Positions 1 to 64,000 of a stretch of 64,000 nt of DNA are shown one piece after another. The notes under the pieces were generated by a model that saw nothing but the letters and a program-made list of their open reading frames with translations, did not search any database and was not told where the DNA came from. Position 1 is the stretch's first letter, and every line of letters starts with the position of its first letter. Position numbers and translations under genes: made by a program. This stretch comes from Roseobacter sp. CCS2 (lineage in GTDB: Bacteria > Pseudomonadota > Alphaproteobacteria > Rhodobacterales > Rhodobacteraceae). The stretch is taken from the NCBI RefSeq assembly GCF_000169435.1, contig NZ_AAYB01000003.1:186001-250000 (forward strand). Direction: 5' to 3'.

Positions 1-1
1 G

Positions 2-841
2 CGGGCTGTTATTCGTATTATTGAGAATACAACGGGCCGCTTGCGCCTGATCCGTAAGGCGCGTGGCTATGACGCAGAAGTCGCCGCTGGTGCAGATTTT
101 TGGAAAGTGATGACCGCACGCTATGGTGTCAGCCTGGCTGTCGTGGGCGGTACGCTTGACAATATTCCAACGGACGGCCCGCTGATTGTCGTCTCAAACC
201 ATCCGTATGGCATTCTAGATGGGCTGATGATGGGGCGCATCCTGTCTGAGCGGCGTCAGGGTGATTTTCGCGTGCTGGCGCATCGCATCTTTCGCCGTGC
301 TGCCGATTTAGAGCGGATCATTCTGCCGATTTCCTTTGATGACACGAAGGAAGCGGCGACGTTGAACCTTGAAACGCGTCGCGCGGCAATTGCCTACCTC
401 AATTCCGGTGGTGCGATTGGGATTTTTCCGGGCGGCACTGTGTCGACGTCGGCGACCCCGTTTTCGAAACCGATGGATCCCAGCTGGCGCACCTTCACGG
501 CCAAAATGATTGCCAAATCGGGTGCGACTGTCGTGCCGGTCTTTTTTGAAGGTCACAACAGCCGGTTGTTCCAACTGGCCAGCCATTTACACAGCACCTT
601 GCGCACCGGCATGTTCATCCGCGAATTCAAGGTGAGGATCAACAAACCGGTCCGCGTTGTTGTCGGTGAACCAATCCCTGCCGACATGCTGGCCCAATTC
701 AAAAAAGACCCCAAAGGGTGCATGGATTTCCTGCGCAAAGCCACGTATGAGTTGAGCACGAGCCCGATGGACCCAACCCATCTGGGTCATGAGTTTGAAG
801 AAAAGTACAAGGCACGCAATGGCAGTGGGCATATTCGATAG
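2..841 (+). CDS. Lysophospholipid acyltransferase family protein (5' end outside window)
   Basis: The reading frame is already open at the window edge, so the N-terminus is missing; a TTG at 41 is probably not the true start. The protein carries an acyltransferase signature, N-H-P-Y-G-I-L-D (His and Asp five residues apart), about 54-60 residues after position 41, and a later FPGGT block that corresponds to the FPEGT motif of PlsC-like enzymes. Such proteins transfer acyl chains to lysophospholipids or related acceptors at the inner membrane. The spacing of the His/Asp motif resembles the hemolysin-type or ornithine-lipid branch more than classical PlsC, so the exact acceptor is unknown. The 3' end overlaps the preferred murI start by 23 bp, which suggests one transcript. 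Confidence 0.8.
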
Positions 842-1631
842 CGGGCTAGGTGGCCTTACCGTGCTGGACGCCGTGGCGAAGCGTTTGCCTGACGTCCCCT
901 TGGTTTACATGGGTGACAGTGCGCATGCACCTTATGGTGTGCGGACACCCGATGATATTTATGACCTGACCACCAAATCTACGCAGCGGCTGTTTGATGC
1001 AGGCTGTGATCTGGTGATTTTGGCTTGCAACACAGCCTCTGCCGCCGCCTTGCGCCGGATGCAGGAGGCTTGGGTGCCTGATGGCAAACGTGTGCTGGGT
1101 GTATTTGTGCCGCTGATCGAGGCGCTGACCGAACGGCAGTGGGGCGATAATTCGCCCCCGCGTGAAGTGGACACCAAGCATGTGGCGCTGTTTGCAACGC
1201 CTGCGACCGTATCCAGCCGCGCGTTTCAGCGCGAATTGGCGTTTCGCGCTATTGGCGTGGATGTTGAGGCGCAGGCCTGCGGTGGTGTCGTGGATGCCAT
1301 CGAAGAGGGCGATATGATTTTGGCTGAAGCTTTGGTCAGCAGCCATGTGGATGCGCTGAAACGCAAGATGCCCGAACCTGACGCGGCTATTTTGGGCTGT
1401 ACGCATTATCCGCTGATGGCAAAAGAGTTTCAAAAGGCCCTCGGTGCGCACGTGAAGGTCTTTAGCCAGGCTGAATTGGTGGCTGAAAGCCTTGCCGATT
1501 ATTTGGAACGGCGGCCCGAAATGGTTGGACCGGGCACAGATTCCGCGTTCCTGACCACTGGCGATCCTGCGCAGGTGTCTAGTCGCGCGACCCAGTTTTT
1601 GCGACGACAAATTACCTTTGACGCCGCCTGA
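819..1631 (+). CDS. murI: Glutamate racemase
   Basis: Interconverts L- and D-glutamate for peptidoglycan precursors in the cytoplasm. The start chosen at 819 gives [12 protein letters not shown], the conserved family N-terminus with the substrate-binding Asp-Ser; an ATG at 789 would add ten unlike residues. The two catalytic cysteines are visible in ACNTASA (about residue 70) and LGCTHYPLM (about residue 194). At 270 residues the length is normal. The gene overlaps the upstream acyltransferase and is followed 36 bp later by argC on the same strand, so the three may be cotranscribed. Confidence 0.95.
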
Positions 1632-1667
1632 ACCCAATTTCGACCACTCATCCCAAGGGATATCTTC

Positions 1668-2696
1668 ATGACCTATAACGTCGCCATTCTTGGCGCTTCT
1701 GGTTACACTGGCGCTGAACTCGTGCGCCTGATTGCAACACACCCCAGCCTGCACATTGTGGGGCTTTCAGGGAACGCCAAGGCCGGTATGGCCATGGCGG
1801 ATGTGTTTCCACATTTGCGCCATCTGGACCTGCCGGTTCTTACCACGATTGAAGAGATGGACCTGAGTACCGCCGATCTGGTGTTTTGTGCGCTACCGCA
1901 TGCCACGTCGCAATCCGTTATCTCAAAACTGCCGAAAACGCTTAAGATCATTGATCTGTCAGCAGATTTTCGGCTGCGTGACCCGGCCGATTATGCAAAG
2001 TGGTATGGCAAAGGTCATGCGGCAACTGAATTGCAGGCCGAGGCGGTGTATGGCCTGACCGAGTTTTATCGTGACCAAATCAAGGGCGCGCGTCTGGTGG
2101 CTGGCACGGGTTGCAATGCCGCGACGGGGCAATATGCGCTTCGTCCGCTGATCGCAGCAGGTGTGATCGATTTGGATCAGATCATCATTGATCTAAAATG
2201 CGCTGTATCCGGCGCCGGACGCAGCCTGAAAGAAAACCTGTTGCACGCGGAATTGTCAGAAGGGGCCCATGGCTATGCCGTTGGTGGCACCCATCGGCAT
2301 TTGGGTGAGTTTGATCAGGAGTTCAGCGCAATCGCTGGACGGCCTGTGCATGTGCAGTTCACGCCACATCTGATCCCCGCCAACCGCGGCATTTTGGCAA
2401 CCACCTATGTCCAAGGTGATCCGACTGCTATATATGATGTGTTGACCGCAGCTTATGCGGATGAGCCGTTTATCGAGGTACTGCCGATGGGACAACATCC
2501 GTCGATCAAACATATCCGGGCATCGAACTTTTGCCATATCGGCGTGGTCGCGGACCGCGTGCCGGGGCGGGCAATTGTGATTGCGGCGCTGGACAATCTG
2601 ACCAAAGGGTCGTCAGGGCAGGCGTTACAGAATGCAAACCTGATGCTGGATTTGCCTGAAACAGAGGGCCTGATGTTGGCGCCGGTGTTCCCATGA
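1668..2696 (+). CDS. argC: N-acetyl-gamma-glutamyl-phosphate reductase
   Basis: Third step of arginine biosynthesis: NADPH-dependent reduction of N-acetylglutamyl phosphate to the semialdehyde. The N-terminal dinucleotide-binding motif [10 protein letters not shown] lies at residues 9-18, and the active-site cysteine is in [13 protein letters not shown] (Cys about 149). The 342-residue length is typical of the type 1 family. Its stop codon overlaps the ccmE start by 4 nt (ATGA), so arginine synthesis is physically coupled to cytochrome c maturation here. That coupling has no obvious biochemical reason and may reflect only transcriptional packing. Confidence 0.95.
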
Positions 2697-3163
2697 CGGG
2701 TGGTTTGAAAAGCCTGAAAAAGCGCCGTCGCATTCAAGTGATGTCTATGGCGGGGATTAGTATTGCGCTGGTTCTGGTGCTGTTGTGGTTCTTGCCGGAT
2801 GATAGTTTTCAGTTCTTTAGATCACCATCGGAAGTGGCCGAAATGCCGCCCCCGCCAAATGAGCGTTTTCGCATCGGCGGTTTGGTCGCTGATGGGTCGA
2901 TCGTGCGTGGTCAGGGTGAGCAGGTCAGCTTTTCCGTGACCGATGGTGGCGCTGTGGTGCCTGTGGTTTACACAGGTATCCTGCCTGATCTGTTTGAGGA
3001 AGGTCAGGGCATGGTTGCGCAAGGTAATTACATCAACGGTCGCTTTGAAGCTGTTGAAATTCTTGCCAAACATGACGAAACCTATATGCCGTCCGAGGTG
3101 ATTGATGCGTTGAAGGATCAGGGACTTTATGTCGATCCGGACGGTGCTATCGTCACCAATTAA
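2693..3163 (+). CDS. ccmE: Cytochrome c maturation heme chaperone CcmE
   Basis: Periplasmic heme chaperone that binds heme covalently and hands it to the CcmF/CcmH lyase. A basic cytoplasmic N-terminus (KKRRR) precedes one membrane anchor at about residues 16-34, followed by an OB-fold domain. The heme-attaching histidine is visible in [10 protein letters not shown] (His about 127, with Tyr four residues on). At 156 residues it matches the family. It starts inside the argC stop. Its partners ccmF and ccmH lie 1.4 kb downstream, separated from it by the lysis cassette. Confidence 0.95.
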
Positions 3164-3208
3164 CCTTTAGGCAGCAGTTTTTGTCCCGACCTTATGGAAG
3201 GGGCAAAG

Positions 3209-3820
3209 ATGCAGACTGTGACACAAATCGCCCAAGATATTGTCGCCCGTGAAGGTGGCTATGTGAATGACCCCGACGATCCCGGCGGGGCGACAAAATA
3301 CGGTGTGACGATACACACCATGCGCCGCTTGGGTCTTGATCTGACCAAGGACGGCGTAGTCGATGACAATGACGTGCGGGTGCTGTCGCGGGCGCATGCG
3401 ATATCCATCTTTATTGAACATTACTTTCGCGGCCCGCGGATTGATCGGTTGCCGGCACCTTTGCATGCCACGGTTTTTGACATGTATGTGAATGCTGGCG
3501 CGCAGGCGGTGAAAATTTTGCAGCGTTTGCTGGGTGACATGCGGATTGCTATCGCTGTTGATGGTGTGATTGGTCCAAAAACGATTGCCGCCACAAAGCA
3601 GGCTATGGAGGCCGCACCTGACCACCTTGTCGATGCTTACGGGATTGCCCGGCGCAATTACTATTACGATCTGGCGGCCCGTCGCCCGGCCAGCCGGAAA
3701 TATGCCCGCCGTCGCGATGGTGGAAAAGGCGGCTGGATCAAACGCGCCGAGGCGTTTGTGTCTGACCGCTATCACCTGACCGAGGCGCAGCATAACGCGC
3801 GGGTGTCGCAATGGGTTTGA
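3209..3820 (+). CDS. GTA-type endolysin, glycoside hydrolase family 108 N-acetylmuramidase
   Basis: A 203-residue peptidoglycan-cleaving enzyme. The N-terminal part has the GH108 motif REGGYVNDPDDPGGATKYG with the probable catalytic Glu at residue 15. The C-terminal half resembles the PG_binding_3 domain that follows GH108 (the VDGVIGPKT region). The start at 3209 is preceded by GGAAGGGG at good spacing; an ATG at 3194 has no ribosome-binding site. It overlaps the holin gene by 10 bp. In Rhodobacter capsulatus a comparable endolysin/holin pair (rcc00555/rcc00556, from memory) releases gene transfer agent particles by lysis; the same role here is inferred from family and order. No other GTA structural gene is in the window. 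Confidence 0.85.
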   Translation: MQTVTQIAQDIVAREGGYVNDPDDPGGATKYGVTIHTMRRLGLDLTKDGVVDDNDVRVLSRAHAISIFIEHYFRGPRIDRLPAPLHATVFDMYVNAGAQAVKILQRLLGDMRIAIAVDGVIGPKTIAATKQAMEAAPDHLVDAYGIARRNYYYDLAARRPASRKYARRRDGGKGGWIKRAEAFVSDRYHLTEAQHNARVSQWV

Positions 3821-4311
3821 TATCAGGGTTGATGACGTTTCTGTTTGGCGACGGGCGCAATGTCGTGACAGAAACGGCCGAGGTATTTCGCGAAAATGCA
3901 GAAAACGGTGCAGTGCGTGCGGCGTCAGCCCGGTCTGATAGTCTCGCGCAGTTCGCGGCAGAGTTTGTACATCCGCGCCGTGGCGTATTTGACCGGATTG
4001 TGGATGGGTTGAACCGCTTACCGCGGCCTGCGCTGGCGTTGGGCACGATCTGGCTTTTTGTTATGGCGATGCAGCGCCCCGCGCAATTCAGCGAAGGTAT
4101 GCAAGGGCTCGCGCTTGTGCCAGAGCCGCTTTGGTGGTTGATGGGGGCGATTGTCAGTTTTTACTTTGGCGCGCGCCACCAGGTGAAATCGCAGGAATTT
4201 CAACGGTCTATCGCCATGAGTTTGGCCGCTGGCCAAGCCAACACCGCAAAACCAAAACCCACATCATCCAACCCTGCTTTGCAAGACTGGCAGGCCGACA
4301 ATGCAGACTGA
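3811..4311 (+). CDS. GTA-type holin (3TM holin family)
   Basis: A 166-residue membrane protein immediately after the endolysin and overlapping it. Hydrophobic segments are visible around residues 73-90 (ALALGTIWLFVMAM) and 107-124 (PLWWLMGAIVSFYFGA), with a short amphipathic stretch at the extreme N-terminus. This matches my memory of the GTA_holin_3TM family, which permeabilises the inner membrane so that the endolysin can reach the murein. A hydrophilic tail rich in Lys, Pro and Ser follows. The tight coupling with the endolysin supports the assignment; function is inferred. Confidence 0.8.
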   Translation: MGLISGLMTFLFGDGRNVVTETAEVFRENAENGAVRAASARSDSLAQFAAEFVHPRRGVFDRIVDGLNRLPRPALALGTIWLFVMAMQRPAQFSEGMQGLALVPEPLWWLMGAIVSFYFGARHQVKSQEFQRSIAMSLAAGQANTAKPKPTSSNPALQDWQADNAD

Positions 4312-4504
4312 GGGCCGCGAACAGCTTGAACGTCGTATCATTGCGCTTGAGATGCGCAATGCGGTTGACGATGTGCATCGCGCCAATGTGGCGACAAGGC
4401 TGAGTGCGATTGAGGACACGCTGAAATGGCTTGTTCGACTGGTGATTGGCGGGCTTTTGATGGCGGGTGTCACATACGCCATGCAGGGTGGTTTGGCGCT
4501 GTAA
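4301..4504 (+). CDS. Small coiled-coil plus single-TM protein of the lysis cassette (XhlA-like architecture)
   Basis: A 67-residue protein overlapping the holin gene by 11 bp. Residues 1-40 are charged and heptad-like (EQLERRIIALEMRN...RLSAIEDTLKWL), followed by one transmembrane helix at about 43-62. This layout resembles the XhlA/hemolysin accessory proteins that accompany phage holins, but I see no diagnostic motif. Because it is the third gene of a tightly overlapped set it probably acts with the holin in membrane permeabilisation. It could instead be a spanin-like or regulatory component. Confidence 0.6.
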   Translation: MQTEGREQLERRIIALEMRNAVDDVHRANVATRLSAIEDTLKWLVRLVIGGLLMAGVTYAMQGGLAL

Positions 4505-4580
4505 GGGTGCGCCAAAATGTACCGCAGATGTGAGCGGTCAGGGATGTTGCCTGCCTGCTGAATGGGCTATGTAAGCCCTT

Positions 4581-6557
4581 ATGTTGATAGAACTTGGACA
4601 CTTCGCTTTGATTCTGGCTTTTGGCATTGCCATCATCCAGATGATCGTACCCATGATCGGTGCGCACCGTGGCAATGCAGGCTGGATGGCAATGGCCGAA
4701 CCAGCAGCGACGGTGCAGTTCATACTGACCGCGTTTTCCTTTGCGGTGCTGACATGGGCGTTTGTGACATCTGATTTCTCGCTGCAATTGGTCTACCTCA
4801 ATTCCCACACTGACAAGCCGATGATCTATAAGATCACCGGTGTCTGGGGGAACCACGAAGGGTCCATGCTGCTGTGGATGGTGATCCTGACGTTGTTCGG
4901 GGCCTGTGCCGCCTGGTTTGGCGATGGGCTGCCAGCGCGTTTGCGCGCGCGTGTGCTGTCGGTGCAGGCGTCGATTGCGGTGGCGTTCTTTGCCTTTGTC
5001 TTGTTCACATCCAACCCTTTCCTGCGCCTTGAAGTGCCGCCATTGAACGGGCGTGACCTGAACCCGTTGTTGCAAGATCCCGGTTTGGCCTTCCATCCCC
5101 CGTTCCTCTATCTCGGCTATGTCGGTCTGAGCATGTCGTTTTCATTCGCTATCGCCGCCCTCATTGAAGGGCGCGTCGATGCTGCATGGGGCCGCTGGGT
5201 GCGTCCTTGGACTTTGGCGGCGTGGATGTTTTTGACTGTCGGGATCGCACTTGGCTCTTGGTGGGCCTACTATGAACTGGGCTGGGGCGGTTTCTGGTTC
5301 TGGGACCCGGTTGAGAACGCGTCGTTCATGCCATGGCTGATTGCAGCGGCGTTGCTGCATTCCGCGATTGTGGTGGAAAAACGAGAGGCGTTGAAAAGCT
5401 GGACGATCCTTTTGGCGATTATGGCTTTTGGCTTCTCTTTGTTGGGTGCGTTCATCGTGCGTTCTGGTGTTCTGACATCGGTCCACGCCTTCGCTAATGA
5501 TCCCGAACGGGGGATGCTGATCCTTATTATCCTCGCGGTTTTCTTGGGTGGTGCACTGACGTTGTTTGCGTTCCGTGCAGGTGCGATGGAATCAAAAGGT
5601 GTCTTTTCGACCGTCAGCCGGGAAAGCGCGCTGATCCTGAACAATATCCTGTTGTCGGTCAGCTGCTTTGTCGTGTTTATCGGGACCATCTGGCCGCTGG
5701 TGTCAGAACTGTTGTTTGACCGCACACTGTCGGTCGGCCCGCCGTTCTTTGACGCCGCCTTTACGCCGTTCATGGTGGCACTGGCGATTGCTTTGCCGCT
5801 TGGATCAATCCTTGCGTGGAAGCGTGGCACGTTGGGCCGCGCATCAAAGTCGCTGATTGGGTGGCTTGTTCTTGCGATTGCACTGGCGGCGCTGGCCTAT
5901 GCCATTCAAAGCGGCAATTCCGCGCTTGGCCCGATTGGTGTCGCGCTTGGCGTTTGGGTTGTGGGTGGCGCAGTTGCGGATCTGTGGATGCGCAGTGGGC
6001 GCGATAGCCTGACCGACAGGTTGCGCCGTATGACACGCTTGCCACGTGCGGATTGGGGCAAGGCAACGGCGCATATCGGGATGGGTGTGACGATCTTTGG
6101 GATCGCTGCGATGCTGGCGTGGGAACAAGAAGATATCCGTGTCGCGCAGATTGGTGACAGTTGGAATGTTGGTCAGTTTGAGTTCAGCTTGAATGGCGTG
6201 AACCAGCTTGAAGGTCCTAATTACCTTACGACGATGGCTGATATTTCCGTTTACCGTGGTGAGCGGTTAGTGGGCGATCTGCACCCTGAAAAGCGGTTTT
6301 ATCCGGTGGCGAATATGCCCACAACAGAGGCTGCGATTATCAACGGGGTCGTTCGCGATATTTATGTGGTTATTGGCGATCCACAACAGAACGGCGGTTG
6401 GGCCGTGCGCATCTACCTCAAACCTTTTGCCAATTGGATTTGGGGCGGGGCGATTTTGATGGCCTTGGGCGGGTGCTTCTCGCTCTCTGACCGGCGCTTG
6501 CGGGTTGGGGCAGCCTCTGCCAAGAAAACCGCACCCAAGGCTGTGCCTGCAGAATGA
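4581..6557 (+). CDS. ccmF: Cytochrome c heme lyase subunit CcmF
   Basis: Large polytopic inner-membrane protein (658 residues) that with CcmH attaches heme to apocytochrome c in the periplasm. The WWD heme-handling motif, GWGGFWFWDPVENASFMPWL, lies at about residues 235-254. Many hydrophobic segments surround it, and a soluble periplasmic domain precedes the last helix. The length matches the CcmF/NrfE family. The start MLIELGHFALILAFG is typical. The stop overlaps the ccmH start by 4 nt. The 76 bp upstream separate it from the lysis cassette and may hold its own promoter, though I see no clear one. Confidence 0.95.
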   Translation: MLIELGHFALILAFGIAIIQMIVPMIGAHRGNAGWMAMAEPAATVQFILTAFSFAVLTWAFVTSDFSLQLVYLNSHTDKPMIYKITGVWGNHEGSMLLWMVILTLFGACAAWFGDGLPARLRARVLSVQASIAVAFFAFVLFTSNPFLRLEVPPLNGRDLNPLLQDPGLAFHPPFLYLGYVGLSMSFSFAIAALIEGRVDAAWGRWVRPWTLAAWMFLTVGIALGSWWAYYELGWGGFWFWDPVENASFMPWLIAAALLHSAIVVEKREALKSWTILLAIMAFGFSLLGAFIVRSGVLTSVHAFANDPERGMLILIILAVFLGGALTLFAFRAGAMESKGVFSTVSRESALILNNILLSVSCFVVFIGTIWPLVSELLFDRTLSVGPPFFDAAFTPFMVALAIALPLGSILAWKRGTLGRASKSLIGWLVLAIALAALAYAIQSGNSALGPIGVALGVWVVGGAVADLWMRSGRDSLTDRLRRMTRLPRADWGKATAHIGMGVTIFGIAAMLAWEQEDIRVAQIGDSWNVGQFEFSLNGVNQLEGPNYLTTMADISVYRGERLVGDLHPEKRFYPVANMPTTEAAIINGVVRDIYVVIGDPQQNGGWAVRIYLKPFANWIWGGAILMALGGCFSLSDRRLRVGAASAKKTAPKAVPAE

Positions 6558-7003
6558 AGCGGCTGGTGATCATTCTGATGCTGTTGGCGTCACCGCTTTG
6601 GGCTGTGGACCCCAATGAAATACTGGATGACCCGGTGCTGGAAGACCGCGCGCGGGCGTTGTCACAGGAATTGCGGTGCCCCGTTTGCCGCAATGAAAGC
6701 ATTGATGAAAGCAATGCGACCTTGGCGCAAGAACTGCGGATCTTGCTGCGTGAACGCATGGTGGCAGGCGACACTGACCAAGATGCACTGGATTTTATGG
6801 TGTCCCGTTATGGTGAATTTGTGCTGCTGCGCCCTGATGCACGTGGGGCAAACCTGATCCTCTGGCTGGCCGCACCGGCGCTGTTGCTGATGGCCCTTGG
6901 CATCGGATGGTCCACGATCAGGGCGCGACGCCCGGTTGATGATGGTCTGTCAGAGGCTGAAAAAGCGGAATTGGAAAAAATCTTGGGTCGTGACGCCTCG
7001 TAG
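6554..7003 (+). CDS. ccmH: Cytochrome c-type biogenesis protein CcmH (thioredoxin-like reductant)
   Basis: A 149-residue periplasmic, membrane-anchored thiol protein that reduces the CxxCH site of apocytochrome c. It has a cleavable signal sequence (residues 1-17), the family motif LRCPVCRN with Cys 42 and 45, and a C-terminal transmembrane helix at about residues 100-120 (NLILWLAAPALLLMALGIG). The translation start overlaps the ccmF stop. The rest of the ccm set (ccmABCDG) is not in this window. Confidence 0.95.
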   Translation: MKRLVIILMLLASPLWAVDPNEILDDPVLEDRARALSQELRCPVCRNESIDESNATLAQELRILLRERMVAGDTDQDALDFMVSRYGEFVLLRPDARGANLILWLAAPALLLMALGIGWSTIRARRPVDDGLSEAEKAELEKILGRDAS

Positions 7004-7062
7004 GGCTTTCCTAAACTGATCAGTTCACTAAGTTGGGGGAAACTTTGCAAAGGATCCCGCGC

Positions 7063-7839
7063 ATGGACTATCAGGCCATCACACTTGTCATTCGCAACTC
7101 TGTCGCGGTGATCACGCTGAACCGCCCCGACATGATGAATGCGCTGAATACGCAAATGCGGGCTGAGATCACGCATGCGATGAAAGCAGCGGAACAGGAT
7201 GCGCGGGTTGTTGTGCTGACAGGTGCAGGCAAAGCGTTCTGTTCAGGTCAGGACCTGGGCGATGGTGGCAGTGCCGCTTCGTTGGATCTAGAGCGAACGC
7301 TGCGAGACGAATATGTGCCGATGCTGAAAGCGATCTTTGATTGCCGCGTGCCGACGATTTCTGCGGTTAACGGGCCAGCAGCGGGGGCAGGGGCGAACCT
7401 TGCTTTGGCGGCGGATGTGGTGATTGCGTCCGATGAAGCTTATTTCATTCAGGCTTTCACACGCATTGGCCTGATCCCGGATGCAGGTGGCACCTATTGG
7501 TTGCCCCGTCAAATGGGTACGGCCAAGGCGATGGGGGCAGCACTCTTTGCTGATAAGATTAGCGCGCAGCAAGCCTGCGACTGGGGTATGATCTATGAAA
7601 CGGCGCCTGCGGCTACATTTTTGGAGCATGTTCAAGGCCGTGCGGCGCATCTGGCACAGGGGCCAACGGTCGCTTATCGCCAATTGAAGAAAGCGATCCG
7701 CGGATCGTTCGAAAATTCATTGGATGAGCAACTGGCGCTGGAGGCCAAACTGCAAGGGCGTTGCGGGAAAACACGTGATTTCCAAGAAGGCGTTGTCGCG
7801 TTTTTGGAAAAGCGTAAGGCGGTTTACGAAGGGCGCTGA
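7063..7839 (+). CDS. Enoyl-CoA hydratase/isomerase family protein (PaaG-like)
   Basis: A 258-residue crotonase-fold enzyme. The oxyanion-hole region appears as AFCSGQDLGDG (about 66-76) and the second block as NGPAAGAGANLALAADVVIASDEA (about 104-127). The acidic DAG motif follows in GLIPDAGGTYWLP. The overall sequence resembles PaaG, 2-(1,2-epoxy-1,2-dihydrophenyl)acetyl-CoA isomerase, but a generic enoyl-CoA hydratase is equally possible without the rest of a paa cluster. The start at 7063 is supported by AAGGA nine bases upstream; a TTG at 7033 has no such site. It converges on the GNAT gene with a 16-bp 3' overlap. Confidence 0.85.
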   Translation: MDYQAITLVIRNSVAVITLNRPDMMNALNTQMRAEITHAMKAAEQDARVVVLTGAGKAFCSGQDLGDGGSAASLDLERTLRDEYVPMLKAIFDCRVPTISAVNGPAAGAGANLALAADVVIASDEAYFIQAFTRIGLIPDAGGTYWLPRQMGTAKAMGAALFADKISAQQACDWGMIYETAPAATFLEHVQGRAAHLAQGPTVAYRQLKKAIRGSFENSLDEQLALEAKLQGRCGKTRDFQEGVVAFLEKRKAVYEGR

Positions 7840-8321
7840 AGCGCAAAGTAAACGCTGTCTGACCATTCACCATTGATGCAAAATGTCTTTTCGGCCCGGT
7901 GCGTTTCCTGAAACCCCAGTAATTTTAGGATACCCACCGAGGCTTCATTGCGCGGATCAGCATCAGCGGTCAGTTGCGCATGATCAGTGATTTCGAACAG
8001 GTAAGGGATGATGGCATTCATCGCCTCTGACACGATCCCTTGCCGCCAGTAGTCCGGATGCAACAAAAAGCCGACCTCATCGGTTTTATGCATGCCAGCG
8101 GTGCCAATGGCGCGGCCATCTTTTTCTATGACAAAGTAAGTCAGTTGCTGTTCTGCCGAAGCGATCAGCCGATCAAGGTTTTGTTGCGTCCGCTCAGGGT
8201 TTTCATGCGCCGCTGTCGACCAATAGCGCATTGCGCGCGGATCACTGAAAATCGCGAAAAGGTCCAGCAGGTCGCCTTGCTTGGCGGCACGCAGGATCAG
8301 GCGTTCGGTTCTGAGGGTCAT
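7824..8321 (-). CDS. GNAT family N-acetyltransferase (RimJ/RimL type)
   Basis: A 165-residue acetyltransferase. The start MTLRTERLILRAAKQGD is typical of the RimJ/RimL-like branch, and the acetyl-CoA binding region is WRQGIVSEAMNAIIPYLFE (about residues 92-110). The end, LLGFQETHRAEK, is the usual beta-6/7 region. Substrate cannot be told from sequence. It lies just downstream of gltA on the same strand, behind the gltA terminator, and overlaps the 3' end of the enoyl-CoA hydratase gene. Confidence 0.85.
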   Translation of the reverse strand: MTLRTERLILRAAKQGDLLDLFAIFSDPRAMRYWSTAAHENPERTQQNLDRLIASAEQQLTYFVIEKDGRAIGTAGMHKTDEVGFLLHPDYWRQGIVSEAMNAIIPYLFEITDHAQLTADADPRNEASVGILKLLGFQETHRAEKTFCINGEWSDSVYFALQRPS

Positions 8322-8326
8322 GAATG

Positions 8327-8350
8327 AAAAGGGCCGCCCGAAGGCAGCCC
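8327..8350 (-). terminator. Intrinsic terminator of gltA
   Basis: Read on the minus strand, GGGCTGCC and GGCGGCCC form an 8-bp stem with one G-U pair around a TTCG tetraloop, followed by TTTT. It begins 7 bp after the gltA stop and ends just before the GNAT start codon. Confidence 0.8.
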
Positions 8351-8357
8351 TGCATTC

Positions 8358-9653
8358 TTAGCGTTTTTCAATATCGACATAATCGCGCTGCATCTCGCCC
8401 AGATAAAGCTGGCGCGGGCGGCCAATCTTCAACTGTGGATCCGCCAGCTGTTCAGACCACTGCGAAATCCAACCGACGGTGCGGGCCAGTGCAAAGATCG
8501 GCGTAAACATTGAGGTGGGGAAACCCATCGCCTCTAGAATAATGCCGGAATAGAAGTCCACGTTCGGGAACAGTTTCTTTTCTGCAAAATACGGATCCGC
8601 CAGCGCTTGTTTTTCAAGCTCTTTGGCGACCTGCAGGATCGGGTTGTTTTCCACACCCAACAGATCAAGCACTTCATCCGCGCTTTCCTTCATCACCGTC
8701 GCACGCGGATCGAAGTTTTTGTAAACGCGGTGGCCAAAGCCCATCAAACGATAGCTGTCGTTTTTGTCTTTGGCGCGGGCGATAAATTCAGGAATGCGAT
8801 CAACAGTGCCAATTTCCTTGAGCATTTCAAGACAGGCCTGGTTCGCACCACCATGAGCAGGGCCCCACAGACAGGCGATCCCGGCAGCGATACAAGCGAA
8901 CGGGTTCGCCCCGGATGATGACGCCAAACGCACGGTTGAAGTTGAGGCATTCTGTTCGTGATCCGCATGCAGCGTGAAAATGCGGTCCATGGCGCGGGCA
9001 AGGATCGGGTTCACGTGGTATTCCGCAGCCGGAACCGAGAAACACATATGCAGGAAATTCGCCGCATAATCGAGGTCGTTGCGCGGGTAGATGAATGGCT
9101 GCCCGATGGAGTATTTATAAGCCATCGCCGCAACGGTCGGCATTTTGGCGATCAAACGGATCGTCGCGACCTCGCGCTGGTGCGGGTCATTGATGTCGGT
9201 GCTGTCGTGATAGAACGCAGACATCGCGCCCACAACGCCAACCATCGTGGCCATCGGGTGTGCATCACGGCGGAAACCACGAAAGAAATTATGCATCTGT
9301 TCGTGGATCATCGTGTGGTTTGTCACCAGCGATTCGAACTCTTCCAGCTTTTCGGCCGACGGCAGTTCACCGTAAAGCAGCAGATAACATACTTCGAGGT
9401 AGTGCGATTTGCCGGCCAATTGATCAATCGGATAGCCACGGTGCAGCAAAACACCCTTATCGCCATCAATAAACGTAATGGTGCTATCGCAAGCGGCAGT
9501 CGACGTAAAACCGGGATCATATGTGAATACATCCGCCTGTCCATAAAGCTTGCGGATGTCAATGACATCAGGACCGCCGGTAGGAGAGTGCATTGGCAAA
9601 TCGTAAGTCTTGCCTTTGATGGTCAGTTTTGCGGTGTCAGTATTTTCGGCCAT
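8358..9653 (-). CDS. gltA: Citrate synthase
   Basis: Condenses acetyl-CoA and oxaloacetate at the entry to the TCA cycle. At 431 residues it matches the type II hexameric bacterial enzymes. The family signature [15 protein letters not shown] (about residues 303-317) holds a catalytic histidine, and the [15 protein letters not shown] block (around 262-276) and PNVDFYSG block near the C-terminus are also present. The N-terminal beta domain ([14 protein letters not shown]) is intact. It is followed by a clean intrinsic terminator and preceded by a 92-bp gap after gltX, so it probably has its own promoter. Confidence 0.97.
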
Positions 9654-9745
9654 GTGTATTTCCCTCTCGGTCCCGCGTCTGGTGAAAACGCAGCGGCATC
9701 ATTCTTGTTGGTGTCCGGTTAACTGCTATTCGTAACAAATAGGTT

Positions 9746-11140
9746 TCAGTCGGCGGCATCCTGTAGGCGGGCGATGGTTTCATCCTGCCCCAGAACCAAC
9801 ATCATATCGAACATACTGGGTGAAACCGCGCGTCCACTAAGTGCCGCACGCAAAGGCCCGGCCAGCTTGCCTAGTTTCATGTCATGAGCTTCGGCAGTGG
9901 ATGCGACGATCCCTTCTAGGATGTCTCGGGACCAGCTAGCATTTTGCAGCTGCGGCGTCAATTCCGCCAGTATACCACGGGATACATCAGTAAGATGCGC
10001 GGCGGCTTTTTCTTCCGGTACAATTGGTCTGCTTGTAAGAATAAAATAAGCCTTATCAATAAGTTCCGGGAAGGTCTTGGCGCGCTCTTTCAGGCAGTAC
10101 ATTGCCTTCAACATTCCGTCCGCTTGTGTTTCAGTCAAAGGATCAGCCCCGGTTGCCGCAAGGAAACCCTGTAATTCGTGCAGCAGTGCAGCATCGTCAG
10201 CCGCCGCAATGTGCTGGCCACAAATATTTTCCAGTTTTTTGAAATCAAAACGCGCCGGTGATTTGCCGATTCCACCCAGATCAAACCATTCCCGTGCTTG
10301 CGCATCCGAGAAGAATTCATCATCCCCATGGCTCCACCCCAGACGGGTCAGATAGTTGCGCATGCCAGCGGCGGGGTATCCCAAGGCCTGATATTCGGCC
10401 GCACCTGTGGCACCATGGCGTTTGGATAGCTTCTTACCATCGGGGCCAAAAATCAGCGGAATATGCGCGAGCGTTGGTTTATCCCAGCCCATAGCGTCAT
10501 AAATCAGGTTTTGGCGAAACGCGTTAGCAAGGTGATCATCGCCTCGGATCACATGGGTCACACCCATGTCGTGATCATCTACCACAACGGCCAGCATATA
10601 AACGGGTGTTCCATCCGAGCGTAGCAGGATCATGTCGTCTAGTTGGTCATTCGACCACGTCACATCGCCCTGCACCTCATCATGCAAGGTTGTTTTGCCG
10701 TCGCGCGGGGCTTTGATGCGGATCACATAGGGTGCGTCAGGGTGATCAGCATCCGCCACGTCGCGCCAGGGCGAACGAAACAAGGTTGAGGTCTTTTCTG
10801 CCCGTGCTTTTTCACGAAAAGCTTCGATTTCATCCTGCGTGCTGAAACACTTATAGGCGTGACCACTGGCAAGCAGTTCGTTTGCAACCTGTGCATGACG
10901 ATCCGCATTGGCGGCTTGGCTTGACGGTTCACCATCCCAATCAAGACCCAGCCATGTCAGACCATCCAAGATCGCTTGGCGGTTTTCATCGGTAGAGCGC
11001 GCCTTGTCCGTATCCTCAATCCGCAGCAGGAACTTCCCGCCACGTCCGCGGGCATAAAGCCAGTTAAAAAGGGCTGTGCGTGCGCCACCAATGTGCAATG
11101 CACCAGTGGGCGACGGGGCGAAACGTGTGACGACGGACAT
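9746..11140 (-). CDS. gltX: Glutamate--tRNA ligase
   Basis: Charges tRNA-Glu (and possibly tRNA-Gln, if the genome uses the amidotransferase route). The class I signature is [18 protein letters not shown] at residues 6-23 with HIGG in place of HIGH, and the KMSKS equivalent is KKLSKRHGA at about residue 240. The length, 464 residues, is normal. It diverges from comEC across a 50-bp spacer that contains a CtrA-like site. Confidence 0.96.
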
Positions 11141-11147
11141 GGGTTTA

Positions 11148-11164
11148 TTAACCTTTCGCTAACC
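11148..11164 (+). promoter_or_regulatory. Candidate CtrA binding site upstream of comEC
   Basis: The sequence TTAACCTTTCGCTAACC consists of two TTAACC-like halves. It matches the alphaproteobacterial CtrA consensus TTAA-N7-TTAA at seven of eight positions. It lies 27 bp before the comEC start and 7 bp upstream of the gltX start codon on the other strand. In R. capsulatus competence genes used for GTA reception are controlled by CtrA, so comEC is the more likely target. Confidence 0.5.
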
Positions 11165-11190
11165 AGCTTTCCGGTAGGGTTCCGGCTTGG

Positions 11191-13353
11191 ATGTGGGATA
11201 GAAGACTGCGGGGTGAAGGACAAGTGCGTGCAGCCGTTGAAGCAGCACTTCTGGCGCAACGCGGGTCGCTGATCGGCTGGGTGCCGGTGTGTCTGGGTAT
11301 CGGTGTTGGTACGTATTTTAGCCTGGGGTCAGAGCCTGATTTGCTTGTCATGGTCAGCATGGGCATTGGCGTGTTTGTCGCATTGATTTGTGCCCGCATG
11401 CTGCCGACCGCATTTGCACCTTTGCTTGTTGCGGTCGCATTGATTCTGGCAGGTATCACCGTTGCCAAGTACAGGGTTACGGCAGTTGAAGCCCCGATCC
11501 TGAATTTTCGATATTATGGCCCGATTGAGGGTAGGGTGGTCAATATCGACCGTTCTGCCAGTGATGCGGTGCGCCTGACGTTGGACCGCGTGGTGCTGGC
11601 GCGGATGGCCCCGGATCGGACGCCCGGCCGGGTGCGGGTGTCCTTGCACGGTGATCAGCCTTTGCAAAGTTTTACGCCGGGTGATGTTCTGATCCTGACC
11701 GGGCATCTTTCGCCACCGGCAGGACCGGCCGAACCGGGCGGCTTTGATTTCCAGCGCCATGCCTGGTTTCTACAGTTGGGCGCGGTTGGGTACACCCGCA
11801 CCCCGGTTCTGCGGCTCAGCGTACCAAATGACCCCGACATCGGGACCCGCCTTTTTGCGATGCGGATGGCGATTTCGCAAGCGGTGCAAAAGGCGATGCC
11901 GGGTGAGCCGGGGGCCTTTGCTGCCGCGATTATGACGGGGGATCGGTCGGCCATTGGGCAGGCGACGTTAACCGATTTGCGTACATCCAATCTTGCCCAT
12001 CTGTTGGCGATTTCCGGGCTGCACATGGGATTGCTGACCGGGTTTATTTTTGCCTTTGTGCGCTACGGATTGGCGTTGATCCCCGGTGTGGCACTGCGTT
12101 GGCCGACCAAAAAGATCGCGGCGATTTGCGCCTTATGTGTCGGTGCGTTCTATCTGGCATTGTCCGGGGGCAGTGTGTCCACGGAACGCGCCTATATCAT
12201 GGTGGCTGTGATGTTTGTGGCAGTGCTGCTGGGACGCAGGGCGTTGACTTTACGCGCCGTTGCGATGGCAGCAATCCTCGTTTTGTTGTGGCAGCCCGAG
12301 GCGTTGATCGGACCGGGGTTTCAGATGTCATTTGCGGCGACCACAGCGCTTGTGGCTGTCTTTGGTGCGCTCAGGCGGTTTGATTTTTCGCGCTGGCCGC
12401 GCTGGTCGCGGGCCATTTTGTCGGTTGTTCTGTCGTCCTTCATCGCAGGACTGGCGACAGCCCCCTTTGCGGCGGCACATTTCAATCAAATCGCCCATTA
12501 CGGGTTGATCGCCAATGTCTTGAGCGTGCCGCTGATGGGTGTGCTTGTCATGCCTGCGGCAGTCCTCGCGGTGTGTTTGGCGCCATTCGGGTTATGGAGC
12601 ATCGGTCTGTGGCTGATGGAAATTGGGCTGCGTTGGATCCTTTTTGTGGCCGCGACTGTGTCCGCGCGAGAGGGGGCTTTGGGCCATGTCTGGGCGCCTG
12701 ACTGGTATGTCTTGCCGATCCTGTCCTTGGGGTTGCTATGGATCGTTTTGGTGGCCGGTCGTGGCAAAATTGCTGGTGCGCTGGCTGTCATCTGTGCTGG
12801 CGTGCTTTGGCATCAGACCGAGCGGCCCGCACTGCTAATCGCGGATAGCGGATCGTTGATTGGCCTGTCTGGCGCAGAGGGGCGGATCCTGTCCAAACCA
12901 ACCGGCAATGGATTTGTTGCTGGGATTTGGCTGGAAAACGACGGGGCCCCCGTACCGCAAGTGCAGGCTGCATCGCGCGATGGGTTACGCGTGCAAGGGC
13001 GCGTGATTGCGGCTGATCTGGGTGACTGGCGAGTGCTGCAAGTTTCTGGCAAGACGGCCCTTGCTGATCTTGTCGGATGCGATGGGGCCGATGTGCTGAT
13101 CAGCAATCAGGTTGATGCGGGTGCGCGGCCTTGTCTGGTCTATGACGTGGCGCGCTTTCGAAATACCGGGGCATTGGCACTGAATATCGCGGCAAATGGG
13201 GATTTATTGATTGAAACGGCCCACCACGTGTCTGGTCAACGCCCGTGGAACAGCCGCCAAGGCGATATCCCTGATCCTATGCGTCTGTCCTTTGATCAAA
13301 GAAAAAGGGCCGCTGACGCGACCCTTCTTACACAAAATCAGCCAGATCAATAG
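11191..13353 (+). CDS. comEC: ComEC/Rec2 family competence protein (DNA uptake channel)
   Basis: A 720-residue polytopic inner-membrane protein that forms the channel for single-stranded DNA in transformation and, in Rhodobacter, for GTA-delivered DNA. An N-terminal DUF4131-like region with hydrophobic helices is followed by the core competence domain with [15 protein letters not shown] (about residues 269-283) and many transmembrane segments to about residue 540. The C-terminal ~180 residues are soluble and lack an obvious metallo-beta-lactamase HxHxDH motif, as I recall for many alphaproteobacterial forms. Its 3' end overlaps the convergent lexA by 7 bp, and the lexA terminator lies inside its coding sequence. 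Confidence 0.92.
13302..13325 (-). terminator. Intrinsic terminator of lexA, inside the comEC coding region
   Basis: On the minus strand AGGGTCGC and GCGGCCCT pair (one G-U) around a 4-nt loop and are followed by five Ts. It starts 21 bp after the lexA stop. The same bases encode residues near the C-terminus of ComEC on the plus strand. Confidence 0.7.
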
Positions 13354-14033
13354 GTGCGGATCAAGCCGACCAAACGCCCCTGAACCTTGACCTGATCATC
13401 GCGGAAAACACGCGTTTCATAGGCTGGGTTTGCGGCCTCCAATGCAATTGCGCTGCCATTCCGACGGAAGCGTTTCAACGTTGCCTCATGTCCTTCGACC
13501 AACGCCACAACGATATCACCGTTATCGGCAACTGTTGTTTCGCGGATCACGACAACATCACCATCGTTGATCCCGGCGTCGATCATCGAATCGCCTTTGA
13601 CTTCAAGGGCATAGTGATCACCGGCACCCACCATAGATTGCGGCACCGACACATTGCGGGATGCTTCACTAATCGCTTCAATCGGGACACCGGCGGCGAT
13701 CCGGCCCATCATCGGCAGATCAACAGATCCGTTGTCGACGGGGATGGCCGCAACAGGCGTGCTGTCAGGTTTATCGCCATCAATGACCCGCGGGGTGAAC
13801 CCGGTCTTTGCTTGCATCGCATCGGGCAGCTTTACGATCTCAAGCGCCCGCGCACGATGGGCAAGGCGGCGGATAAAGCCACGTTCCTCTAACGCTGTAA
13901 TCAGACGGTGGATGCCAGACTTGGATCGCAGATCAAGCGCTTCTTTCATCTCGTCAAAGCTGGGGGGGACGCCATCACGCTGGACGCGCTTGTGGATGAA
14001 CTCCAACAGGTCGAGTTGCTTTTTGGTCAACAT
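13347..14033 (-). CDS. lexA: LexA repressor of the SOS response
   Basis: A 228-residue repressor. The N-terminal winged helix ([13 protein letters not shown]..., recognition helix in [17 protein letters not shown]) is followed by the S24 autopeptidase domain. The Ala114-Gly115 cleavage bond lies in MGRIAAGVP, and the catalytic dyad is Ser149 (GDSMIDAGI) and Lys187 (EATLKRF). RecA-stimulated self-cleavage derepresses DNA repair genes. A GTTC-N7-GTTC operator 30 bp upstream of the start indicates autoregulation. It converges on comEC. Confidence 0.97.
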
Positions 14034-14063
14034 AAGACTGCTCCGTTGTCACGTTTTGCATAT

Positions 14064-14078
14064 GTTCTATGCATGTTC
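14064..14078. promoter_or_regulatory. LexA operator (SOS box) of lexA
   Basis: GTTCTATGCATGTTC is an exact copy of the alphaproteobacterial direct-repeat LexA box GTTC-N7-GTTC, placed 31-45 bp upstream of the lexA start codon, as expected for autorepression. Confidence 0.88.
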
Positions 14079-14129
14079 TTGTTTTGTGTCAACTGGTGGC
14101 GTTGTTTTGGGGTGACGGGCCGCAGACAG

Positions 14130-15302
14130 TCAAAGGCGGATGATTTCGATCGGGTCCCCTGTCTTGCGTGCCGGATCATTGACCGGGCGCACGGCGAGGC
14201 AGTTTGCCTGTGCAAAAACAGTAAGCAGGGCACTGTCTTGACGGTCAAAGATCGTGACGCCATCGGCGTCTATTCTGGCGCGCATATAGTGTTCGCGCGG
14301 GCCGTTTTCTGGGGCGTCCTGCGCCAGTGTTAAGGTTTCACGCAGGGCAGCAGCAGTGCCAAGCCCCAGCAACTTGCGGATCACAGGGGCCAGAAAGATA
14401 TGCCCACAAACCATGGCTGAGACCGGGTTACCGGGAAGACCAATCATTGCCGCATTGCCCATACGCCCGGCCATCAAAGGTTTGCCTGGACGCATGGCAA
14501 CTTTGTAGAACGACCGGTCCATGCCTTTGGACTGTGCGACGTCGCCCACAAGATCATGGTCGCCGACGGATGCGCCACCAATCGTAACGATCAGATCAGC
14601 GTCAGCCGCCAGATCGAAGGCAAGATCCAGTGACGGTTTGGTGTCACGGGCAATTGGCAGCAGGCGCGCCTCTGCGCCCAGCGATTGCACAAGGGCGGCA
14701 AGCCCATAACTGTTTGACGCGATAATCTGATCATCTGCCGGGGTTTCGCCCGGCTGCACCAATTCATCCCCTGTTGCGATGATCGCAATGACGGGGCGGC
14801 GGGTGACAGGAACGGCTGCGATATTCATGGCGGCAAGCAAGGCGATATCAGCGGGTGAAAGCAGGCGCGGGGCCTTGATAGTGTCGCCGGTTTTGAAATC
14901 GGCACCAGCGGGGCGCACATGCGGTTTGTCGTTGGTGCTGTCGTCCAGCGTGATCACATCACCTTCGCGGGTGACGTTTTCCTGAATGATCACATAGTCG
15001 GTGCCATCGGGCAGGGGTGCGCCAGTGAAGATACGCACGGCTTGCGATGGGCCGACCGTGCCGGACCATTTGTGGCCAGCTGCTGCTTCGCCAATCACGC
15101 CAAAGGTCTGGCCCGCTTTGATGGTCTGCGCGTTCACCGCGTAGCCATCCATCGCTGATGCGGCGAATGGGGGCTGGTTGCGGGTTGCGGTGACATCGCG
15201 CGCCAGAACCCGGCCATTGGCCTGAGTGAGGGGGACATCTTCGGTCTCAAGCGGTGAGACGAGAGCGAAAAGCTGATCCAACGCCTCTGCAACAGTGATC
15301 AT
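14130..15302 (-). CDS. moeA: Molybdopterin molybdotransferase
   Basis: Inserts molybdate into adenylylated molybdopterin to make molybdenum cofactor. At 390 residues it has the MoeA order: N-terminal [12 protein letters not shown], the SAMDGYAV motif (about residues 49-56), and the [11 protein letters not shown] and KPGKPL-like ([10 protein letters not shown]) blocks of the catalytic domain at about 243-280, then the C-terminal beta domain. It starts inside the moaC stop (ATGA), so moaC-moeA are translationally coupled at the end of the trpGD-ung-trpC run. Confidence 0.95.
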
Positions 15303-15778
15303 GGGTTCTCGAACCGACCAGATTTGCCGCCATCCTTGAAGGTCAGGCGAATAGCGCCGATTTCCATATCTTTTTGCACGGCTTTGACCATGTCGTACAC
15401 GGTCAGGGCGGCGATGCTGACGGCAGTCAGGGCTTCCATCTCAACCCCGGTTTGACCGCCGGTTTTGACTGTGGCGGTGATGCGGATGCCGGGCAGCGTT
15501 TCGTCTGGTGTCAGGTCCAGCGCAACTTTGGTGACAGGCAGCGGATGACAAAGGGGGATTAATCCGGCGGTCTTCTTGGCCCCCATAATGCCTGCAATCC
15601 GCGCAATACCCAGAACGTCGCCTTTGTCGGCGCGGCCTTCGGTGATCAGGGCCAGCGTTTCCACTGTCATCGTGACGGCCCCTTCGGCGATTGCCGTGCG
15701 CGCTGTAACGGGCTTGTCAGAGACATCGACCATATACGCCTTACCGTCACTGTCGAAATGCGAAAGGCCCGCCATCAC
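15299..15778 (-). CDS. moaC: Cyclic pyranopterin monophosphate synthase
   Basis: Second enzyme of molybdopterin synthesis, converting the MoaA product to cyclic pyranopterin monophosphate. The 159-residue protein has the family motifs [13 protein letters not shown] (about residues 68-80) and [21 protein letters not shown] (about 108-128), including the conserved Lys-Asp pair region [13 protein letters not shown]. It overlaps trpC upstream and moeA downstream by 4 nt each. Confidence 0.96.
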
Positions 15779-16581
15779 ATCATCCCTGTGGCAGGGTTTG
15801 CCAAAAGGGTGCGCGTGGCGGCGGCGACATCGTCCTGCCGCATCAGGCTTTCACCGATCAGGAAGGTGCGCGCGCCGTAGCGGGCCATATCGGCCAGTTC
15901 CTCGGGCGTGTTCAGCCCACTTTCACAGACAATCATGCGGTCGGCGGGCACCAGTTTGGATAGGGTGCGGGTGGTGTCCAACGTGGTGTCAAAGGTTTTC
16001 AGATTGCGGTTGTTGATCCCCATCAGCGGTGATTGCAGCGCTGTTGCGCGTTCAAGCTCTGCGGCATCATGCACCTCGATCAACACATCCATGCCCCATG
16101 ACATGGCGGCATCTTCAAGCTCTTGCGCTTGCGCGTCACTGACGCTGGCCATGATGATCAGGATGCAATCGGCATGCAGCGCGCGAGCTTCGGCCACTTG
16201 ATAGGTGTCATACATGAAATCTTTGCGCAGGGCCGGCAAATCAACGGCAGAGCGGGCGGCGGTCAGATAACTGTCGTCGCCCTGAAACGATGGGCCGTCG
16301 GTAAGCACGGACAGGCAGGTGGCACCACCTTCGGCATATGCTTCGGCCAAGGCGGGCGGGTCAAAATCGGCGCGGATCAGACCCTTGGATGGGCTGGCCT
16401 TCTTGATCTCGGCGATCAGACCATAGCCTTCACGCGCGGCGTCAGCGAGCTTTGCTGCAAAACCACGGGGCGGTGGTGCCGCTGTCGCGCGGGCTTCGAC
16501 CTCGTCCAGTGGAACGGCAGCTTTGCGGCTTGCGACCTCTTCCAGCTTGTAGGTTTTGATCTTTTCCAGAATATCGCTCAT
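15775..16581 (-). CDS. trpC: Indole-3-glycerol phosphate synthase
   Basis: Fourth step of tryptophan synthesis, cyclising carboxyphenylaminodeoxyribulose phosphate. The TIM-barrel motifs are clear: [16 protein letters not shown] (about residues 55-70), [13 protein letters not shown] (about 115-127), [11 protein letters not shown] (about 178-188) and VCESGL (about 208-213). At 268 residues it is normal. It is translationally coupled on both sides, to ung upstream and moaC downstream, within one minus-strand run. Confidence 0.96.
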
Positions 16582-17219
16582 GGGTCCGCCCAGTTGATTG
16601 GCTCTTGGCCTTGATCAATAAGCCACTGGTCCACCTTTGAAAATGGGCGCGATCCGAAAAACCCACGATGGGCCGACAGCGGGGATGGGTGGGCAGACGC
16701 GAGCACCAGATGATGCGCTGCCAAATGTTTGGCATAACCCTGCGCCGGGCCACCCCATAGGATAAAGGCGCGGGGGCGGTCGTTAAGGTGTTCCAGCACC
16801 TGCTGCACCAGCGTGGACCAACCAAGTTTGGCATGTGCTTTCGGTTGGCCCGGCGGCACGGTCAGTGCGGTGTTCAGCAGCAGGACGCCTTGATCTGCCC
16901 AATCCTGCAGGGCTGTCCGGGTACGTCTTTGGCCGATATCGGTTTCAATCTCTTTGAAAATATTGCCAAGACTATCGAGCCTGCCACCAAAATTCGCGGG
17001 GATGGAAAAGGCAAGACCATCCGCTTTACCCGGCGTATGATAGGGATCTTGGCCAAGGATCACGACGCGCGTCGCATGCGGTTGGGTGCGTACCAAGGCC
17101 GCAAAGGTCAGTGACGGCGGTGGGAGGATATCGCTGGACATGTCGCTTGCGATCCGTGGCAAATCCTTGGCGAAGAACGGCAAATCCGCCCAGTCGCCCA
17201 ATCCTGAGACATCAAACAT
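16578..17219 (-). CDS. ung: Uracil-DNA glycosylase, family 1
   Basis: Removes uracil from DNA in base-excision repair. The family 1 water-activating motif [17 protein letters not shown] has the catalytic Asp at about residue 58, and the leucine-loop motif [13 protein letters not shown] is at about 177-189. At 213 residues it is complete. It sits between trpD and trpC with a 1-nt overlap on one side (TGATG) and a 4-nt ATGA overlap on the other, so a DNA-repair gene is embedded in a tryptophan operon. Confidence 0.95.
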
Positions 17220-18235
17220 CAGACTGCGGATGTGATGCGGGCAAGTGCTGCGACAGCTTGTTTTGCTTTCCCGCTGTCGATGCTGGCGCGTGCCATTTCG
17301 GCACCGCCCTTAAGATCATCTACCTTGTCAGCAACCACCAAAGCCGCCGCCGCGTTCAGAAGAACAGCATCGCGGTACGCCCCTTGGGCGCCATCCAGCA
17401 GGGCAGACATGGCAGTGGCGTTTTCGTCCGGTGTCCCACCAAGGATGTCGCGAAAATTATGTTCAGGCAGACCTGCGTCCTCGGGGTGGATTTCGCGCGA
17501 AATGATCTTGTCATTCTCAAGCACGGCGACGGCTGTCGGACCGCAAACCGTGATCTCATCCGTGCCATCGCTGCCATGGACCAACCATGCTTTTTCAGTG
17601 CCAAGCTGTTGCAGCGTTTCTGCCATGGGGAAGATCAGGTCTGGGGCAAAAGCCCCTGTTAGCTGACGCTTTACGCCAGCAGGATTAGTCAATGGTCCCA
17701 ATATGTTAAAGATCGTTTTTGATCCTAATTCAATCCGGACCGGGCCAACATGCTTCATCGCCGGATGATGCATCGGGGCCATCATGAACCCGATGCCTGC
17801 TTCTGCAATCGCTTTCTCGACCACTTCTGGTCCAACCATCACGTTGATGCCCAGTGCAGCTTGCACATCAGCGGTGCCGGATTTGGATGACAGATTGCGG
17901 TTGCCGTGTTTGGCGACAGGAACGCCTGCACCCGCGACAACAAAGGCGGTGGCGGTCGAGATATTGAGCGTGTGTTTGCCATCTCCGCCGGTACCGACGA
18001 TATCCATCGCGCCGGCGGGCGCTTTGACTGGCACGCAATGGGCGCGCATCACGGCGGCGGCGGCGGCATATTCAGCTACAGATTCGCCGCGTGCCCGCAA
18101 TGCCATCAGGAAACCACCCATTTGGGCAGGGGTGGCAGCCCCATCGAACAAATACCCAAAGGCCTGCTCCGCTTGGGCGCGCGACAACGGGCCTTCAGAG
18201 GCTGCAAAGATCAGGGGTTTCATCGCGTCGCTCAT
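17219..18235 (-). CDS. trpD: Anthranilate phosphoribosyltransferase
   Basis: Transfers phosphoribose from PRPP to anthranilate. The glycine-rich PRPP loop [14 protein letters not shown] is at about residues 81-94, and [21 protein letters not shown] at about 108-128 holds the anthranilate site. At 338 residues the length is typical. The start overlaps the end of trpG by 4 nt and the stop touches ung, so trpG-trpD-ung-trpC form one coupled block. Confidence 0.96.
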
Positions 18236-18813
18236 GCGGGCACCTTTGTCATCTTGAGGAAATTCTGTAGCAACTGATGGCCATGTTCCGACCGAATGCT
18301 TTCAGGGTGGAATTGCACGCCATGTATCGGCAGTTCGCGGTGTTGCAGACCCATAATGGTGCCATCTTCCAGCTCACCGGTGATTTCCAGGCAGTCTGGC
18401 AGCGTTTCACGCTCGACGATCAGTGAATGGTAACGGGTTGCGTCAAACGGGCTGGGCAGACCTGCAAACAACCCTTTGCCGGTGTGCTGCATCGCGCCCA
18501 TCTTGCCATGGACAATTTCATGACAGCGCACGACATTGCCGCCGAAAGCTTCACCAATGGCCTGATGGCCCAAACAGACACCCATCAGCGGCAGTTTCGT
18601 TTCAGCCGCGGCTTGCACCAATGCCAGACAGATACCCGCCTGTGAGGGGTCGCAGGGCCCCGGTGACAACATGATCGCGTCGGGGCGCATGGCCATTGCG
18701 TCTTGGACATTCAGCGCATCATTGCGCCTGACCACGACGTCTGCACCCAATTCGCCCAGATAATGCACAAGGTTATAGGTAAAGCTGTCATAGTTATCGA
18801 TTAAAAGCAGCAT
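18232..18813 (-). CDS. trpG: Anthranilate synthase component II (glutamine amidotransferase)
   Basis: Supplies ammonia to TrpE. The class I amidotransferase triad is visible: Cys80 in [16 protein letters not shown] and His/Glu in QFHPESI near residue 170. The start at 18813 gives the conserved [15 protein letters not shown]. An in-frame ATG at 18888 would add 25 residues that include tandem Trp, but has no ribosome-binding site and crosses a terminator-like hairpin. At 193 residues it is normal. It heads trpGD-ung-trpC-moaC-moeA; trpE lies 1.7 kb upstream beyond a divergent gene. Confidence 0.95.
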
Positions 18814-18835
18814 GGTGATTTCCCGCGCAAGTGGC

Positions 18836-18879
18836 AAAAAAAGGGCTACCGCATCCCACCAAGAGAGCGGTATAAGCCC
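18836..18879 (-). terminator. Terminator-like hairpin with tandem Trp codons before trpG (candidate attenuator)
   Basis: On the minus strand GGGCT (18879-18875), a TAT bulge and ACCGC (18871-18867) pair exactly with GCGGT and AGCCC (18852-18843), giving a 10-bp stem followed directly by seven Ts. The 14-nt loop contains TGGTGG, which is read as Trp-Trp in a frame from ATG 18888 (MYGGLIPLSWW...). The T-tract ends 22 nt before the trpG start. Location, structure and codon content fit attenuation of trpG. Whether the leader frame is translated is uncertain. Confidence 0.6.
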
Positions 18880-18937
18880 GCCATACATGGGCCGGGACGC
18901 AAGGTGGCGTCAAGGTCGAAGAAAAGGGTTTGGGCAG

Positions 18938-20530
18938 ATGAAGGGCGTCTTGCAAGGTAGTCTTTGGGGTGTGGTGTTGGGCGTGTCTGGCTTGAGCATC
19001 GCGTCGCTGATGGGTGAACAACCGAACTTTGCGCAAGGGCCAGCCGCACCGCAACTATCGGTGCCTGCGCTGGATACTGTCACGCCGGGACCAGCGGTTG
19101 CATTTGATGCCAGCAGTGATGAAACGCCACAATTTGTGCCTGCCGCACCTTTGGACGATGCCACGGACGTTGCAGGGTCAGCGCCACAAGTGTCGACAGA
19201 ACCTGCCGCTTTGCCGCAGACAGCTGATATTGCAGCCGCGATTGAAGTGCCCGAAACGCAGGCGGATGTGGCGCTTGGCAGTCGCATTGACGCGCCAGCG
19301 GTGCCGCGTGTGGAAACGGCTTTGATGCCTCCACCGGCGGAAAGTGAGGCCCCCACAGTTGATACAGCACCCGCAGAGGTACAGCCGACACCGCCTGAGA
19401 CATCAACAGCGACTGACGAGGTGGCCGAGGCAGAGCAGACGACAACAGAAGACTTGGTCGCACAGGATACCGATGTTGTTTCAGCTGAAGACGCGTCTGC
19501 CCCGGACCCAACCGCCGTGCCAGAGGTCGTCGAGGAGGAGACAGCCGCAGACATAGTCGCGCCAGTTGTGGATACCGCTGAAAGCAACGAAGCTGTCGTT
19601 GAGGTGGAACCGGCCCCGGATGCAGGCGAAAGCGAGACAGTCGTTGCGCAAGATGCCGTGCGCCCAGCTGGGGTGCCAGAGACGACCACTGATGTTGCCG
19701 AAGAAAATACATCACAGCAGGGAACGGCAATCGTGGCGGATGCGCTGCCGCCGACAAATACGGCCGTGCGCATTAATCGACCTGGCACGACCGAAGAAGA
19801 GCCACAGCCGGAAATCGCGGAGCCTGCGGCGGTTGATGAAATTGCCGACGACGCCCCGGCCTTGCTGCGATATGGTGTTCCCTTTGATCCGGCCGAGGCG
19901 ACCGCGTTGATTTCGGTCATTCTGATTGATGATGGTCAGATGGCAGACGCCCCCGCTGCCGTGGCGGAGCTTGGGTTTGTTGCGACCGTGGCGGTCAACG
20001 CCCTTTCTTCTGTCTCAACTGATTTGGCGGCAGATTATCGTGCCGCCGGGGTAGAGGTCGCGATGCAAGCGGAACTGCCGCCCGGTGCGCAACCGACCGA
20101 TGTTGAAGTCGCGTTTGAGGCCGCACGGGGGCTTGTGCCCGAGGTTGCAATGCTCTTTTCCGACGGCACCGGTGCCATGCAAGACCGGGCGGTGACGGCG
20201 CAGGTGATGGAAATTCTTGCCTCGGATGGGTATGGGTTTGTGACTGTGCAGCGGGGGCTAAGCAATGCTGCACGGGCTGCTGATCAGGCTGGCGTGTCAG
20301 CCGCAACGATTGAGCGCGACATTGACGGAGCAGGCGAGGATCAACGCATGATCCTGCGTGCGCTTGATCAGGCCGCCTTTCGTGCGCGCCAGACCGGAAC
20401 GGCAGTCTTGCTGGGGCGCGTGACGCCAGAAACGCTCGCAGCGTTACGCGACTGGGCCGCTGATATTGATCGCGAGACGTTAGAGATTGCGCCGGTATCT
20501 GCGGTGCTTTTGCGCACGCAGCAAGGTTAA
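18938..20530 (+). CDS. Divergent polysaccharide deacetylase family protein with long acidic linker
   Basis: A 530-residue protein in three parts. Residues 1-28 form an N-terminal membrane anchor or signal (MKGVLQGSLWGVVLGVSGLSIASL). Residues about 30-300 are low-complexity, rich in Ala, Pro, Val, Thr, Glu and Asp, and probably disordered. Residues about 308-530 form a domain starting ISVILIDDG that resembles the divergent polysaccharide deacetylase 2 (YibQ-like) family. It probably acts in the periplasm on an envelope glycan; catalytic residues are not clear. The start at 18938 was chosen because it gives a proper hydrophobic leader. It is divergent from trpG and converges on trpE with a 6-bp gap. 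Confidence 0.7.
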   Translation: MKGVLQGSLWGVVLGVSGLSIASLMGEQPNFAQGPAAPQLSVPALDTVTPGPAVAFDASSDETPQFVPAAPLDDATDVAGSAPQVSTEPAALPQTADIAAAIEVPETQADVALGSRIDAPAVPRVETALMPPPAESEAPTVDTAPAEVQPTPPETSTATDEVAEAEQTTTEDLVAQDTDVVSAEDASAPDPTAVPEVVEEETAADIVAPVVDTAESNEAVVEVEPAPDAGESETVVAQDAVRPAGVPETTTDVAEENTSQQGTAIVADALPPTNTAVRINRPGTTEEEPQPEIAEPAAVDEIADDAPALLRYGVPFDPAEATALISVILIDDGQMADAPAAVAELGFVATVAVNALSSVSTDLAADYRAAGVEVAMQAELPPGAQPTDVEVAFEAARGLVPEVAMLFSDGTGAMQDRAVTAQVMEILASDGYGFVTVQRGLSNAARAADQAGVSAATIERDIDGAGEDQRMILRALDQAAFRARQTGTAVLLGRVTPETLAALRDWAADIDRETLEIAPVSAVLLRTQQG

Positions 20531-20536
20531 AGGCAG

Positions 20537-22045
20537 TTAATTTCCGCTGCTACGAAACATCGTGGCATCTGCCGCGGCTTTACGGATCGCGTTCGATTTA
20601 TGGACCGTTTCCTGATACTCAGCCTCTGGATCGCTGTCGTAGACAACGCCGCCACCGGCCTGAATATATAGCTTTTCGTCCTGCAAAACGGCAGTGCGCA
20701 ACGCGATACACATATCCATGTCGCCATTGGCGCTGAAATATCCGCAACCGCCGCCATAAACGCCACGCTTTTCAGGTTCCAGCTCGTCGATAATCTCCAT
20801 TGCGCGCACCTTGGGGGCGCCTGACACCGTTCCGGCGGGCATCCCAGCAAAGAAAGCGCTAAGCGCGTCTTGGTCGTCAGCCAATTCCCCCACAACGTTC
20901 GAGACGATGTGCATGACGTGGCTGTAGCGCTCGACGATAAACTGTTCGGTCGGACGCACTGTGCCGATTTTGCTGACCTTGCCGGTGTCATTGCGGCCCA
21001 GATCCAGCAACATCAGATGTTCTGCCAATTCTTTCTCGTCTGCCATCAGATCAGCTTCGTTGGCGTTGTCTTCTGCGGGTGTGGCACCGCGCGGGCGTGT
21101 ACCTGCAATCGGGCGAATGGTGACTTCGTCACCAAAAACACGCACCAGAATTTCGGGGCTGGCCCCAATGACCTGAAAACCGCCAAAGTTGAAGAAAAAC
21201 ATAAACGGCGACGGGTTCGTGCGGCGCAGTGACCGATAAAGCGCGAAGGGTGGTTCGCGAAACTCTTGTGTCCAGCGCTGTGACGGGACGACCTGAAAGA
21301 TATCACCGGCCTTGATATAGTTTTTGGCCTGTTCGACCGCATCCAGATAGGCATCATGGGCAAAGTTCGACACAGGCGGGACCACAGGGGCAGGCTCTGC
21401 CAGATCGCGCGCTTCGCTGGGCATGGGGCGTTCCAGTGCGCGCTGCGCATCCATGACGCGTTCAGCGGCTTGGGCGTAGGCCGCGCGCGCCGACAGGCCA
21501 GAGTTCACGTAGGCAGGGGCGACAAGAATAACATCGCCCTTCACACCATCCAGAACCGCCACAACAGACGGGCGCAGCATCATTGCATCAGGCAGGCCCA
21601 AGGGATCAGGGTTCACATCCGGCAAATGTTCGACCAGCCGGATCATATCGTACCCCAGATAGCCAAAAAGCCCGGCCGAGGCGGCAGGCAGATCGCCGGG
21701 TAAATCAATGCGCGATTCGGCAAGCAAGGCGCGCAGCGCAGTGAGCGGATCATCATCCATCGGCTCAAACGCGGTTTCGTCAAACCGGGTAGAGCGGTTG
21801 ACCCGCGACGCAGTGCCCCGGCATTCCCAGATCAAATCCGGGTTCATGCCCACGATGGAATAGCGGCCGCGCACTTCGCCGCCGGTTACACTTTCCAGCA
21901 TGAAGGCATTTTTGCCAGCGCCAGACAGTTTCAGCATCAAGGACACCGGTGTGTCCAGATCAGCGGCGATCCGAGTATAGACAATTTGATTGCCGCCCGC
22001 GTCATACCCTTGGGCGAAACTGTCGTAATCGGGCAAAAGAGCCAT
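20537..22045 (-). CDS. trpE: Anthranilate synthase component I
   Basis: Converts chorismate to anthranilate with ammonia from TrpG. The 502-residue protein has the feedback-site LESV motif (FMLESVTGGEVRGRYS, about residues 49-64) and the catalytic blocks PFMFFFNFGGFQVIGASPEILVR (about 272-294), GTRPRG, ELAEHLMLLDLGRND and GTVSGAPKVRAMEIIDELEP. The start follows the ppiD stop by 8 bp, so trpE is probably cotranscribed with ppiD. It is separated from trpG by an oppositely oriented gene. Confidence 0.96.
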   Translation of the reverse strand: MALLPDYDSFAQGYDAGGNQIVYTRIAADLDTPVSLMLKLSGAGKNAFMLESVTGGEVRGRYSIVGMNPDLIWECRGTASRVNRSTRFDETAFEPMDDDPLTALRALLAESRIDLPGDLPAASAGLFGYLGYDMIRLVEHLPDVNPDPLGLPDAMMLRPSVVAVLDGVKGDVILVAPAYVNSGLSARAAYAQAAERVMDAQRALERPMPSEARDLAEPAPVVPPVSNFAHDAYLDAVEQAKNYIKAGDIFQVVPSQRWTQEFREPPFALYRSLRRTNPSPFMFFFNFGGFQVIGASPEILVRVFGDEVTIRPIAGTRPRGATPAEDNANEADLMADEKELAEHLMLLDLGRNDTGKVSKIGTVRPTEQFIVERYSHVMHIVSNVVGELADDQDALSAFFAGMPAGTVSGAPKVRAMEIIDELEPEKRGVYGGGCGYFSANGDMDMCIALRTAVLQDEKLYIQAGGGVVYDSDPEAEYQETVHKSNAIRKAAADATMFRSSGN

Positions 22046-22053
22046 AGATCCGC

Positions 22054-23892
22054 CTATTGCAGCTGCGCGTTGACCGCGTCGATGGTTTGCTGGTTCAGGC
22101 GCTGTTCTGTGCGCTGCTGCAACTCTGTTGCATAGGCATCAAATATGTCTTGGGCGATACCAGCGCGGGTATTTTCCGCGACAGCATCACGCTGCGCAAT
22201 GACCGCTTCGTCAGAAAGGTCGGGGGCCGCGATATCATCAAGGCGGACGATCAGCGCACGGTTTTCGGCGTCCAGAACGCGCACGTCACCAACCGCCATT
22301 TCAAAGACCTGATCGTTAAAGCTGGGTGGCGTACCTTCCAGAAAGGTGCGGCGGGTCAGGTTTTCTTCCACAATGGGGTCCAGCCCAAGGGTGTCAAAGC
22401 CCGTCAACGGCAAGATATCAGCGGATATTTCTTCCGCTTTTGCCATAATGGCGTCTTGCTGTGCCTGGGCCTGCCACGCGGCGGCAAGCGCATCACGGAC
22501 ATCTTCGATCGGTTGCAATGTCGGCGGCACGATACCATCCAGCGATAGCGCAAAGATACCGCCATCGGCCAAATCAAACACTTCCGGGAACTGCGCGTCC
22601 TGAACGGCGGCAGCCTCACGGCGGAAGGCATCATATGCGGCAATGCCGTCGGTGTTATCGGGTGTCCAGTTGATGGTGCCAAGACGCATATCTGTACGCT
22701 CTGCCAGATCGGCCATGGTGGCCCCACCGGCCAGCAAGTCGATAATCGGATCGGCGCTGCTATTGATAAATTCGCGCGCGGCGTCAGTGGCCAGTTCATC
22801 GCGCAATCTGGGTGCGGCTTCTTCCAACGGGATTTCTTGCGCGGCCAGCACAGCGTTCATCCGGAAAAGTGCAGGGCCAAGCGGCGAATTGAACGGGCCG
22901 ACAACTGTGCCTGTTTCAGCGGCGAACACAGCCTCGCCTGCGCTGCCGAGGTCGTCTTGACTGACATCGCCAAGATCAATGTCGGTCAGGCGCAGGCCGC
23001 GTTCGGCGACAAGATCTTCAAAGGTGGCTTCACCGGCGTTGACACGGGCCATCGCATCAGCCGCGCGATCCTGACTGAGGTAGACCAGTCGTTCCACCAA
23101 ACGGCGTTCAGGCTGAACGAATTCGGCGATGCGCTGGTTATAAAGCTGTTCGACCGCTGCATCGGCCACAACCATATCGTCAATTATCATGTTCGGCGTG
23201 AGCCAGACATAAGTAATATCGCGGCTTTCAGGCAGGGTGAATTCAGCCGGGTTAGCGTCATAATATTCTTGTTGTGCGGCTTCGGTCGCACCGGGCACAG
23301 GCGCTGTCAGATCGCCGGCGTCCACAACGGCCCACGTAATGCTGCGGGTTTCGCTGATGAATTGGACCAGCGCATCGGCATAGGCATCCGGGGCAGGGAC
23401 CCCGCTGACAACGGCACCTTGCAGCAAGGTACGTGCGGTTTCTTCGCGAATACCGTTTTCGAACTCGGCGGCAGTCTGCCCCGATTGCTGCAATGATAGA
23501 CGATAGGTTTCGCGGTTAAATCCACCTGCACCCTGAAAAGAAGGGATCGTCTGCAAGCGATCAAAGACGCGTTCATCCCCGACCGAGATACCAAGTTCGC
23601 TTGCTTCATTATCAAGCGTGCGCAAGAGGACGACTTGGCTTAGGGCGACCTGATCAATTCCAAAAGCCTGTGCCTGCTGAAAGGAAATCTGCTGGCCAAA
23701 CTGCGCCGACAGGGCGCGTATCTGTTCATTCAATGCGCGTTGATAGGACACGACTGTCACGTCTTTGTCGCCCACGGTGCCGATATTGCGGATATTGCCG
23801 CTGAGCCCGCCTGTGCCAAAGCCTGCAAGACCCAAAAGGATCACGCCGACGATGATCCACGCGCCATAACGTGGTTTCTTTTTCTCTGCCAT
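22054..23892 (-). CDS. ppiD: Peptidylprolyl isomerase, PpiD/SurA type
   Basis: A 612-residue membrane-anchored periplasmic folding factor. A short cytoplasmic segment (MAEKKKPRYG) precedes one transmembrane helix at about residues 11-29. A SurA_N-like chaperone region follows (NEQIRALSAQFGQQISFQQAQAFG...), then a PPIC-type parvulin domain around residues 220-350 and a second helical region to the C-terminus. PpiD helps outer-membrane and secreted proteins leave the translocon. The start at 23892 was chosen over an upstream start lacking a membrane-protein-like N-terminus. It is followed directly by trpE. Confidence 0.88.
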   Translation of the reverse strand: MAEKKKPRYGAWIIVGVILLGLAGFGTGGLSGNIRNIGTVGDKDVTVVSYQRALNEQIRALSAQFGQQISFQQAQAFGIDQVALSQVVLLRTLDNEASELGISVGDERVFDRLQTIPSFQGAGGFNRETYRLSLQQSGQTAAEFENGIREETARTLLQGAVVSGVPAPDAYADALVQFISETRSITWAVVDAGDLTAPVPGATEAAQQEYYDANPAEFTLPESRDITYVWLTPNMIIDDMVVADAAVEQLYNQRIAEFVQPERRLVERLVYLSQDRAADAMARVNAGEATFEDLVAERGLRLTDIDLGDVSQDDLGSAGEAVFAAETGTVVGPFNSPLGPALFRMNAVLAAQEIPLEEAAPRLRDELATDAAREFINSSADPIIDLLAGGATMADLAERTDMRLGTINWTPDNTDGIAAYDAFRREAAAVQDAQFPEVFDLADGGIFALSLDGIVPPTLQPIEDVRDALAAAWQAQAQQDAIMAKAEEISADILPLTGFDTLGLDPIVEENLTRRTFLEGTPPSFNDQVFEMAVGDVRVLDAENRALIVRLDDIAAPDLSDEAVIAQRDAVAENTRAGIAQDIFDAYATELQQRTEQRLNQQTIDAVNAQLQ

Positions 23893-23955
23893 GTGCTGAC
23901 CGCTCCACCCGCTGGTTTGCGCCTGAATACGCAGGCAGACGCAGGGGTGCAAGTG

Positions 23956-25143
23956 TTAGAGTTCGAGCGATGACAGCCTGTTGAAAAGCGTCTCGACACC
24001 GGCGCGGTCGATGTTGGCAAAGGCGATGCGCAATTGGCGTTCACCGCCGGGCAGGTCAGATGGCATGAACATGGTGCCGGGCAAGAGAAGAACACCCGCT
24101 TCGCGCACCAATAGCGGGGCCAGATCAGCCGATGACATGGCGAAAGGATGTTGGACATAGGCGAAATAGGCGCCACATCCCAGCAAATTCCACCCCTTGT
24201 CTGCAAGTAGATGAAAGTTGTCTTCAATCGCAGCGCGCCGGTCGAGGATTTCAAGACGCTCACCAGCCAGCCAATCGCCCAGATTTTGCATGCCCCAAAG
24301 GGCCGCGCGTTGTCCCAATTGACTGGGGCAAATCGTGACGGTATCGAGAAACTTTTCAATCTCGGCCAATCGCGCCGTTCCTGCGACCACGGCGCCAACG
24401 CGGTGACCTGTTAGCCGGTAAGCCTTTGAAAAGGAATAAAGTTGGATCAGCGTGTCGTCCCAATTGGAATCGGCAAAAAGGTCATGTGGCGCGCCGGTGC
24501 GGCTGTCAAAGTCGCGGTAGGTTTCGTCAACAATCAACGCGATGCCATGCGCGCGGGCCAGATCGCGGAAGGCGCTGAGTGTCTCTGCCGGATATTCCAC
24601 CCCGCACGGGTTGTTGGGGCTGACCAAAGCAATGGCGCGGGTCTTTTCGGTGATCAGTTTGGCGCAGTCCGTGGCGTTGGGGATCATCCCTTTGCCTGTC
24701 ATTAAAGGCACAGTTCTGACGCCTGACATATCCAACCACATGCGATGGTTAAAGTAGTAGGGCACAGGGATGATGACGTCATCACCTTCGGCGCAAAGCG
24801 TTGCGATTGCGGCGGCAAACGCTTGGTTGCAGCCCGACGTGATGGCGACCTGATCGGCAGTGACAGTGCCGCCATAGCTGACCGTCCATTGTGCCGCCAC
24901 TTCAGCGCGCAAGTCTGGCAAGCCAAGAACAGGGCCATAAAGATGCGCCTCTGCATCATGCATGACAATCTGCGCCATCGCTTCGCGCATGCGGGTGGGG
25001 GGTGGATCGACCGGCGCGGCCTGACTGACATTCAGCAAGGGGCGATCGGCTGGATGCGTGACACCGTCCAACCAGCGCCGCGCTTCCATCACCGGTGGCG
25101 CGAAAGTGGCTGTGGTGCGCGACTGGTTCATAGCGTTATCCAA
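23956..25143 (-). CDS. Pyridoxal-phosphate aminotransferase, class I/II
   Basis: A 395-residue fold-type I aminotransferase. Typical motifs are YGPVLGLPDLRAEVA, SPNNPCGVEYP, DETYRDF and the PLP-lysine block YSFSKAYRLTGHRVGAV (Lys about residue 240). The C-terminal arginine that binds the substrate carboxylate is in ERQLRIAFAN. Substrate is uncertain; aspartate- or aromatic-type are both possible. It lies between ppiD and gpt on the minus strand with independent spacing on both sides. Confidence 0.88.
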   Translation of the reverse strand: MDNAMNQSRTTATFAPPVMEARRWLDGVTHPADRPLLNVSQAAPVDPPPTRMREAMAQIVMHDAEAHLYGPVLGLPDLRAEVAAQWTVSYGGTVTADQVAITSGCNQAFAAAIATLCAEGDDVIIPVPYYFNHRMWLDMSGVRTVPLMTGKGMIPNATDCAKLITEKTRAIALVSPNNPCGVEYPAETLSAFRDLARAHGIALIVDETYRDFDSRTGAPHDLFADSNWDDTLIQLYSFSKAYRLTGHRVGAVVAGTARLAEIEKFLDTVTICPSQLGQRAALWGMQNLGDWLAGERLEILDRRAAIEDNFHLLADKGWNLLGCGAYFAYVQHPFAMSSADLAPLLVREAGVLLLPGTMFMPSDLPGGERQLRIAFANIDRAGVETLFNRLSSLEL

Positions 25144-25177
25144 AAGGAGCGGCTGCGCCGCATTCTATTTTTAGGTG

Positions 25178-25197
25178 CCTCCGGCGGAGGTATTTTT
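25178..25197 (+). repeat. CCTCCGGCGGAGG hairpin followed by TATTTTT
   Basis: CCTCC-GGC-GGAGG forms a perfect 5-bp stem followed by a T-rich tail on the plus strand. It lies between two minus-strand genes, so it would terminate plus-strand transcripts only. From memory, near-identical GCCTCCGGCGG(A/G)(A/G)GTATTTTT motifs are abundant at gene ends in Rhodobacteraceae; the copy number in this genome cannot be judged here. Confidence 0.45.
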
Positions 25198-25213
25198 GAA
25201 CATGAGAAGGGGA

Positions 25214-25717
25214 TTAGTCCTTGCCGCGGTAAGGTTCGACATATTGCAGCGCCATGTCCCAAGGGAAGAAGATCCATGTGTCTTGGCTGACCTCGGTGAT
25301 GAACGTGTCGACCTGTGGGCGGCCCTTTGGTTTGGCATAGACTGTTGCGAAATGGGCATTGGGGTATAATTCGCGCACCAATTCCAGTGTTTTGCCACTG
25401 TCGACCAGATCATCAATGATCAGGATGCCGGTGCCATCACCCATCAGATCCGCATCAGGGGCTTTCAGTACCTTCGCTTCGGACCGGTCCTGATGATCAT
25501 AGCTTTTGACGCTGATGGTATCGACGGTGCGGATATCCATCTCGCGTGCTGCAATCATGGCAGGGGCCATCCCGCCGCGGGTGATTGCAACAACAGCTTT
25601 CCACGCGCCATTGTCAGGCCCTTGCCCGTCAAGTCGCCACGCAAGCGCGCGGCTGTCGCGATGGATTTGATCCCAACTGATGTGAAACCCTTTTTCATGC
25701 GGAAGACGATCTGTCAT
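25214..25717 (-). CDS. gpt: Xanthine phosphoribosyltransferase
   Basis: Purine salvage enzyme making XMP and GMP from PRPP and xanthine or guanine. The 167-residue protein has the PRPP-binding signature [13 protein letters not shown] at about residues 98-110, the purine hood region [12 protein letters not shown] near the C-terminus, and the Gpt-type N-terminus [19 protein letters not shown]. It starts 13 bp after the fabI stop on the same strand, so the two are likely cotranscribed. Confidence 0.93.
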
Positions 25718-25730
25718 GACTGTGGCGTCC

Positions 25731-26537
25731 TTATTCCTTGGTGATATCGGGTGCGTCGACCGCTTTCATGCCGACAACATGATAACCAGCATCGACATGC
25801 AGAACTTCGCCTGTGACCGCGCTGCCGAGGTCAGACAGCAGATACAGGGCGGAATTCCCCACCTCTTCTTGTGTCACCGTGCGGCGCAGTGGCGAGTTGT
25901 ATTCGTTCCACTTCATGATCAGTCGAAAATCGCCAATGCCAGAGGCGGCAAGCGTCTTGATCGTGCCAGCGCTGATAGCATTGACGCGAATCTTATCCTT
26001 GCCCAAATCTTCGGCCAGATACCGGACGGATGCTTCAAGTGCCGCTTTGGCTACACCCATGACATTATAGTGTGGCATGACCTTTTCGGCGCCATAATAT
26101 GTCAGTGTCAGGCAGGATCCGCCATCGGTCATCATCTTTTCGGCGCGCTGCACGACGGCCGTGAAAGAATAAACCGAGATATCCATCGAGGTCAGAAAGT
26201 TGCCGCGTGTTGTGTCAACATAGCGACCCCGCAGTTCACTTTTGTCTGAAAAACCAATGGCATGGACGATGAAGTCCAACTTGCCCCAGCGCGCCTCCAG
26301 CCCCGAAAACAGCGCGTCAATCGAGCTTTCATCGCCCACATCGCAAGGCAGAACAATATCCGATCCGACCGACTCTGCCAGCGGGCCAACACGTTTTTTA
26401 AGTGCCTCACCCTGATAGGAAAATGCCAGCTCTGCGCCGGCGTCAGCACAGGCCTTTGCGATCCCCCAGGCGATTGACTTGTCATTGGCAAGCCCCATGA
26501 TCAGGCCGCGTTTGCCCTTCATAAGATCAGATGTCAT
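25731..26537 (-). CDS. fabI: Enoyl-[acyl-carrier-protein] reductase (NADH), FabI
   Basis: Final reductive step of type II fatty acid elongation. The 268-residue SDR-fold protein has the FabI NAD-binding motif [15 protein letters not shown] (about residues 14-28), and the catalytic Tyr-x6-Lys appears as [21 protein letters not shown]. The start at 26537 is preceded by AAAGGA about nine bases upstream; a start at 26546 would be only one base from that site. The promoter must lie in the 153-bp divergent gap shared with pdxH. Confidence 0.95.
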
Positions 26538-26690
26538 CGCTTGCATTCCTTTGTTGTTTGGCCATCGGCATGTTGCCGGTTTAGGCGATTGCTTGCGATG
26601 CGGCAAGTATCTGAACAAAGACGCAAAATGCTTGCCACTGTGCAGGTTTACTCTTAGCTTGCAGGAGGGGGTTTTGATTAGGGATCAGAC

Positions 26691-27296
26691 ATGTCTGACC
26701 GTGACGGTATTTTTGCGGGCTCTGACCCGTTTACTATTGCCCAGCAATGGCTTGATGATGCGAGCCGTACTGAACCTAATGATCCTAACGCGATTGCGTT
26801 GTCTTCAGTCGATGCGGATGGCATGCCCAACGTGCGTATGGTACTCCTCAAAGATATTGAGATGGACGCTTTTGTTTTCTACACTAATTATGACAGCAGG
26901 AAGGGGCAAGAAATCGCCCAGTCTGGCAAAGCTGCATTTGTTCTGCATTGGAAATCACTTGCCAGACAGATACGAGTGCGGGGACTGGCCTCGAAAGAGG
27001 ATGGTCCAATCGCCGATGCCTATTACAAATCCCGGTCACTCAAGAGCAGGATTGGCGCATGGGCATCGCAGCAATCACAGCCGTTGACGTCGCGTGCGAC
27101 CTTGATGGCAGATGTAGCTAAAGTAACAGTACAAAAAGGTGCGGACCCCGAACGGCCACCTTTTTGGGGCGGTTTCCGGATTGTGCCTCTGGAGATTGAG
27201 TTTTGGTCTGACGGCGCATTTCGTTTGCACGACCGGTTTCGGTGGTCGCGTAGTGAAGTTGATCAAGATTGGGAGGTCATGCGTCTCTCACCTTAA
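26691..27296 (+). CDS. pdxH: Pyridoxamine 5'-phosphate oxidase
   Basis: FMN-dependent oxidase making pyridoxal 5'-phosphate, the cofactor of the several aminotransferases in this window. The 201-residue protein has the FMN-binding blocks [21 protein letters not shown] (about 44-64) and SRKGQEI, and the C-terminal signature [25 protein letters not shown] (about 161-185). It is divergent from fabI. A 32-bp gap separates it from the cold-shock-domain gene. Confidence 0.96.
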
Positions 27297-27328
27297 ATCC
27301 CTCGGGACAGGGAAGAGGAAGAGAGTAA

Positions 27329-27937
27329 ATGGACCTACTATCGAGATCTCGCGATGAGACAACAATGGATAGCGACGCTGAGGGTGCCGCTGTTCAAAAG
27401 GAATACAAGATGGAAACGCACGACGCCGGCACTCAACGTCAAGTGCTTGGACAGGTAAAATGGTTTGATCCCACGAAGGGATTTGGTTTTGTCGTCTCTG
27501 AGGAGGGTGGGCCAGATATTTTGCTGCACGCCAACGTTCTTCGGAATTATGGGCAGGGGTCTGTTGTAGACGGCTCTGCTATTTCAATCATGGTGCAAGA
27601 TACGCAGCGGGGCTTGCAGGCCACTGAAGTGCTTTCCATCACCCCACCTGAAACCGAAGAAAGCCTGCCGCTGCGCGATATGGTCGAATTTTCGCCGGAA
27701 GATATCGCCAGCAAGCCGATTGAGCCTGCGCGGGTGAAGTGGTTTGACAAGGCGAAAGGCTTTGGCTTTGCTAATGTGTTTGGCAACAATGAAGATGTGT
27801 TTGTGCATGTTGAGGTGTTGCGCCGGTCAGGTCTGTCTGACCTGCAATCAGGCGAAGCGATTGGTATTCGCATGGTTGACGGCGAACGCGGGCGCATGGC
27901 GATCGAGGTGATCGGCTGGGAGGCCGCGGCCAAGTGA
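27329..27937 (+). CDS. Protein with two cold-shock domains
   Basis: A 202-residue nucleic-acid-binding protein with tandem cold-shock domains. CSD1 is at about residues 39-105 (GQVKWFDPTKGFGFV, RNP2-like DILLHANVL) and CSD2 at about 133-198 (ARVKWFDKAKGFGFA, RNP2 DVFVHVEVL). They are joined by an acidic, proline-containing linker. Such proteins act as RNA chaperones or translational regulators. The start at 27329 follows GAGGAAGAGAG; ATGs at 27365 and 27410 are alternatives that would leave both domains intact. The stop overlaps the DUF192 gene start by 4 nt. Confidence 0.85.
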   Translation: MDLLSRSRDETTMDSDAEGAAVQKEYKMETHDAGTQRQVLGQVKWFDPTKGFGFVVSEEGGPDILLHANVLRNYGQGSVVDGSAISIMVQDTQRGLQATEVLSITPPETEESLPLRDMVEFSPEDIASKPIEPARVKWFDKAKGFGFANVFGNNEDVFVHVEVLRRSGLSDLQSGEAIGIRMVDGERGRMAIEVIGWEAAAK

Positions 27938-28410
27938 AGCTTGCCCTGCTTGCGTGCAGCTTGATGTGTCTGGCGCAACCGCTTTGGGCGGTTTGCGCTG
28001 ATGACAAGCTGACCGTGCAGGGTGATTTCGGGCAGGCGACATTTTCAATCGATGTGGCTGATGATCCGCAGGAACGGGCCCAAGGGCTGATGTTTGTCGA
28101 AGAGCTACCGACGTTGTCAGGCATGCTCTTTGTGTATGAGCGACCACAAAGTGTGAGTTTCTGGATGAAGAACACACTTATCCCGCTTGATCTGATCTTT
28201 GCAGCGCCCGATGGTGAGATCTTGCGCATCCACGAAAACGCCATACCCGGCGATTTGACCCCGATCCCCGGTGGAGAAGGGGTGCAGATGGTGCTTGAGA
28301 TCAACGGCGGGCTAGCGGCACGCCTGGGTCTGTCAGAAGGTGCCGTTATGCAGCATCCCAGCTTTGGTGCGGACGCTATTTTGCCTTGCGATGAAAAGAC
28401 TGACAGTTAG
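27934..28410 (+). CDS. DUF192 family exported protein
   Basis: A 158-residue protein with an N-terminal signal peptide (MKLALLACSLMCLAQPLWA) and a DUF192 domain. The family pattern is visible as ADDPQERAQGLMFVEELP (about 45-62) followed by GMLFVYERPQSVSFWMKNTLIPLDLIF. The family is widespread, beta-rich and of unknown function. The gene overlaps the cold-shock gene by ATGA, a pairing that I recall is common in Rhodobacteraceae. It is followed by tRNA-Pro. Confidence 0.85.
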   Translation: MKLALLACSLMCLAQPLWAVCADDKLTVQGDFGQATFSIDVADDPQERAQGLMFVEELPTLSGMLFVYERPQSVSFWMKNTLIPLDLIFAAPDGEILRIHENAIPGDLTPIPGGEGVQMVLEINGGLAARLGLSEGAVMQHPSFGADAILPCDEKTDS

Positions 28411-28454
28411 GGCTTTTCAAATCAGTTTGGTGCGTTTAGAGACACGCCATGGTC

Positions 28455-28531
28455 CGGGGCGTAGCGCAGCCTGGTAGCGCATCTGTTTTGGGAACAGAGG
28501 GTCGGGAGTTCGAATCTCTCCGCCCCGACCA
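28455..28531 (+). tRNA. tRNA-Pro (UGG anticodon)
   Basis: A 77-nt cloverleaf with acceptor CGGGGCG pairing to CGCCCCG, then discriminator A and an encoded CCA. The D arm is GCGCAGCCTGGTAGCGC, the anticodon arm TCTGT-TTTGGGA-ACAGA gives anticodon TGG, and the T loop is GTTCGAATC. Confidence 0.96.
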
Positions 28532-28587
28532 TTTAGACGAAATCCAGAAGATATATATGAGTGACATCACGTGTTTGTTTTGGTGGC

Positions 28588-29586
28588 CTAGCGTGCACTC
28601 GTCCGGTCAGCGTTGACCCCTGAACCGTAGATTGGTGTATGCAAACCAAATAGGTAATGAAAGACAGCAAGCGCGCGTGCCCAGCTCAGAATGCCCTTGC
28701 CGATAAAAACGCGGCCATTGGGTTGTCCCGTCAGTCGGCGCATGATGCCATACAGAACAAAACCTGTCCCAAAGATGGCAAAGCGATTTGTTAAAGTTAA
28801 CATGCGCATCGCATTACGAGCCCGGCTTCCGCGATATCCGGCTTTGGCTTGCATCGCTGCGACCTGATACCGCGATACCTGATCCATCATTCGCCGTTTG
28901 AAATAGTATCGCAGGGATGTGCGCGTGCCTTCGCTTACTTCTGTCGCTATCGCATACGGCCATTTCACAGCCTTCAGGCCATACGCATATTTTGCCCGCA
29001 ACATCAGTTCAAAGTCCTCGCCGCCGATCTGGTTCATTTCCCCCGCAAACCGTAAACCGGGCCCAAACTTTGGATCAAAGACAGTATTTTGCATAGCAAA
29101 ATTTGCGGTGGAATGAACAACGGTCATCTCACCGGCGGGTGTCTGGGGAACCTGCAGTTGTTCAAGGTACGGCGTCGTATCGGGAGAATATACAATTTTT
29201 TTGGCCGCAACGATAATTGGCGCATCCAAGGTTTCAATGCCAATGATGAACTGTTTCAGCCAGTCCTTTGCGACGGTTTCATCGTCATCTACGCCGATCA
29301 GCCATTCCACGTTTGCATCTGTTGCAGCGTCTAGCACCCTGTTTCGCGCGTTGACGAGGCCGGCTTGCGGTTCGTGGATCAGCAGTATGGGAAACTTTGG
29401 AGCAAGGTTGATAACATCATCAGACACAGTCGGCGCATCGTTATTATCGACGATAATGATTGTGACGTCGAAATTTGAAGGTTGGGGTTGTTCCCAAATA
29501 CTCTCCAAAAGGCGACGCAGCAGCGCGTTGCGCTGCCGCGTACATATTCCGATTGCGATAAGAGGTTTTCTTAAATGTGACGTCAC
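28588..29586 (-). CDS. Glycosyltransferase family 2 protein
   Basis: A 332-residue GT-A fold transferase. The N-terminal [21 protein letters not shown], the nucleotide-sugar DNND motif ([10 protein letters not shown]) and the metal-binding acidic cluster GVDDDETV (about residues 97-104) are visible. The C-terminal part contains a hydrophobic stretch that may touch the membrane. It resembles ExoM-type exopolysaccharide glucosyltransferases; donor and acceptor are unknown. The start is GTG at 29586, somewhat uncertain. No other polysaccharide gene is nearby. It lies next to tRNA-Pro in a less compact, lower-GC stretch that may be acquired. Confidence 0.85.
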
Positions 29587-29628
29587 ATCAAATTCGAAAC
29601 ACTTTGCGCAAGTTGTAAGCCAATCGTT

Positions 29629-29859
29629 TTAGGTAGGCTCACTACCATCGTCGTCATCATCGTCGTCAGCCAGAACAGCGACGCCGATCAGAACAGCGAT
29701 GATTGCCGCTGGGATAACCCAAGCTGGAACGCTTGACTCTGCTTCGACAGGATCTGCCATAACTGGCACTGTTTCTGTGATGGCATCAGCCAAACCACCG
29801 GCGTAGGCGGAAACGCCTGCGACGATAAGTGCGCCAAGTATGACCCAAAATTTCTTCAT
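29629..29859 (-). CDS. Small exported or membrane protein with poly-Asp C-terminus
   Basis: A 76-residue protein with a signal peptide (MKKFWVILGALIVAGVSAYA), a short extracytoplasmic part starting GGLADAITETVPVM, one transmembrane helix (PAWVIPAAIIAVLIGVAVLA, about 47-66) and then seven consecutive Asp residues before the end. The start at 29859 has GGAG seven bases upstream; an ATG at 29877 lacks one. Similar GGL(A/S)(D/E)P-type small proteins are, from memory, frequent in Rhodobacteraceae, with no known role. It may be cotranscribed with the glycosyltransferase 42 bp downstream. Confidence 0.65.
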   Translation of the reverse strand: MKKFWVILGALIVAGVSAYAGGLADAITETVPVMADPVEAESSVPAWVIPAAIIAVLIGVAVLADDDDDDDGSEPT

Positions 29860-30692
29860 TGGTATTCTCCAATTCACTATTTGTTTTACGTACTAAGGTT
29901 GCCAAACCAAAAAATTTGCCGCCCCCTTAACCTTCAAAACAGCACTCGGTTCGTGCAGTCAACAAAAACTAAGCGAAAAACCGCGACGTAGGGTCAATTT
30001 GTGCGGTTTGGACGACGAAAAGACCGAAATTAAAGGATAAACTTGGCAGAAGACGTCAAGGCGTGGCACATCATATCGTGCTGTAACGGCACTACATGGC
30101 AGCTACGATCTGACGTTACTCATGCCGCAGGTTGTGAGATTGGTTTCATTTTCGCTGATTGCGGGATCGTGACTGTTGAGGGTTGTGATAAACTGGCAAC
30201 GTGATTCCTGACGATGCCGACGATCGCTTTGACACGTCAGAAGAACCACGCTCCGCTATCGCCGGTGTTGAAGTATCGGCTGAACCATTTCAGCTAAGTT
30301 TGCGAAGTTGAACGCTTTCTTTTCGATGGGAAAGAACGGCCCATTGTGGACAACTATGTGCGTGAATCACCTGACCCGATCACGGCCCATGTCCCGGCTG
30401 ACACGTCAACTGAATAAATCCATATTTTGTGTTAAAAATCCGTTGACCCACGAGGGCTAGATGCGTCACGTTGTGCGGGCCGGCGACCACGACACAATAT
30501 GTGGTAGCGGTAAGGGGACAGTTCAGCAGGCGGGCGCGCAATACATCGTGCTCAATCACGAACGTCTGATCGTTGATCAGGCTGATGTTCGTGATCTTAA
30601 AATGAACAGAGTTCTTGCGTTTTTTTCGCCGTGACAGCGGCAGTGTTGAGACAAATGCCGCAACGTCGGCGCATAAAATATGGGGCAGACCA
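29860..30692. other. 833-bp stretch without a convincing gene
   Basis: No gene can be assigned with confidence between the poly-Asp protein and nrdJ. Short protein-like fragments occur in successive plus-strand frames: 30043-30204 (TTG start, 53 codons), 30201-30293, about 30300-30417 and 30461-30634 (57 codons, MRHVVRAGDHDTICG...). None has a good ribosome-binding site and none is recognised. The pattern could be a decayed gene or chance. No B12 riboswitch motif was seen upstream of nrdJ. Confidence 0.4.
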
Positions 30693-33600
30693 ATGAAAAT
30701 TGACCGCAGTTTTACCAAAGCCAAGACAGGCGCTTATGGAGAGCTTGAATTCAAATCGACAACATCAGAGATTCGAAACCCTGATGGCACGATAGTTTTC
30801 AAACTCGACAACTGCGAGATCCCGGCAGGCTGGAGCCAAGTAGCCTCGGACGTTATTGCACAGAAGTATTTCCGCAAAGCCGGTGTGCCTTCTGAAGTGA
30901 AGCGCGTGAAAGAAAAGGGTGTGCCTGAATTTCTTTGGCGCTCAGAGCCAGCTAAGGGTGCGACCTTTGGTGGTGAGACATCTGCCAAGCAAGTTTTTGA
31001 TCGTCTGGCGGGTGCATGGACATATTGGGGCTGGAAGGGTGGCTACTTTACAACCGAAGCTGACGCCAAAGCCTATTTTGACGAGATGCGCTATATGCTG
31101 GCGACGCAACGCGCTGCCCCCAACAGCCCACAGTGGTTCAACACCGGGCTGCACTGGGCCTACGGCATTGATGGCCCGGCACAGGGTCACTTCTACGTGG
31201 ATTACCAAAGCGGTGAGCTGACAAAATCAACGTCGTCTTACGAGCATCCACAGCCGCACGCGTGTTTTATCCAATCCGTTGGCGACGATCTGGTCAACGA
31301 AGGCGGGATCATGGATCTTTGGGTTCGTGAAGCACGTCTGTTCAAATACGGCTCTGGCACAGGCACAAACTTTTCCTCCCTGCGTGGTGACGGCGAAGCC
31401 TTGTCCGGTGGTGGTAAATCATCTGGCCTGATGGGTTTCCTGAAAATCGGTGACCGCGCCGCCGGTGCCATCAAATCGGGCGGCACAACACGCCGTGCGG
31501 CCAAGATGGTGATCGTTGACGCGGATCACCCTGATATCGAAGAATTCATCAACTGGAAGGTCATCGAAGAGCAGAAAGTGGCGTCCATCGTCGCGGGTTC
31601 CAAGATGCACGCGCGTTACCTGAACGCGATCTTTGCGGCAATCAAATCGTGGGACGGCGAAGAAGTATCCGCCTATGATCCAAAGACAAACGAAACGCTG
31701 GCATCTGCTGTGAAGGACGCCAAAAAGTCCGCTATTCCAGAAACTTATATCAAGCGCGTGCTGGACTACGCAAAGCAGGGTTATTCCAGCATTGAATTCC
31801 CGACATACGACACAGACTGGGATTCTGAGGCTTATTCATCTGTCTCTGGCCAAAACTCCAATAACTCCATTCGCGTCACGGATGCGTTCTTGAAGGCCGT
31901 CGAAGACGACGCCGATTGGAAACTGATCAACCGCCGTAACGGTGAAGTTGCCAAGATCATCAAAGCGCGCGAGTTGTGGGAACAAGTCGGCCACGCCGCA
32001 TGGGCCTGTGCCGATCCGGGCATTCAATACCACGACACCGTCAATGCATGGCACACATGCCCAGAAGACGGCGAAATTCGTGGCTCAAACCCTTGTTCTG
32101 AATACATGTTCCTGGATGACACCGCCTGTAACCTTGCGTCCATGAACCTGCTGACGTTCTACAAGGATGGCACATTCCAAGCCGAAGATTACATGCACGC
32201 GACACGCTTGTGGACCGTGACGTTGGAAATCTCGGTCATGATGGCGCAATTCCCGTCCAAGGAAATCGCGCAGCGGTCTTATGACTTCCGCACATTGGGT
32301 CTGGGCTATGCCAACATCGGCGGTTTGTTGATGAACATGGGGTTCGGCTATGACAGCGATGAAGGCCGCGCGATGGGTGCAGCCTTGACCGCGATCATGT
32401 CTGGCGTGTCTTACGCAACCTCCGCCGAAATGGCGGGCGAACTTGGTGCGTTCCCCGGTTACAAGAAGAACAGCAAGCACATGCTGCGCGTGATCAAGAA
32501 CCACCGTCAGGCGGCCTTGGGCAAGGCAGATGGCTATGACAAGCTGGATGTGAAGCCTGTACCGTTGGACCACGCGAACTGCCCCGATCAGCGTTTGATC
32601 GAACTGGCCGTTGGTAGCTGGGATGAAGCGCTGAAGCTGGGTAAAAAGCACGGCTATCGCAACGCGCAGGTCTCTGTCATCGCGCCAACTGGTACCATCG
32701 GTCTGGTCATGGATTGCGATACAACAGGGATCGAGCCCGACTTTGCATTGGTGAAGTTTAAGAAACTGGCCGGTGGCGGCTATTTCAAGATTATCAACCA
32801 ATCTGTCCCAGCGGCCCTTGAAAAACTGGGCTATGGATCGGCGCAGATCGAAGAGATTATCGCCTATGCGGTGGGTCACGGGTCCATCGGGCAGGCGCCT
32901 GCAATCAACCACACATCGCTGATCGGGCATGGCTTTGGTCAGGCGGAACTGGATAAGATTGAAGCAGCACTTGCTTCGGCCTTTGATATCCGCTTTGTCT
33001 TCAACCAGTGGACGCTGGGCGAGGAGTTCTGCACCAAGACGCTGGGTATTCCTGCCGAAAAGCTGAACGACCCAACCTTTGATCTGCTGCGCCACCTTGG
33101 CTATTCCAAGCAGGACATTGATGCGGCCAACGACCACGTTTGCGGTACCATGACGCTGGAAGGTGCGCCGTTCCTGAAGGACGAACACATGACCGTGTTC
33201 GACTGCGCCAACCCATGTGGCAAAAAAGGCAAGCGTTATCTGAGCGTTGACAGCCACATCTACATGATGGCCGCGGCACAATCGTTCATCTCTGGTGCGA
33301 TCTCCAAAACGATCAACATGCCGAATGATGCGACGATTGAGGACTGCCAGAAAGCCTATGAGTTGTCTTGGTCTTTGGGTGTGAAAGCCAACGCGCTTTA
33401 CCGTGATGGGTCCAAACTATCCCAGCCATTGGCCGCTGCCCTTGTTGAAGATGACGAAGACGCGCAAGAGACATTGGAAACCGGCAACCACCACGAAAAG
33501 GCGGCTGTTCTGGCCGAAAAGATCGTCGAAAAGATCATCGTTCAGGAAGTGCGCAATCGTGAGCGCGAAAAGATGCCACAACGGCGCAAAGGCTATACGC

Positions 33601-34349
33601 AGAAAGCCATCGTTGGGGGCCACAAGGTCTATCTGCGGACCGGCGAGTATGAAGACGGCCAGTTGGGCGAAATCTTCATCGACATGCACAAGGAAGGCGC
33701 CGGTTTCCGGGCCATGATGAACAACTTTGCCATCGCGGTATCGGTTGGTCTGCAATACGGCGTGCCGCTGGAAGAGTTCGTGGATGCCTTCACATTTACC
33801 AAGTTCGAACCGGCTGGCATGGTGCAAGGCAACGACAGCATCAAGAATGCAACGTCGATCCTTGACTATATCTTCCGCGAATTGGCTGTGTCCTACCTTG
33901 ACCGGACCGACCTGGCGCACGTCAAGCCAGAGGGTGCCTCCTTCGACAGTGTAGGCCGTGGCGAGGAAGAGGGCGTGTCGAACGTACAGGCCCCGACCGA
34001 AAATGCGGCGACCCGGTCATTGGAAGTGCTCAAGCAAATCTCGTCCACCGGTTACCTGCGCAAGCGGATGCCACAGGATTTGGTTGTCTTGCAGGGCGGC
34101 ATGGGTGCGACAGCACTGGCAGCAGGCACAGATGCGGCGGCTGCGTTGCAAACACTGGTGCCAGAAGTCAGCGTTGTCACCGAAAGCGTCGTCGCAACAG
34201 GGACGGCCACAACGATCTCTGCCCGCGACAAAGCCAAAATGCAGGGCTACGAGGGCGATCCTTGCGGTGAATGCGGCAACTACACGCTGGTGCGCAACGG
34301 GACGTGCATGAAGTGCAACACCTGTGGCGGCACGTCTGGGTGTAGCTAA
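30693..34349 (+). CDS. nrdJ: Vitamin B12-dependent (class II) ribonucleotide reductase
   Basis: Makes deoxyribonucleotides using an adenosylcobalamin-generated thiyl radical, with or without oxygen. At 1218 residues it belongs to the long proteobacterial NrdJ type. Visible family blocks include [52 protein letters not shown] and the [26 protein letters not shown] region. A C-terminal zinc-ribbon-like tail has paired cysteines (GDPCGECGN...CMKCNTCGG). The start at 30693 ([20 protein letters not shown]) is the conserved one; the upstream ATG at 30615 is not. A strong terminator follows. It depends on the cobalamin made by cob genes such as those at 57-61 kb. Confidence 0.96.
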
Positions 34350-34362
34350 GAAATTGAGGGTT

Positions 34363-34397
34363 GGGGTCAGTGTCCTACCACTGACCCCAGCTTTTCC
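34363..34397 (+). terminator. Intrinsic terminator of nrdJ
   Basis: GGGGTCAGTG (34363-34372) and CACTGACCCC (34379-34388) form a perfect 10-bp stem with a 6-nt loop, followed by AGCTTTTC. It starts 13 bp after the nrdJ stop. Confidence 0.88.
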
Positions 34398-34550
34398 CGC
34401 ATCATAGCGCGGTGCGGGCAAGCTATTGCAACCAATTTGGCAGCAGTAGTGAGCAAGACATTGAAACAGTTATTGGATCAATGACGTGCTTTAACATACA
34501 GGATTTATCCCCAAGATTTTTGGGTTTCCTGTGAGTAAGTGGAGGCCAGT

Positions 34551-34835
34551 ATGGCTGTCTATTTGGTGGCGTGGAATATAAACAAAGAAGGAACAAAATA
34601 TAACACTGCGCGAGCTGCTCTAATAAAGCAGATTGAAACGTATACCAACACGCATGACCCGGGTTTGGAATCGGTACGGTTTGTTTCGACCACAAGTTCT
34701 GCGAGTGCTGTCAGCGACAAATTGCGCAAGGTTTTAGATGACGACGACCGAATATTTGTAACCAAATTGGTGGCAGGCGGACATGCTGGCTGGCTTCAAA
34801 AGTCAGTTTGGTCATGGATTAACGCCCGAATTTAA
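34551..34835 (+). CDS. Lone Cas2/SinR-like small protein
   Basis: A 94-residue protein. The start MAVYLVAWNINKEGTKY and the later SASAVSDKLRKVLDDDDRIFVTKL match the pattern I recall for standalone proteins annotated SinR family or Cas2-like (ferredoxin fold, VapD relatives): M-x-x-Y-L-[IV]-x-x-[DN]-[LI]-N-K-x-G-x-x-Y, then [ST]-x-[SA] and L-D-x-D-D-[RK]-[IL]-F-V-x-K. No CRISPR array or other cas gene is present. GGAGG precedes the start by five bases. The coding sequence is noticeably more AT-rich than its neighbours and lies alone between two intrinsic terminators, which suggests recent acquisition. Function unknown; an RNase or toxin-like role is possible. Confidence 0.6.
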   Translation: MAVYLVAWNINKEGTKYNTARAALIKQIETYTNTHDPGLESVRFVSTTSSASAVSDKLRKVLDDDDRIFVTKLVAGGHAGWLQKSVWSWINARI

Positions 34836-34861
34836 TTTGGAAGTGCATTTCTGATAACAGA

Positions 34862-34955
34862 GCTTCGGAGCGGGTACGCTCGCTCCGACGCGGATTGGGC
34901 CGCAGGCAAATAAACCGAGCGGTACATAATGAGTGAGCCTGATCAGCGAAACTCA
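34862..34955 (+). ncRNA. Candidate small RNA between the Cas2-like gene and its terminator
   Basis: After the Cas2-like stop there is a perfect 7-bp hairpin (CGGAGCG ... CGCTCCG, 34866-34887), about 70 nt of unassigned sequence and then a TTCG terminator. This could be a separate small RNA or a long structured 3' UTR. It does not resemble 6S, SRP, tmRNA or any riboswitch I can recall. No clear promoter was found. Confidence 0.3.
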
Positions 34956-34981
34956 GGGGGAACTTCGGTTCCCCCTTTTTT
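34956..34981 (+). terminator. Intrinsic terminator with TTCG loop
   Basis: GGGGGAAC-TTCG-GTTCCCCC is a perfect 8-bp stem with a stable tetraloop followed by six Ts, 83 bp upstream of the antiporter gene. Confidence 0.9.
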
Positions 34982-35063
34982 ATGTCAGCGGTCAGGGCGT
35001 GTTGTTTCGCCTTTCAATGATGGCCGTCGCCGTGCATGATTTTGTAAACGAGGGGACATCACT

Positions 35064-36980
35064 ATGACCGACTTTCTGCTGCTGGCCTTCATTTTTCTGA
35101 TCGCAGGTGTCATCGCAGTGCCAATTGCCACGCGGTTGGGTCTTGGGTCTGTGCTGGGGTATCTGATCGCAGGTATTGTGATCAGCCCGGTCTTGGCGGT
35201 GCTGAATGTTGATGTGATCTCGATCCAGCATTTTGCCGAATTCGGCGTGGTGATGATGCTGTTCCTTGTGGGTTTGGAATTGGAACCCAAACGGCTTTGG
35301 GCGATGCGGGGTCAGCTGATTGGGCTGGGTGGCGGGCAGGTCGGGCTGACGGCAGCGGCGATCATGGGGATCGGCATGCTGTTTGGTCTGGGTTGGACGG
35401 TGGCATTGGCTGTTGGCCTTATTGCAGCATTAAGTTCCACAGCTATCGTATTGCAAACGCTTAATGAAAAAGGTCTGATGAAAAGCGATGGCGGGCAATC
35501 CAGCTTTGCCGTTCTGTTGGCCCAAGACATCGCTGTCATCCCAATGCTGGCGTTGATGCCCCTGATGGCGATGCCAGAACTACTTGATATGGCAGGCGAC
35601 CTCGCACATGCCACCGATGATCACGGTGATGGCGATCATGGGGCCGGGATGAGCCTTGTTGCCGGTCTGAACGGTTGGCAAACCGCGCTGGTGAACATCG
35701 TGGCCATTGCTGCGGTTGTGGGGGCGGGTAGTTTCCTGACACGCCCGATTTTCCGCTTCATCGCCGGGGCAAACCTGCGCGAGCTGTTTACCGCAACTGC
35801 GCTGATGATGGTTATTGGGATCGCCCTTTTGATGTCTTTGGTGGGCCTTTCACCCGCCTTGGGCACCTTCCTGGCCGGTGTTGTCTTGGCCAACAGCGAA
35901 TATCGGCATGAACTGGAATCGGACATTGACCCTTTCAAGGGCTTGTTATTGGGGCTGTTTTTTATGACGGTCGGTGCGGCGATTAATTTCACGCTACTGG
36001 CCGACAACCTGATGCTGATCTTGGGCTTGACGGTGATATTGATCGGGGTGAAAGCCGCCGTTCTGGGCATTCTGGCCGTTGTGTTCAAACTGCGCGGCGC
36101 GGATCGCTGGCTTTTGGCACTTAGCCTTGCGCAGGCGGGCGAATTTGGCTTTGTGCTGCTGTCATTTTCTGTCAGCAACGCGATTTTGCCGCAACTTCTG
36201 GCCGATAAGTTGCTGCTGGTCGTTGCCATTTCGATGATGCTGACCCCGCTTTTATTCATCTTTTACGACCGGGTGATCGTGCCGCGCTATACTGTGGCTG
36301 TCGATGACGAAGCAGACGCAATTGAAGAGCAGGGCGAAGTGATTATCGCGGGCGGTGGCCGCATTGGTGGTTTGGTCCGCCGCATTCTGAGTGCTGCTGG
36401 CTATAACCTCACCGTGATTGACTATAACGCGCAGCACCTTGAAAATATGCGCCGTTTCGGGGCGCGTATTTACTATGGTGATGCCACGCGTCCTGATTTG
36501 TTGCAGGCGGCTGGTCTGCAAAATGCCAAGGTTTTTGTCGCAGCCATTGATGATCGCGACAAGCTGACAGAATTGGTCCGCTATGTGCATACGACCGCGC
36601 CGCATGTCCATGTCATTGCGCGCGCCGTGGACAGGCACCATGTCTATGAGCTTTGGGCCGTTGGCTGCCGCGACATCATCCGCGAGACTTATGACAGTTC
36701 CTTACGCATGGGTCGTTCGGCACTTGAGGCGCTGAACATTCCCAAGGATCGCGCGCTGATGATGGTGGATGCGTTCAACCGCGCTGATCGGTCTTCGATG
36801 ATCACGCTTGCCGATGCCTATGATCCCAACATTCCAGTGATGGAGAATGAGGCCTATATCGCCCGCGTACAGGAAATCCTTGGACCACGCGAGGCGGCGA
36901 TGAATGCCGAGATGATGCAAATCCTGGAAACAGGCGAAATGCCGGAAGAAGATCAGTTCTACGACGGGCCAACCGGCTAG
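35064..36980 (+). CDS. CPA2 family cation:proton antiporter, KefB/KefC-like, with TrkA-N domain
   Basis: A 638-residue inner-membrane transporter. About twelve hydrophobic segments span residues 1-410, starting LLLAFIFLIAGVIAVPIATRLGLGSVLGYLIAG. A cytoplasmic Rossmann domain follows with the NAD-binding motif VIIAGGGRIGGLVRRIL (about 428-444) and DYNAQHLENMRRFGARIYYGDATRPDLL. This is the arrangement of KefB/KefC and YbaL-type potassium/proton antiporters used in pH and electrophile protection. A His/Asp-rich loop (about 187-195) may face the periplasm. Glutathione gating is not established. The stop overlaps the convergent cupin gene by 4 bp. Confidence 0.9.
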   Translation: MTDFLLLAFIFLIAGVIAVPIATRLGLGSVLGYLIAGIVISPVLAVLNVDVISIQHFAEFGVVMMLFLVGLELEPKRLWAMRGQLIGLGGGQVGLTAAAIMGIGMLFGLGWTVALAVGLIAALSSTAIVLQTLNEKGLMKSDGGQSSFAVLLAQDIAVIPMLALMPLMAMPELLDMAGDLAHATDDHGDGDHGAGMSLVAGLNGWQTALVNIVAIAAVVGAGSFLTRPIFRFIAGANLRELFTATALMMVIGIALLMSLVGLSPALGTFLAGVVLANSEYRHELESDIDPFKGLLLGLFFMTVGAAINFTLLADNLMLILGLTVILIGVKAAVLGILAVVFKLRGADRWLLALSLAQAGEFGFVLLSFSVSNAILPQLLADKLLLVVAISMMLTPLLFIFYDRVIVPRYTVAVDDEADAIEEQGEVIIAGGGRIGGLVRRILSAAGYNLTVIDYNAQHLENMRRFGARIYYGDATRPDLLQAAGLQNAKVFVAAIDDRDKLTELVRYVHTTAPHVHVIARAVDRHHVYELWAVGCRDIIRETYDSSLRMGRSALEALNIPKDRALMMVDAFNRADRSSMITLADAYDPNIPVMENEAYIARVQEILGPREAAMNAEMMQILETGEMPEEDQFYDGPTG

Positions 36981-37396
36981 CGCGGAATATCAACACCGGG
37001 ATCAGCGAGGGTGAAACCGTTGAACTGAAACCCCGGCGATACGGTGCAGCCCACAAGCGTCCAGTCGCCAGTGGTCGCGGCCTTTTGCCAGTGACCTGTC
37101 GGAACGATGGCTTGGGGCAATTGGCCGTACGCCAAATCAGGCCCAAGCCTGTGATCCGTTGCAGGCCCTTTAAGCGTTGGTGCCAGCGACAGGATCAATG
37201 GCGCACCAGCGTAGTAATGCCAAATCTCAACCGCATCAACTGCGTGCCAATGGCTTTCCTGTCTCGCTTTCAGCAGGAAATAGATACACGTGCCAGTGGC
37301 CCGCCCATCATTTTCGGCGATCCATGTCTGGCGATAATACCCGCCCTCTGGATGAGGGGCGAGGTCAAGCTGGGCGATGATATCGTCGGCGGTCAT
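36977..37396 (-). CDS. Cupin family protein (DUF985)
   Basis: A 139-residue single-domain beta-barrel protein. The family pattern is seen at the start (IIAQLDLAPHPEGGYYRQTW, residues 5-24), in the metal-site-like SHWHAVDAVEIWHYYAGAPL (about 49-68) and in the end block GCTVSPGFQFNGFTLAD. Function of DUF985 cupins is not known; a sugar- or acid-binding role has been suggested for relatives. The start at 37396 has AAAGGA upstream; the longer frame would overlap the preceding gene. It is the last gene of a minus-strand run starting at fur. Confidence 0.85.
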   Translation of the reverse strand: MTADDIIAQLDLAPHPEGGYYRQTWIAENDGRATGTCIYFLLKARQESHWHAVDAVEIWHYYAGAPLILSLAPTLKGPATDHRLGPDLAYGQLPQAIVPTGHWQKAATTGDWTLVGCTVSPGFQFNGFTLADPGVDIPR

Positions 37397-37421
37397 GGTA
37401 TCCTTTCTGCGCTGTGCGGTG

Positions 37422-38037
37422 TCAGAGATCAACGCGCAGGTCAGCCAGATCATCCGCGCTGATTGCACCGCGCAATGAGATTTCTTTGACGACATCGGGT
37501 GTCTTCACCAAACCACGCGCCTGACGGTTTTTGCGAAAGCTCTGATATCCATCTGTTGCAGGCACGTAAATCCAGTCTCCGCGCAGGGTATTGGCCCCGC
37601 CTTGGCGAAAGTTGCCGGTATTGATGGGAGCCAGATCAATCTGACCAGCAAAACGCTCTAAAAACCGCGCGGTGCTGATGTTGATGGTGGCTGTCGCTGT
37701 GTCGCTGGCGATGCTTTTTGCAAAGTCGTGGCCCTTGTTGCCGGGCCAGAAAAATACGCGTTCATCCAGTTGCCGCGCCCAATCTTCGCGTGATATCCCA
37801 TCAAGGCTTTGCCCTTGTTTTACTGTGCCATGCACGATGGGTTTTTGATGGTTCAAAGTGCAGCGCCCAAAGTCGGTTTGTACGACGCGCCGATCCTTGC
37901 GCAGCATGATGTCGCTTGCATCCTGATCAGCGCGCGCGGCCAGTTGTGCGGCAGGCATCAACCCGTATTGCCGGATCAGCGGTAGGTTGCTGGCCGGGGT
38001 CACATGGACCAGCGTCGGTCCCAAGGCCGTTATCAGA

Positions 38038-38045
<8 letters not shown>
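37422..38045 (-). CDS. DUF7002-like protein of unknown function
   Basis: A 207-residue protein starting MSDLITALGPTLVHVTPASNLPLIRQYGLMPA. This recalls the L-x-H-[MV]-T-x-x-x-N-x-x-x-I-x-x-x-G-L pattern I associate with DUF7002, a family with a layout somewhat like ADP-ribosyl or phosphotransferase folds. Other conserved-looking parts are LDERVFFWPG and DWIYVPATDGYQSFRKNRQ. No catalytic residue can be assigned. It overlaps the upstream GNAT gene by 8 bp, and the pair may work together or be simply linked. Confidence 0.6.
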
Positions 38046-40852
<2,807 letters not shown>

Positions 40853-40854
40853 GC

Positions 40855-41274
40855 TCAGTTATCCTTGTCTGTCAGCGGCACGGCATAAAGCTCTAACCGG
40901 TGACCCATCAAACGATAGCCCAGCTTGGCGGCGATCCGTTCCTGCAAGGCTTCGATTTCGGGATCAACGAATTCGATCACCGCGCCAGAGTGCACATCAA
41001 TCAGATGATCATGGTGGTCGCGATCAGCCGCCTCGTATCTGGCGCGTCCGTCGCCGAATTCGTGCTTTTCCAGGATGCCGGTTTCCTCGAACAGCTTGAC
41101 GGTGCGATAGACCGTCGCCAGTGAAATCTTCGGATCGACCGCCGCCGCCCGGTTATAAAGCTCTTCCACATCGGGGTGATCAATAGCGTCCTGTAATACG
41201 CTTGCAATCGTGCGCCGCTGATCCGTCATCCGCAGCCCGTTGGCCTCGCAGCGTTCAAGAATGGTTGTCGTCAT
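40855..41274 (-). CDS. Fur family metal-responsive regulator (Fur/Mur)
   Basis: A 139-residue repressor. The winged-helix part has MTDQRRTIASVLQ and the recognition-helix block ISLATVYRTVKLFEETGILEKHEF (about 48-71). The metal sites are in DRDHHDHLIDVHSGAVIEF (about 83-101) with further His at MGHRLELY. In alphaproteobacteria close relatives often sense manganese (Mur) rather than iron; I cannot decide which. The start at 41274 gives a normal length; a GTG at 41301 is an alternative. It is the first gene of the fur-eamA-eno run. Confidence 0.9.
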   Translation of the reverse strand: MTTTILERCEANGLRMTDQRRTIASVLQDAIDHPDVEELYNRAAAVDPKISLATVYRTVKLFEETGILEKHEFGDGRARYEAADRDHHDHLIDVHSGAVIEFVDPEIEALQERIAAKLGYRLMGHRLELYAVPLTDKDN

Positions 41275-41334
41275 ACCGGCCTCATGGTGTGTTACTGCCA
41301 CTGATAGCGGCGCAGGCGGCTGGTTTCCAGTGGA

Positions 41335-42186
41335 TTAGGCCAGAAGAACCCCTTCCATCACCCGCACCGCATGCCCGCTGATGGTCACAGGCACCGGATT
41401 GGCATGTTTTGTCGTGGCTGTGATGTCGGATGGCCGCCCCATGGCTTCGCCTTGCACGATATGCAGGGTCAGGTTCTGGCCTAAGGTTTCAGTCAGCAAT
41501 GCCGCCAATGCCGCTGATGCGCTTCCCGTGGCGGGATCTTCGGGGATATTATCGATGGGCGCGAACATCCGCGCGTCGATCTGCATGCCGTCACGCACGT
41601 AAGCGAATATCGCGAAATCAAAGCCTGCCGGGTATTTTGTGGCACCTTCGCGGATATGCTCCAATGACGGGACGCAGGCGGTCAGATCATCTTTGTGCCG
41701 CAGTTCGACCAATACGAAGGGAAGCCCGACACTGGCCTGCACAGGTGCATGCGTCGTTGTGACAATCGCGTCATCAGGCACACCCAATGCCGCCGCGATC
41801 AACTGTGTGTCTGGTTGCGCCAGTCGTTCAAGCGGTGCAGCGATGGTAAATGCCGCTTTGCCGTCTTCAAAAACGCATGGCACAGACCCGACGCCAAGTT
41901 CAAGGATCATCGCGCCGTTATGGCCTTCATCGCGCAGGGCGGTGGCTGTGCCGATGGTGGGGTGCCCTGCAAAAGGGATTTCCATGGTCGGTGTAAAAAT
42001 ACGAACCTTGGCGGTATGGTCCGGGTTATGTGGCGGATAGACAAAGGTCACTTCCGACAAGTTGAATTCGCGCGCAATGCTTTGCAGTTTGTCTTCTGCG
42101 ATGCTTGTTGCATCAGGAAAGACCGCCAGTGGATTGCCGCCAAAGGCCGTTTCGGTAAAGACGTCATAGACAAAATAGGTCGACAT
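41335..42186 (-). CDS. PhzF family isomerase
   Basis: A 283-residue two-domain protein of the PhzF/diaminopimelate-epimerase fold. The N-terminal signature YFVYDVFTETAFGGNPLAVF holds the conserved region after the first strand. A catalytic-type Glu lies in FNLSEVTFVYPP (about residue 44). PFAGHPTIGTA (about 70-80) and EDPATGSASAALAALL near the C-terminus are family blocks. PhzF makes phenazines, but most relatives, including this one with no phenazine genes nearby, have unknown substrates. The start at 42186 is the conserved one. Confidence 0.88.
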   Translation of the reverse strand: MSTYFVYDVFTETAFGGNPLAVFPDATSIAEDKLQSIAREFNLSEVTFVYPPHNPDHTAKVRIFTPTMEIPFAGHPTIGTATALRDEGHNGAMILELGVGSVPCVFEDGKAAFTIAAPLERLAQPDTQLIAAALGVPDDAIVTTTHAPVQASVGLPFVLVELRHKDDLTACVPSLEHIREGATKYPAGFDFAIFAYVRDGMQIDARMFAPIDNIPEDPATGSASAALAALLTETLGQNLTLHIVQGEAMGRPSDITATTKHANPVPVTISGHAVRVMEGVLLA

Positions 42187-42261
42187 TGCTGGGCCTGTGT
42201 TCTTGGGCGCTTTCCTTGCAACTTCAGGCATGGGCGCGGTTAGCGCAACCGTATTTGTGCG

Positions 42262-43083
42262 TCACCTCGCACACCCGGGAAGACGCAACCATGTCCCACC
42301 CAACGGGCGGACCCGTGCGCCTGTGCCGATCTTGAACCGGGCAAGGCCTGGGGCGGTGTCCGTGTCCACCAGACCAAGGTCCAACCTTTCAAAACCACGA
42401 TCTGCAAAGTGATCTGCGGCATGGGTGATCATCCTGTGATGCGCCGAAAGCGCCCGCCCACGCGCGTTGGTCCATCCAATGTGATAGGTCGCAACGGGTG
42501 CATGCAACAAAAACAACATGCCCGCGATTGGCGTATCGGCCTCATAGGCGATCAGCACGCGGACATCCTTTAGTGCAACCGTTGCATAGGCATTGATCAG
42601 GTCATGGGGCAGCCCGCGAAACCGCTTGATGCGTTGTTGCGCAAGGTCCGCAAGCAAAAGCCACGCATGTGTATTGAGGTTGTAGCGCTGTTCCGCCAGA
42701 AAAAGCGGCGCTAACTGCGCCTTTCGCAAAGCATGACGCCACTTGGGTTTCATCGCAGCGATGCGATCATCAGCGCTTGTTGTCAGGTCAAGTTCGGCAA
42801 CATAGGCATTGGTCATCAGCCGGCGAAACCCGGCCGCGCGCAAGGCCGCGTCTTGTGGCGCATCCGCGTTGATCATCCGCAGATTTGCGCCTTTCAACGC
42901 GTCCCAATGCTGGTCGCCGTGCCAGACCGGCCCGCGCGACGCCATACGCTGCCCGAATTGCCGCACAGTCAAAACTGGCGCAGCACCCGCCACATCGACA
43001 AACGCCACCGACCGGCCCAACCGCCGCAGCGCTGCGGCAAAATAAGGGTGTTGTTGCAAGGGCAGGGACACTTCAGATTTCAT
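42262..43083 (-). CDS. GNAT/FemAB-type acyltransferase
   Basis: A 273-residue protein with the form of the Acetyltransf_6/FemAB-like group. The central part has MKPKWRHALRKAQLAP (about 110-125), typical of aminoacyl or acyl transferases acting on glycans or lipids, followed by a GNAT-like domain (AYEADTPIAGMLFLLHAPVATYHIGWTN). The C-terminus, DLGLVDTDTAPGLARFKIGTGARVRPLGGTW, is also characteristic. The acceptor is unknown. It is a single gene between phzF and a small membrane ORF on the other strand. Confidence 0.72.
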   Translation of the reverse strand: MKSEVSLPLQQHPYFAAALRRLGRSVAFVDVAGAAPVLTVRQFGQRMASRGPVWHGDQHWDALKGANLRMINADAPQDAALRAAGFRRLMTNAYVAELDLTTSADDRIAAMKPKWRHALRKAQLAPLFLAEQRYNLNTHAWLLLADLAQQRIKRFRGLPHDLINAYATVALKDVRVLIAYEADTPIAGMLFLLHAPVATYHIGWTNARGRALSAHHRMITHAADHFADRGFERLDLGLVDTDTAPGLARFKIGTGARVRPLGGTWLRLPGCAR

Positions 43084-43128
43084 TGCCCCGTTAAGCCATT
43101 TGAAACCTAAACGCGGGTTAATGAAGCT

Positions 43129-43269
43129 ATGAAAAAGCGAAACAACTCTGTCTCTGGCGTTCAGGCGCCAGCCCCCCGACCAACACCCCTTGGGGCCGCG
43201 CTTGTTGCGGTGATCATGACATTTCCGGTCGCTGTGACGATCCTGTTTGTAGACTTGCTGTTGCTTTAG
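43129..43269 (+). CDS. Putative 46-residue single-pass membrane protein
   Basis: A short frame beginning [17 protein letters not shown] with a basic N-terminus followed by one strong transmembrane segment ([30 protein letters not shown], residues about 23-46) that runs to the end. It diverges from the acyltransferase gene and overlaps the 3' end of tyrS by 4 bp. Upstream purines (GAAG) are only a weak ribosome-binding site. The inside-positive topology supports a real small protein; no function can be given. Confidence 0.45.
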
Positions 43270-44516
43270 CCCAATTGCACCAGCGCATGTCGTTTTTTGC
43301 CCGCGCTAAGTTTAATCGGCGTGGACAAAGCGTCAGCGTCGATCATCATCCCGGCTTCGTGCAGCGGCGCGTCGTTCAGTTTGGCCCCATTTTCGGCAAT
43401 CAGGCGTTTGGCCTCTTTGCCGCTTTTGGCAAGGCCAGATTTGACGATCAATTGAACAATGGAAATACCGTCGCCCAGATCATCGGCGCTAAGGGTCAGG
43501 GTTGGCAGGTCATCGCCAACGCCGCCTTTCTCAAAGACTTCGCGCGCCGTCGCCTCAGCCGCTTGCGCAGCCGCCGCACCATGCAGCAGGGTTGTGACCT
43601 CATTGGCCAGAATGATCTTGGCTGCGTTGATGTCAGACCCTTCCAGCGCGCCAAGGCGCTCGCATTCTTCGATCGGCAGCTCTGTATAAAGCTTAAGGAA
43701 ACGGCCCGTGTCGGCATCGGTTGTGTTCCGCCAGAACTGCCAGAATTCATAAGGCGCGCACATATCAGCGTTCAGCCAGACAGCACCTGACTGTGACTTG
43801 CCCATCTTCTTGCCGTCGCTTGTGGTCAGCAAAGGTGAGGTCAATCCATAAATCTCTTGATCCAGCACACGACGGGTCAGGTCGATCCCGTTGACGATGT
43901 TACCCCACTGATCAGACCCGCCCATTTGCAGCAAACAGCCATAGCGGCGGTTCAGCTCTAAAAAGTCATAAGCCTGCAAAATCATGTAGTTGAATTCAAG
44001 AAATGACAGCGACTGTTCGCGGTCCAGCCGGGACTTCACGCTTTCAAACGACAGCATCCTGTTGATCGAAAAATGCCGCCCGATGTCGCGCAGGAAATCA
44101 AGATAGTTCAGACCATCCAGCCATTCTGCATTGTTGATCATCAGCGCGTCGGTTGGCGCGTCGCCATAGGTCAGATATGCCGAAAACACCTGTTTGATGC
44201 CGGCGATATTGTCATCAATCTGATCTGGCCCCAGCAAAGGGCGTTCGTCCGCGCGGAAAGACGGATCGCCAACTTTGGTCGTCCCGCCACCCATCAGCGT
44301 GATCGGCTTGTGGCCTGTCTTTTGCAGCCAGCGCATCATCATAATCTGGATCAGCGATCCGACGTGCAGTGATTTGGCTGTTGCATCGAACCCGATGTAA
44401 GCGGGCACAACGCCTTTGCTCAACGCCTCGTCCAGCCCTTGGTAATCCGTACAGTCGGCCAAAAAGCCGCGTGTCATCATGACATTCATGAAATCGGATT
44501 TGGGGTGGTAGGTCAT
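43266..44516 (-). CDS. tyrS: Tyrosine--tRNA ligase
   Basis: Class I aminoacyl-tRNA synthetase of 416 residues. The ATP-site motif is LHVGSL (HIGH equivalent, about residue 48), Tyr-binding blocks are [10 protein letters not shown] and [12 protein letters not shown], and the KMSKS loop is GKKMGKS. A C-terminal S4-like domain is seen in the last 60 residues ([21 protein letters not shown]). The start at 44516 is the conserved [13 protein letters not shown]. It is divergent from anmK across 63 bp. Confidence 0.96.
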
Positions 44517-44579
44517 TGGCTTGTTCCCGGCGTTATCTTGCTGCACTCTATAGTCAGGACAAAGCCTTAGGGAAAGCGG

Positions 44580-45686
44580 ATGTTGCAGACAGGTGTAGTG
44601 ACAGCTTTGGGAACGATGTCCGGCACGTCGCTTGATGGCGTGGATGCGGCAGTTTTGCAGACGGATGGTGTAATCATTCACGGTTTTGGTCCGTCAGATT
44701 ACCGCGCCTATACGCAAGAAGAGCAGCAAGCGTTGAAAGCGCATTTGGGCCGTTGGCAGGATGAGGATATCGCGAAAGCCGCACATATCGTCGAAGCCGC
44801 GCATATTGCGGTGATGCAGCGGTTCGAAGGCATCGACGTCGCTGGATTTCATGGGCAGACACTCGCACATGATCCCGGCGGGCGCGGAACGCATCAATGC
44901 GGCGATGGTCATCGGGTGGCCGAAATGCTGGGTTATCCGGTCGCTTGGGATTTTCGCACTGCTGATGTGGCCGCTGGCGGGCAGGGCGCGCCGTTGGCGC
45001 CGTTTTATCATTTTGCCCTTGCGAAATGGATCAAGGCCGATGCGCCTATTGCATTTCTTAATCTTGGCGGGGTTGGCAACATCACCTGGGTTGACCCGGC
45101 TTGCGATGATCCGGCTGATCCTGCTGCATTGTTGGCTTTTGATACCGGGCCCGCAAATGCGCCTATGAACGACCTGATGCTCGCAAGGCGGGGGGCGAGC
45201 CATGACGCAGGGGGCGTGCTGGCGGCGCAGGGGCGCGCTGATGCCGATATTCTGGCTGCTTTCATGGACCACCCTTATTTCGCCCGACCAGTGCCAAAGT
45301 CGCTTGATCGTGATGCTTTTAAGGGCCTGTCACACGCCGTAAAGGATTTAACCGATGCAGATGCGCTGGCGACGCTGGCACAAGCGGTTGTACAAAGTGT
45401 GGCGGCTGCCTGTCAGCGCTGCCCGACGATGCCGCAAAGGCTGCTGGTTACAGGCGGCGGGCGTCACAATACAACGCTGATGTCGGCTTTGGCTGACGCG
45501 CTATCATGCGATGTCGCCCCTGTTGAAGCCGTCGGTTTGGACGGTGACATGATTGAGGCGCAGGCCTTTGCATTTCTGGCTGTCAGAGTGGCGCGCGGCC
45601 TAGCTGTTTCAAGCCCACAAACCACCGGCGTTCCCCGGCCTATGACCGGTGGGCACGTTGCGCCCGGTTTCAAGACCGCCAGCTAA
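44580..45686 (+). CDS. anmK: Anhydro-N-acetylmuramic acid kinase
   Basis: Recycles murein: phosphorylates 1,6-anhydro-MurNAc to MurNAc-6-phosphate. The 368-residue ASKHA-fold protein has the ATP-binding start [22 protein letters not shown] (about 9-30), the active-site block [20 protein letters not shown] (about 122-141), [12 protein letters not shown] and the [10 protein letters not shown] adenosine motif near residue 290. It lies divergent to tyrS. No other murein-recycling gene is adjacent. Confidence 0.95.
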
Positions 45687-45900
45687 ATTCCCCAAATTGG
45701 GCGCTAAAACCTGCCTATTCGTGCACAATCACGCCGATTTGATGTAATTGTATCAATTGTAAGCGATGATTAGCCTACGTTTCACGATGCGCTCCGCTCG
45801 TTCCCGCCGATGAAATTCACACCAGCGTGATACCTATGGAACCTTTCAAAAGAGTTGTCAGTTATGCCTTACACGACAACCCGAATTAACGGAGATAAAA
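45687..45900. promoter_or_regulatory. Upstream region of the outer-membrane protein gene
   Basis: This 214-bp AT-richer stretch holds two inverted repeats: AATTG-TAT-CAATT at 45746-45758 and GTTGTC/GACAAC at 45854-45880 (6-bp stem, 15-nt loop) in the probable 5' UTR, just before the ribosome-binding site GGAG at 45890. No clear -35/-10 pair was found. It probably holds the promoter of the gene at 45901. Confidence 0.4.
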
Positions 45901-46518
45901 ATGAATACGACATTAAAATTCGCCCGCACGAGCATGTTGGCCGCACCCGTAGCTTTGGCTGCAGGTATGGTATCAGCTGGCGGTATGTCAGAACCTGTCG
46001 CAGCACCTGCGCCAGTTGTAGTTGCGCCAGCACCAGTTGCCGTCGGCAGTGATTGGACCGGCTTTTATGCTGGTGCGCAGTTGGGATATGGCGTTGTCGA
46101 AGCTGATGCTTTGAGTGATGACGGCGAAGACCTGACTTATGGCGCACACGCCGGTTACCTTTATGACTTCGGTTCTTGGGTTCTGGGCGGTGAGCTTGAC
46201 CTTGATGGCACCGAGATTTCACAAGACGGTATCGACGTTGACACGGTAACACGTGCCAAGCTGCGCTTGGGCTATGACGCAGGTGATTTCCTGCCTTACA
46301 TCACTGGTGGTGTGGCGCAACTGCGTACCTCTTCCGATGACGACACCTTTGACGGCGACGATACAGGTGGTTTCGCCGGTCTTGGTCTTGAGTACCGTGT
46401 CAGCCCGACCATTCGTGTCGGCGGCGAAGTGCTACAGCACCAGTTTGAGGACTATAACGGTTCCGGTGAAGACATCGACGCACGTACAATCGCTGCGCGC
46501 GTTTCGTTCCAGTTCTAA
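45901..46518 (+). CDS. Outer-membrane beta-barrel protein
   Basis: A 205-residue protein with a signal peptide (to about residue 26, ending GMVSA), a short Pro/Ala/Val-rich linker and an eight-strand-like barrel. The domain start DWTGFYAGAQLGYGVVEAD is the OmpA/Omp25-like porin-family motif, alternating amphipathic strands follow and the C-terminal residue is Phe (ARVSFQF), as required for BAM-dependent insertion. GGAG precedes the start and a strong terminator follows, so it is an independent, probably highly expressed gene. Confidence 0.88.
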   Translation: MNTTLKFARTSMLAAPVALAAGMVSAGGMSEPVAAPAPVVVAPAPVAVGSDWTGFYAGAQLGYGVVEADALSDDGEDLTYGAHAGYLYDFGSWVLGGELDLDGTEISQDGIDVDTVTRAKLRLGYDAGDFLPYITGGVAQLRTSSDDDTFDGDDTGGFAGLGLEYRVSPTIRVGGEVLQHQFEDYNGSGEDIDARTIAARVSFQF

Positions 46519-46588
46519 ACCGACGAATATATAAGCATCCCGCCGCACTGTCCCTTCCCCAAAAAATCAATGCAAGGGATGCTTATTT

Positions 46589-46622
46589 GGGGCCTGTCAC
46601 CGCACTGACAGGCCCCTCTTTT
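46589..46622 (+). terminator. Intrinsic terminator of the outer-membrane protein gene
   Basis: GGGGCCTGTC and GACAGGCCCC form a perfect 10-bp stem with an 8-nt loop, followed by TCTTTTA. It touches the stop of the convergent PEP-mutase-like gene. Confidence 0.88.
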
Positions 46623-47430
46623 ATGTCAGCAGGTCATCTATAATATCGCCACTGATGCCATTCTTAAGTGTGGAAAAATCGCCGGATTCTATCATCGCCT
46701 GTGCCGCATCATGAATTGCGCGATGCGTGATCCGCGCCAAAGCACCCCCGACCGAAAGCCGGGCCACACCGGCAGCCGCAAAAGCGGCCTGCGTTTGTGT
46801 GGTGTAAGGTCCTGCGACCAAAGCGTTTACCGGTGCCGTTGTACTTGCACAGATCCGCGCCAAGGCGTCCATATCGGGTGGTAGCGGGGCATAAAGACAA
46901 TCGGCCCCAGCGGCCTCGAACGCCTGCAAGCGGCGGATCGCTTCTTCGGTATCGTAGGCTTTGGTCATGATGCCATCGGCGCGGGCCGTTAGCATAAAAT
47001 CATGTGGCAAGGCGCGTGCTGTCGCAGCGGCTGCACGGATGCGTTCGACAGAGAGATCAAAGTCATAGGCCTGCGGCGATGGCAAGGCGATGTCTTCGAT
47101 GCAAATGCCCGCAAGCCCGACCTCAGCCGCCAAACGCACTGTTTCTGCGCAGGTGTCGGGATCATCCCCAAACCCATTTTCAAAATCACCTTGTACGGGG
47201 ACCGACACAACCGACACAATTTCAGCGGCATGTGTCAGCGCCTCATCCCGGGTTACGGTGCCACCATCGGGCCGTCCCATTGTAAAGGCATGTGCCGCAG
47301 ATGATGTTGCCAGCGCTTTGGCCCCCATCGCGGCCATCATCTTGGCCGATCCGCGGTCCCAGACATTTACCATCAAAAAGGGGTCGCCTTTGACGTGAAG
47401 GGCACGAAACTGTGCTGCGATATCTGTCAT
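46621..47430 (-). CDS. Isocitrate lyase/PEP mutase family protein
   Basis: A 269-residue TIM-barrel protein. Family blocks include the metal-binding acidic strands (VQGDFENGFGDDPDT, about residues 78-92, and ICIEDIALP, about 112-120), the N-terminal FLMVNVWDRGSAKMMAAMGAKALATSSAA, and MLTARADGI. It lacks the KKCGH signature of true isocitrate lyase and is closer to the group that includes oxaloacetate decarboxylases and methylisocitrate-lyase-like enzymes. The substrate is unknown. It lies 18 bp after the aminotransferase gene and is probably cotranscribed. Confidence 0.85.
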   Translation of the reverse strand: MTDIAAQFRALHVKGDPFLMVNVWDRGSAKMMAAMGAKALATSSAAHAFTMGRPDGGTVTRDEALTHAAEIVSVVSVPVQGDFENGFGDDPDTCAETVRLAAEVGLAGICIEDIALPSPQAYDFDLSVERIRAAAATARALPHDFMLTARADGIMTKAYDTEEAIRRLQAFEAAGADCLYAPLPPDMDALARICASTTAPVNALVAGPYTTQTQAAFAAAGVARLSVGGALARITHRAIHDAAQAMIESGDFSTLKNGISGDIIDDLLT

Positions 47431-47448
47431 ATGTGTTTCCTTTACGTC

Positions 47449-48633
47449 TTAGTCCGATGTCTGACTGGCCTTGGCGCTGGCAAAGGCTATCAGCCGTGAA
47501 AGGGCATCGACATATTTGTCGTCCGCAATAGTCATCGCGACCCGCACATGTCCGGCGGCAGCTTGTCCGAAACTTTCGCCCGGCATCACGGCGATCTGCT
47601 CTGCGTCCAATAGCGCGTTGGCAAAACCTTCGCCGCTCATCCCTGTCGCGCGCATATCCAGCATGACGTACATCGCCCCTTGCGCGGGCACGGCACGCAC
47701 CAGATTTTGCCCTTCAAGGGCCTGCATTGTCAGCATGCGTCTGCGACGGAACGGTGCCGCGACGGCCTCTTCCACGGCATCCCCTTGGTTCAACGCAAAA
47801 TCCGCGGCATCCTGAATAAATCCAGGCACGCCATAAGTCGTATGGGTGGCAAGGTTGATGAGCTGGTCAATCGCACCCTCTGGTCCGCAAATCCAGCCTA
47901 CCCGGCTGCCGGTCATTGCGTGGCTTTTCGACATAGATCCGACAACGAGTGTGCGTTCGGCCATGCCGGGCAGGCTGCGCGGGCTGATATGGGTGCCGTC
48001 CCAGACTTGCGTGTCGTAAACTTCGTCCGAGATTAGCCAAAGGTCATTTGTGATGCACGCATCACAGATCGCTTGCAAGGTTTGCGCGGAATAGACGACG
48101 CCGGTCGGGTTATTTGGCGTATTGACGAGCAGTGATGTGGCCCCTGCTGTCGTTTCAATCAGCGCCTTGCACGTTGGTTGAAACGCGGTGTCTGGTGTTG
48201 TGATCAACGCTTTTGGCACGGCACTTGAGCCACGGATTGTGCCGGGGTAGGTTGCGTAATAGGGATCAATATAAACCGCCGTATCACCGGGATCGCAAAC
48301 AGCGGTATGGGCTGCGAAAAGGGCGGCCTGTCCGCCGGGTGTGATCAGGATGTTATCGGCCGTTGTTGGCACACCGGTACGCGATGCAATCCGTGCCGCA
48401 ACGGTTTTGCGCAAATCATGGGTGCCCGGCACCATGGCATAGCCTGTGTGCCCACCCACAGCCGCAGCATGCATCGCGCCCAGAATATCGGGGCTGGTGC
48501 GGATATCATGCTCTCCGATAGTCAGTTCCGTGACGGGAACACCGTCAGCGATCATGCGCCGCGCTTTGTAAAAAACGTCCCAGCCGTCAGAGCCGCCGCC
48601 GGTGATATGTGTGATGCGATGCGAAAGTTTCAT
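47449..48633 (-). CDS. Pyridoxal-phosphate aminotransferase, class I/II
   Basis: A 394-residue fold-type I enzyme distinct from the one at 24 kb. It has TPNNPTGVVYS (about 170-180), SDEVYDTQVW and the PLP-lysine loop GSMSKSHAMTGSRVGW (Lys about 235), with HVRVAMT carrying the C-terminal carboxylate-binding Arg. It resembles AruH-type arginine:pyruvate and related aminotransferases, but the substrate is not certain. It is upstream of the PEP-mutase-like gene in the same direction, so the two may serve one catabolic step pair. Confidence 0.87.
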   Translation of the reverse strand: MKLSHRITHITGGGSDGWDVFYKARRMIADGVPVTELTIGEHDIRTSPDILGAMHAAAVGGHTGYAMVPGTHDLRKTVAARIASRTGVPTTADNILITPGGQAALFAAHTAVCDPGDTAVYIDPYYATYPGTIRGSSAVPKALITTPDTAFQPTCKALIETTAGATSLLVNTPNNPTGVVYSAQTLQAICDACITNDLWLISDEVYDTQVWDGTHISPRSLPGMAERTLVVGSMSKSHAMTGSRVGWICGPEGAIDQLINLATHTTYGVPGFIQDAADFALNQGDAVEEAVAAPFRRRRMLTMQALEGQNLVRAVPAQGAMYVMLDMRATGMSGEGFANALLDAEQIAVMPGESFGQAAAGHVRVAMTIADDKYVDALSRLIAFASAKASQTSD

Positions 48634-48666
48634 AAAGAGCAGGGGAACGGCGGATGAAGGACGAAG

Positions 48667-49110
48667 TCAAGTGGTTGTCGCCTTGAGGTTTCGCGGGCCG
48701 GGGCCTTCGACACTTTTTACATCCGCTGGATTATACAGCGCGCATGATTTCAGGCTCAGGCACCCACAGCCGATGCAGCCATCCAGCTTATCACGCAGGT
48801 CTTCGAGTGCCGCGATCCGCGCATCAATATCTTGGCGAAACGCTTTGCTAATCCGGGTCCAATCGGCCTTGGATGGGGCCTTGTGATCGGGCAGGCGGCG
48901 CAGGTGCGGCGCGATTTCTGACAGGCTGAACCCCAGCTTTTGCGCTGCCATCACAAAGGACAACCGCCGAATGTCCGGACGCCCGTAACGCCGATGACCA
49001 CCCTTGTTACGCAGGGGTTTCACGATGTCATGGGTTTCATAAAACCGAATGGCCGAAACGGCTAGTCCGGTCCTGTCTGCCAACTCTCCGATGGTTAATC
49101 CTTGTGACAT
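48667..49110 (-). CDS. soxR: Redox-sensing MerR-family activator SoxR
   Basis: A 147-residue dimeric activator with a [2Fe-2S] cluster, which senses redox-cycling compounds. The MerR-type helix-turn-helix is at residues about 4-45 (LTIGELADRTGLAVSAIRFYE) and a dimer helix follows. The cluster motif CIGCGCLSLKSC has Cys 112, 115, 117 and 123, exactly the SoxR spacing. A nearly perfect SoxR box sits 18-33 bp upstream, between it and a divergent small gene plus VOC gene. No soxS is present, so it probably activates those neighbours directly. Confidence 0.95.
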   Translation of the reverse strand: MSQGLTIGELADRTGLAVSAIRFYETHDIVKPLRNKGGHRRYGRPDIRRLSFVMAAQKLGFSLSEIAPHLRRLPDHKAPSKADWTRISKAFRQDIDARIAALEDLRDKLDGCIGCGCLSLKSCALYNPADVKSVEGPGPRNLKATTT

Positions 49111-49126
49111 GTAAATTAGCCCTTGA

Positions 49127-49144
49127 TCTCAAGTTAACTTGAGG
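49127..49144. promoter_or_regulatory. SoxR operator (SoxR box)
   Basis: TCTCAAGTTAACTTGAGG differs from the E. coli soxS operator (CCTCAAGTTAACTTGAGG, from memory) at one base; the inner 16 bp are a perfect palindrome. It overlaps a TTGATC (-35-like) element at 49123, consistent with the elongated spacer promoters that MerR-family activators twist into register. It lies 44 bp upstream of the small gene at 49188. Confidence 0.9.
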
Positions 49145-49187
49145 AATGAAAACAGATTCGAGATGAATTTGATAGAGGAGAAAATCC

Positions 49188-49364
49188 ATGTCCAAACACA
49201 GCACAACCCGCTACTGCGCCGACCCGCAGGCGCTTTCCGCGATGAAACGCGACGGGATGGCGTGGGGGCATGATCTGGACTGCGGTTGCTTTCACGATGT
49301 GGCCCGCAGCACCAAACCTGGCCCTATTGCCCGCATTTTTGCATCCCTGAAAAGAAGGACATGA
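49188..49364 (+). CDS. Small Cys-containing protein, first gene downstream of the SoxR box
   Basis: A 58-residue frame, MSKHSTTRYCADPQALSAM..., with three cysteines (positions 10, 33 and 35; the last two form a CGC motif in LDCGCFHDVARS). A GAGGAG ribosome-binding site precedes the start by six bases. It is not recognised as a known family. It begins in the SoxR-controlled divergent region and ends 3 bp before the VOC gene, so both are likely SoxR targets. A metal-, thiol- or drug-binding function is possible but unsupported. Confidence 0.65.
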   Translation: MSKHSTTRYCADPQALSAMKRDGMAWGHDLDCGCFHDVARSTKPGPIARIFASLKRRT

Positions 49365-49367
49365 CCC

Positions 49368-49763
49368 GTGGCACATCTTGAACACGTCAACATCACAGTA
49401 TCGAACCCCAAAAAGACCGCAGATATGCTGGTTGATCTTTTCGGCTGGCATATCCGGTGGGAAGGGGCCGCCAAGAATGCGGGCCATACCGTGCATGTCG
49501 GCAGTGACGATAGCTATGTCGCTGTCTATTCCGGGCCTGATCCTGCGCAAACCATGCCAAAACAAGATGCCAGCTATCATACGCGGGGCGGGTTGAACCA
49601 CTTGGGCGTTGTTGTGGATGACCTTGATGCCGTAGAGGCCAAGGTGAAAAAGCACGGTTTCACACCCCACAGCCATGCTGATTATGAACCGGGTCGGCGG
49701 TTTTACTTTCATGACGCGGACGGGATCGAGGTTGAGGTGGTAAGCTACGCCGCGCCGATCTGA
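49368..49763 (+). CDS. VOC family (glyoxalase/bleomycin resistance-like) protein
   Basis: A 131-residue vicinal-oxygen-chelate protein with two betaalphabetabetabeta repeats. The N-terminal MAHLEHVNITVSNPKKTADMLVDLFGWHIRWEG and the second-repeat GGLNHLGVVVDDLDAVEAKVKKHGF are typical, with potential metal ligands at His6, His77 or nearby and the terminal EVEVVSY. It starts with GTG at 49368 three bases after the small gene. As a SoxR-linked gene it may detoxify or bind a redox-active molecule. It overlaps the convergent YjbR gene by 19 bp. Confidence 0.85.
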   Translation: MAHLEHVNITVSNPKKTADMLVDLFGWHIRWEGAAKNAGHTVHVGSDDSYVAVYSGPDPAQTMPKQDASYHTRGGLNHLGVVVDDLDAVEAKVKKHGFTPHSHADYEPGRRFYFHDADGIEVEVVSYAAPI

Positions 49764-50083
49764 TCGCGCATCTTCTTCGGCAGCGCCCGATAGATGATGT
49801 CATAGGATACCCCGATCCTGTGGCGCAGTTCATCTTTGGCGCTGTCAAAGGGGACCAACACCCAGCTTTTGTGAAAATAGGGGGCTTTGGTCGCCGCACC
49901 TGCATCAATCAGCATTGCCGCGGTTTCAACACTATCGGTTTTCAGGCAAACACCATCAATGCGGTCGCCAAAGCAGGCAAACATCTTGCCGCCGACCTTC
50001 CAGCTGTCCAATTCCGTTGTCGGATCAGCCGCTACGGCGCCGGGACGTTCAGCGCAGATTTGATTGACGAGGTTACGTGACAC
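49745..50083 (-). CDS. MmcQ/YjbR family DNA-binding-like protein
   Basis: A 112-residue protein if it starts at the GTG at 50083 (MSRNLVNQICAERPGAVAADPTTE...), which matches the family's N-terminus; a GTG at 50140 would add 19 unusual residues. Family features are WKVGGKMFACFG (about 27-38), the central VCLKTD and the KSWVLVPFD and SYDIIYRALPKK blocks. YjbR proteins have a double-wing fold like MotA and are of unknown function. The 3' end overlaps the VOC gene. Confidence 0.8.
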   Translation of the reverse strand: MSRNLVNQICAERPGAVAADPTTELDSWKVGGKMFACFGDRIDGVCLKTDSVETAAMLIDAGAATKAPYFHKSWVLVPFDSAKDELRHRIGVSYDIIYRALPKKMRDQIGAA

Positions 50084-50466
50084 AGGACGAGAATGGCGGA
50101 CAAAGCCTGTGCTGGCAAGGCGTCCAGGGCCTTGAACCACTGGATAAACAGGAGGGCACTCAAGGGCGTTCTAACCAAACGGCGTTAGGCCAATGCTGAC
50201 GGGTCGTTACCCTAAACGTTCAGGTGACCGATACTGTTGGCATTCATGAAACAGCGGCCCAATTCCCGTTGGATTGCGCCAATGCCTCTTTGCAATGGTG
50301 TTGGTGCTTTACGCCAAATGCACCATTTTGACCTAAAAAGGGCTATAATACGGGCCAGACTTGCCACGATATATAGCAACAAAGCTTGAAACGATATGCG
50401 GTTACACGGTATCGCATGATAGAAATCGGCGTCTGAAAACAGACGACGTGTAGTAGGAGTATTGGT
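50084..50466. other. 383-bp intergenic stretch without a gene
   Basis: No coding frame of interest was seen. It holds a perfect TATAAT at 50344-50349 without a well-placed -35, a small hairpin GTCT-GAAAAC-AGAC at 50431-50444, and AGGAG at 50455-50459 serving the Hint gene at 50467. It probably includes that gene's promoter. Confidence 0.4.
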
Positions 50467-51591
50467 GTGCCGACGTCATTTACAGTTTTTTCCCTCGGAT
50501 CCTTGTCCATCTGGGACACCCAAGAAGGGAACACGACACTTGCGACCGGCAATGTAGATGACGCCTTGGGCACCTACGGCTCTGCGGGTGATCCGCTCTT
50601 TGGTGACCGGGTGGAATTTGCGCCAGCAGGCAATGGTTTTGCCGGTGGATCGGCGACCACTTACGACATTGATAACAACGTATCGAACGATCAATTCAGT
50701 ATTGATGGTGGGCCTACGCAAACTTTTGACGCGTCGATGATCTTTTCTGCCACCATCACTTATCTTGATGGCACAACGGAAAATATCACGGCAGTTGTTT
50801 TCCAAGATACGGTAGGCAACACCTACTGGGCCCCAGAATTTTCTGATAATGCAGATCAGGACGCAATTGAAGCGAAGGGTATTCAGTCGCTTGAGCTTCT
50901 GACGCCGATCTATTCAGATGGGGCCAGCCAAGGGTATAATCTGACCGCAGATCGCGAAGACAGTATGCCCCTATGCCTTACTGCTGGGGCCCGTATCACC
51001 TGCCCCGAAGGCGCGCGCGCGGTTGAGGATTTGGCGGTCGGCGATCTGGTCGTGACGCGCGATCATGGGCCGCAACCCATCCGCTGGATCGGTCAACGGG
51101 TGATCGCATTGGATGAATTGCGCGCAGATCCTAAACTACGGCCTGTGCAGATTATTGCTGGCGCTTTGGGTGCCGCGATACCGGATCGCGATCTAAGCGT
51201 TTCTCGACAGCACCGTGTGTTGGTGTGTTCCAAAATTGCGGACCGTATGTTTGGCAAGAGGGAAGTCCTTGTTCCCGCGATCAAGATGGCGGATATGCCC
51301 GGCGTTTTCCTCGATAAGAATTGCACGTCGGTGACTTATTTCCACCTGCTGTTCGACCAGCACCAGATCATTTACGCCGAAGGTGCACCGGTTGAAAGTT
51401 TGTTTACCGGCCCTGAAGCCTTAAAGTCGGTCAGCCCCGCAGCCCGTGCAGAAATCATGGCGCTTTTTCCCGAAGTCGCGCATTTGGACTACACGCCAGA
51501 ACCCGCGCGCTTTATGCCATCAGGTAAGTTGCAAAAGCACCTGATTGCCAGACACGTCAAAAACAACCGGGCTATCGTGCATGACGCCTGA
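50467..51591 (+). CDS. Hint-domain (hedgehog/intein type) protein
   Basis: A 374-residue protein. Residues 1-165 are beta-rich, Asp/Gly/Thr-rich and end in acidic loops. Residues about 170-320 form a Hint autoprocessing domain: Cys170 begins CLTAGARITCPEGARAVEDLAVGDLVVTRDHGPQPIRWIG, SRQHRVLV (about 246-253) is the histidine block, and YFHLLFDQHQIIYAEGAPVESL follows. Such proteins are common in Rhodobacteraceae. Cleavage at Cys170 would release the N-terminal part, but ligation chemistry is unknown. GTG start with AGGAG seven bases upstream. There is no signal peptide by eye; type I secretion is possible. Confidence 0.85.
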   Translation: MPTSFTVFSLGSLSIWDTQEGNTTLATGNVDDALGTYGSAGDPLFGDRVEFAPAGNGFAGGSATTYDIDNNVSNDQFSIDGGPTQTFDASMIFSATITYLDGTTENITAVVFQDTVGNTYWAPEFSDNADQDAIEAKGIQSLELLTPIYSDGASQGYNLTADREDSMPLCLTAGARITCPEGARAVEDLAVGDLVVTRDHGPQPIRWIGQRVIALDELRADPKLRPVQIIAGALGAAIPDRDLSVSRQHRVLVCSKIADRMFGKREVLVPAIKMADMPGVFLDKNCTSVTYFHLLFDQHQIIYAEGAPVESLFTGPEALKSVSPAARAEIMALFPEVAHLDYTPEPARFMPSGKLQKHLIARHVKNNRAIVHDA

Positions 51592-51649
51592 CAGGTATTG
51601 TCTTTGACACGGAACGAACGTCGTGAAGCGCTTTTGGGATGCATCCGTT

Positions 51650-51973
51650 TTAGCGCCGCTTTTGATAGGCATGGATGAACTTGCCATCCAGGGTTACGGC
51701 CAGTTGTATCTTGGGTTTCATGATACGGTAGTGAATGATTGCCCAGATCATGGCGAGTGTGAAACTCATAGCGACCCAGATGGCTGTTGGGCTGATCAGC
51801 AACAGTTCTGCTACAGGCAGAAACGTGTACTCGCCGACCATGAAGATGATGATCATCAACACCGCAAATCCACCGCCAAGGATCAGGCGGACTTCGGAAA
51901 AGATATCGCGCCTTGCCCGTCTTGCAATCTTGCGCCGTTCCTCTCGCGTGTAGGAGGACAAGTCTTGGTTCAA
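51650..51973 (-). CDS. Small protein with two transmembrane segments
   Basis: A 107-residue protein with a basic N-terminus (REERRKIARRARRDIFSEVR), two hydrophobic helices (about 30-48 and 55-78, LILGGGFAVLMIIIFMVG and LLLISPTAIWVAMSFTLAMIWA) and a soluble C-terminus. No family is recognised. It is a single gene transcribed away from cysS; its start codon is 58 bp before the stop of its own ORF neighbour region, with no obvious partners. Confidence 0.6.
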   Translation of the reverse strand: MNQDLSSYTREERRKIARRARRDIFSEVRLILGGGFAVLMIIIFMVGEYTFLPVAELLLISPTAIWVAMSFTLAMIWAIIHYRIMKPKIQLAVTLDGKFIHAYQKRR

Positions 51974-52190
51974 TGTATGCTCCGGTCTAGATGGCCGTGT
52001 CTGCCATCAACATTAGCGAAAATCACCGTCATCTGCCAGCCGAACCCCATGAGGTAAAGCCGCATTGTGACCTGATGCGCTATATGACACCGCCTGTTTT
52101 CAAGCAGAACTAATACGCCTAGGGGCATTGCAGACTGATACTAGCGCCTGTGCCCTAGACGTATCGCCGACCACCTGCTACGCATAGCGC
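51974..52190. other. 217-bp upstream region of the cysS leader
   Basis: No gene was found between the small membrane protein gene and the leader peptide at 52191. The stretch must contain the promoter for the cysS transcript, but only weak -35/-10-like elements (TTGCAG near 52126) are visible. Confidence 0.4.
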
Positions 52191-52235
52191 ATGAAGAGCA
52201 TCTGCATCATTACCTGCTGCATTATTATCTGCTGA
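52191..52235 (+). CDS. Ile/Cys-rich leader peptide upstream of cysS-cimA
   Basis: A 14-codon frame, MKSICIITCCIIIC, with six Ile and four Cys codons. It is framed by an in-frame TAG two codons before the ATG and a TGA at 52233. The operon that follows encodes Cys-tRNA ligase and citramalate synthase, the committed step of an isoleucine pathway. No Shine-Dalgarno is visible, so it may be translated from a leaderless transcript, as is known for trpL in Sinorhizobium. A 10-bp hairpin (52241-52250 with 52287-52296) follows the stop. Stalling at Cys or Ile codons could thus couple expression of the operon to supply. Confidence 0.6.
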   Translation: MKSICIITCCIIIC

Positions 52236-52318
52236 CATCAGTCGCGGGTTGCTCTTTCACGTTTCAAATCAAAACTGAACTTGGTAAGCCCGCGGCGTAA
52301 CGCACGTGCGAGGCACCT

Positions 52319-53752
52319 ATGACCACCATCCGCCTGAACAACACAAAGACCCGCAAGCGCGAGGACTTTATCCCGATTGATCCGAAAAACGTGCGTTTGT
52401 ACCTTTGCGGACCAACGGTCTATGACCGCGCGCATATCGGCAACTTGCGCCCGTCGCTTGTGTTTGACGTGCTGTTTCGTTTGCTGAAAGAAGTGTACGG
52501 CCCAGATCACGTCACCTACGTGCGCAACTTCACGGATGTGGATGACAAGATCAATGCGCGGGCCGCTGAAACGGGCCGGGCGATTGGCGATATTACGGCG
52601 GAAACGATTCAATGGTATCATGATGATCTGGATGCGGTTGGCTTGCAGCGCCCAACGCACGAACCGCGCGCAACCGATCACATCGCGCAGATGATCGCGA
52701 TGATTGAGGTGCTGATTGAGAAAGGCCATGCTTATGCCGCTGAAGGCCATGTGCTTTTTGCGGTGGAAAGCTATGACGCTTATGGCGCGCTGTCTGGCCG
52801 GTCCATCGACGATATGATCGCCGGTGCGCGGGTGGAAGTGGCCCCCTACAAGCGTAATCCGATGGATTTTGTCCTTTGGAAGCCGTCTGGCGATGGTGTG
52901 CCGGGGTGGAACAGCCCTTGGGGCTATGGTCGTCCGGGTTGGCATATTGAATGTTCGGCCATGTCGTTGGAATTGCTTGGCGAAAGCTTTGATATTCATG
53001 GCGGCGGCAATGATTTGCAATTCCCGCACCACGAAAACGAGATTGCGCAGTCAGCCTGCGCCCACCCCACAGGCGAATTTGCGCGCTACTGGGTGCACAA
53101 TGAGATGTTGCAGGTCGAAGGTAAGAAGATGTCCAAGTCATTGGGCAATTTCTTTACGATCCGCGATCTGCTGGATCAGGGTGTTCCCGGCGAAGTCATC
53201 CGTCTGGTGATGTTGGGCACCCACTATGGCAAGACGATGGACTGGACCGAGACGCGGCGCGCCGAGGCTGAAGGCACGTTGCGCAAGTGGTATGGCATTT
53301 TGCAAGGGCACGGCTTTGGGCCTGAGTTGATCGCAGCACTAGAGGCCGAGGGCAAATGGCAGCCGGATGCAGAGTTTATCGGCGTGCTGGCCAATGATCT
53401 GAACACGTCGGGCGCTCTGGCGCGCTTGCATGTGTTGGCCAAGGGCAAAACGCCCGTGGCCTTGGCGGGCTTTGCCTATGGCATGCAGATGCTGGGGTTG
53501 GTCAATGACTGGTCCGCGATCCCGCAGTTTGATGGCGGTGAGGCCGGATCAGGTGTTGCACCGGCAATTGCGACGCGCGTTGATGCATTGCTGGCGGATC
53601 GTGCGGCGGCCCGCGCGGCCAAGGATTGGGCGCGCGCTGATGAAGTGCGCGATATCCTGAACGCTGCCGGTGTGCAGGTCACCGATGTGGGCGGGCAGGC
53701 GACCTGGGCGCCCGGGCCAGATTTTAACGCGGCCAAGCTGGAGGGGCTCTGA
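52319..53752 (+). CDS. cysS: Cysteine--tRNA ligase
   Basis: Class I synthetase of 477 residues. The zinc-site/ATP region is [27 protein letters not shown] (Cys about 28, HIGN for HIGH), [10 protein letters not shown] and [19 protein letters not shown] hold further Zn and Cys-binding residues, and the ATP loop is KKMSKSLGN (about 266-274). It follows a 14-residue Ile/Cys-rich leader by 83 bp. GAGG lies five bases before the start, inside a small potential hairpin. The stop is one base from the cimA start, so both are one operon. Confidence 0.97.
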
Positions 53753-53753
53753 C

Positions 53754-55379
53754 ATGGGCAAAGAACGCCTCTACCTCTTTGACACGACACTGCGTGATGG
53801 GGCGCAAACCCAAGGGGTCCAGTTTTCGGCGGGGGAAAAGCACCAGATTGCCGCCGTTCTGGATAAGCTTGGTTTGGATTACATCGAAGGTGGTTGGCCC
53901 GGCGCAAACCCAACAGATACTGAATTCTTTGCAGACCCACCCAAGACAAAGGCGACCTTTACCGCCTTTGGCATGACCAAGCGCAATGGCCGGTCGGCCG
54001 AAAATGACGATGTATTGGCGGCGGTGATGAACGCGGGTACGCCTGCGGTCTGTCTGGTGGGCAAGGCGCATGATTTCCACGTGACCACCGCCTTGGGGAT
54101 CAGCCTAGAGGATAACATTGAAAATTTGTCCGCCAGCTTTGCCCATATCAAGGCGCAGGGCCGTGAGGGGCTATTTGATGCGGAACATTTCTTTGATGGC
54201 TATAAGGCAAACCCTGACTATGCATTGCAGGCGATCCATGCGGCCTATGATGCGGGCGCGCGGTGGATTGTACTGTGTGATACCAACGGTGGTGTGCTGC
54301 CCCACGAGGTGTCCGAGATTGTGACAGCGGTGATTGCCAGCGGTATCCCCGGCGATCATCTGGCGATCCATACGCATAACGATACTGAAAATGCGGTGGC
54401 CAATACCTTGGCGGCGGTTCTGGCCGGGGCGCGGCAGGTGCAAGGCACGCTGAATGGCTTGGGTGAACGGTGCGGCAATGCCAACCTGACAACGCTGATC
54501 CCCACACTGCTGTTGAAAGAACCTTACGCGAGTATGTTTGAAACGGGCGTATCACCCAAGGCCCTGAAAGGCCTGCGAAAGGCGTCGCGGATGCTGGACG
54601 ATATCCTGAACCGGGTGCCCGCCAAGCAAGCCCCCTACGTGGGGGCATCAGCCTTTGCGCATAAATCTGGGCTGCATGCCAGCGCTATTGCCAAAGATCC
54701 CACGACATATGAACACATTGATCCGGCCGCGGTGGGCAACAGCCGGATCGTGCCCATGTCCAATCAAGCCGGGCAGTCGAACCTGCGCGCGCGTCTATTG
54801 GATGCAGGGCTTGACGTTGCAGCCGATGATCCGGCGTTGCCGCGCATTATCGAACGGATCAAAGAACGCGAGGCGCAGGGATTTTCCTACGATACCGCTC
54901 AGGCGAGTTTCGAGTTGCTGGCACGCGAGGAGTTGGGCACGCTGCCGCGGTTTTTCGAGGTGAAACGCTACCGGGTGACGGTGGAGCGGCGTAAAGATAA
55001 GCGCAACCGGATGGTGTCGATTTCAGAAGCGGTTGTGGTGACGAAGGTCCACGGCAAGAAGATGCTGAACGTCAGCGAAAGCCAGGGCCCGGATGGGTCC
55101 GACCAGGGTCCGGTCAACGCGTTGTCACGTGCGCTGTCAAAGGACCTCGGGCCCTATCAAGAGATTATTGATGACATGCAATTGGTCGATTTCAAGGTGC
55201 GTATCACCAATGGCGGCACCGAGGCTGTGACGCGCGTGATCATCGACAGCGAAGACGGCAAAGGCCGCCTCTGGTCCACCGTGGGGGTCAGCGCCAACAT
55301 AGTCGATGCATCCTTTGATGCGCTGATTGATGCGATCAATTGGAAACTGATCCGCGATGGGGCAAAGGCCGAAGCATGA
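53754..55379 (+). CDS. cimA: (R)-citramalate synthase
   Basis: Condenses pyruvate with acetyl-CoA to citramalate, feeding isoleucine synthesis independently of threonine. The 541-residue protein has LFDTTLRDGAQTQGVQFSAGEK (about 8-29), the metal-binding HTHND block (AIHTHNDTENAVANTL, about 202-217), GLGERCGNANL and a C-terminal regulatory dimer domain beginning about residue 410. The long CimA-type form (not LeuA or NifV) is clear from the FFADPPKTKATFTAFG region. The start at 53754 follows GAGGGG. The stop overlaps the next gene by ATGA. Confidence 0.95.
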   Translation: MGKERLYLFDTTLRDGAQTQGVQFSAGEKHQIAAVLDKLGLDYIEGGWPGANPTDTEFFADPPKTKATFTAFGMTKRNGRSAENDDVLAAVMNAGTPAVCLVGKAHDFHVTTALGISLEDNIENLSASFAHIKAQGREGLFDAEHFFDGYKANPDYALQAIHAAYDAGARWIVLCDTNGGVLPHEVSEIVTAVIASGIPGDHLAIHTHNDTENAVANTLAAVLAGARQVQGTLNGLGERCGNANLTTLIPTLLLKEPYASMFETGVSPKALKGLRKASRMLDDILNRVPAKQAPYVGASAFAHKSGLHASAIAKDPTTYEHIDPAAVGNSRIVPMSNQAGQSNLRARLLDAGLDVAADDPALPRIIERIKEREAQGFSYDTAQASFELLAREELGTLPRFFEVKRYRVTVERRKDKRNRMVSISEAVVVTKVHGKKMLNVSESQGPDGSDQGPVNALSRALSKDLGPYQEIIDDMQLVDFKVRITNGGTEAVTRVIIDSEDGKGRLWSTVGVSANIVDASFDALIDAINWKLIRDGAKAEA

Positions 55380-56143
55380 GCGTACTTGCTTGTGCGGAAC
55401 TGGTGGAAAAGGCCGACCCGTTGCGGTTTCGGGTGGCGATGGCAGCACCCGTGCCTGCGCGACAGCTGTTGTTCCCGCTTTATGCTTTCAACGTTGAGGT
55501 GGCCCGCGCCCCTTGGGTGACCCAAGAGGCGATGATTGCCGAAATGCGGCTGCAATGGTGGCGTGATGCCCTGGAGGAGATCGCCGAAGGCAAACAGCCG
55601 CGCAAGCATGAGGTCGTGGATGCATTGGCCGGATGTTTGGACGCAGAAGGCGCGCGTTGCCTTGATGGCCTTGTGGCTGCGCGACGATGGGACGTCTACA
55701 AAGACGCGTTCGAGGATCGTGGTCATTTCGATGATTATATCAATGCGACTTCAGGGTCTTTGATGTGGACAGCCGCGCGCCTGCTGGGGCCGGCAGATGA
55801 AGGCGTGGTGCGCGATTTTGCCTATGCGACAGGTATTGCCAATTTCTTTCAGGCGATCCCCGCGTTGGAGGCGCAGTCGCGCAAGCCATTGCTGGATGGA
55901 ACCGAGGCGGCGGTAAAGGCGCTTGCAGAACATGCGTTGACACGTTGGTATCGCGCGCGGGCGGCCAGTGCGCAGGTGTCAAAAGCGGCTTCGGCAGCTT
56001 TGATTGCAGGGTATCATGCCCGTCCGATTTTACGCGCGGTTATCGCCGCCCCGGCACGTGTGGCGCAGGATGCTTTGCTGGTTAACCCTGCGCGTGACAG
56101 TCTGCGCTTCATGAATGTCAATCTGCGCGGCTGGTGGCGCTAG
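55376..56143 (+). CDS. Squalene/phytoene synthase-like protein
   Basis: A 255-residue all-helical protein of the prenyl-diphosphate condensing superfamily. Core features include LLFPLYAFNVEVARAPW, MRLQWWRDALEEIAEG (about 56-71) and the later AYATGIANFFQAIPALEA (about 140-157). The aspartate-rich motifs of true phytoene synthase (DxxxD) are weak, and no carotenoid genes are near. Relatives such as NDUFAF6 act in complex I assembly, so a non-catalytic or assembly role is possible. It overlaps cimA by 4 bp and the convergent MFS gene by 4 bp. Confidence 0.75.
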   Translation: MSVLACAELVEKADPLRFRVAMAAPVPARQLLFPLYAFNVEVARAPWVTQEAMIAEMRLQWWRDALEEIAEGKQPRKHEVVDALAGCLDAEGARCLDGLVAARRWDVYKDAFEDRGHFDDYINATSGSLMWTAARLLGPADEGVVRDFAYATGIANFFQAIPALEAQSRKPLLDGTEAAVKALAEHALTRWYRARAASAQVSKAASAALIAGYHARPILRAVIAAPARVAQDALLVNPARDSLRFMNVNLRGWWR

Positions 56144-57357
56144 ACCGCCATTTTGGGCTGACGCACCAACCAGATCAGTGATCCGCCTGCCAGCACCAGA
56201 AAAGGTATCATGGCGATGTTGACGGCGTTCCAGCCTTCGACTGCCGTGCCACCAGAACAGTTCATCAGCCCGCCAGAGGCCAGCGATGCAACAGTAACCA
56301 TACCAAAGACGATCATATCATTCATGCCCTGCACAGCACCACGTTCTTCGGGGTGGTGAGCCCCTGCCAGCATTGTGGTCGCACCTATAAAGCCAAAGTT
56401 CCAGCCAAGGCCCAACAGGATCAGAGCAATATAAAAGTTCGTAAGTTCCACACCAGACAGCGCGACACCCCCCGCCAGCGCAAGGATAACAAGGCCGAGC
56501 GACACGATCCGTTCAACCCCAAAGCGGGCGATCAGGTGACCTGTGAAAAAGGATGGCGCGAACATTGCCAAAACGTGGGCCGAGACAATGTCATTGGCAT
56601 TATCGGTCGTAAACCCGCACCCCACGACAGCCAGGGGCGTTGATGTCATGACAAGGTTCATCAGTGAATATGACACCATCGCGCAAATGATCGCGACAAG
56701 GATGCGGGGATCACGCAGCAGTTCCATCCGGGTGCGGCCTGCAGGGGCGGCCACGGCAGGGGGTTCTTTCTTTGATCCTTTGGGCAGGTCCAGCCAGAGG
56801 AATAGGAACATGCCCACCAAATTAAGAACGATGATCGCAAGATAAGTCCCCAAAAATGGGATAACAAAGGCGTCTGACACCAGTTTGTTCAGTTGCGGAC
56901 CCACGATTGCTGACAGCAATCCCCCGGCCATGACGTATGAGATCGCCTTGGGGCGAAAGCCCTCGGATGCCGTATCCGTTGCCGCAAACCGGTAAAAACC
57001 CTGCGCTGACATATAGATACCGGTCAGATATGACCCTGCCAAAAGGATCGGAAAGGAACTGATGTAAAGCCCGTAGGCGGATACAGCGGCACCCACAGCC
57101 CCGGCGAATGCGCCAAGGAAGAACCCAAAGCGCCGTCCGTTGCGCTGCATCAGGGGGCTGATCCATGGGGCTGTTGTCATCGACCCGAAAACGATGAACG
57201 AAATGGGAAGCGTTGCAAGACACGGATTGGATGCCAATTGCCCACCAGCCAAGCCGCCAATGACAAAGATCATGGGCAGTTGTGCGCCAAGGATCGCCTG
57301 CGCCAGCACCAGAACGGCCACATTGCGTTTCGCCCGTGTGTCATCAACGTAAGTCAT
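56140..57357 (-). CDS. Major facilitator superfamily transporter
   Basis: A 405-residue protein with twelve hydrophobic helices in two halves and a central charged loop (GSKKEPPAVAAPAGRTRMELLRDPR, about 198-222). It lacks clear signature residues for a single substrate, although GRRFGFFLG resembles the loop 2-3 motif. Its start is 43 bp after the cobB stop on the same strand, so it may be cotranscribed with the cobalamin genes and could carry a metal or corrinoid, but this is only positional. Confidence 0.82.
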   Translation of the reverse strand: MTYVDDTRAKRNVAVLVLAQAILGAQLPMIFVIGGLAGGQLASNPCLATLPISFIVFGSMTTAPWISPLMQRNGRRFGFFLGAFAGAVGAAVSAYGLYISSFPILLAGSYLTGIYMSAQGFYRFAATDTASEGFRPKAISYVMAGGLLSAIVGPQLNKLVSDAFVIPFLGTYLAIIVLNLVGMFLFLWLDLPKGSKKEPPAVAAPAGRTRMELLRDPRILVAIICAMVSYSLMNLVMTSTPLAVVGCGFTTDNANDIVSAHVLAMFAPSFFTGHLIARFGVERIVSLGLVILALAGGVALSGVELTNFYIALILLGLGWNFGFIGATTMLAGAHHPEERGAVQGMNDMIVFGMVTVASLASGGLMNCSGGTAVEGWNAVNIAMIPFLVLAGGSLIWLVRQPKMAV

Positions 57358-57400
57358 AGTGGTATCGGTACGCCCGGTCTGGAAAAGGTGCAAGGACTGG

Positions 57401-58651
57401 TTAACCCTGATCAATAATATGGGCAAAACTGCCGCTGACATTGTTCTGGATCAAACCCATCGGGGGCAGGGTGGTGCCTTCGGCATCCTTGGCTGCAAAG
57501 AGTGGCGTACCGCTGGCACGCAAAGTTGTGGCATAATGGAATTCATGCCCTTTCCATGCACCACGCAAAAGGCCGGTGCTGGCCGTAAGATCACGGTATC
57601 CAAGATGCAACCTGCGCGTGGCAAAGGATGTATCCAGCGGCAGAAGGTCCGCCATTTTATGTGCGTTACCGTCTTGATCAATCAGCGTTTCGCCCAAGGT
57701 CATGTAACCGCCGCACTCGCCATAGATGTGCGCCTTGCTATCCCGCAAACTGTTCAGGAAGACACTGTTGGCCGCAAGTGTCCCGGCATGAAGTTCTGGG
57801 TAGCCACCTGGCAGGTAAATGAGGTCAGCATCCGGCGCAGGCTCATTCGCAAGCGGCGAAAAGAAATGCAAGGACGCCCCGGCGTCTTGCCAGTCTTGCA
57901 GCAGATGTGGGTAGTTAAAGGCAAAGGCCGCATCCTGGGCGATCGCGATGTTTTGTGCGGGTGGATGGCGCTTTGGTGGCGTCGTGCCGGATTGCAGCGG
58001 CGTCAGCATCCTCTCTAATCGCTGTAGATCGCACTGGTCGGCAATCAGATCTGCAGCGGCATTGAGATAGGTTTCAAGGTCGGGGCGTTCTTGCGCCTGC
58101 ACCAACCCCAGATGCCGTGACGGTTGCACCAATGACCGCGTGCGGGGCATCATCCCGAAGATCGGTGTGTCGCCCAGCGCGCGCCGCAACATGCCTTCAT
58201 GGCGCGGGGAACCCACGTTGTTCAGGATGACCCCCGCAATCTGCACCGTGAGGTCATGTTGCATAAACCCCTGCACCAGCGGCGCGACAGAGCCCGCCAT
58301 TTTACCGGCGTCAATGACCAAAATTACCGGCAGGTTCAGGATACGCGCAAGATCTGCCGTCGCCCCTTTGCCGTCCGGTGGCGCGCCATCGAAAAGACCC
58401 ATCGCGCCTTCAATGATTAAGGGCAGGGTGCCAGCGCCAAGCGCCCTGATCCGCTCTGGCGTCATCGCCCAAGCGTCCAGGTTCATGCAGGTCTGCCCGC
58501 AAGCCGCTTCGTGAAAGCGAGGATCAATGTAATCCGGGCCAGACTTGGCGGCCCTTACGGGTACGCCGCGTCTTTTGAGTGCGCGCAAAAGGCCAAGTGT
58601 CAAAGTGGTTTTGCCACTGCCCGAGGCAGGGGCGGCGATAATGAAGCTCAT
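57401..58651 (-). CDS. cobB: Cobyrinate a,c-diamide synthase
   Basis: ATP- and glutamine-dependent amidation of the a and c side chains in cobalamin synthesis. At 416 residues the protein has the P-loop-like ASGSGKTTLTLGLLRAL (about 9-25), PDYIDPRFH, GAMGLFDG and a C-terminal glutamine amidotransferase part with the nucleophile Cys in YGECGGYMTLGETLID (about 312-327). It lies 74 bp downstream of cobA on the same strand. Spacing and direction argue for a cobA-cobB(-MFS) transcript. Confidence 0.95.
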   Translation of the reverse strand: MSFIIAAPASGSGKTTLTLGLLRALKRRGVPVRAAKSGPDYIDPRFHEAACGQTCMNLDAWAMTPERIRALGAGTLPLIIEGAMGLFDGAPPDGKGATADLARILNLPVILVIDAGKMAGSVAPLVQGFMQHDLTVQIAGVILNNVGSPRHEGMLRRALGDTPIFGMMPRTRSLVQPSRHLGLVQAQERPDLETYLNAAADLIADQCDLQRLERMLTPLQSGTTPPKRHPPAQNIAIAQDAAFAFNYPHLLQDWQDAGASLHFFSPLANEPAPDADLIYLPGGYPELHAGTLAANSVFLNSLRDSKAHIYGECGGYMTLGETLIDQDGNAHKMADLLPLDTSFATRRLHLGYRDLTASTGLLRGAWKGHEFHYATTLRASGTPLFAAKDAEGTTLPPMGLIQNNVSGSFAHIIDQG

Positions 58652-58725
58652 CGCCGGTGGAGGCGTGTGCAGGCCTCTGACAGAAGTTTGGTTGGACGCA
58701 GAAAGAGGGGGCTTTGCATCGGGCG

Positions 58726-59577
58726 CTAGGCGGATTCGGCGGGGCGACCACGGCCAAGCGGATCAAGGTTGCGGGGCGGGTCGCCAGCGGCCATGCCTTG
58801 CCAATCCAGCACTTGTCGCATCAGGACAGATTGCCCAATGCAGATGATCGCGGGCGGGGCAAAGTTTGCAGCGTCAATATCCGCGACGATAGTGCCAAGA
58901 GTGGTTTCAAGCACCTGTTGCGCGTCTGTTGTGGCGGTTGTGACAACCGCCGCAGGTTCATGAGGACTGCGCCCTGCCTTCAGAAGTTGGCTTGCAATCT
59001 GGGCGATATGTTTCATGCCCATGTAAATCACAATGACTTGGCTACCCTTTGAGATACTGACCCAATCCAAAGAACTGGGTGTGTGCCCCGACTGGTCATG
59101 GCCTGTCACGAAAGTGACCGACTGGTTCACATCGCGGTGGGTCACGGGTATGCCCGCATAGGCAAGCCCGCCAATACCAGCAGAGATACCGGGGATGATG
59201 CGGATGGGAATGTTGTGCTGCACCAGTGTTTGTGCCTCTTCACCGCCGCGTCCGAAAACAAAAGGATCGCCGCCTTTCAGCCGAAGCACACGTTTGCCGT
59301 CCCGTGCCAGATCGACCAGCCGGAGCGAGATGTCGCGCTGTTTTGCAGAAGGTTTGCCACCGCGTTTGCCTGCGTAAATGTGTTCCGCCTGCGGGGCCCA
59401 ACTGAGGATCTGCTCCTGCACCAACGCGTCATAAATCACGACATCTGCTTGCCGCAAGGCATTCACGGCGTGCAATGTCAAAAGCCCCGGATCACCCGGA
59501 CCGGCACCACACAGCCAAACCCATCCGGGTTCCAGCGTGGGCCATGCGTGGGCGGGAAGAGGGATATCAGTAGTCAT
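58726..59577 (-). CDS. cobA: Uroporphyrinogen-III C-methyltransferase
   Basis: First committed step from heme to cobalamin or siroheme: two SAM methylations of uroporphyrinogen III to precorrin-2. The 283-residue protein has VWLCGAGPGDPGLLTLHA (about 20-37), LRLKGGDPFVFGRGGEEA (about 97-114) and AGIPVTHRDVNQSVTFVTGH, all typical SUMT blocks. The start at 59577 is chosen because upstream codons encode unrelated sequence. It is divergent from cbiD and heads the cobA-cobB run. Confidence 0.94.
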   Translation of the reverse strand: MTTDIPLPAHAWPTLEPGWVWLCGAGPGDPGLLTLHAVNALRQADVVIYDALVQEQILSWAPQAEHIYAGKRGGKPSAKQRDISLRLVDLARDGKRVLRLKGGDPFVFGRGGEEAQTLVQHNIPIRIIPGISAGIGGLAYAGIPVTHRDVNQSVTFVTGHDQSGHTPSSLDWVSISKGSQVIVIYMGMKHIAQIASQLLKAGRSPHEPAAVVTTATTDAQQVLETTLGTIVADIDAANFAPPAIICIGQSVLMRQVLDWQGMAAGDPPRNLDPLGRGRPAESA

Positions 59578-59675
59578 ACGTTTCTTATGCCGCTGATCGC
59601 GCGCGTTGAAAAGGTGACAAACGACCTCGTATTGGTGATTGCCGTCATTGGCTTGCCTGCCTATCGTCGGGCGGA

Positions 59676-60725
59676 ATGATAGATGAGACCACGACAGAAT
59701 TGCGCCGCGGATGGACGACGGGGGCCTGCGCGACAGCCGCCACAAAAGCGGCGCTGATGCGGCTATGGGGCGGGGCCTTTCCGCGTGAGGTAGGAATTAC
59801 GCTGCCCAAGGGGGAAACACCGGTGTTTCCTGTGGTCTTCGCCGAAGCAGGCGACGATTGGGCGCGTGTCGGGATTACCAAAGATGCCGGTGACGATCCG
59901 GATGTCACGCATGGCGCACTGATTGTCGTGACTGTGTCAGCCTCTGCCGGTGGTATCGTCTTTCGCGCGGGTGAGGGTGTGGGTATGGTCACAAAGGCGG
60001 GTTTGCCCATTGGTGTTGGTGAACCTGCCATCAACCCGGTGCCGCGCGAGATGATGATCGGCGTTGTGCACGCCATGGCAGATCAGTTTACCCAGTCACC
60101 TGATATCAAGATCGAAGTGTCCGTGCCCGGCGGGCGCGACCTTGCGCTCAAGACATGGAATCCCCGGTTGGGGATCGAAGGGGGTATTTCCATTCTGGGT
60201 ACAACCGGCGTGGTTCGCCCGTTCAGTTGTGCTGCCTGGATCGCCTCAATCCACCGCGGTATTGATGTTGCCCGCGCCGAAGGCTTGCTGCATGTTGCAG
60301 GCTGTACGGGGGCCACATCCGAGAAAACGGTGCAGGCGCTTTATGACCTGCCGGATCATGCCATGCTGGATATGGGCGACTTTGCGGGGGGTATGCTGAA
60401 GTATCTGCTGAAGCATCCGATTGGGCGGGTGACGGTTGGTGGGGGTATTGGCAAAATGACCAAGCTGGCGCAGGGCGCGGTGGATTTGCATTCCGGGCGC
60501 AGTCAGGTGGATTTTTCCCAATTGGCTGATATGGCGGGCGACCGGCGTGTGGCAGATGCCAATACCGCGCTAGAGGCTTATGAAATTTGCGGGGCTGCAT
60601 TGGCCGATAAGGTTGCCATGGGCGCGTTGGCACGGTTAGAAGATCGGTTCGGATCGCCGGACATTTCGTTTGATATTGTCGTGATTGATCGTAAGGGCAC
60701 CATTATCGCGAGGGCTGGCGCATGA
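59676..60725 (+). CDS. cbiD: Cobalt-precorrin-5B C1-methyltransferase
   Basis: C-1 methylation of the corrin ring. The 349-residue protein starts MIDETTTELRRGWTTGACATAATKAAL, the family N-terminal signature, with VGEPAINPVPREM and GGISILGTTGVVRPFS further on. This is the anaerobic-route counterpart of CobF; together with CobK and CobB it indicates a mixed pathway. Its start overlaps a 30-codon upstream frame by ATGA. The stop overlaps cobK by 4 nt. Confidence 0.93.
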   Translation: MIDETTTELRRGWTTGACATAATKAALMRLWGGAFPREVGITLPKGETPVFPVVFAEAGDDWARVGITKDAGDDPDVTHGALIVVTVSASAGGIVFRAGEGVGMVTKAGLPIGVGEPAINPVPREMMIGVVHAMADQFTQSPDIKIEVSVPGGRDLALKTWNPRLGIEGGISILGTTGVVRPFSCAAWIASIHRGIDVARAEGLLHVAGCTGATSEKTVQALYDLPDHAMLDMGDFAGGMLKYLLKHPIGRVTVGGGIGKMTKLAQGAVDLHSGRSQVDFSQLADMAGDRRVADANTALEAYEICGAALADKVAMGALARLEDRFGSPDISFDIVVIDRKGTIIARAGA

Positions 60726-61444
60726 CATTACTGCTGTTGGGGGGCACGAACGAGGCACGTCAAATCGCCACGCATTTGCAAGGTCATGATGCTGTGATCT
60801 CGCTTGCGGGCGCGACAAGACATCCGCAAGAGCAGCCCTTGCCGACCCGTGTTGGCGGGTTTGGTGGTGAGGCAGGGTTTATCAGCTATCTGCAAGAGGC
60901 CGGGATCACCGCTGTGCTGGATGCAACACACCCTTATGCCCAGCAGATCACGGTGCGCACAGCGCAGGTGTGCCGCGCACACGGATTGCCCTATGTTCAG
61001 TTTTTACGTCCGCCTTGGACCCCGGAACCCGGTGACCAATGGGTCGAAATCAGCGCAGAGTCTGACGCGGTTGACTATATCCCGCGCGGGTCCGTCGTGT
61101 TTCTTGGGACAGGTCGGCAGACCTTACATCGGTTTGCCAACTTGGAAGGCTGCGAAGTGGTCTGCCGCCAGATTGACCCGCCGACCGAACCTTTCCCCTT
61201 TGTCGGGGGGCAGTATCTTTTCGGTCGGCCGCCATTTTCGGTTGAAGATGAAATCGCGCTGTTTCAGGATCTTGGTGTTGATTTTCTCGTCGTCAAAAAT
61301 GCAGGTGGCGCGCCAAGCCGGACCAAGCTGACAGCGGCACGGCAGTTGGGTCTGCCTGTTTTGATGATCGCGAGACCTGCGCCAGGAGATTGGCCTGTGG
61401 TCGAAAGCATCAACGATGCTTTGGCGTGGGTGCGCGCATTGTGA
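60722..61444 (+). CDS. cobK: Precorrin-6A reductase
   Basis: NADPH-dependent reduction of the corrin macrocycle. The 240-residue protein has LLLGGTNEARQIATHL at the start (dinucleotide-binding), DATHPYAQQIT (about 63-73), LRPPWTPEPGDQW, VFLGTGRQ (about 122-129) and the terminal NAGGAPSRTKLTAARQLGLPVLMI. It overlaps cbiD (ATGA) and its stop overlaps the glycosylase start (GTGA), so the genes are translationally coupled. Confidence 0.93.
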   Translation: MTLLLLGGTNEARQIATHLQGHDAVISLAGATRHPQEQPLPTRVGGFGGEAGFISYLQEAGITAVLDATHPYAQQITVRTAQVCRAHGLPYVQFLRPPWTPEPGDQWVEISAESDAVDYIPRGSVVFLGTGRQTLHRFANLEGCEVVCRQIDPPTEPFPFVGGQYLFGRPPFSVEDEIALFQDLGVDFLVVKNAGGAPSRTKLTAARQLGLPVLMIARPAPGDWPVVESINDALAWVRAL

Positions 61445-62070
61445 AAGAACGCATTATTCGGTCGGACGCCTGTGTTGCAGAGGGGGCGGCATGGTTATGC
61501 GCGCGCGATCCTCGGTTTGCGCAAGCGATAAATGATTTGCCACCCTTGCCTTTACGGTTGAAGCCAGATGGGTTTGCCGAACTGCTCAGTGCGATTGTCA
61601 GTCAGCAGGTCAGCGTGGCGTCGGCAAGTGCGATTTGGGGGCGCTTGCAAGAGGCCGGGATGACGACACCCGCAGCTGTGGCACGCTCCAGCGAAGAAGA
61701 TTTGCGCGCGCTTGGCCTAAGCCGACAGAAAGCCAAATACGCGCGCGCGCTTGCCACCGCACAGATCGACTATGATGCGTTGCGCCGCATGCCTGCGCAT
61801 GAGGTAATCAAGACACTTACCGCAGTGCCCGGTATTGGCGCGTGGACTGCTGAGATTTACGCGATGTTTTCGCTGGGCCGCGCGGATGTGTTTGCGCCAG
61901 GTGATCTGGCCTTGCAGGAGGCCGCGAAGCTTATTTTTGATTTGCCCGCACGCCCCAAGGAAAAGAACTTTCGCGTGATGGCCGATGCATGGTCCCCGTG
62001 GCGGTCGGTTGCAGCCCGGATCATGTGGGCCTACTACAAGCAACACAAACAAAGGGAAGGCATCAGATGA
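61441..62070 (+). CDS. DNA-3-methyladenine glycosylase (AlkA/HhH type)
   Basis: Base-excision glycosylase of 209 residues. The helix-hairpin-helix and catalytic region is TLTAVPGIGAWTAEIYAMFSLGRADVFAPGDLALQEAA, seen at about residues 125-163 with the catalytic Asp in PGDLA (about 155). LLSAIVSQQVSVASASAIW is the usual N-terminal helix pair. It removes alkylated bases. The GTG at 61441 overlaps the cobK stop and its own end overlaps the esterase by ATGA, so a repair gene is embedded in a cobalamin run. Confidence 0.9.
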   Translation: MKERIIRSDACVAEGAAWLCARDPRFAQAINDLPPLPLRLKPDGFAELLSAIVSQQVSVASASAIWGRLQEAGMTTPAAVARSSEEDLRALGLSRQKAKYARALATAQIDYDALRRMPAHEVIKTLTAVPGIGAWTAEIYAMFSLGRADVFAPGDLALQEAAKLIFDLPARPKEKNFRVMADAWSPWRSVAARIMWAYYKQHKQREGIR

Positions 62071-62735
62071 CACGAGCTTTGGACGCCCAGCGGCGCGAAC
62101 CGGTATCAGGTGAAACACGGTCTTGCGTGGTGTTTTTGCATGGCTATGGGGCCAATGCAGCCGATCTGATTGGTCTGGCTGATCCTTTGGGTGAACATAT
62201 GCCAGATACGCTGTTTATCTCGCCAGATGCACCGGAGGAATGCGCTGGTGCGCCGATGGGCCGTCAATGGTTCCCGATCCCGTGGATTGACGGGTCAAGC
62301 GAGGAAGAAAGCAAGCTTGGGCTGGACCGTGCCGCGGCGGATCTGGATGCCTTTCTGGATGGTGTGATGGTTGATGAAGATCTGTTGCCTGAACAGGTGA
62401 TGGTGCTTGGCTTTTCGCAAGGGACGATGATGGCGCTGCATGTTGTGCCCCGCCGCGAGGATCCGATTGCAGGGATCGTTGCGTTTTCGGGGCGTTTGCT
62501 TGAGCCAGAGCTGCTGGCCGATGAAACACAAAGCCGCCCGCCAGTGTTGCTGATCCATGGGGATGCAGATGATGTGGTGCCGCCACAATCACTGCCGCAA
62601 GCAGCCGAAGCTTTGCAAGAAGCAGGCTGGAAAGAAGTCTATGCACATATCATGAAGGACACAGGACACGGCATTGCGCCAGACGGCCTGTCAGTTGCAT
62701 TGGCGTTCATGCGTGATAGGTTAGGTCTGAGTTGA
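62067..62735 (+). CDS. Carboxylesterase/phospholipase family alpha/beta hydrolase
   Basis: A 222-residue hydrolase of the small carboxylesterase (YpfH-like) group. The oxyanion region is VVFLHGYGANAADLIGLADPL (about 22-42), the nucleophile Ser lies in LGFSQGTMMAL (about 113-123), Asp in HGDADDVVPPQS (about 168-179) and His in DTGHGIAPDGL (about 201-211). All of the triad is therefore present. Start at 62067 overlaps the glycosylase stop by 4 nt. The substrate is unknown. Confidence 0.9.
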   Translation: MTRALDAQRREPVSGETRSCVVFLHGYGANAADLIGLADPLGEHMPDTLFISPDAPEECAGAPMGRQWFPIPWIDGSSEEESKLGLDRAAADLDAFLDGVMVDEDLLPEQVMVLGFSQGTMMALHVVPRREDPIAGIVAFSGRLLEPELLADETQSRPPVLLIHGDADDVVPPQSLPQAAEALQEAGWKEVYAHIMKDTGHGIAPDGLSVALAFMRDRLGLS

Positions 62736-62836
62736 TAGGAGGATGTTTTGTTGTCTTCTGTTAAGTGTTCCTTACCGATTGAATGCAATTTTGCGGCACG
62801 GGGTGATTGGGCCCTGTTGGCAGGACGGGTCTAGAA

Positions 62837-63559
62837 ATGCACAGCCCCATCGTTTCACTTTTGGGCCCAAAAGACCGGTTGGGCTGGTTTCTTCGGTATG
62901 CAATCTTGGCGCTGGGGGTCATCGGTACTGTTTTTGCGCATGATGTGATCATGGATAACGCATTTCACGGTGACACGGCCCAGTATCTTGGTGCGATGAT
63001 CATGATAGGTTTGCCGCTTTATGCTGTGGCGACCGGTATCATGGCTGATATGGGCCGTTTGCGCGTGCAGTTGATCCAGGCTAGCGAAACCGATCAAATG
63101 ACCGGCCTTTTGCAACGCCAGCATTTTATTCGCCGCACCGAACGGAAGCTGCAGCAAACCGGTACTTTGTTGATGCTTGATATTGATGGGTTGGGACAGA
63201 TCAACGCCAAACATGACCATCACGCAGGCGATCTGTGCCTGATGGCGCTAGCGATCCGTTTGCGTGAAGTGACGCGCGACACTGATATTGTCGGGCGCAT
63301 TGATGGGGCAACAATTGCTGTCTATCTGCCGGGCACACCCTTGGACGCAGGCCGCGCTGTGGCCGAACGTCTTGCACAGGGTATTCAGGTCACAACAGGC
63401 AAGACGCGTTTTGAAGTCACCGTTTCCGTCGGTGTGGCTTTGGCAGACGGCGACACCCCACTGGCGCGCCTGATGCAACAGGCCGAGGCTGCATTGTTGC
63501 GCGCCAAAGCGCGGGGTCGGGCGCAGGTGATGATGTCAGACGGTCAGCTTGCAGCGTAA
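62837..63559 (+). CDS. Membrane GGDEF-domain protein with degenerate active site
   Basis: A 240-residue protein with two N-terminal hydrophobic segments (about 19-34 and 50-70) and a cytoplasmic GGDEF-type domain (about 84-235). The early motif DQMTGLLQRQHF and MLDIDGLGQINAKHDHHAGDLCL are recognisable. The active-site position reads GRIDGATIAVYL (153-164), so GGDEF is replaced by DGATI and the metal/substrate acidic pair is lost. It is thus unlikely to make cyclic-di-GMP and may act as a receptor or regulator. The start at 62837 gives a sensible N-terminus. Confidence 0.82.
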   Translation: MHSPIVSLLGPKDRLGWFLRYAILALGVIGTVFAHDVIMDNAFHGDTAQYLGAMIMIGLPLYAVATGIMADMGRLRVQLIQASETDQMTGLLQRQHFIRRTERKLQQTGTLLMLDIDGLGQINAKHDHHAGDLCLMALAIRLREVTRDTDIVGRIDGATIAVYLPGTPLDAGRAVAERLAQGIQVTTGKTRFEVTVSVGVALADGDTPLARLMQQAEAALLRAKARGRAQVMMSDGQLAA

Positions 63560-63599
63560 GCCGCATCCGGCGCGCAGTTTTTGTCGCATATTCTGGGGG

Positions 63600-63627
63600 T
63601 TGTCACATTTCTGACGCGATATATAGT
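63600..63627 (+). promoter_or_regulatory. Candidate promoter of the HNH endonuclease gene
   Basis: TTGTCA (63600-63605) and TATAGT (63622-63627) are separated by 16 bp, near-consensus for a sigma-70-type promoter. A 7-bp inverted repeat (TGCGGGA/TCCCGCA, 63643-63672) follows in the probable 5' UTR. Confidence 0.45.
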
Positions 63628-63694
63628 CCACCATAAGAAGAATGCGGGACTGCCGCTTTGACTGTTCCCGCACAGCCTATTTGGGGTGTGACCT

Positions 63695-64000
63695 ATGACG
63701 CAGACGGAATTCAGAACTGACTTTGTGCGAGAGCCGGGTGCGCTCAAGCATTATCCTGCGTTGGTGCTGAACGCGGACTATCGTCCGCTGTCTTATTACC
63801 CGCTGTCGCTATGGCCATGGCAAGAGGCGGTAAAGGCCGCTTGGTTGGACCGTGTCGATATCGTCAGCGAATATGATGAGGTCGTGCGCAGCCCCTCGAC
63901 CGTGATCAAAATCCCATCCGTCGTGGTGTTGAAAGACTATGTAAGACCGCAAAAACAAGTGGCGTTCACCCGCTTCAATCTTTTCCTGCGGGATGAGTTC
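63695..64000 (+). CDS. HNH endonuclease (N-terminal part, 3' end outside window)
   Basis: The first 102 codons are visible, starting MTQTEFRTDFVREPGALKHYPALVLNADYRPLSYYPLSLWPWQEAVKAAW, and the frame stays open to the window edge. The stretch PALVLNADYRPLSYYPLSLWPW and the following FTRFNLFLRDEF are the characteristic N-terminal part of a conserved bacterial HNH endonuclease family (the HNH residues themselves lie downstream). Function is uncertain; some members are linked to DNA repair or general nuclease roles. Confidence 0.85.
   Translation, partial: MTQTEFRTDFVREPGALKHYPALVLNADYRPLSYYPLSLWPWQEAVKAAWLDRVDIVSEYDEVVRSPSTVIKIPSVVVLKDYVRPQKQVAFTRFNLFLRDEF

Follow-up and report, generated by a model that had tools for sequence, protein, structure and literature searches.

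An isoleucine- and cysteine-rich leader conserved upstream of cysS-cimA, probably a tRNA-sensing transcription attenuator

We analysed a 64,000-nt stretch of Roseobacter sp. CCS2 DNA (the window), in which a short open reading frame (ORF) lies upstream of cysS and cimA. The spacing between the cysS stop codon and the cimA start is 1 nt (cimA from 53754), and the two genes are probably co-transcribed. Both products score above their NCBIfam cut-offs: that of cysS matches TIGR00435 with 437.8 bits (cut-off 340), and that of cimA matches TIGR00977 with 581.7 bits (cut-off 450). The short ORF begins with ATG at 52191, its codons run through 52232, and TGA follows at 52233-52235. Its peptide, MKSICIITCCIIIC, contains 6 Ile and 4 Cys, with tandem Cys at codons 9-10. 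An earlier note on this DNA had described an Ile/Cys-rich 14-codon frame ahead of cysS and cimA, and the frame and both genes are present as claimed. The features are as follows.

52155..52160, + strand: -35-like element CTAGAC, 17 nt from the -10-like element (family logo T 0.77 at -35, G 0.59 at -34)
52178..52183, + strand: -10-like element CTACGC (logo A 0.67 at -11, T 0.54 at -12, C 0.80 at -1)
52191..52235, + strand: leader ORF MKSICIITCCIIIC including its stop (from sequence, conservation and codon content)
52193..52200, + strand: predicted 5' strand of helix P1, GAAGAGCA, codons 1-4 (pair-swap test 0/5000 in Rhodobacteraceae and 0/5000 in Hyphomicrobiales)
52227..52232, + strand: predicted 5' strand of helix P0, ATCTGC, codons 13-14 (RNAalifold on 44 sequences; swap tests)
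52241..52250, + strand: predicted arm 1 of helix P2, GTCGCGGGTT (swap test 0/5000, also 0/5000 in Hyphomicrobiales)
52244..52249, + strand: predicted 3' strand of P0, GCGGGT, also inside P2 arm 1 (RNAalifold, swap test)
52250..52257, + strand: predicted 3' strand of P1, TGCTCTTT (helix search, swap test, alignment pairing)
52253..52264, + strand: U-rich tract, overlapping and then following the P1 3' strand (7/12 T)
52287..52296, + strand: predicted arm 2 of P2, AGCCCGCGGC (swap test)
52310..52313, + strand: putative cysS Shine-Dalgarno (SD) sequence GAGG (from sequence; common among relatives)
52319..53752, + strand: cysS, cysteine-tRNA ligase (TIGR00435 above cut-off)
53754..55379, + strand: cimA, citramalate synthase (TIGR00977 above cut-off)

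The promoter-like elements were judged against the sigma-70 consensus. Their logo values come from 153 Rhodobacteraceae leaders, and the logo of 57 Hyphomicrobiales leaders resembles them; the window itself has A at -34, against the G (0.59) of the family logo. With this -10-like element, transcription would begin at the A of the leader ATG or close to it, which would make the mRNA leaderless. A start site downstream of 52191, which the earlier note had named as evidence against the leader, is not what these logos suggest, for the inferred start coincides with 52191.

To follow the leader across alphaproteobacteria, the regions upstream of cysS were gathered through cysS itself and not through the leader. 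They came from named GTDB contigs, from close relatives (the best-scoring 30 of 60 genomes), from the family with each genus represented by a single genome (114 inspected among 195 that had a cysS match: the window's own, the 29 best-scoring further ones, and 80 + 4 others), from the class, and from the order of a Rhizobium genome (90 of 118 genomes), to which we give the name Hyphomicrobiales; family and order assignments are inferred from named relatives. Outside the sample lie G001, G019, G022, G024, G030 and G031, which belong to the window's genus but have a more distant cysS, and one sampled locus has a distant cysS (L069, 49% identity). Two of 288 loci were dropped because they had less than 200 nt ahead of cysS (L037, L074). 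A strict rule called a leader where an ATG ORF of 9-20 codons, with its stop 40-150 nt upstream of cysS, contained at least one Cys, at least one Ile and at least 35% Ile plus Cys; RNA structure was not used, and the rule was written after leaders had been seen. For the Hyphomicrobiales a looser rule, likewise framed once sequences had been seen, required at least 30% Ile plus Cys.

The leader is real and conserved. The strict rule called it at 141 of 168 Rhodobacteraceae loci, a set that counts the window's own copy (L081) and has one genome in duplicate (L188, L221; 140/167 without the duplicate), and at 89 of the 109 Rhodobacteraceae loci sampled one per genus. The loci are not independent: the window's genus alone contributes 30 of the 168, and all 30 carry the leader. 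In that genus the leader and the stretch following it are conserved by eye and the DNA farther upstream is not. Over all loci the strict rule called 153/286, compared with 1/286 reverse-strand regions and 4/1430 Markov shuffles; under the looser rule 57/90 Hyphomicrobiales loci had a leader, with 1/90 and 3/450 in the controls. A chance ORF was therefore rejected, the controls lying far below the observed counts. The alignment check proposed in the earlier note thus came out in favour of a conserved short Ile/Cys ORF. Outside the 168, 12 of 118 loci had a leader call, nine of them named Hyphomicrobiales, and the non-Rhodobacteraceae loci with cimA within 300 nt had 3/39. Fifteen weaker leaders that fail the strict rule were added by hand (12 in Rhodobacteraceae); they are not among the 141, and the 153 Rhodobacteraceae leaders of the RNA and codon analyses include them.

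A motif model (R1) matched 156 of 198 Rhodobacteraceae genomes, once each, of which 42 supplied training sequences and match by construction. Among the 150 R1 places listed, 122 had a cysS place listed as well and were compared with it; all 122 hits lie 8-74 nt upstream of cysS. The window's own genome has one hit, and no further copy of the motif was found there at E up to 1.

Two side observations were made in other alphaproteobacteria. A further order (family f5) has weak leader candidates: short ORFs of the MFTRPAQCWFGRICR and MFSAAQNARAAICICG type upstream of cysS-cimA, possibly diverged leader forms (L291, L292, L294, L295, L297, L309, L315). At L228, L229, L246, L278 and L284, where the leader is absent, cysS seems to be preceded by a gene with a C-terminal LLPLIG-like motif, which we take to be perhaps gltX.

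The earlier note knew of no such leader sensing both Ile and Cys; the leader is already in print, as the Cys attenuator uORFC-8-2 upstream of cysS in Rhodobacterales (PMC8632094, as far as its accessible text goes). According to that text, uORFC-8-2 has a conserved AUG, tandem Cys codons that are mostly UGC, stems, a terminal U run and a proposed ribosome-mediated attenuation. The same features appear in our data: the leader adjoins cysS (141/168 Rhodobacteraceae loci), carries tandem Cys codons (117/153 leaders) and is followed by a U-rich, though interrupted, 3' tract. The Cys pair usually occupies positions 14-15 in uORFC-8-2 and 9-10 here, where the numbering of the paper may differ. In the accessible text uORFC-8-2 is "exclusively" Rhodobacterales, whereas the leader described here also occurs in Hyphomicrobiales; it is read there as Cys-sensing, without Ile, cimA or a start-codon helix in its description. 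The terms isoleucine and citramalate have counts of 0 in PMC8632094.

The codon content speaks to whether Ile is part of the signal. From codon 5 to the end, 146 distinct Rhodobacteraceae ORFs contain 39.5% Ile, 30.3% Cys, 1.4% Leu and 0.6% Val. That Leu and Val together make up only 2% points to codon identity, not hydrophobicity, as what counts. The mean leader has 4.15 Ile and 3.02 Cys in Rhodobacteraceae, and 4.54 Ile and 1.74 Cys in Hyphomicrobiales. The fraction of Ile plus Cys reaches 0.95, 0.96 and 0.91 at codons -3, -4 and -5, compared with 0.46 to 0.76 at codons -10 to -6, and 142/153 leaders have both residues within codons -5 to -3. Codon -3 is Ile in 92% of Rhodobacteraceae and 98% of Hyphomicrobiales leaders. 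ATT and ATC are mixed at codons -7 and -8 (60:37 and 41:54), whereas codon -3 is ATT in 130 leaders and ATC in 4, so the constraint there is in part not on the amino acid alone. Both of the remaining frames are also skewed (Ala/Ser/Leu and His/Leu/Tyr), and the comparison of frames therefore does not discriminate. Gaps within the ORF in alignments A1 and A2 mostly come in threes, a pattern that is not independent evidence because the aligned rows were picked as open frames.

The presence of the leader tracks that of cimA. Among Rhodobacteraceae the leader was called at 135/153 loci with cimA downstream and at 1/8 without (Fisher 7e-6), where one locus counted as cimA-less (L115) belongs to a genome that has cimA 1.8 kb downstream. 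Among Hyphomicrobiales the counts were 49/75 with cimA and 0/5 without (p 0.007). The cimA-linked loci that escape the rules number 18 in Rhodobacteraceae, of which seven have no leader by eye (L015, L167, L178, L181, L204, L206, L210), and 26/75 in Hyphomicrobiales. In Rhizobium, Ensifer and Mesorhizobium (L051, L052, L055, L062) cimA has the same orientation and lies about 3 kb downstream. At two Ensifer/Rhizobium loci (L052, L056), the stretch between cysS and cimA was seen to encode a pair of small proteins that carry the motif GGCQCG...CHCRMCQK, presumably GFA-domain proteins, and one further protein that we take for a proline iminopeptidase.

Genomes in which cimA is missing or displaced were also examined. 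Among the 198 genomes, cimA is absent from G070, G104, G160 and G202 though the downstream DNA is intact; these have only weak cimA matches of 32-35% identity, which are probably LeuA. G102 has its cimA elsewhere in the genome. R1 had no hit in any of these five genomes (0/5); G160 nonetheless has a Cys-rich leader. Conversely, the R1-matched genomes that lack a full cimA (G169, G173, G207, G210, G233, G246) have contigs that end inside cysS or at most 158 nt past it, and G157, for which no R1 hit is listed, has the leader MGTAIRICGICITV on a contig that ends 658 nt after cysS. Two cimA-less genera differ. Genus g168 has no leader in 7/7 species (L417-L422, L123), while genus g126 keeps it in 3/3 (MDWICCLCRA, MDWICCLCRA and MEWICCPC at L119, L415 and L416), each with 3 Cys and 1 Ile. 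In g126, then, the Cys codons persist in the absence of cimA, unlike most of the Ile codons. The cases amount to few independent events. As for the surrounding DNA, the g168 loci have a short gap before cysS, with a terminator-like sequence at the end of the gene upstream, and those of g126 have a rearranged downstream hairpin and may represent a Cys-only natural variant. In G173 (L353) the leader MMTCCPSTPCCCRR has 5 Cys and no Ile, and its contig ends in cysS; since another contig carries a cimA fragment of 37 residues, G173 is a possible exception to Ile codons going with cimA.

These data bear on the published reading (PMC8632094, accessible text), in which the leader senses Cys only and the Ile codons would be incidental. 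The tandem Cys codons, the Cys codons kept by cimA-less g126, the G173 leader with Cys and without Ile, and the near-fixed ATT at codon -3, which could be an RNA constraint, are all in keeping with it. Nevertheless, Ile is the commonest residue while Leu and Val are almost absent, Ile is nearly invariant at codon -3 in both groups and outnumbers Cys in Hyphomicrobiales, and leader presence tracks cimA. We consider Cys-only sensing unlikely.

RNA structure was examined by comparison between leaders. Three helices were predicted. In P1 the first leader codons pair with a segment about 14-22 nt past the stop; in P0 the last leader codons pair with the adjacent G-rich segment (GCGGG); P2 is a 10-bp hairpin (52241-52250 with 52287-52296) that competes for this G-rich segment and corresponds to the 10-bp hairpin that the earlier note had placed after the leader stop. 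When partners were swapped between Rhodobacteraceae leaders, the mean for P1 fell from a score of 14.86 to 12.99 and that for P2 from 20.61 to 19.36, and 0/5000 permutations reached the observed value in either case; two control segments beside the P1 test gave 2072/5000 and 916/5000. P0, first found by RNAalifold, gave 29/5000. In Hyphomicrobiales P1, P0 and P2 each gave 0/5000, with one control weakly positive (184/5000). Judged from these sequence comparisons, all three predicted helices have partner-specific pairing in both groups. In alignment A1, 79.6% of P1/P2 cells pair, against 76.0% when shuffled and 43-52% when slid, and the covariation score is 0.162 against 0.126 (0/500); 71/500 shuffles reached the observed number of doubly changed pairs and 162/500 that of pair types, so that two of five measures are not above shuffles. 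RNAalifold alone gave 5 pairs with a covariation term of almost nil (44 sequences). The single-sequence fold of the window is not unusually stable (z -0.12), and support for the structure therefore comes from comparison. P1 is short, its best helix having only 4 bp in 14/149, and closes a long loop. P1 and P2 cross, overlapping by one base in the window, and might form a pseudoknot. The shared or crossing strands suggest that P1/P0 and P2 exclude each other, and the computed exclusivity of P1 and P2 is partly built in because the folding program forbids them together. With the ORF masked, the mean for P2 rose from 0.29 to 0.69 and P1 was 0 by construction; P1 was 0.55 in the unmasked fold, and a ribosome at the stop gave 0.46 for P1 and 0.18 for P2.

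Past the G-rich strand lies a candidate termination element. The 12-nt U-tract site has a mean of 6.43 T over 150 leaders, compared with 1.64 farther downstream, and at least 6 T in 114/150; the tract is interrupted and not a clean T run. The earlier statement that no U-tract follows the hairpin holds for P2 itself but misses the U-rich tract inside the P2 loop (52253-52264), right after the P1/P0 strands. A terminator scan found no + strand terminator at the leader locus. This negative scan and the imperfect tract fit another output of the same sensing, in which P1/P0 versus P2 would gate access to the cysS start, or Rho would terminate transcription on untranslated RNA; P2 arm 2, moreover, ends 22 nt ahead of the cysS ATG and would form too late for antitermination. 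Against this, T is strongly enriched exactly past the G-rich strand, and SD accessibility shifts by a mean of only +0.046 on ORF masking (positive in 107/153). Pairing of the P2 region into the last 35 nt ahead of cysS is not partner-specific (4360/5000 permutations reach the observed value), on which ground SD sequestration by the P2 region was rejected. The GTGC-GAG-GCAC hairpin in which the earlier note placed the cysS ribosome-binding site is not conserved, and CTGCGCGAGGC, for example, stands there in relatives; in place of the translational control suggested there, the evidence favours termination at the P1+P0/U-tract element. We regard these other outputs as rather improbable.

Overall, we think it likely that the leader regulates the cysS-cimA operon by ribosome-mediated transcription attenuation, with charged tRNA-Ile and charged tRNA-Cys as the signals sensed. 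This reading is based on the conservation of the leader, its codons, the specificity of the pairing, the spacing of the promoter elements, the U-tract and the cimA association, and the leader-peptide attenuator with Ile and Cys codons suggested in the earlier note gains support from the conservation, codons, helices and cimA link. Transcription would start at the A of the leader ATG, and ribosomes would then read the ORF from a leaderless mRNA. With Ile- and Cys-tRNA in good supply, the ribosome would complete the leader and leave; P1, with the first codons, and P0, with the last, could then pair with one contiguous strand past the stop, the Ile/Cys codons would bulge out, and RNA polymerase would terminate at the U-rich tract. 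When Ile or Cys is short, the ribosome would stall over codons -5 to -3 and mask both P1 and P0. The Ile/Cys constraint peaks exactly where a stalled ribosome would cover P0; given the size of the ribosome footprint, a stall at codons -10 to -6 would leave P0 free. Since P2 arm 2 is transcribed after the U-tract, P2 cannot be a kinetic antiterminator, and the stalled ribosome itself would play that part; polymerase would read on, and P2 would then take the G-rich strand. The result would be an OR gate, in which shortage of either Cys or Ile raises both the Cys-tRNA ligase and the enzyme that opens the citramalate route to Ile. If the leader start region is also the terminator strand, ribosome loading and termination would exclude each other directly. 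For the full combination, namely a dual Cys/Ile OR gate over two orders, a leaderless start region that doubles as terminator strand, and an Ile half kept or lost with cimA, we put the chances at roughly even.

Several known systems offer comparison. In ribosome-mediated attenuators, leader control codons match the operon and structures compete; here the codons match, and the competing structures are backed by covariation. The enterobacterial thrABC (Thr and Ile) and ilvGMEDA (Ile, Val and Leu) attenuators are multivalent, and the present leader likewise has, in a single peptide, control codons for more than one amino acid, both tied to operon genes. Unlike in those systems, the amino acids are Cys and Ile, a tRNA ligase is joined to a biosynthetic enzyme, the leader is probably leaderless, and the terminator strand would include the leader start. 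T-boxes in Firmicutes also place tRNA ligase genes under the control of tRNA charging, but they read the tRNA directly, without translation, whereas the leader here would be translated. The T-box covariance model of Rfam had no match at the leader region; no Rfam family matched at gathering, and at E up to 5 there was one minus-strand chance match far below the gathering score.

The leader of Sinorhizobium meliloti trpL, another alphaproteobacterial leader, is leaderless and has 14 codons, but it concerns Trp and a different operon (PMC10117765, accessible text). This shared design (PMC10117765, accessible text; PMC7298713) raises the thought that the peptide, or the leader RNA once released, has a further action in trans, as reported for peTrpL/rnTrpL of S. 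meliloti. Peptide and RNA sequences differ between genera except for the Ile/Cys content, helices and U-tract, and we find such action highly improbable.

A literature search that covered mostly non-subscription titles found no paper that describes an Ile/Cys leader for cysS-cimA or gives cimA such a role, and cysS does not occur in the accessible text of PMC11109978 and PMC2965389. What is new relative to the accessible text of PMC8632094 is the Ile half, the cimA link, the Hyphomicrobiales homologues and P1 with the leader start as the proposed terminator strand.

A possible reason for coupling Cys to Ile lies in metabolism. In E. coli, threonine deaminase is inhibited by an excess of cysteine, which leaves the cells starved for Ile (Harris 1981, quoted in the accessible text of PMC5376351), and citramalate synthase bypasses threonine deaminase. 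In Roseobacter denitrificans grown on pyruvate, the citramalate route gives about 80% of Ile (PMC2749216, accessible text). Genus g126, which has a leader but no cimA, provides a comparison already made in nature. If the proposal is true, the published Cys-only reading would be widened and the motif extended to Hyphomicrobiales; a translation-based logic gate would couple two amino acids that share no pathway, joining supply, through an Ile biosynthetic enzyme, to use, through Cys-tRNA ligase.
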